This document shows, piece by piece, positions 1 to 20,802 of a stretch of 20,802 nt of DNA. The notes beneath the pieces were generated by a model that searched no databases, had not been told where the DNA came from, and saw only the letters and a program-made list of their open reading frames with translations. Both the position numbers and the translations under genes were made by a program. Positions within the stretch are counted from its first letter, which is position 1; each line of letters starts with the position of its first letter. The DNA comes from a virus, in the IMG/VR virus record IMGVR_UViG_3300048586_000857, positions 1-20,802 of that record; one strand, given 5' to 3'.

Positions 1-651
1 GAACGCGGCGCACATCTGCGCATCGCACGGCTCGCCATCGACACCGGCTACGAGGCCCCCGCGGTCTATTCCTGGTCGCGGGCGCAAGGGTTTGGGCAGG
101 TGTCGCCGGTGAAAGGCGTCGAGGGGTTCAACCGTTCGAGCCCGGTATCGGGGCCGACATTTGTCGATGCGACCGAGGGCGGCAAACGTCTGCGGCGCGG
201 GGCGCGTCTCTGGACCGTGGCGGTGTCGACCTTCAAGGCCGAGACCTATCGCTTCCTGCGGCTGGAGCGCCCGACCGAGGAAGACATGGCTGAGGGGGCG
301 GCGTTTCCACCGGGATCGGTGCATCTGCCGCATTGGGTCGAGAATGAATGGCTGAAGCAGTTCGTGGCCGAACAACTGGTAACGGTGCGCACCAAGCGCG
401 GCTTTGCCCGGCTGGAATGGCAGAAGCTGCGCGAACGCAACGAGGCGCTGGACTGCCGGGTCTATGCCCGCGCCGCCGCCTGGATCGCGGGCGCGGATCG
501 CTGGACCGACGAGAAATGGCGCGATCTCGAGGATCAACTCGGGGCAGCGCCAACGGAAATGGATGGCGCGGGGCGGGTCAACCGGCCGCAAGCCGCACCC
601 CAGGGAAAACGGCAGTCGGATTGGCTTGGCCGACGCGGAGGATGGTTCTGA
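1..651 (+). CDS. Phage terminase large subunit (GpA family), C-terminal part, 5' truncated by window edge
   Basis: The frame is open from base 1, so the gene begins left of the window; 216 residues remain. These correspond to the C-terminal nuclease part of GpA-type large terminases, which cut concatemeric DNA and drive it into the prohead. Visible family signatures are IARLAIDTGYEAPAVY, with the metal-binding-type Asp near the window start, GSVHLPHWVENEWLKQ, and the near-C-terminal NEALDCRVYARAAAWI, which is characteristic of this family. The tail is basic (GKRQSDWLGRRGGW). The N-terminal ATPase domain is outside the window. The stop overlaps the next start by one base, coupling it to the gpW-like gene. 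The same family starts the structural operon in lambda (gene A), and the following W-portal order agrees. Confidence 0.9.
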   Translation, partial: ERGAHLRIARLAIDTGYEAPAVYSWSRAQGFGQVSPVKGVEGFNRSSPVSGPTFVDATEGGKRLRRGARLWTVAVSTFKAETYRFLRLERPTEEDMAEGAAFPPGSVHLPHWVENEWLKQFVAEQLVTVRTKRGFARLEWQKLRERNEALDCRVYARAAAWIAGADRWTDEKWRDLEDQLGAAPTEMDGAGRVNRPQAAPQGKRQSDWLGRRGGWF

Positions 652-860
652 TGACCGACTGGACGGAAACCGAGCTCTCGGCGCTGCGCCGAGCCTATGC
701 CAGCGGCACGACCCGGGTCAGCTATGATGGGAAATCCGTCGACTACGGCTCGGCTGAGGATCTGCTGGGCCGCATCCGGACCATCGAACGTGCCATCGCC
801 GGGACCACCCGGCCGCTGCCTGTGGCCGGTTTGGCGGGCTTCAGCCGCGGGGATCGCTGA
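651..860 (+). CDS. gpW-like head-tail joining protein
   Basis: This 69-residue protein matches the length and position of lambda gpW (68 residues), which joins the filled head to the tail connector. It starts MTDWTETELSALRRAYASG and carries a G-K-S-V-D-Y-like turn followed by LLGRIRTIERAI, the helix-hairpin-helix pattern of the gpW family. It lies between the large terminase and the portal, exactly as in lambda A-W-B. The ATG overlaps the terminase stop by one base and its own stop overlaps the portal start by one base, so no separate ribosome binding site is needed. A longer frame upstream is open but lies inside the terminase gene and is not plausible coding sequence. Confidence 0.82.
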   Translation: MTDWTETELSALRRAYASGTTRVSYDGKSVDYGSAEDLLGRIRTIERAIAGTTRPLPVAGLAGFSRGDR

Positions 861-2371
861 TGCCGGCGAACTGGATGGACCATGCCATCGCCTCGGTCGC
901 CCCGCGCATGGCGGCCCGGCGCGTGCTGGCGCGACAGGCCTTCGAAACCCTGACGCGCAGCTATGACGGTGCGTCCAAGGGGCGGCGCACGGACGGTTGG
1001 CGCGCGCCGGGATCCTCGGCCGACACCGAGATCGGTGTCGCCGGGGCGCTCTTGCGCGACCGGATGCGGGATCTGGTACGCAACAACCCGCATGCAGCCA
1101 AGGCCGTGGCGGTGCTCGTCAACAACATCATCGGCGCGGGCATCATGCCGCGCGCTGCCAGTGGCGACGACAAGCTCGACCGTAAGGTCGACGCGCTGTT
1201 TGCCCGCTGGTCAGCGGACTGCGACGCCGATGGCCAGCTGGATTTCTACGGGCTGCAGACGCTGATCTGCCGCGAGATGGTCGAGGCGGGCGAAGTCCTG
1301 GTGCGTCGCCGTCTGCGGCGATCCTCGGACGGGCTGCCGGTGCCTTTGCAGCTGCAGGTGCTGGAGGCCGACTTCCTCGACGCCACGAAATCCGGCGTCC
1401 TCGGCGCGGGCCGCCTCGTGCAGGGGATCGAGTTCGATCCGGTCGGCAAGCGCCGGGCCTATTGGCTGCATGGCGAGCACCCCGGCGATGCCTGGGGCAC
1501 GCTGCAGGGCGGGCTCGGGTCTCGCCCGGTCCCGGCGACCGAGATCGCCCATGTCTACGAGAAGCAGCGCACGCAGGCGCGCGGCGTTCCCTGGGGCGCG
1601 CCGGTGATCCGCAGCTTGCGCGATCTCGATGATTACGAGGTGGCCGAGCTGGTCCGCAAGAAGACGGAGGCCTGCGTTACCGCCATCGTCTTCGGCGACG
1701 ACGAGGCGCAACAGGGCATCGCGCCCTCGGTGGTCGATGCCGACGGCAACCGGGTCGAGCAGTTCGAGCCGGGGCTGATCGCCTATGCGCGGGGCGGTAA
1801 GGACATCCGCTTCAACCAACCTTCGGCCACCGGCGGCTATGGCGAATACAAGCGCGCCAGCCTGCACACGATCTCGGCCGGCTTCCGCGTGCCCTACGAA
1901 CTGCTGACCGGTGACCTCAGCCAGGTCAACTATTCCTCGATACGGGCGGGGCTCGTGGAGTTCCGCCGGATGATCGACGCCGTGCAATGGCAGCTGTTCA
2001 TTCCAATGCTTTGTGCGCCGGTCTGGCGCTGGTTCACGGAAGCCGCATGGGCGACGGGCCAGATCCCGACGCCGGACGTGCCGGTCGAATGGTCGCCACC
2101 GAAGTTCGACGCCGTCGATCCCTACAAGGATGCGATGGCCGACCTGCTGGCGATCCGGACCGGTACGATGACACTGGCGCAGGCCATTGCCCGGCAGGGT
2201 CATAACCCGGACGCGGTCCTCGCGGAAATCGCCGCAACCAACGCCAAGCTCGATGGCCTCGGTCTCGTGCTCGACAGCGATCCGCGCCGCGTCACGAAAA
2301 CCGGCAGCGCGCAAACGAGCGACCCGGCCAGCGATCCGGCCGAACCCCCATCCGACGCAGAGGAGAAATAG
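860..2371 (+). CDS. Phage portal protein, lambda family
   Basis: This is a complete 503-residue lambda gpB-type portal, the dodecameric ring at the head vertex through which DNA passes. Recognisable family segments are LLRDRMRDLVRNNPHAAKAV near residue 70, which precedes the VNNIIGAG motif (about 90), then LQVLEADFLD (about 170), HVYEKQRTQARGVPW (about 230), and LLTGDLSQVNYSSIRAG (about 350), the most conserved stretch of this family. The C-terminal 40 residues are acidic, Pro/Ser-rich and probably disordered. The length fits the family (about 500-540). It starts by one-base overlap with the gpW-like gene. Lambda gpB is processed by the head protease; no cleavage site can be assigned here from sequence alone. 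Confidence 0.94.
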   Translation: MPANWMDHAIASVAPRMAARRVLARQAFETLTRSYDGASKGRRTDGWRAPGSSADTEIGVAGALLRDRMRDLVRNNPHAAKAVAVLVNNIIGAGIMPRAASGDDKLDRKVDALFARWSADCDADGQLDFYGLQTLICREMVEAGEVLVRRRLRRSSDGLPVPLQLQVLEADFLDATKSGVLGAGRLVQGIEFDPVGKRRAYWLHGEHPGDAWGTLQGGLGSRPVPATEIAHVYEKQRTQARGVPWGAPVIRSLRDLDDYEVAELVRKKTEACVTAIVFGDDEAQQGIAPSVVDADGNRVEQFEPGLIAYARGGKDIRFNQPSATGGYGEYKRASLHTISAGFRVPYELLTGDLSQVNYSSIRAGLVEFRRMIDAVQWQLFIPMLCAPVWRWFTEAAWATGQIPTPDVPVEWSPPKFDAVDPYKDAMADLLAIRTGTMTLAQAIARQGHNPDAVLAEIAATNAKLDGLGLVLDSDPRRVTKTGSAQTSDPASDPAEPPSDAEEK

Positions 2372-2375
2372 GGCC

Positions 2376-4409
2376 ATGCCCGACACGATCATGGCGGCAC
2401 CGGTCGCCCTTCCGATGCAACTGCGGCGCGCGCCCATCTTGCCCGCGACCGTCAATACCGAGACCCGCTCGGTCGATGTGGTCTTCACCACCGGCGCGGC
2501 CGTCCGGCGGCGGCGCTGGACCGGCTGGGACACATCCGTTCCCTTCGATGAGATCCTCGACGTCAGCGACAGGGCGGTGGATCTGACCCGCCTCAATGCC
2601 GGGGCCCCGGCGCTCGACAGCCATTCCGTCTGGTCTTCGCATTCGCAAGTGGGCGTCGTCGAACGCGCCTGGATCGAGGGCAAGGAGGGCAAGGCCACCA
2701 TCCGCTTCCCGCGCGAAGGGCTGGACCAGGCGGCTGACCGCATGTTCGGCCTGATCAGCGACGGCATCATCCGCAACGTCTCGGTCGGCTATTCCATCGA
2801 GAGGGTGAAGGTGGTCGAGCCCGCAGTGAAGGGCGAGGTCGAGCAACGCATCGTCGAGCGCTGGACCCCGCTCGAGGTCAGCTTCGTGACCGTTCCCGCC
2901 GATCCCCGCGCGCAGGTCCGCGCGGCGGATCAGGCCAGCTATCCCGTCGAGATCGTCGACACCCGCATGCAAAAGGAGGCTTCCATGCCTGACAGCACGA
3001 CCAATATGGCCGGGGATGTCCCCGCCAGCACCGAGACCCGCCCGCAGCCCGCCGCGGCCCCGGCGCAGCCCGAACCGACGGCCGTGCGCACGCCGGACCC
3101 GGCGCCTGCGCCCGACAACGAGGCCATCGCAACTCGCGCCCGCGAGGCCGAACGCGACCGTGTGTCCACGATCTACGATCTGACCGGTCGCCTGAACCTC
3201 GAACGCAGCTTCGCCGAGGATCTGGTCAAGCGCGGCGTCAGCGTGGACGAGTCCCGCCGCCTGATCCTCGACCAGGTCGCGACGAAGTCGGACGAGACCC
3301 GGACCTTCCCGCATGTGTCGATCCCTCTCGGCGGTCGGGATGAACGCGTGACCCGCCGCGATGCCGTGGCGAACGCGCTCTTGCACCGCTACAGCCCTAC
3401 GCTGTTCCCGCTGGAAGACGCCGCGCGCCAGTATCGCGGGATGACGCTGCTGGAACTCGCCCGCGAAAGCCTCGGCAATGCGGGGGTGAACACGCGGGGC
3501 CTGTCGCGCGACGAGGTGGCGACCCGGGCGCTGCATTCGACGTCGGACTTCCCCGAGATCCTGTCGGCTGTCACCAACAAGACCCTGCGGCAGGCCTATG
3601 ACGCCTATCCCCGGACCTTCGCGCTCTTCTGCCGCCAGGTGCTGGCCACCGACTTCAAATCCATGCACCGCGTCCAGCTGGGCGAAGCGCCGCAACTCCT
3701 GGAAGTGGGCGAAAGCGGCGAGTTCAAGCGCGGCACGCTGGGCGAGAGCAAGGAGAGCTACAAGGTCAAGACCTATGGCCGGGTTGTCGCCATCACCCGG
3801 CAGGTGCTGATCAACGACGACCTTGACGCCTTCACCCGCATCCCGGCGATGTACGGCAACTCCATCGCCCAGCTGGAAAGCGACGTGGTCTGGGGCATCA
3901 TCACCGCGAACCCGGCCATGGCCGATGGCAACGCGCTCTTCCACACCACGCACAAGAACCTCGCCGCAACGGGCGCCGCGCTGGATGTGGCGAGCGTCGG
4001 CGCGGCCCGGGCGGCGATGGCGTTGCAGACCGGTCTCGACAAGAAGACGGTGCTGAACATCCGGCCCGCCTTCCTGATCGTACCGGCAGCGCTTGAACTG
4101 AAGGCCGAACAGCTGGTCGCCCAGAACCTCGTCCCCGCCGACAGCGCCAAGGTGGTGCCGCAGTCGATCCGGACCCTCTCGCCCATCAGCGAGCCGCGTC
4201 TCGATGCCGCCAGCGCGACCTCCTGGTATCTGGCGGCCTCGCCCAACCAGATCGACACGATCGAATACGCCTATCTGGAAGGCCAGCAGGGCGCCTACAT
4301 CGAGACCCGCAACGGCTTCGACGTCGACGGGGTCGAGATCAAGTGCCGCCTCGACTTCGGCGCCAAGGCCATCGACTGGCGCGGCCTCTACAAGAACCCG
4401 GGCGCATAA
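2376..4409 (+). CDS. Prohead protease / Mu gpT-like major capsid fusion protein
   Basis: One continuous 677-residue frame covers both jobs. Residues about 10-195 are an HK97-type (U35-like) prohead protease: ALDSHSVWSSHSQVGVV supplies the candidate catalytic His83 and RNVSVGYSI the Ser136, followed by the family's LEVSFVTVPADPRAQ. Residues about 204-340 are Ala/Pro-rich, then charged and helical, resembling a scaffold or delta domain. From about residue 340 to the end is a Mu gpT-like major capsid domain (FPLEDAARQYRGMTLLELAR; TYGRVVAITRQVLINDDL; the carboxy end KAIDWRGLYKNPGA). The start chosen is ATG 2376, with AGGAG at 2361-2365; an open frame further upstream lies within the portal gene. 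Such fusions are known in prophages of alphaproteobacteria and replace separate protease, scaffold and capsid genes. A second strong internal start exists at 2985. How the protease frees itself from the capsid is not visible. Confidence 0.93.
   Translation: MPDTIMAAPVALPMQLRRAPILPATVNTETRSVDVVFTTGAAVRRRRWTGWDTSVPFDEILDVSDRAVDLTRLNAGAPALDSHSVWSSHSQVGVVERAWIEGKEGKATIRFPREGLDQAADRMFGLISDGIIRNVSVGYSIERVKVVEPAVKGEVEQRIVERWTPLEVSFVTVPADPRAQVRAADQASYPVEIVDTRMQKEASMPDSTTNMAGDVPASTETRPQPAAAPAQPEPTAVRTPDPAPAPDNEAIATRAREAERDRVSTIYDLTGRLNLERSFAEDLVKRGVSVDESRRLILDQVATKSDETRTFPHVSIPLGGRDERVTRRDAVANALLHRYSPTLFPLEDAARQYRGMTLLELARESLGNAGVNTRGLSRDEVATRALHSTSDFPEILSAVTNKTLRQAYDAYPRTFALFCRQVLATDFKSMHRVQLGEAPQLLEVGESGEFKRGTLGESKESYKVKTYGRVVAITRQVLINDDLDAFTRIPAMYGNSIAQLESDVVWGIITANPAMADGNALFHTTHKNLAATGAALDVASVGAARAAMALQTGLDKKTVLNIRPAFLIVPAALELKAEQLVAQNLVPADSAKVVPQSIRTLSPISEPRLDAASATSWYLAASPNQIDTIEYAYLEGQQGAYIETRNGFDVDGVEIKCRLDFGAKAIDWRGLYKNPGA
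2971..2987 (+). promoter_or_regulatory. Strong internal ribosome binding site and in-frame ATG inside the protease-capsid fusion
   Basis: AAAAGGAGG at 2971-2979 is followed by a 5-base spacer and ATG at 2985, in frame with the fusion gene. It is the best Shine-Dalgarno match I see in the window, better than that of the full-length start. Initiation here would give a 474-residue product (residues 204-677) consisting of the scaffold-like segment plus the capsid domain, without the protease. The position between the end of the protease fold and the start of the low-complexity linker is exactly where a nested capsid precursor would be expected to begin. That it is used is an inference. Confidence 0.7.
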
Positions 4410-4437
4410 CCCGCACCCAATGCTGAACCCTGACACA

Positions 4438-4461
4438 CGGGCGGTCCAATCGGGCCGCCCG
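4438..4461 (+). terminator. GC-rich hairpin between capsid and decoration genes (attenuator or terminator-like)
   Basis: Arms CGGGCGGTCC (4438-4447) and GGGCCGCCCG (4452-4461) form a 10-base-pair stem with a single G-U wobble and a four-base AATC loop. It is followed by GTCGTCTTTCC, which has only a short T run. It lies in the only sizeable non-coding gap of the forward structural operon (4410-4486), directly after the major capsid gene. It could partly terminate transcription, process the mRNA or protect the 3' end of the capsid message. The weak T tract argues against a fully efficient intrinsic terminator. Confidence 0.6.
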
Positions 4462-4486
4462 TCGTCTTTCCACGAGGATCCTCCCC

Positions 4487-4822
4487 ATGAAAACCTACGT
4501 CCAGCCCGGCAATACCATCACCCTGACCGCGCCATACGCCGTCGCCTCGGGCGATGGCCTGCTCGTCGGCTCGATCTTCGGCGTGGCCTCCGGCACCGCC
4601 GCCCTCGGCGAAACTGTCGAAGCCGCGCTTGTCGGCGTTTACGAGCTGAAGAAGCTCGGCTCGCAGGCATGGGCGGTCGGCGACCGCATCTACTGGGACA
4701 ACACCGCGCGCCAGACCACCAAGGTCACCACCTCGAACACGCTGATCGGAGTGGCGACCGAGGCGGTTGCAGGTGGCGCAGGCGATGTGGTCGGCCGGGT
4801 GCGGTTGAACGGGGCGTTCTGA
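4487..4822 (+). CDS. Capsid decoration (cement) protein, DUF2190 family
   Basis: This 111-residue protein begins MKTYVQPGNTITLTAPYAVA and contains GDGLLVGSIFGVA, the typical opening of DUF2190 proteins, which are beta-rich head decoration proteins found next to major capsid genes. The later segment VGDRIYWDNTARQTTKV and the C-terminal GDVVGRVRLNG also fit the family. It stands in the slot of lambda gpD relative to the capsid, although here it follows the capsid gene. GAGGA at 4474-4478 sits 8 bases before the ATG, so it has its own initiation signal, in line with a need for capsid-level expression. Its stop overlaps the next ATG by one base. No signal peptide or cysteine is present. Confidence 0.87.
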   Translation: MKTYVQPGNTITLTAPYAVASGDGLLVGSIFGVASGTAALGETVEAALVGVYELKKLGSQAWAVGDRIYWDNTARQTTKVTTSNTLIGVATEAVAGGAGDVVGRVRLNGAF

Positions 4823-5133
4823 TGAGCGCCTTTGCCGCCGCCGTCGGCGCGCTCTTCGCCGATCCGAACATCGGGCGGGACGCGGTCTACATCGCCGAGG
4901 GCGGCGCGCCGATCCTGGTGCGCGTCGTCGCCCGGCGCGCGGATGCGTCGACCTCCTTCGGCGATGTCCGGCTCTGGTCCGAGACCACCCGGATCGATCT
5001 GCGGGTGGCCGAGGTGCCAGCCCCGCGCCCCGGCGACCGCATCGAGATCGACGGCGATGCCTTCCTGATCCAGGGCGAACCCGTCCGCGACCGCGCGCGG
5101 CTTGTCTGGACCCTGGATCTGAGTCCCGCGTGA
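4822..5133 (+). CDS. Head-tail joining protein (lambda FII-like)
   Basis: This 103-residue protein begins MSAFAAAVGALFADPNIGRDAVY. The pattern of a short N-terminal helix with F..DPN.G.DA, followed by compact beta strands and the motif RPGDRIEIDGDAFLIQGEPVRD, is typical of small head-tail connector proteins of the lambda FII type that bind the portal and form the surface onto which the tail docks. Position agrees: decoration protein upstream, tail-completion type protein downstream. It starts by one-base overlap with the DUF2190 gene and ends overlapping the GTG of the next gene by 4 bases. Homology to FII is judged from size, position and motif spacing, so the family assignment is less certain than the role. 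Confidence 0.68.
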   Translation: MSAFAAAVGALFADPNIGRDAVYIAEGGAPILVRVVARRADASTSFGDVRLWSETTRIDLRVAEVPAPRPGDRIEIDGDAFLIQGEPVRDRARLVWTLDLSPA

Positions 5134-5762
5134 AACTGAAACTTGCCATCGATCCCGACATCGTCGCGCTGATGGCGGCCGAGGTTGCGGCCGGGGAACG
5201 CGCCGTCACCGCCGCCATGCGCGAGGCGGGCACCGGCCTGAAATCCGCCTGGCGCACCCAGATCACCGGCGCGGGGCTGGGCACGCGGCTTGCCAACTCG
5301 ATCCGCTCCGCCAGCTTTCCGAAGGCGGGGCAGAGCCTGAACGCGGCGGCACTGGTCTGGTCCAACGCCCCGGTCATCATCGGCGCGCATGACACGGGGC
5401 CGCTTATCCGCTCGAAGAACGGGTTCTGGCTGGCGATCCCCACGCCAGCAGCAGGAAAGTCCACGCGCGGCGGCAGGATCACCCCCGGCGAATGGGAAAG
5501 GCGCACCGGCTTACGCCTGCGGTTCATTTATCGCCGCAGAGGTCCGAGCCTGCTTGTGGCGGAGGGGCGGTTGAATACCAAGGGTCGCGCCGTGGCGTCC
5601 CGATCGAAAACCGGCCGGGGCGTCATTACCGCGCCAATTTTCCTGCTGGTACCGCAAGTCAAGCTGCCGAAGCGGCTGGATCTAGCGCGGGATGCCGAGC
5701 GGGCGCACGAGGCGGTGCCAGGGCTGATCGTGGCGAACTGGGTGGAGGGCAAGTTGCCGTAA
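5130..5762 (+). CDS. DUF6441 family protein, probable tail-completion protein (lambda gene Z position)
   Basis: This 210-residue soluble protein starts at GTG 5130, overlapping the previous stop in a GTGA junction. The sequence MKLKLAIDPDIVALMAAEV, the middle LGTRLANSIRSASFP and APVIIGAHDTGPLIRSKNGFWLAIPTP match what I recall of DUF6441 proteins from Rhodobacterales prophages. The C-terminal half is basic and contains APIFLLVPQVKLPKRLDL. In lambda the gene between FII and U is Z (192 residues), needed to complete the tail before joining; the size and slot here are alike, so a neck or tail-completion role is inferred. No biochemical function is established for the family as far as I know. It is the last forward gene before the inserted exporter; only seven bases separate the two convergent stop codons. 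Confidence 0.72.
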   Translation: MKLKLAIDPDIVALMAAEVAAGERAVTAAMREAGTGLKSAWRTQITGAGLGTRLANSIRSASFPKAGQSLNAAALVWSNAPVIIGAHDTGPLIRSKNGFWLAIPTPAAGKSTRGGRITPGEWERRTGLRLRFIYRRRGPSLLVAEGRLNTKGRAVASRSKTGRGVITAPIFLLVPQVKLPKRLDLARDAERAHEAVPGLIVANWVEGKLP

Positions 5763-5769
5763 AGTCGGC

Positions 5770-6576
5770 CTAACGGTGCCGCCAAACCTTCACGGCGGAA
5801 ATCAAAAGAATGGCGGCGAGAGCAGGCAACAGGATCGTGCTGGGAACGATCCCGAGCAGCGATCCACCGATGAACGTGCCAACCACCGACCCTGCCGCCA
5901 TGGTGAACAGAAAGGTCCGGTTACGGCCCAGAACGGCAAAACTCTGATCCTGGCTGTATCGCGCAAAGCCCACCAGCATTGTCGGCAGGCTGACCGCGAG
6001 AGAAAGCGATCCGGCCAGCTTGATATCGGCACCGAAGAGCAGGACCAGCGTCGGGATCAGCAATTCGCCCCCGGCAACGCCCATCAACGACGCAACGACC
6101 CCGATGCCGAAGCCCGCAATGACCCCTGCTATCATTTGGAGTGTTCCGACAAGCAGACTGCCCGTGGTTGCCGTTTCATGGCCGAACAGCAGGATGACAG
6201 CGATCATGACCAGCAGGGCCGCGAGAACTTTGTAGAGTGTCTCCGATTTCAGGCGCGTCGCCCAACCGGCCCCGAACCAGGCCCCCGCCAGACTGCCTGC
6301 CAGCAGGTTCACAATGATTAGCCAGTGGGTGGCAATTTCACCGAAAGGGACAGTTCCAGCCCTGAATGGCAGAGCGGTCGCCACCACGACAAGGCTCATC
6401 GCCTTGTTGAGGATCACCGCCTCAAGGGCCGCAAACCTGAAGATGCCGACCAGAAGCGGCAGCCTGAACTCCGCCCCTCCAAGGCCGATCATGCCGCCAA
6501 GAGTGCCAATGATCGCCCCGGCGCCAAAAGCGGCGGGCAGGTTGCGTTCTGTCGGGGCGGGGTCGATTTTTCTCAC
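5770..6576 (-). CDS. TauE/SafE family anion exporter, cargo gene on the opposite strand inside the phage operon
   Basis: This 268-residue integral membrane protein has the two-fold repeat typical of TauE/SafE (DUF81) permeases: GTLGGMIGLGGAEFRLP at residues 24-40 and GVVASLMGVAGGELLIP at 159-175, each followed by hydrophobic segments, giving about seven or eight helices in all. Members move sulfite, sulfoacetate or other organosulfur anions across the inner membrane; the substrate here cannot be told. Length is normal for a complete member. The start is taken as GTG 6576 (MRKIDPAPTERN); no good Shine-Dalgarno is seen. It lies antisense between the DUF6441 gene and the tail-terminator gene, interrupting an otherwise forward late operon, and looks less GC-rich than its neighbours. 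That is the arrangement of a 'moron' expressed from the prophage independently of late genes. No clear terminator separates it from the convergent phage gene. Confidence 0.9.
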   Translation of the reverse strand: MRKIDPAPTERNLPAAFGAGAIIGTLGGMIGLGGAEFRLPLLVGIFRFAALEAVILNKAMSLVVVATALPFRAGTVPFGEIATHWLIIVNLLAGSLAGAWFGAGWATRLKSETLYKVLAALLVMIAVILLFGHETATTGSLLVGTLQMIAGVIAGFGIGVVASLMGVAGGELLIPTLVLLFGADIKLAGSLSLAVSLPTMLVGFARYSQDQSFAVLGRNRTFLFTMAAGSVVGTFIGGSLLGIVPSTILLPALAAILLISAVKVWRHR

Positions 6577-6653
6577 GGCGAATATCTACGACGGAACACT
6601 TCGCAGATGCCAGTATTAACAAGCGTTTGACGCCATCAAGAGGCCAAACCGTC

Positions 6654-7073
6654 ATGCCCACCCCCCGCGAAACCATCCTCGCCGCGCTGCACGCGCGGCT
6701 TTCGGCCTTGCCCGCAACCGCCCTGCGCGGTGAGGTGCTGCCCGAACGCGTGCCCGCTGCGGGGCTTCTGATCCTGCGCGACGGTGAGCCGGGCGAGCCC
6801 GAGGTCACGCTGTCGCCCTTGCGCTACCACTACCAGCACCGGGCCGAAATCGAGGCGGTCGTTCAGGGTGCGGCCCGTGACACCGCCTTCGACACAATGG
6901 CTGCAAGCATCGGAGCGGCGATTGCGGCCGACCGAACGCTGGGCGGCCTCTGCGACTGGATCGAGGCGGAAGCACCGCGTCCGGTCGATCTGGCCGTCGA
7001 GGGTGCCGCCAGCCTGAAGGCGGCGGTGATCCCGGTCATCCTGCACTATTCCACGGCCGATCCACTGGCCTGA
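6654..7073 (+). CDS. Tail terminator / minor tail protein U-like
   Basis: This 139-residue protein begins MPTPRETILAALHARLSALP. It then has GEVLPERVPAAGLLILRDGEPGEPEV, a segment with YHYQHRAEIEAVVQG, and ends in LKAAVIPVILHYSTADPLA. A helix followed by alternating strands and the terminal strand pattern is that of tail terminator proteins (lambda gpU type) that cap the tail tube and set its end. Position, immediately before the tube gene, supports this. ATG 6654 was chosen because AAGAGG at 6638-6643 lies 10 bases upstream; a TTG at 6627 is also in frame but lacks a good site. Without the exporter insertion this gene would follow the DUF6441 gene, as U follows Z in lambda. Confidence 0.74.
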   Translation: MPTPRETILAALHARLSALPATALRGEVLPERVPAAGLLILRDGEPGEPEVTLSPLRYHYQHRAEIEAVVQGAARDTAFDTMAASIGAAIAADRTLGGLCDWIEAEAPRPVDLAVEGAASLKAAVIPVILHYSTADPLA

Positions 7074-7097
7074 CCCCAATCACGATAGGAGAATACG

Positions 7098-8036
7098 ATG
7101 GCACGAGCCCATGGGGCGCGGGCGCAGATGGCGCTTGCGTTCGAATCCGTCTATGGCACCGCGCCCGCCACGGGCTACCGCACGGTGCCGTTTGCCAGCA
7201 CCACGCTTGGGTCAGAGCAACCGCTTATCGCCTCGGAACTGCTGGGCCAGGGGCGCGACCCGCTGGCCCCGATCAAGGATGCGGTCACCGCCGACGGCGA
7301 TGTCGTGGTGCCGATCGACGTCGAGAACCTTGGGCTGTGGCTGAAGGCGGCGTTCGGCGCGCCCGTTACCTCCGGCACGACACCCAAGACCCACACCTTC
7401 CAGTCTGGCAACTGGACGCTGCCGAGCATGGCCATCGAGACGGCGATGCCCGAGGTGCCGCGCTATGCGATGTACACCGGCTGCGTCTGCGACCAGCTGT
7501 CGTGGCAGATGGCGCGGTCGGGGCTTCTGACCGCTACCGCAAGGCTGGTGGCGCAAGGCGAAAGCGTGGCGGCGACCACAGCCGCAGGCACGCCCACCGC
7601 GCTGGCATTGCAGCGGTTCGGGCATTTCAACGGGGCGATCACGCGGAACGGATCGCCCCTTGGCAACGTCATTTCCGCCGAGGTGACCTATTCCAATGGC
7701 CTCGATAGGATCGAGACCATCCGTTCGGACGGCCGCATCGAAGGGGCAGACCCCGGCATGGCCGCGCTGACCGGTCGGGTCGAGGTCCGTTTCGCCGACA
7801 CCACGCTGATCACGCAGGCCATCGACGGCACGCCTTGCGAGTTGGTCTTCGCCTGGATCCTCGGTGCCAACGCCAGCTTCACCTTCACCGCACATGCCGT
7901 CTACCTGCCGCGCCCCCGGATCGAGATCCCGGGCCCGCAAGGCATCCAGGCCACCTTCGACTGGCAGGCCGCCAAGGCCGTCAGCCCCGCCCGCATGTGC
8001 ACCGCCGTCCTCGTCAACACTGTTGTGAGTTATTGA
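7098..8036 (+). CDS. Major tail tube protein
   Basis: This 312-residue protein begins MARAHGARAQMALAFESVYG, followed by GYRTVPFASTTLG and ELLGQGRDPLAP. These are characteristic openings of phage tail tube proteins of the Rhodobacterales type, in which a lambda gpV-like tube fold is preceded by the consensus 'Q.ALAFESVYGT'. Repeated strands such as ISAEVTYSNGLDRIETI and LTGRVEVRFADTTLI would form the ring beta barrel, and the C terminus contains IEIPGPQGIQATFDWQAAK. AGGAG at 7087-7091, 6 bases before ATG 7098, is a strong initiation signal as expected for an abundant protein. It lies between tail terminator and tail chaperone, matching the lambda U-V-G order. Confidence 0.88.
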   Translation: MARAHGARAQMALAFESVYGTAPATGYRTVPFASTTLGSEQPLIASELLGQGRDPLAPIKDAVTADGDVVVPIDVENLGLWLKAAFGAPVTSGTTPKTHTFQSGNWTLPSMAIETAMPEVPRYAMYTGCVCDQLSWQMARSGLLTATARLVAQGESVAATTAAGTPTALALQRFGHFNGAITRNGSPLGNVISAEVTYSNGLDRIETIRSDGRIEGADPGMAALTGRVEVRFADTTLITQAIDGTPCELVFAWILGANASFTFTAHAVYLPRPRIEIPGPQGIQATFDWQAAKAVSPARMCTAVLVNTVVSY

Positions 8037-8039
8037 GCC

Positions 8040-8477
8040 ATGATCAGACTGAACCTGACTGCAGCCCCTCTTTGGCTGACCCTCGCCCCCGGCCTGCGCC
8101 TGCAGGTCGCGCCGCTGACCACCGCCCTGATGGTCTCGGCGCGTGCCGATCCGGTCCTCGAAGCCCTGCCGGACACCGCGACCCAAGAGGAACTGGCGCT
8201 CGCCATGGCAAAGGCCGTGGCCCGCCGCGCGGTCCTAGATTGGGAGGGGGTCGGCGACGACGCGGGCGATGCCGTGCAGGTCTCGCCCGAAGGCATCGAT
8301 GCCCTGCTGGAAATCTGGCCGGTCTTCGAAGCCTTCCAGACCCAATACGTCGCCAAGGGTCTGATCCTGGACGCGGAAGAAAACGTCTCCGCGCCCTTGC
8401 CGAATGGTCCTTCGGCGGGGGCGACCGCTACTGCGCGGCCTGCGCGGGGCGCTGCCCCGATTGCCCCGCAAGACTGA
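8040..8477 (+). CDS. Tail assembly chaperone (lambda gpG-like), zero-frame product
   Basis: This 145-residue protein starts 3 bases after the tube stop. The N-terminal APLWLTLAPGLRLQVAPLTTALM and the helical core KAVARRAVLDWEGVGDDAGDAV and VSPEGIDALLEIWPVFEAFQTQYV are those of alphaproteobacterial tail assembly chaperones, which hold the tape measure protein soluble before tube polymerisation. The last 35 residues are Ala/Pro/Thr-rich and look unstructured. That stretch coincides with a second, -1 reading frame that carries the downstream chaperone extension (see next entry), as in the lambda G/GT pair. Its place between tube and tape measure is invariant in siphoviruses and fixes the role. 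Confidence 0.85.
   Translation: MIRLNLTAAPLWLTLAPGLRLQVAPLTTALMVSARADPVLEALPDTATQEELALAMAKAVARRAVLDWEGVGDDAGDAVQVSPEGIDALLEIWPVFEAFQTQYVAKGLILDAEENVSAPLPNGPSAGATATARPARGAAPIAPQD
8376..8423 (+). other. Probable -1 ribosomal frameshift zone in the tail chaperone gene
   Basis: The chaperone frame and the -1 extension are both open across this zone. Possible slip points are GAA-GAA-AAC at 8376-8384, where A-site pairing is kept after a -1 move, and GCG-GGG-GCG at 8415-8423, where five consecutive G at 8417-8421 allow perfect P-site re-pairing. Neither is a perfect X-XXY-YYZ heptamer, so the exact site is not determined. The zone is inferred from frame logic and from the known conserved frameshift in siphovirus tail chaperones. 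Confidence 0.45.
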
Positions 8478-8704
8478 ACCGGCCGCAGACGGAAGATGGC
8501 TGGCAGGTCTGGGACCTGGTTGGCCGCCTAGGTGGGCAATTGCGCGTGATCCCCGGCGCGGTGCTGGGCTGGGACATGGGCGCGGCCCTCGCCATGGCGC
8601 AGGCCCTTGGGATCGACACCCTCATCGCCGCCGAACTGCTGCCCGAGATCGAGGCGGTGATGGTGCGCAAGCTCAACGAACAGATCGGAGAGGGACATGG
8701 CTGA
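8384..8704 (+). CDS. Tail chaperone extension (gpT-like part of a G-T fusion) reached by probable -1 frameshift
   Basis: A second frame, -1 relative to the chaperone, encodes about 105 residues ending at 8704. It contains a tetracysteine knuckle C-x2-C-x3-C-x2-C (DRYCAACAGRCPDCPARL), then EDGWQVWDLVGRLGGQLRV, GWDMGAALAMAQALGID and a C-terminal helix EIEAVMVRKLNEQIG. I see no ATG, GTG or TTG between about 8340 and 8539 in this frame; upstream of that it reads as Arg-rich nonsense with only a TTG at 8240. The tetracysteine part can therefore hardly be translated except by slipping back one base from the chaperone gene, as in lambda GT. The left boundary given is only the start of the overlap I consider coding. 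The 3' end overlaps the tape measure start by 8 bases. The fused extension would recruit the tape measure; the cysteine cluster suggests zinc binding. Confidence 0.68.
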   Translation, partial: RLRALAEWSFGGGDRYCAACAGRCPDCPARLNRPQTEDGWQVWDLVGRLGGQLRVIPGAVLGWDMGAALAMAQALGIDTLIAAELLPEIEAVMVRKLNEQIGEGHG

Positions 8705-11138
8705 GAAGAGGGTCAGTGTCAGGCTGGTCGCCGAGGGCGGCCGTCAGGTCCGCGCCGAGTTGGAAGGTATCGGCGAAGCGGGCACGCGCGGGTTTGGCCG
8801 CCTGTCCTCTGAGATGGAACTGGCCAATGCCCGGCTTGGCAACTTTGCCCGCAAGGCCGGGATTGCGCTGGCAGCGGTGACGGCCGCCGCTGCCGCTGCG
8901 GGCGTGGCGATGGTCCGCTCGGGGCTCGATGTGATCGGCGCGCAGGCTGACATGGCCGCCTCACTCCGCACCACTGTGGAAAGCCTGCAGGTGCTGACAT
9001 GGGCTGGCGAGCTGGCCGGGGTCTCGATGGGCGAGATCGAACAGGCCACGAAAAAGCTGACTACCCGGCTTTCGGAGGCCGCGATTGGATCGGGATCGGC
9101 TATTGGGGCTCTGCAGCGGCTGAACCTGACTGCCGCCGAACTGCAGGCCCTGCCGCTCGATCAGCGCATCGTCGCCATTCAGGACGCCTTGGCCCGCTAT
9201 GTGCCTGAGGCCGAACGTGCCGCCGTGGCGTCCGACCTATTCGGGGACCGGGCCGCACTGGCGTTCCTGCGCATTGACGCCGCGACCTTGCGAGAGGCCG
9301 CGCAGGATGTGCAGGATTTCGGGGTGGCGGTCAGCGCGGCAGATGCTGCCCAGATCGAACGCACCGGCGATGCAATCGCCAAGTTGAGCCTGATCTGGCT
9401 CGGCCTGACCAACCGACTGACCGCCGCCGTCGCCCCGGCGCTTGAAACGGTGGCGAACGCACTGGCCAACATGGCGCGCGGCACCGGACCCATCGGCGGT
9501 GCAATCACCGCCGTGTTCGACAACCTCGCACGGCTTGCCACCTATGCCGCGACCTTCGCCGCATTCATGGCGGGCCGCTGGGTGGCCGGGCTGGCCGTTG
9601 CCGCCCTTTCGGTGCGTGGCCTTGCCACGGCGCTGGTCTTCCTGCGCGGGGCGCTGATCCGAACCGGGGTCGGTGCCCTGATCGTTGGCGCGGGCGAGCT
9701 TGTGTATCAGTTCTCGCAGCTTGTCACCCGGGTCGGCGGCGTGGGTGAGGCTTTCCGGCTGCTGGGTGATCTGGCATCGGAGGTCTGGTCGCGCATCGGC
9801 CTCGCGCTCGACGCTGCATTTGCCAACATGGCCGCAGGATGGGACGGGCTGAAGGCGGCCGGGCTCTCGGCGCTCGAAGGCACCATCGCGGGCGTGGTCA
9901 GTTTCGGGGACCGGACGGCGGCGATCTTCCAGGGAGCCTATGACGCGGCGGTGGCGATCTGGGGCAGTCTTCCCGGCGCCATCGGCGACTTTGCCTTTCA
10001 GGCAGCGAACGGGCTGATCTCGGGCGTCGAGGCAATGCTGAATGGCGTCGTCACGCGCATCAACAACTTCATCAACGGGCTGAACGCGGCCTTGGAGCTG
10101 CTCCCGGACTGGGCGGTGGGCGAAGGCGGGGTGCGGATCGGCACGCTCGACCCGGTAGAACTGGCGCGGATCGGCAACCCGTTCGAGGGGGCCGCAACAG
10201 CTGCCGGGGCCGCTGCAGCTGATGCCTTCTCAGCAGCGCTGTCTCGGACCTACCTCGAACCACCCGATCTCGGACTGGGCGCGATGGCAGACGACGCGCG
10301 TGGCCGGGCTGACGGTTACCGCGAAGCGGCCGGCATGCTGGCCGATGCCGCAGGCCGTCCGCTGGCCAGTTGGCAAGCGCTGCGCGATGCGGTGACCGGC
10401 ACCGGGACGGAAGCTGAGGCAGCACTGGCCGATGCCGCCGGTTCGGCGGATGCCCTGAACACCGAACTGGACGACACCGCAGCCGCTGCCGGAAGTGCCG
10501 GTGCGGCTGCGCGCGAGGCCGGGGCTGACGCTGCCGCAGGGGCTGACCAGGCCGCGATCGGCTGGGGTGCAGTGACGGCAGCACTCGCCGACTATGCCGC
10601 CAAGGCGCGCAACATCGGCGGCGATATCGGTCAGGCGTTGGTCGGCGCCTTCACCTCGGCCGAGAATGCTGTTGGCGAGTTCGTCAAGACCGGCAAGCTC
10701 GACTTCCGCGACCTGGTTACCTCGATGATAGCCGATCTGGCCAAGCTGGCGGCGCGGACCTTTATCCTTGGACCGATTGCCAACGCCCTGTCGGGAGCCC
10801 TCGGCGGCGCAGGTGGGGTCTTCGCCAACATCCTGCATGCGGGTGGCATGGTCGGCTCGCCGGGCCCGGGCCGCATGGTTCCCGCGCTGGCCTTTGCCAA
10901 TGCCCCGCGCATGCACGCAGGCGGCTGGGCCGGGATCAAGCCCGACGAAGTTCCGGCGATCCTTCAGAAGGGCGAGCGCGTGCTCTCCCGCCGCGAGGCA
11001 GCAGGTTATGGCCAATCCAGCGCGCCTGCGGTCAACGTCACCATCATGGCCCGCGACGCCGAAAGCTTCCGGCAGTCGCGCACGCAGGTGGCGAGCGACA
11101 TTGCCCGTGCTGTGTCGCTCGGCCGGAGGGGCATGTGA
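8697..11138 (+). CDS. Tail tape measure protein
   Basis: This 813-residue protein starts MAEKRVSVRLVAEGGRQVRAELEGIGEAG, the usual head of alphaproteobacterial tape measures, followed by long helical Ala-rich segments. Hydrophobic stretches lie around residues 285-335 (FAAFMAGRWVAGLAVAALSV; GVGALIVGAGELVYQ) and probably insert in the host membrane during DNA ejection. Around residues 495-625 is an extreme Ala/Gly/Asp low-complexity region. The C-terminal block contains KLDFRDLVTSMIADLAKL and KPDEVPAILQKGERVLSRREA, which are standard for lambda gpH-like proteins. Tape measure length sets tail length; at the usual 1.5 angstrom per residue this implies a tail of about 120 nm (inference). The start overlaps the end of the chaperone extension by 8 bases, with GGAGAGGG just upstream. 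Confidence 0.93.
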   Translation: MAEKRVSVRLVAEGGRQVRAELEGIGEAGTRGFGRLSSEMELANARLGNFARKAGIALAAVTAAAAAAGVAMVRSGLDVIGAQADMAASLRTTVESLQVLTWAGELAGVSMGEIEQATKKLTTRLSEAAIGSGSAIGALQRLNLTAAELQALPLDQRIVAIQDALARYVPEAERAAVASDLFGDRAALAFLRIDAATLREAAQDVQDFGVAVSAADAAQIERTGDAIAKLSLIWLGLTNRLTAAVAPALETVANALANMARGTGPIGGAITAVFDNLARLATYAATFAAFMAGRWVAGLAVAALSVRGLATALVFLRGALIRTGVGALIVGAGELVYQFSQLVTRVGGVGEAFRLLGDLASEVWSRIGLALDAAFANMAAGWDGLKAAGLSALEGTIAGVVSFGDRTAAIFQGAYDAAVAIWGSLPGAIGDFAFQAANGLISGVEAMLNGVVTRINNFINGLNAALELLPDWAVGEGGVRIGTLDPVELARIGNPFEGAATAAGAAAADAFSAALSRTYLEPPDLGLGAMADDARGRADGYREAAGMLADAAGRPLASWQALRDAVTGTGTEAEAALADAAGSADALNTELDDTAAAAGSAGAAAREAGADAAAGADQAAIGWGAVTAALADYAAKARNIGGDIGQALVGAFTSAENAVGEFVKTGKLDFRDLVTSMIADLAKLAARTFILGPIANALSGALGGAGGVFANILHAGGMVGSPGPGRMVPALAFANAPRMHAGGWAGIKPDEVPAILQKGERVLSRREAAGYGQSSAPAVNVTIMARDAESFRQSRTQVASDIARAVSLGRRGM

Positions 11139-11764
11139 TGGCATTCCATGAAGTCAGGTTCCCCGACAACATCAGCCGCGGGGCGCGCGGGGGGCCGGAA
11201 CGGCGCACGCAAGTGGTCGAACTGGCCAGCGGCGATGAGGAGCGCAACGCCAGCTGGGCCAACTCGCGCCGCCGCTATGATGTCGCCTACGGCATCCGCC
11301 GCGCCGACGATCTGGCGGCGGTCGTGGCCTTCTTCGAAGCCCGCAACGGCCGCCTGCACGGTTTTCGCTACAAGGACTGGGCGGATTACAAATCCTGCCT
11401 GCCGTCGCAGCCGATTGCGCCGACCGACCAGCCCATCGGCACGGGGAATGGCGCGGTCACCACCTTCGCCCTGCTGAAGCGCTACACCTCCGGCGCGCAA
11501 ACCTGGTCCCGCGCCATCGCCAAGCCGGTAGCAGGGGCCGTCCGTCTCGCCCTGAACGGCGTCGAGCAGATGTCTGGCTGGAGCGTCGACACCGCTACCG
11601 GCAGCGTCACCTTCACCACCGCCCCCGGCGCGGGCGTGGCGATCACGGCGGGCTTCGAGTTCGACGTCCCCGTCCGCTTTGACACCGACATGCTCGACGT
11701 CACCCTCGACCTCGAGCGGCTAGGGTCGATCACATCCATCCCGCTGTTAGAGATCCGGCGATGA
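11138..11764 (+). CDS. DUF2460 distal tail protein (RcGTA g12-like)
   Basis: This 208-residue protein begins MAFHEVRFPDNISRGARGGPERRTQVVEL and continues WANSRRRYDVAYGIRRADDLAAVVAFFEARNGRLHGFRYKDW in short family motifs. These are hallmarks of DUF2460 (TIGR02217) proteins, which in RcGTA form the distal tail ring linking tube and hub. The ending VTLDLERLGSITSIPLLEIRR also fits. ATG 11138 overlaps the tape measure stop by one base, with GGAGG at 11125-11129; a GTG one codon earlier is the only alternative. In RcGTA the next gene is the hub protein (DUF2163), but here four lysis-type genes intervene. The stop overlaps the holin start by 4 bases. Confidence 0.9.
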   Translation: MAFHEVRFPDNISRGARGGPERRTQVVELASGDEERNASWANSRRRYDVAYGIRRADDLAAVVAFFEARNGRLHGFRYKDWADYKSCLPSQPIAPTDQPIGTGNGAVTTFALLKRYTSGAQTWSRAIAKPVAGAVRLALNGVEQMSGWSVDTATGSVTFTTAPGAGVAITAGFEFDVPVRFDTDMLDVTLDLERLGSITSIPLLEIRR

Positions 11765-12111
11765 ACGAAGAAACCGGCTTTGTCGCCGCTGCCTTGCGCG
11801 ATCTGGCAACCTCCACCGCCGTCATCCTGGCGGCGTGGGGCGCGCTTGGCGGAGCCACCAACGCCCTGACCACGAGGATGCGGCTGCGCGATGCCCTGCG
11901 TCATATCCTCCTCGGCGGTCTGATCGCGGCCGGGATGGGCAGCCTGTCGATGGCGGTCATCACCGCCTGGCTCGGCCTGCCATCCCAGGTGATCCCAGCC
12001 GGTGGTGCGGCAGGTTCGGCCGCCTACCTGGTCGGCGTCTTCGGCCCCGCCTTCATCGAGGTCGTCCTCGCCCGGCTGCGCAGCGGCAAGGGGGGCAACC
12101 CGGATGCATGA
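11761..12111 (+). CDS. Phage holin-like membrane protein
   Basis: This 116-residue protein has three or four hydrophobic segments: about residues 16-32 (TSTAVILAAWGALGGATN), 48-68 (ILLGGLIAAGMGSLSMAVI), and 75-105 (PSQVIPAGGAAGSAAYLVGVFGP then FIEVVLARL). The charged C terminus is RLRSGKGGNPDA. Length, composition and position directly upstream of the endolysin are those of LydA-like holins, which accumulate in the inner membrane and open lesions that release endolysin at a set time. The family assignment is by topology and context; holins share little sequence. It is coupled to DUF2460 by a 4-base ATGA overlap and overlaps the next small gene by 8 bases. Confidence 0.75.
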   Translation: MNEETGFVAAALRDLATSTAVILAAWGALGGATNALTTRMRLRDALRHILLGGLIAAGMGSLSMAVITAWLGLPSQVIPAGGAAGSAAYLVGVFGPAFIEVVLARLRSGKGGNPDA

Positions 12112-12238
12112 ATTTCTCCGCCTTGCGCGCGTCCTCCGCTGCGATGCCGCCGATCCGGCACAGGCTTTCAGTCACCGCCTGCGCATCGGCCTTCTGGTCG
12201 CCGCCCTGATCCTGATCCTGTCCTCCATCTTCGGGTGA
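12104..12238 (+). CDS. Small single-pass membrane protein of the lysis cassette
   Basis: This 44-residue frame starts at ATG 12104, overlapping the end of the holin gene by 8 bases. It encodes MHEFLRLARVLRCDAADPAQ, a short basic amphipathic part, and a single C-terminal hydrophobic helix (IGLLVAALILILSSIFG) that ends at the carboxy terminus. The topology is that of a tail-anchored inner-membrane protein with a cytosolic N domain. It stands between holin and endolysin, so a holin-regulatory (antiholin) or accessory lysis role is likely, but I do not recognise a named family. Tight overlap on the left and a gap of only 4 bases to the endolysin support that it is real. Confidence 0.62.
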   Translation: MHEFLRLARVLRCDAADPAQAFSHRLRIGLLVAALILILSSIFG

Positions 12239-12242
12239 TCCC

Positions 12243-12899
12243 ATGCACATGACAGACCGGGGGCTTCTGGCCCTTGTCCGGCACGAAGGACTCGTGCCCG
12301 GACCCTATCTCGATGTCAAAAACATCTGGACCTTCGGCATCGGCCACACTGAATCGGCGGGACCGCCCGATCCGGCAGGGATGCCGCGTGGCATGCCCGC
12401 CGATCTCGACGCCGGGATCCGCGAGGCGTTCCGGCTCTTCCGCGCAGATATCGTGGCCTATGAGGCAGCAGTGCTTCGCGCGATAAAGGTGCCACTGGAA
12501 CCGCACGAGTTCGATGCGCTGGTCAGTTTCCACTTCAACACCGGCGGCATCGCCAAGGCATCACTGACCCGACATCTGAACGCAGGCAACCGCGCCGCCG
12601 CCACGCAAGGGTTCATGGGCTGGCTCCGACCCGCTGCGATCCGCACGCGCCGCGAGGCCGAACGCGATCTGTTCCGCGATGGCCGCTATCCGACCGGCAC
12701 CATCCCGGTCTGGGCGGTCAATGCCAGCGGCCGGGTGGATTTCTCGCGACCGATCCGACGGCTGACAGAGGCCGAGGCGCTGTCATTGCTGCGCCCGACG
12801 AGCCAGCCGGTGCCGCTTCCCGTGCCGACCAAACCTGCTGCCAGCCAGTCGTGGTGGCAGCGGCTGACAGAATACTTCACAGGAAAGGCAACATCATGA
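12243..12899 (+). CDS. Endolysin, GH24 lysozyme (T4 lysozyme type)
   Basis: This 218-residue muramidase would cleave the MurNAc-GlcNAc bonds of peptidoglycan at lysis. The catalytic triad spacing of T4 lysozyme (Glu11, Asp20, Thr26) is reproduced exactly as Glu15 in LVRHEGL, Asp24 in PYLDVKN and Thr30 in WTFGIGHT. The later segment EFDALVSFHFNTGGIAKASLTRHLN is the second conserved block. No signal peptide or N-terminal anchor is present, so it should wait in the cytoplasm for the holin. The last 35 residues, after the lysozyme fold, are unusual: a Pro-rich linker (PTSQPVPLPVPTKPAAS) followed by an amphipathic Trp/aromatic tail (WWQRLTEYFTGK). The start is ATG 12243, with a second ATG two codons later as alternative. 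Confidence 0.93.
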   Translation: MHMTDRGLLALVRHEGLVPGPYLDVKNIWTFGIGHTESAGPPDPAGMPRGMPADLDAGIREAFRLFRADIVAYEAAVLRAIKVPLEPHEFDALVSFHFNTGGIAKASLTRHLNAGNRAAATQGFMGWLRPAAIRTRREAERDLFRDGRYPTGTIPVWAVNASGRVDFSRPIRRLTEAEALSLLRPTSQPVPLPVPTKPAASQSWWQRLTEYFTGKATS

Positions 12900-13105
12900 A
12901 CTGGAACCTCGCACGCGGGCTGGTCTATCTGGCCTGTCTTGCTGCCTCCGGACTGGCCATGGCCGGGCTGGCGGATTTCGATCTGGTCACAGGCAGCTTC
13001 GATCTGCGCCCGTTCAATCTCTACGCCCTGACCGGCACCGCCGGGGGCGTGATTTCCTCGGCGCTGGCCTCGGTCGCCCTGTGGCGCGGCTGGGGGCGGA
13101 AGTGA
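12896..13105 (+). CDS. Two-helix small membrane protein next to the endolysin
   Basis: This 69-residue protein starts at ATG 12896, overlapping the endolysin stop by 4 bases. The first helix (LVYLACLAASGLAMAGLA) is rich in Ala, Gly and Ser and only moderately hydrophobic. The second (LYALTGTAGGVISSALASVALW) is followed by a basic tail RGWGRK. An acidic loop FDLVTGSFDLRPF separates them. Size and two-helix topology recall class II holins and pinholins such as S21, but there is no sequence evidence for that family and I cannot name it. Its position directly after the endolysin suggests a role in lysis timing or as antiholin. AGGAAAGG at 12881-12888 is a good ribosome binding site 7 bases upstream. 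Confidence 0.66.
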   Translation: MNWNLARGLVYLACLAASGLAMAGLADFDLVTGSFDLRPFNLYALTGTAGGVISSALASVALWRGWGRK

Positions 13106-13986
13106 AAGCGCTGCCGCCCGCACTTCAGGCCCATCTCGACGAGGGCACGACGACACTTGCCTGGTGCTGGCGGATTGTGCGGGCCGATGGGGTAACGCTC
13201 GGCTTCACCGACCACGACCGAACCCTGACGTTCGACGGCACCGATTTTGAACCTGAGAGTGGCTTCGCGGCTTCCGAAGTGCGCTCCGGTTCCGACCTTT
13301 CCGTCGATGCGCAGGACGCCCAAGGCGTGCTGTCCTCCGACCGGATTACCGAGACCGATATCCTTGACGGGCGCTGGGACAATGCGGCCGTCGAGGTCTG
13401 GCGCGTGAACTGGGCCGCGACCTCCCAGCGGCTGCTGATGCGGCGCGGGGCCATCGGCCAGATCCGCCGCGGGCGGTTGGCCTTCGTCGCCGAGGTGCGA
13501 TCGCTGGCCCATGTCCTTGGCCAAACCGTCGGGCGGACGTTTCAGGCGAGCTGCGATGCCGCCCTTGGCGATGCGCGCTGCGGGGTCAATCTCGAGGCCC
13601 CACCGTTCAAGGGAACCGGCGCAATCATCGACCTGCTGCGCGACCGCGCCTTCACAGCCTCAGGGCTTGGTGGTTTCACGTCCGGCTGGTTCACCTTCGG
13701 CACCCTCGACTGGACGAGTGGGGCCAATGCCGGGCGGCGGGCCGAGGTGTTGTCGCACGACCTTGTCGACGGTGTCGCCTTCTTGACCCTGCTGGAAGCC
13801 CCGGTGCGCGCCATCGCCGGGTCGGACACCTTCACCATTCGCGCAGGATGCGACAAGCGCATCGCGACCTGTGGCACGAAGTTCGCCAATGTCGCCAACT
13901 TCCGGGGCTTCCCCAATATCCCCGGCCAGGATGCGGTCCTGCGCTATGCCACCACTGACGGCGGCCACGAGGGGGCTGTGCTGTGA
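13102..13986 (+). CDS. DUF2163 tail hub protein (RcGTA g13-like), four-cysteine
   Basis: This 294-residue protein starts at GTG 13102, overlapping the previous stop in a GTGA junction; an upstream in-frame GTG at 13081 would invade the previous gene. The opening LPPALQAHLDEGTTTLAWCWRI, the following LGFTDHDRTLTFDGT and SGSDLSVDAQDAQGVLSSD are diagnostic of DUF2163. In RcGTA this family forms the baseplate hub. Four cysteines in two pairs, Cys151/Cys160 in SCDAALGDARCG and Cys250/Cys257 in GCDKRIATCG, match the pattern by which this family and lambda gpL hold a [4Fe-4S] cluster. The C terminus NFRGFPNIPGQDAVLRY is also typical. It is coupled by 4-base overlap to the NlpC/P60 gene. Confidence 0.92.
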   Translation: MKALPPALQAHLDEGTTTLAWCWRIVRADGVTLGFTDHDRTLTFDGTDFEPESGFAASEVRSGSDLSVDAQDAQGVLSSDRITETDILDGRWDNAAVEVWRVNWAATSQRLLMRRGAIGQIRRGRLAFVAEVRSLAHVLGQTVGRTFQASCDAALGDARCGVNLEAPPFKGTGAIIDLLRDRAFTASGLGGFTSGWFTFGTLDWTSGANAGRRAEVLSHDLVDGVAFLTLLEAPVRAIAGSDTFTIRAGCDKRIATCGTKFANVANFRGFPNIPGQDAVLRYATTDGGHEGAVL

Positions 13987-14417
13987 CAGCGGCCGATCCA
14001 ACCCTCGTGATCGCCGTCGCTCGGTCCTGGCTCGGCACGCCCTACCACGACCAGGCCAGCCTGAAAGGCGTCGGCTGCGATTGCCTTGGTCTGGCGCGCG
14101 GCGTCTGGCGTGAGGTGGTGGGGCCGGAACCTTTCCCGATCCCACCTTATAGTCGGGACTGGGGCGAGACTGGCCCCCGCGAGGTGCTGGCCGATAGCGC
14201 GCGCCGCATGATGCCGGAGATCGCACCCACCGATGCCCCGCCCGGCGCGCTGATCCTGTTCCGCATGATGCCCCGCGCCATCGCCAAGCATGTCGGCATC
14301 CTGACCGGCCCCGACACCTTCCTGCACGCCTACGAGCGGCTCGGCGTCATCGAGGAACCGGTCACCCCGACATGGCGACGCCGCATCGCCTTCGCCTTCC
14401 TCTTTCCCAAACGCTGA
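13983..14417 (+). CDS. NlpC/P60 family tail-tip peptidase (RcGTA g14-like)
   Basis: This 144-residue protein, starting at GTG 13983 in a 4-base overlap, is an NlpC/P60 cysteine peptidase of the type carried on phage tail tips (lambda gpK N-terminal role, RcGTA g14). The active-site Cys34 is in GVGCDCLGLARGVW, the His103 in KHVGIL, and a third polar residue His115 in FLHAYE; SWLGTPYHDQ precedes the Cys block as is usual. It would open cross-linked peptidoglycan peptides during DNA entry, or process tail-tip components. There is no signal peptide, in keeping with a virion protein. Length is normal for the phage form. It lies between the hub and the TIM-barrel protein, as in RcGTA. Confidence 0.93.
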   Translation: MTAADPTLVIAVARSWLGTPYHDQASLKGVGCDCLGLARGVWREVVGPEPFPIPPYSRDWGETGPREVLADSARRMMPEIAPTDAPPGALILFRMMPRAIAKHVGILTGPDTFLHAYERLGVIEEPVTPTWRRRIAFAFLFPKR

Positions 14418-14426
14418 GAGTTTTCC

Positions 14427-17400
14427 ATGGCCACGCTCGTCCTCGGCGCTGTCGGCACTGCCATCGGCGGGGCCTTTGGCGGCGCGATCCTCGGCTTTTC
14501 CGGGGCCGCCATCGGCGGCTTCATCGGATCGACCGTGGGGTCGGTGGTCGACAGCTGGATCGTGTCTTCGCTGGCCCCGGCCCAGCGGATCGAAGGTGCG
14601 CGGCTCGATACGCTGCGCATCACCTCGGCCACCGAAGGGGCGGTGATTCCGCGCCTTTATGGCCGGATGCGGATCGGTGGGAACATCATCTGGGCCACCG
14701 ATTTCCGCGAGGAGACCAAGACCACCACCCAAGGCGGCGGCAAGGGCGGCGGGGGCGGCAAGGTCAAGACCACCGAATACCTCTACTATGCCAGCTTTGC
14801 CGTGGCGCTGTGCGAAGGCCCGATCACCGGCATCGGCCGCGTCTGGGCGGACGGCAAGGCGATGGACATGACTGGCGTGACCTGGCGCTGGTATTCCGGC
14901 AACGAGGCGCAGACTGCCGATCCCTTCATCGCAGCCAAGATGGGCGCGGCCAACACGCCCGCCTATCGCGGCACGGCTTACGTCGTGTTCGAGGATCTGG
15001 CGTTGGCCACCTTCGGCAACCGCCTGCCGCAACTCAGCTTCGAGGTGTTCCGCCCACTGGCAGACCACGACACAGCCGAGGGGCTGACCCGCGCCGTCAC
15101 CCTGATCCCGGCCTCGGGCGAGTTCACCTATTCCACCGACGCCATCCGCAAGGGCACCGGTGGAGCGACGGTCGCCGAGAACCTGAACGCGCTGCCCGAT
15201 CAACCGGACATCGTCGTGGCTCTGGACCGGCTGCAGGCAATGGCCCCGGCCATCGAGAGCGTAAGCCTCGTCGTGGCCTGGTTTGGCAACGACCTGCGCG
15301 CCGGATCCTGCAAGGTGAAGCCGGGTGTAGAGGTCGCCTCCAAAGCCACCACGCCCGCCAACTGGGAGGTCGACGGCGTCAGCCGGGCCAGCGCCCATCT
15401 GGTCAGCCGTGATGCCGAGGACCGCCCGGTCTATGGCGGCACGCCGGCGGACTTCGCGGTGGTGCAGGCAATCCAGGAGATGAAGGCACGCGGGCTGCGC
15501 GTCACCTTTTATCCCTTCCTGCTGATGGACGTGCCGCCCGGCAACACCCTGCCAAACCCCTATAGCGCCAATGCCGCCACGCCGGGCCAGCCCGCCTTCC
15601 CGTGGCGGGGGCGGATCACTTGTTCACCGGCGGTCGGATTTGCCGGTTCGGTCGACAAGACCGGTACGGCTGCGACGCAGGTTTCCGCGCTGTTCGGGGC
15701 GGCGACGCCGGGGAATTTCAGCGTGTCGGGCGAAAGCGTCAGCTTCACCGGTTCGCCCAGCGACTGGGGTCTGCGCCGCATGGTGCTGCATTATGCGCAC
15801 CTTTGCGCGGCTGCGGGCGGGGTCGATGCTTTCCTGATCGGCACTGAGATGCCCGGCCTCACCACCATCCGCTCGGGGGCCAGCAGTTACCCTGCCGTCA
15901 CCGCCTTCAAGACCCTTGCGGCCGACGTGAGCGCCATCGTCGGCGCGGGCACGAAGATCGGCTATGCCGCCGACTGGTCGGAATACTTCGGCCATCATCC
16001 GCAGGACGGCAGCGGCGATGTCTACTTCCACCTCGACCCGCTCTGGTCGGACGCCAACATCGACTTCGTCGGCATCGACAACTATCTGCCGCTGTCGGAC
16101 TGGCGCGACGGCTTCGACCATGCCGATGCATTGGAAGGCTGGCCCGCGATCTACGACCGCGCCTACCTGCAGGCGAACATCGCGGGCGGTGAGGGTTTCG
16201 ACTGGTTCTATGCCAGCGCCGCTGACCGCTCTGCGCAGATCCGCACGGCCATCACCGATGGCGCGGTTGGCAAGCCGTGGGTCTTTCGGCCCAAGGACAT
16301 CCGCGCCTGGTGGCAGAGCCAGCATTTCAACCGGCCGGGCGGGGTGGAGAGCGGCTTGGCCACCGCATGGGTGCCGCAGTCGAAACCCATCCGCTTCACC
16401 GAATTGGGCTGCCCGGCCATCGACCGGGGCACGAACCAGCCGAACGTGTTTTTCGACCCGAAGTCGTCCGAGAGCTTCACGCCATATTTCTCGCGCGGCT
16501 GGCGGGACGATGCGATCCAGCGCGCCTATCTGGAAGCGAGCTACCTGCACTGGGGCGACCCGGCCAACAACCCGCTCTCCGCCGTCTATGGCGGCCGCAT
16601 GGTGCATGTGCCCGAATGTGCCGCCTGGACCTGGGACGCGCGGCCCTATCCCTTTTTCCCCGAACTGACCGATGTCTGGACCGATGGTCCGAACTGGCGG
16701 CTGGGCCATTGGCTGACCGGGCGGCTGGGGGCGGTGTCGCTTGCGGCCCTCGTGCGCCACCTCTGCCTGCGCGCCGGGCTGCCGGAAGCATTGATCGACG
16801 TTTCCGGCCTCTGGGGTGCGTTGGAGGGCTATGCCATCACCGCGCTGGAAGCCCCGCGATCCTCGATCAGCACGCTGGCCCGGCATTTCGGGTTCGATGC
16901 CATCGAGACCGAAGGCATGATCCGTTTCGTCATGCGCGGGCGGGCGTCGGTTCTGACCTTGGCACATGACGACCTTGTGGCGTCCCGCGAAGGCGAGGCA
17001 CTGGAACTGGTCCGCGCGCAGGAAACCGAACTGCCGCAGGCGTTGAAATGGCAGGTCGCCCGCGCCGACGAGGACTATGACGCGGCTCTTGTCGAAGCCC
17101 GCCGCATCACCGTCGACACCACCCGCATCGCGTCCGAGTCCTTCCTGATGGCAATCCCGCCCGAGGAGGCCGAACGCCGCTGCCGCCGCGCGCTGATGGA
17201 AGCCTGGATTGGCCGTGAGAGCGCCACCTTCCGCCTGCCACCTTCGCGGCTGGCACTCGACCCCGCCGACGTGATCCGGCTGGTGCATGATGGCCGCGAC
17301 ATCGAGTTGCGCCTTGTGTCCATCGCCGATTCTAATAGCCGGGGCATCGAGGCCGTCCGCCAGGACCGCGCCGCCTACGACCTGCCTCCCGGCGATCCGC

Positions 17401-18392
17401 GACCGGCTTCGCTGACCCGGTCCGTTGTCTTCGGCGCGCCGGATGTGGTGCTGCTCGACCTGCCGCAGCTTTCCGAAGACCAACCCGCGCACCGGCCGAT
17501 GGTCGCGGCCCATGCCGTTCCCTGGCCGGGCGAGATGGCGGTGTTCCGCAGCCCGGGGGCGGATGGGTTTGCCTTGCTGACCACCTTCGCCAGCCGCCCC
17601 CGGATCGGCACGCTGGTGTCGGACTTCTACCCGGGCCCGACCTCACGCTTCGATCTCGGTAATGCGCTGGTCGTGGATCTGGCTTCCGGTACGCTGGAAA
17701 GCGTCACCGATCTGACGCTGTTCGGCGGCGCCAACGCGCTTGCAGTGGAAGCAGCACCAGGCAGATGGGAGATCGTGCAGGCGGGTGCCGCCGAACTGAT
17801 CGCCACAGGCCGCTATCGCCTGACCCGGCTCTTGCGGGGCCAGCGCGGCACCGAAGCCGCGATGGGCAATCCCACCCCGACTGGAGCACGGGTGGTGGTA
17901 CTGGACTCAGCGATGGCCCCGCTGCCCATTGCCGAGGCTGATCTCGGTCTGCCCTGGAACTGGCGCATCGGCCCCGCGGCACGGTCCGTCAGCGACGCCA
18001 GCTACACCGCGCTCGCCTTCACGCCAGCCGGTCGCGGCCTCGTGCCCTTCGCCCCGGTCCATGTCGCGCAGCCGTGGCGCACGGCGCGCAGCCCGGGCGA
18101 CCTGACGATCCGCTGGACGCGGCGGTCCCGCGCGCTGGTCGCCGATGCCTGGGAGCAGGTGGAGGTGACGCTGGCCGAGGATTTGGAAAGCTACGACGTC
18201 CAGATCTTCGACGGGGCTGTCGTCAAGCGCACGCTGACCAGCACCACGACGTCCGTCCTCTACACCGCCGCCCAGCAGACCACCGATTGGGGTGCACCGC
18301 TCGGCCCCGGTCAGACGCTGGCCATTCGCATCTTCCAGCTCTCGAACCGCCTCGGTCGCGGTGATCCAGCCGCCATCACCCTCCAGTTCTGA
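14427..18392 (+). CDS. Baseplate 'megatron' protein with GTA TIM-barrel (RcGTA g15-like, host-specificity)
   Basis: This 1321-residue protein is the largest in the window and the central tail-tip protein. The N terminus is Gly/Ala-rich and hydrophobic (residues 1-45), followed by a lambda gpI/J-like tail-tip part with IPRLYGRMRIGGNIIWAT. A GTA TIM-barrel domain spans about residues 350-735: VTFYPFLLMDVPPG, DAFLIGTEMPGLT, SDANIDFVGIDNYLPLSDW, RFTELGCPAIDRG and CAAWTWDARPYPFFP. It resembles glycoside hydrolase barrels; Glu474 and Glu659 lie at positions typical for a catalytic pair. A putative phage-tail_3 domain follows (about 770-930), then the Rcc01698-like C-terminal part with TRLLRGQRGTEAAMG (about 1130) and a final fibronectin-like beta domain. 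In RcGTA this protein contacts the cell envelope and carries receptor-binding parts. It starts 9 bases after the NlpC gene, with a weak GAGAG upstream. Confidence 0.94.
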   Translation: MATLVLGAVGTAIGGAFGGAILGFSGAAIGGFIGSTVGSVVDSWIVSSLAPAQRIEGARLDTLRITSATEGAVIPRLYGRMRIGGNIIWATDFREETKTTTQGGGKGGGGGKVKTTEYLYYASFAVALCEGPITGIGRVWADGKAMDMTGVTWRWYSGNEAQTADPFIAAKMGAANTPAYRGTAYVVFEDLALATFGNRLPQLSFEVFRPLADHDTAEGLTRAVTLIPASGEFTYSTDAIRKGTGGATVAENLNALPDQPDIVVALDRLQAMAPAIESVSLVVAWFGNDLRAGSCKVKPGVEVASKATTPANWEVDGVSRASAHLVSRDAEDRPVYGGTPADFAVVQAIQEMKARGLRVTFYPFLLMDVPPGNTLPNPYSANAATPGQPAFPWRGRITCSPAVGFAGSVDKTGTAATQVSALFGAATPGNFSVSGESVSFTGSPSDWGLRRMVLHYAHLCAAAGGVDAFLIGTEMPGLTTIRSGASSYPAVTAFKTLAADVSAIVGAGTKIGYAADWSEYFGHHPQDGSGDVYFHLDPLWSDANIDFVGIDNYLPLSDWRDGFDHADALEGWPAIYDRAYLQANIAGGEGFDWFYASAADRSAQIRTAITDGAVGKPWVFRPKDIRAWWQSQHFNRPGGVESGLATAWVPQSKPIRFTELGCPAIDRGTNQPNVFFDPKSSESFTPYFSRGWRDDAIQRAYLEASYLHWGDPANNPLSAVYGGRMVHVPECAAWTWDARPYPFFPELTDVWTDGPNWRLGHWLTGRLGAVSLAALVRHLCLRAGLPEALIDVSGLWGALEGYAITALEAPRSSISTLARHFGFDAIETEGMIRFVMRGRASVLTLAHDDLVASREGEALELVRAQETELPQALKWQVARADEDYDAALVEARRITVDTTRIASESFLMAIPPEEAERRCRRALMEAWIGRESATFRLPPSRLALDPADVIRLVHDGRDIELRLVSIADSNSRGIEAVRQDRAAYDLPPGDPRPASLTRSVVFGAPDVVLLDLPQLSEDQPAHRPMVAAHAVPWPGEMAVFRSPGADGFALLTTFASRPRIGTLVSDFYPGPTSRFDLGNALVVDLASGTLESVTDLTLFGGANALAVEAAPGRWEIVQAGAAELIATGRYRLTRLLRGQRGTEAAMGNPTPTGARVVVLDSAMAPLPIAEADLGLPWNWRIGPAARSVSDASYTALAFTPAGRGLVPFAPVHVAQPWRTARSPGDLTIRWTRRSRALVADAWEQVEVTLAEDLESYDVQIFDGAVVKRTLTSTTTSVLYTAAQQTTDWGAPLGPGQTLAIRIFQLSNRLGRGDPAAITLQF

Positions 18393-18401
18393 AGGCCCGT
18401 C

Positions 18402-20324
18402 ATGTCCGACACCTCCACCCACCTTGGCCTGCCTTACCTGCTGGCGGCCCAAGCCCAGAAGCATGTCACCCACAACGAGGCCCTGCGCCTGCTCGACGCC
18501 ATGGTGCAGCTGTCGGTCCTCGACCGCACGCGCACCACGCCGCCAGCCAGCCCCGCCGATGGCGACCGCCACCTCGTGGCTTCGGGGGCGACGGGTCTCT
18601 GGGCCGGGTGGGATCTGAATGTCGCCTTCTGGGTCGATGGCGTCTGGCTGCGCCTGGTGCCGCGCCAAGGCTGGCTGGTCTGGATCGCGGCCGAGCAGGC
18701 CTTTGTTGTCTGGAATGGAAGTGCCTGGGACCTGGTCGGAGTGCCGCAGGATGTGTCTGACGCGATCTTCAGCCTCGTCAACGACGCCGACCCGACAAAG
18801 AAGGCGCTGTTTTCGCTGTCGGGGATCACCACCGGCACGACGCGCACGTTCACACTGCCCAACACCTCCAGCGAGCTCGCGATCCTCGCAGGCACCCAGA
18901 CATTCTCGGGCAACAAGACCTTCTCGGGCACGCTGACCGCCTCGGGCACTGTGACAGTCTCTGCTGCCTCGGCCAGCATCGGCACGGCAACGACCACCGC
19001 CACCTACGGGATGGGCACCGGGGCGACGACCACTGGCGTGACCAAAACCGTGAACCTCGGTACTGGGGGAGCTTCCGGATCGACCACGGTCGTGAACATT
19101 GGCTCCGCCACAGCTGGGGCGGGCGGCACCACGATCGTGAACACGCCGACAGTCACTTTCGCCAATGCGGTGACGCAGGTCGGCATGCCCCAGGCCAACC
19201 TGACCGCGCAGCTTCTCGGCCTCGGTGGGGCGACAGCCGACAGCTACAATCGCGTGTCGGTCAATACCCCGGCACTGCTGTTCAACAACGCAGGCGCCGG
19301 GATCGAGGCAACCGTCAACAAGGCCGCCGTCGGGAATGACGCCGCCTTCGCCTTCAAGACAGGGTTCTCGGCGCGGGCACTGATCGGCCTCTTGGGCAAC
19401 GACGACTTCAGCTTCAAGGTCAGCCCCGATGGCTCGGCCTTCTTCGATGCCATCAGGATCGACCGCACCAATGGCCAGGTGGAACTGCCGCAACCGACGA
19501 TCCTGCCGGGGCTTAGCGCCGCACCGACTCCACCGCCCACCGGCAAGGCGGCCGTTTATGCGCGCAACCGGGCGGGCGCACCGTGGATCGACGTGATGCG
19601 TCCTTCCGGCCGAGACTTCCCGCTGCAACCGCATTTCGGGGTCAATCGGATTGCCAACTGGTCGCCATCTGTCACCACCACGATCACCACCGAAGGCTTG
19701 CCTGTCACCTCGGTCGGCACCGTGTCCACCCCCACGTTGGCTGCGACGAACCTGGCCGCCAGCATGCGCCGCTGGCGGCTGACTTCGGCGGCGGTGGTGG
19801 ATTCGGCCGCGGACCAGCGTTCTGCCGGTTGGGCCTGCTGGCGCGGCAATGCGGCGGGACTGGGCGGCTGGACCTTCGTGACGCGGATTTCGCTGACGAC
19901 GCTGCAGGCAACCGGCATGGGCTTCTTCGGGCTTTACGGATCGACCGCCGCGCTCGCCACCACGCTGGCGCTGGCCGCCGCCATCAACTGCATCGGCATC
20001 GGCTTCCAGCGCGGCACCCACACCCGCTGGCAACTGGTCGCGAACGACGGCACCGGCTCGCCAACGCTGACCGACATGGGGGCGAGTTTCGCCATCTCGA
20101 CGGGCGGGGTGCTGACGCTGTTCATCGCGGCACCGCCTAATGGCAGTTCGGTCTGGGTGCGGGTAGTCGACGAGGTTTCGGGCGCGGTGTTCGAGCAGGA
20201 AATCACCGCTGATCTGCCCGCCAACACGCAGTTCCTGTCACCGAGGCTGTTCATGAACAACGGCGCAACAGCAGCGGCGGTCGCCTACGACTGCGCCGGG
20301 GTCTACATCGAAACGGATTTCTAG
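18402..20324 (+). CDS. Tail fibre with N-terminal DUF2793 domain
   Basis: This 640-residue protein begins MSDTSTHLGLPYLLAAQAQK. With HVTHNEALRLLDAMVQLSV, GDRHLVASGATGLWAGW and AFWVDGVWLRLVPRQGW, the first 120 residues are a clear DUF2793 domain, the tail-attachment module of alphaproteobacterial phage fibres. Residues about 150-260 are a Thr/Ser/Gly/Ala-rich shaft with short strand repeats (TFSGNKTFSGTLTASG; TVNLGTGGASGSTTVVNIGS). Around 265-360 is a globular segment (KTGFSARALIGLLGNDDFSFKV). The C-terminal 240 residues form a beta-rich domain with SAGWACWRG, WTFVTRISL and LSPRLFMNNG, likely the receptor-binding tip. No endosialidase or S74 autocleavage motif is seen. It begins 9 bases after the megatron stop and is the last recognisable virion gene. 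Confidence 0.88.
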   Translation: MSDTSTHLGLPYLLAAQAQKHVTHNEALRLLDAMVQLSVLDRTRTTPPASPADGDRHLVASGATGLWAGWDLNVAFWVDGVWLRLVPRQGWLVWIAAEQAFVVWNGSAWDLVGVPQDVSDAIFSLVNDADPTKKALFSLSGITTGTTRTFTLPNTSSELAILAGTQTFSGNKTFSGTLTASGTVTVSAASASIGTATTTATYGMGTGATTTGVTKTVNLGTGGASGSTTVVNIGSATAGAGGTTIVNTPTVTFANAVTQVGMPQANLTAQLLGLGGATADSYNRVSVNTPALLFNNAGAGIEATVNKAAVGNDAAFAFKTGFSARALIGLLGNDDFSFKVSPDGSAFFDAIRIDRTNGQVELPQPTILPGLSAAPTPPPTGKAAVYARNRAGAPWIDVMRPSGRDFPLQPHFGVNRIANWSPSVTTTITTEGLPVTSVGTVSTPTLAATNLAASMRRWRLTSAAVVDSAADQRSAGWACWRGNAAGLGGWTFVTRISLTTLQATGMGFFGLYGSTAALATTLALAAAINCIGIGFQRGTHTRWQLVANDGTGSPTLTDMGASFAISTGGVLTLFIAAPPNGSSVWVRVVDEVSGAVFEQEITADLPANTQFLSPRLFMNNGATAAAVAYDCAGVYIETDF

Positions 20325-20361
20325 GTTCGAAATGCACGCCCCCCGAGATTTCACCGTGCGG

Positions 20362-20377
20362 GCATGTCGAAGCATGC
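20362..20377. terminator. Weak hairpin downstream of the tail fibre
   Basis: GCATG (20362-20366) and CATGC (20373-20377) flank a six-base loop and are followed by TTT. The stem is only five base pairs, so at best a weak terminator at the end of the late operon. The overlapping perfect palindrome AGCATGCT could equally be a protein-binding site. No other terminator is seen in the 20325-20425 gap. Confidence 0.25.
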
Positions 20378-20425
20378 TTTGGAGAAAAGCCGGGCAGCAT
20401 TGTTCCAGACTATACGGGCTGTGAT

Positions 20426-20461
20426 TTGACTTTGGGTCAACCGCGGGTGACAAGTTGGTCA
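20426..20461. promoter_or_regulatory. Tandem dyads (TGAC/GTCA half-sites) upstream of the last gene
   Basis: A perfect dyad TTGAC-N5-GTCAA (20426-20440) is followed by TGAC-N6-GTCA (20448-20461). Their centres are about 21.5 bases apart, that is two helical turns, so two dimers could bind the same DNA face. TTGACT at 20426 also looks like a sigma70 -35 box, but no good -10 is seen at normal spacing. Which regulator would bind is unknown. Confidence 0.42.
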
Positions 20462-20490
20462 TGGGAATGGTGTTCGCCTCAAATCTGGTC

Positions 20491-20802
20491 ATGTCTATTG
20501 CAGGGAACCTGCGGTTGATCGCCGTTGTCCTCGGCCTGAGCATCGTCCTGGCTGGAAGCAATGCGTGTCCAACAGGCCAGACCGGCTGCGACATGGTCGG
20601 CATGACGGACATGATCGGCATGGACGCCATTCAAGGCGACGATGCCATCTGCGTCCTCGCATGCGGCGTGCCCCTTCTGGAATCTCTGGCAATGGTCGGC
20701 AGCTTTATCGGAAAGGCATCAGTTGTGGCTGTGCCGCCGATTGCGCGCTCTGCCAGCATCGACATCGCGCCTGATATCCCGCCTCCCCGGATCCTTGCAT
20801 GA
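20491..20802 (+). CDS. Small secreted Cys/Met-rich protein, CutF/DUF2946-like, probable copper response
   Basis: This 103-residue protein from ATG 20491 has a signal peptide MSIAGNLRLIAVVLGLSIVL followed by AGSNA, a signal peptidase I type site just before Cys26. The mature part has four cysteines (26, 33, 54, 58; the last two as C-x3-C) and methionines at 35, 38, 41 and 44, an M-x2-M-x2-M-x2-M run suited to Cu(I). It ends in a proline-rich tail IAPDIPPPRILA directly before the stop. This design matches what I recall of CutF/DUF2946 proteins of Rhodobacterales, which lie upstream of the multicopper oxidase gene cutO and control it through copper-dependent translation. An in-frame ATG at 20461 gives a form ten residues longer. 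The next gene is outside the window. It is probably host DNA flanking the prophage, or a cargo gene at its right end. Confidence 0.6.
   Translation: MSIAGNLRLIAVVLGLSIVLAGSNACPTGQTGCDMVGMTDMIGMDAIQGDDAICVLACGVPLLESLAMVGSFIGKASVVAVPPIARSASIDIAPDIPPPRILA

Follow-up and report, generated by a model that had tools for sequence, protein, structure and literature searches.

P2-like prophages and P4-like satellites carry diversity hotspots, loci of 1-5 kb with defence genes and a high turnover (Rousset et al. 2022, PMC9122126). The site described here, the junction between the genes in the lambda Z and U positions of a Rhodobacteraceae prophage family, resembles them in that both are small high-turnover loci between two conserved phage genes and both contain known or, here, candidate defence genes. 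However, the Z-U junction lies inside a late morphogenesis operon of siphovirus type, its flanking genes overlap when it is empty, and its cargo, for the most part antisense, has a large share of genes for metabolism and transport. The morons of lambdoid phages and the plasticity regions of Pseudomonas Mu-like phages (PMC4378225) are likewise single genes of deviant base composition that are probably self-expressed; these occupy several sites with few genes each, whereas the Z-U junction is one site, more than 90% filled, with about 120 unrelated groups of cargo. In Salmonella prophages, accessory loci are located antisense to lytic genes, and one of them was shown by RNA-seq to have a promoter of its own that is active during lysogeny (PMC7067206). 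The Z-U cargo shares the antisense placement, and its expression in the lysogen is predicted. The Rhodobacter capsulatus phages RcKemmy, RcHotPocket, and RcOceanus (PMC8601537) have the same gene order as the DNA analyzed here (portal, fused protease-capsid, attachment, DUF6441, terminator position, and tube); in these phages, in contrast, the Z-U junction is empty, with an overlap of 4 bp. A search of the open-access literature found no description of a Z-U cargo site, and a published survey of Rhodobacteraceae prophages mentions neither morons nor hotspots.

The TauE/SafE gene and the borders of the insert

The stretch of DNA analyzed (the window) is a virus record of 20.8 kb with a head and tail operon, comprising genes for a lambda-type portal, fused protease-capsid, decoration, attachment, DUF6441, tail terminator, tube, chaperone, and tape measure proteins. 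The DUF6441 gene (5130-5762, plus strand; PF20039, E 4.5e-45; phrog_6367, E 1.4e-82), annotated as 'minor tail protein' in Rhodobacter phages, occupies the lambda Z position and forms the left border of the insert. The right border is the tail terminator gene in the U position (6654-7073, plus strand; phrog_4204, E 1.1e-43). We placed the start of this gene at the ATG at 6654, and not at the upstream TTG given in the mechanical list of ORFs, because relatives conserve ATGCCCACC. The insert extends from the Z stop codon to the U start codon (5763-6653), has a GC content of 0.60 compared to 0.70 in its flanks, and is missing from empty alleles, in which Z and U overlap as ATGA.

The insert carries a gene for a TauE/SafE-family permease (5770-6576, minus strand, antisense to the late operon), with a GTG start and 268 encoded amino acids. 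The match to PF01925 (E 8.9e-26) reaches 91.4 bits, where the curated cut-off is 32.6, and covers positions 2-236 of the 237 in the profile. The stop codons of this gene and the DUF6441 gene converge, with 7 bases between them (5763-5769); on the other side, a region of 77 bp (6577-6653) has to leave room for a minus-strand promoter of the cargo as well as a plus-strand ribosome site for U. In an AlphaFold2 model (pLDDT 83, pTM 0.81) the protein has two matching six-helix halves, residues 13-131 and 145-266, and both half-repeats are therefore predicted to be intact. Eighty chromosomal homologues share 66-81% identity with the protein, so that the frame is not a chance ORF. The initial annotation, which had described a complete minus-strand permease with both half-repeats between the Z and U positions and a gap of 7 bp, was right in every particular that could be checked: the ORF, the profile match, and the gap confirm the gene and its placement, and the predicted model bears out the two halves. 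The protein had no match among 50,697 cultured-phage records, in PADLOC, or in NCBIfam, and no sequence match among solved structures. A fold search returned nothing at E 0.001, and its sole high-probability alignments were to BacA (TM 0.61).

Another record, L002, is 100% identical to the window from 6033 to 7078, that is, from inside the TauE gene until the terminator gene ends; beyond this point identity falls to about 87%. This drop marks an apparent recombination breakpoint between the two phages (7074-7098). The same record bears on the concern, raised in the initial annotation, that 5763-6653 might reflect a misassembled host contig. The window comes from a single virus record; however, the U-side junction recurs identically in this second, separate record, and analogous inserts are present in long chromosomal contigs. 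We therefore reject misassembly, to which we assign next to no probability; L002 itself may be a chimeric assembly.

A GATGTCTGCTATGCGGACGAAGC-like motif directly follows the Z stop codon in several unrelated cargoes, e.g., those of L045, L137, and L157; it may stem from intergenic DNA of the host or mark a site of recombination. A site-specific recombinase acting at the junction was considered, but inspection by eye found that, apart from the coding ends of Z and U, the borders of the cargoes have no sequence shared by all.

The Z-U junction in related phages and prophages

Scans with the flanking genes yielded 153 viral loci, from which we obtained 114 distinct intervals with both genes, the window included. 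All except one, with 8 bp, were filled (113/114), with 0.4-3.2 kb. In an intergenic survey of viral contigs, all but one of 111 contigs (110/111) had more than 250 bp between Z and U, compared to 0-5 cases at most other junctions. An exception was the junction between chaperone and tape measure (8477-8697 in the window), a second, weaker variable site where 19 of 80 relatives had a gap of that size.

The DUF6441 gene is carried by 104 of 395 Rhodobacteraceae genomes, which makes the Rhodobacterales host proposed in the initial annotation plausible. Pairing the flanking genes by coordinate gave 126 Z-U junctions in 71 Rhodobacteraceae genomes; 117 of these were filled (317-5418 bp) and nine were empty (5-11 bp). 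Insert sizes range from 0.3 to 5.4 kb over the viral and host-genome samples, which partly overlap, a few contig and genome junctions being identical. The genome of Paracoccus shanxieyensis contains four copies of the module with four different insert sizes. Another Rhodobacteraceae genome, G396, has seven DUF6441 genes and 13 terminator genes, and its empty junctions number five. In empty alleles, Z and U form an ATGA overlap, as they do in all five of the cultured phage records inspected, whose junctions are empty as well; we take this overlap to be the ancestral state. The phage records L239 and L243, whose names give Synechococcus and Nostoc as hosts, carry this head-tail module of alphaproteobacterial type, with a DUF6441 protein of 57% identity; the hosts stated for these records may be wrong.

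A TauE gene of the type found in the window occurs at the Z-U junction only in the window and in its sister contig L002. The comparison of relatives proposed in the initial annotation thus found other inserts at this junction or none; the exporter is not universally fixed in the phage family, as that annotation had considered it might be. Together with the deviant GC content, the empty or differently filled junctions of relatives uphold its view of the TauE gene as an inserted accessory gene, or moron. One further TauE gene was found at the junction, in L040 (PF01925, E 2e-27); it belongs to another branch of the family and was missed by a single-sequence search with the window protein, which indicates an independent uptake.

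Relatives of TauE are encoded in 17 viral loci at varied positions in the genome, the names of these placements coming partly from our own reading of the ORFs. In L406, L408, and L409, they are located near the terminase, beside DUF3489 and DUF7220 genes and upstream of a terminase-like region; others follow the endolysin (L004) or are found in the head module (L005) or near the integrase (L003). The portal of L409 is 86% identical to that of the window. L413-L416 come from distant relatives of the window phage, with a tube protein of 46% identity; their TauE gene (42% identical) is antisense as well, lies in the space from tube to chaperone, and adjoins a ModE-like regulator. Four phage TauE proteins, placed in one tree with 79 chromosomal relatives, required four changes, i.e., separate uptake; the resolution of this tree is poor around the window protein, and its bootstrap had not settled. 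Genes of the window phage were absent from the surroundings of the chromosomal TauE loci, a tail-fibre fragment in L166 excepted. A tblastx comparison of L003-L005 with the chromosomal loci returned short matches of low identity only and thus gave no sign that the chromosomal TauE genes belong to the same prophages.

Content, orientation, and probable exchange of the cargo

With cargo ORFs chosen mechanically by length and codon-position GC, the cargoes of the 226 filled junctions with a called ORF formed 122 groups that show no similarity to one another; 90 groups were seen once. A filled junction typically contains a single accessory gene or a few. Pfam matches include toxin-antitoxin proteins (ParE, YhaV/PrlF, HipA, Gp49 and HTH), AbiGi, Abi_C, HEPN, NYN, Schlafen-type, and HNH domains, and GNAT acetyltransferases, MFS, SBP56, QueC, dehydrogenase, globin, and methyltransferase proteins. 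Transporters for metals and oxyanions are represented by a chromate transporter (L379), MgtC, cation efflux, an ACR3-related SBF protein, and the second TauE. The PADLOC matches (RmrA, QueC, CapH/CapP, and several candidate families) are to single proteins and not to complete systems. Some matches to PADLOC and to Abi and toxin-antitoxin families are mixed with many transport and metabolic genes. In every one of the 117 filled host-genome junctions, the GC content of the insert is below that of its flanks. The site is a general cargo port, which the initial annotation had missed, and TauE is therefore one payload among about 120. Three host genomes (L378-L380) share a 2.4-kb antisense insert of near-equal length, 92.5% identical between L379 and L380, which suggests a spreading resistance cassette.

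The main cargo gene is antisense in 86 of the 122 groups (86:36 by group; binomial p 7e-6); because the ORFs were chosen mechanically, individual orientations may be wrong. In the window, no strong sigma-70 promoter or terminator was found at the TauE gene above chance. Across 101 junctions, the best promoter-like match (of 12) scored 7.48 in the direction of the cargo, 7.00 on the opposite strand, and 7.24 in shuffled sequences. Single-gene cargoes have a median free space of 76-97 bp on the 5' side, compared to about 40 bp on the 3' side. The roomier 5' side and the slight promoter enrichment fit a cargo that would have its own promoter and be expressed during lysogeny, when the late operon is silent. 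Lying antisense would stop transcripts of the cargo from entering the tail genes and would also keep late transcription from expressing the cargo. A further reading is that the port is selected for orientation, so that antisense cargo is expressed in the lysogen and hinders leaky transcription of the late operon. We regard this as unlikely; if true, any passenger, TauE included, would help to silence the tail genes while providing its own trait.

The cargo is not linked to the identity of the flanks: at any flank identity up to 90%, only 1-2% of pairs have cargo in common. Cargo DNA that two junctions share at full length has a higher identity than both flanks in 117 of 181 pairs, and its orientation is always equal. 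Phages or prophages that meet would swap cassettes through homologous recombination in the conserved flanking genes, and the block of TauE and U shared by the window and L002 has the pattern that such an exchange would leave. Such exchange would concern cargo already present in a port and not the first entry of a new one. In having conserved genes on both sides and a high cargo turnover, the site fits the definition of a prophage diversity hotspot in PMC9122126.

Possible roles of the TauE protein and of the port

At the membrane, the TauE protein would export a small anion, to the benefit of the lysogen. In 18 of the 80 chromosomal TauE loci, ArsH, ACR3, ArsK, or ArsC is encoded within 3.5 kb, compared to 3 of 80 with such genes beyond 6 kb, similar lengths having been searched and the gene names confirmed with NCBIfam. 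The commonest immediate neighbours of the chromosomal relatives are cation efflux, MFS, ArsR-type HTH, and FMN reductase genes, and no sulfonate or sulfite genes were found among the common neighbours. Because the relatives adjoin ars, ArsR-type, and cation-efflux genes and sulfur appears only in the family name, we favour, with low confidence, a role in stress from metalloids or other oxyanions over one in taurine or sulfite metabolism. The linkage to ars genes counts against a metalloid role insofar as it is found in a minority of the chromosomal relatives and is absent in the nearest Rhodobacterales relatives, which have neither metal nor sulfur neighbours.

The initial annotation had read the same moron as an exporter of sulfite or organosulfur anions, of help to lysogens that break down sulfonates or gain from oxidising sulfur. 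The SBP56 family, found among the other cargoes of the port, includes methanethiol oxidases. The TauE/SafE Pfam family also includes the sulfite exporter TauE of Cupriavidus necator (cited in PMC10413263); the family is common to both proteins, whereas the genomic context of the relatives of the window protein differs. Given that context, a sulfur substrate is an unlikely alternative, and sulfur export as a demonstrated function, taken from the family name alone, is rejected. We consider it distinctly improbable that TauE guards the lysogen or the resident phage against other phages, e.g., by barring their way in at the membrane: the port is also home to abortive infection and toxin-antitoxin genes, and unrelated phages acquired TauE repeatedly, but the protein lacks a PADLOC match, and its close chromosomal homologues look like ordinary transporters, some of them beside ars or efflux genes. 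The extreme diversity of the cargo, with some small inserts having no clear ORF, might also reflect passenger DNA without benefit, in a port that accepts any insert, for instance because extra DNA tunes the packaging length. Most cargo ORFs, however, are intact and many can be assigned to known families, the orientation of the cargo is biased, and both halves of TauE are intact; the chance that this explanation holds is slight.

The reading of TauE as a moron is supported, and as a kind it is ordinary. The whole explanation that we prefer, a TauE moron at a port dedicated to cargo, in a prophage family that is widespread among Rhodobacteraceae, is probably correct. The port is one fixed address for about 120 unrelated groups of passengers, in prophages of about one quarter of the sampled Rhodobacteraceae genomes. 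It makes testable how adjacent structural genes that ancestrally overlapped stay working while the DNA between them changes, and it provides a ready list of candidate genes for lysogenic conversion and defence against phages, many of them without known function.
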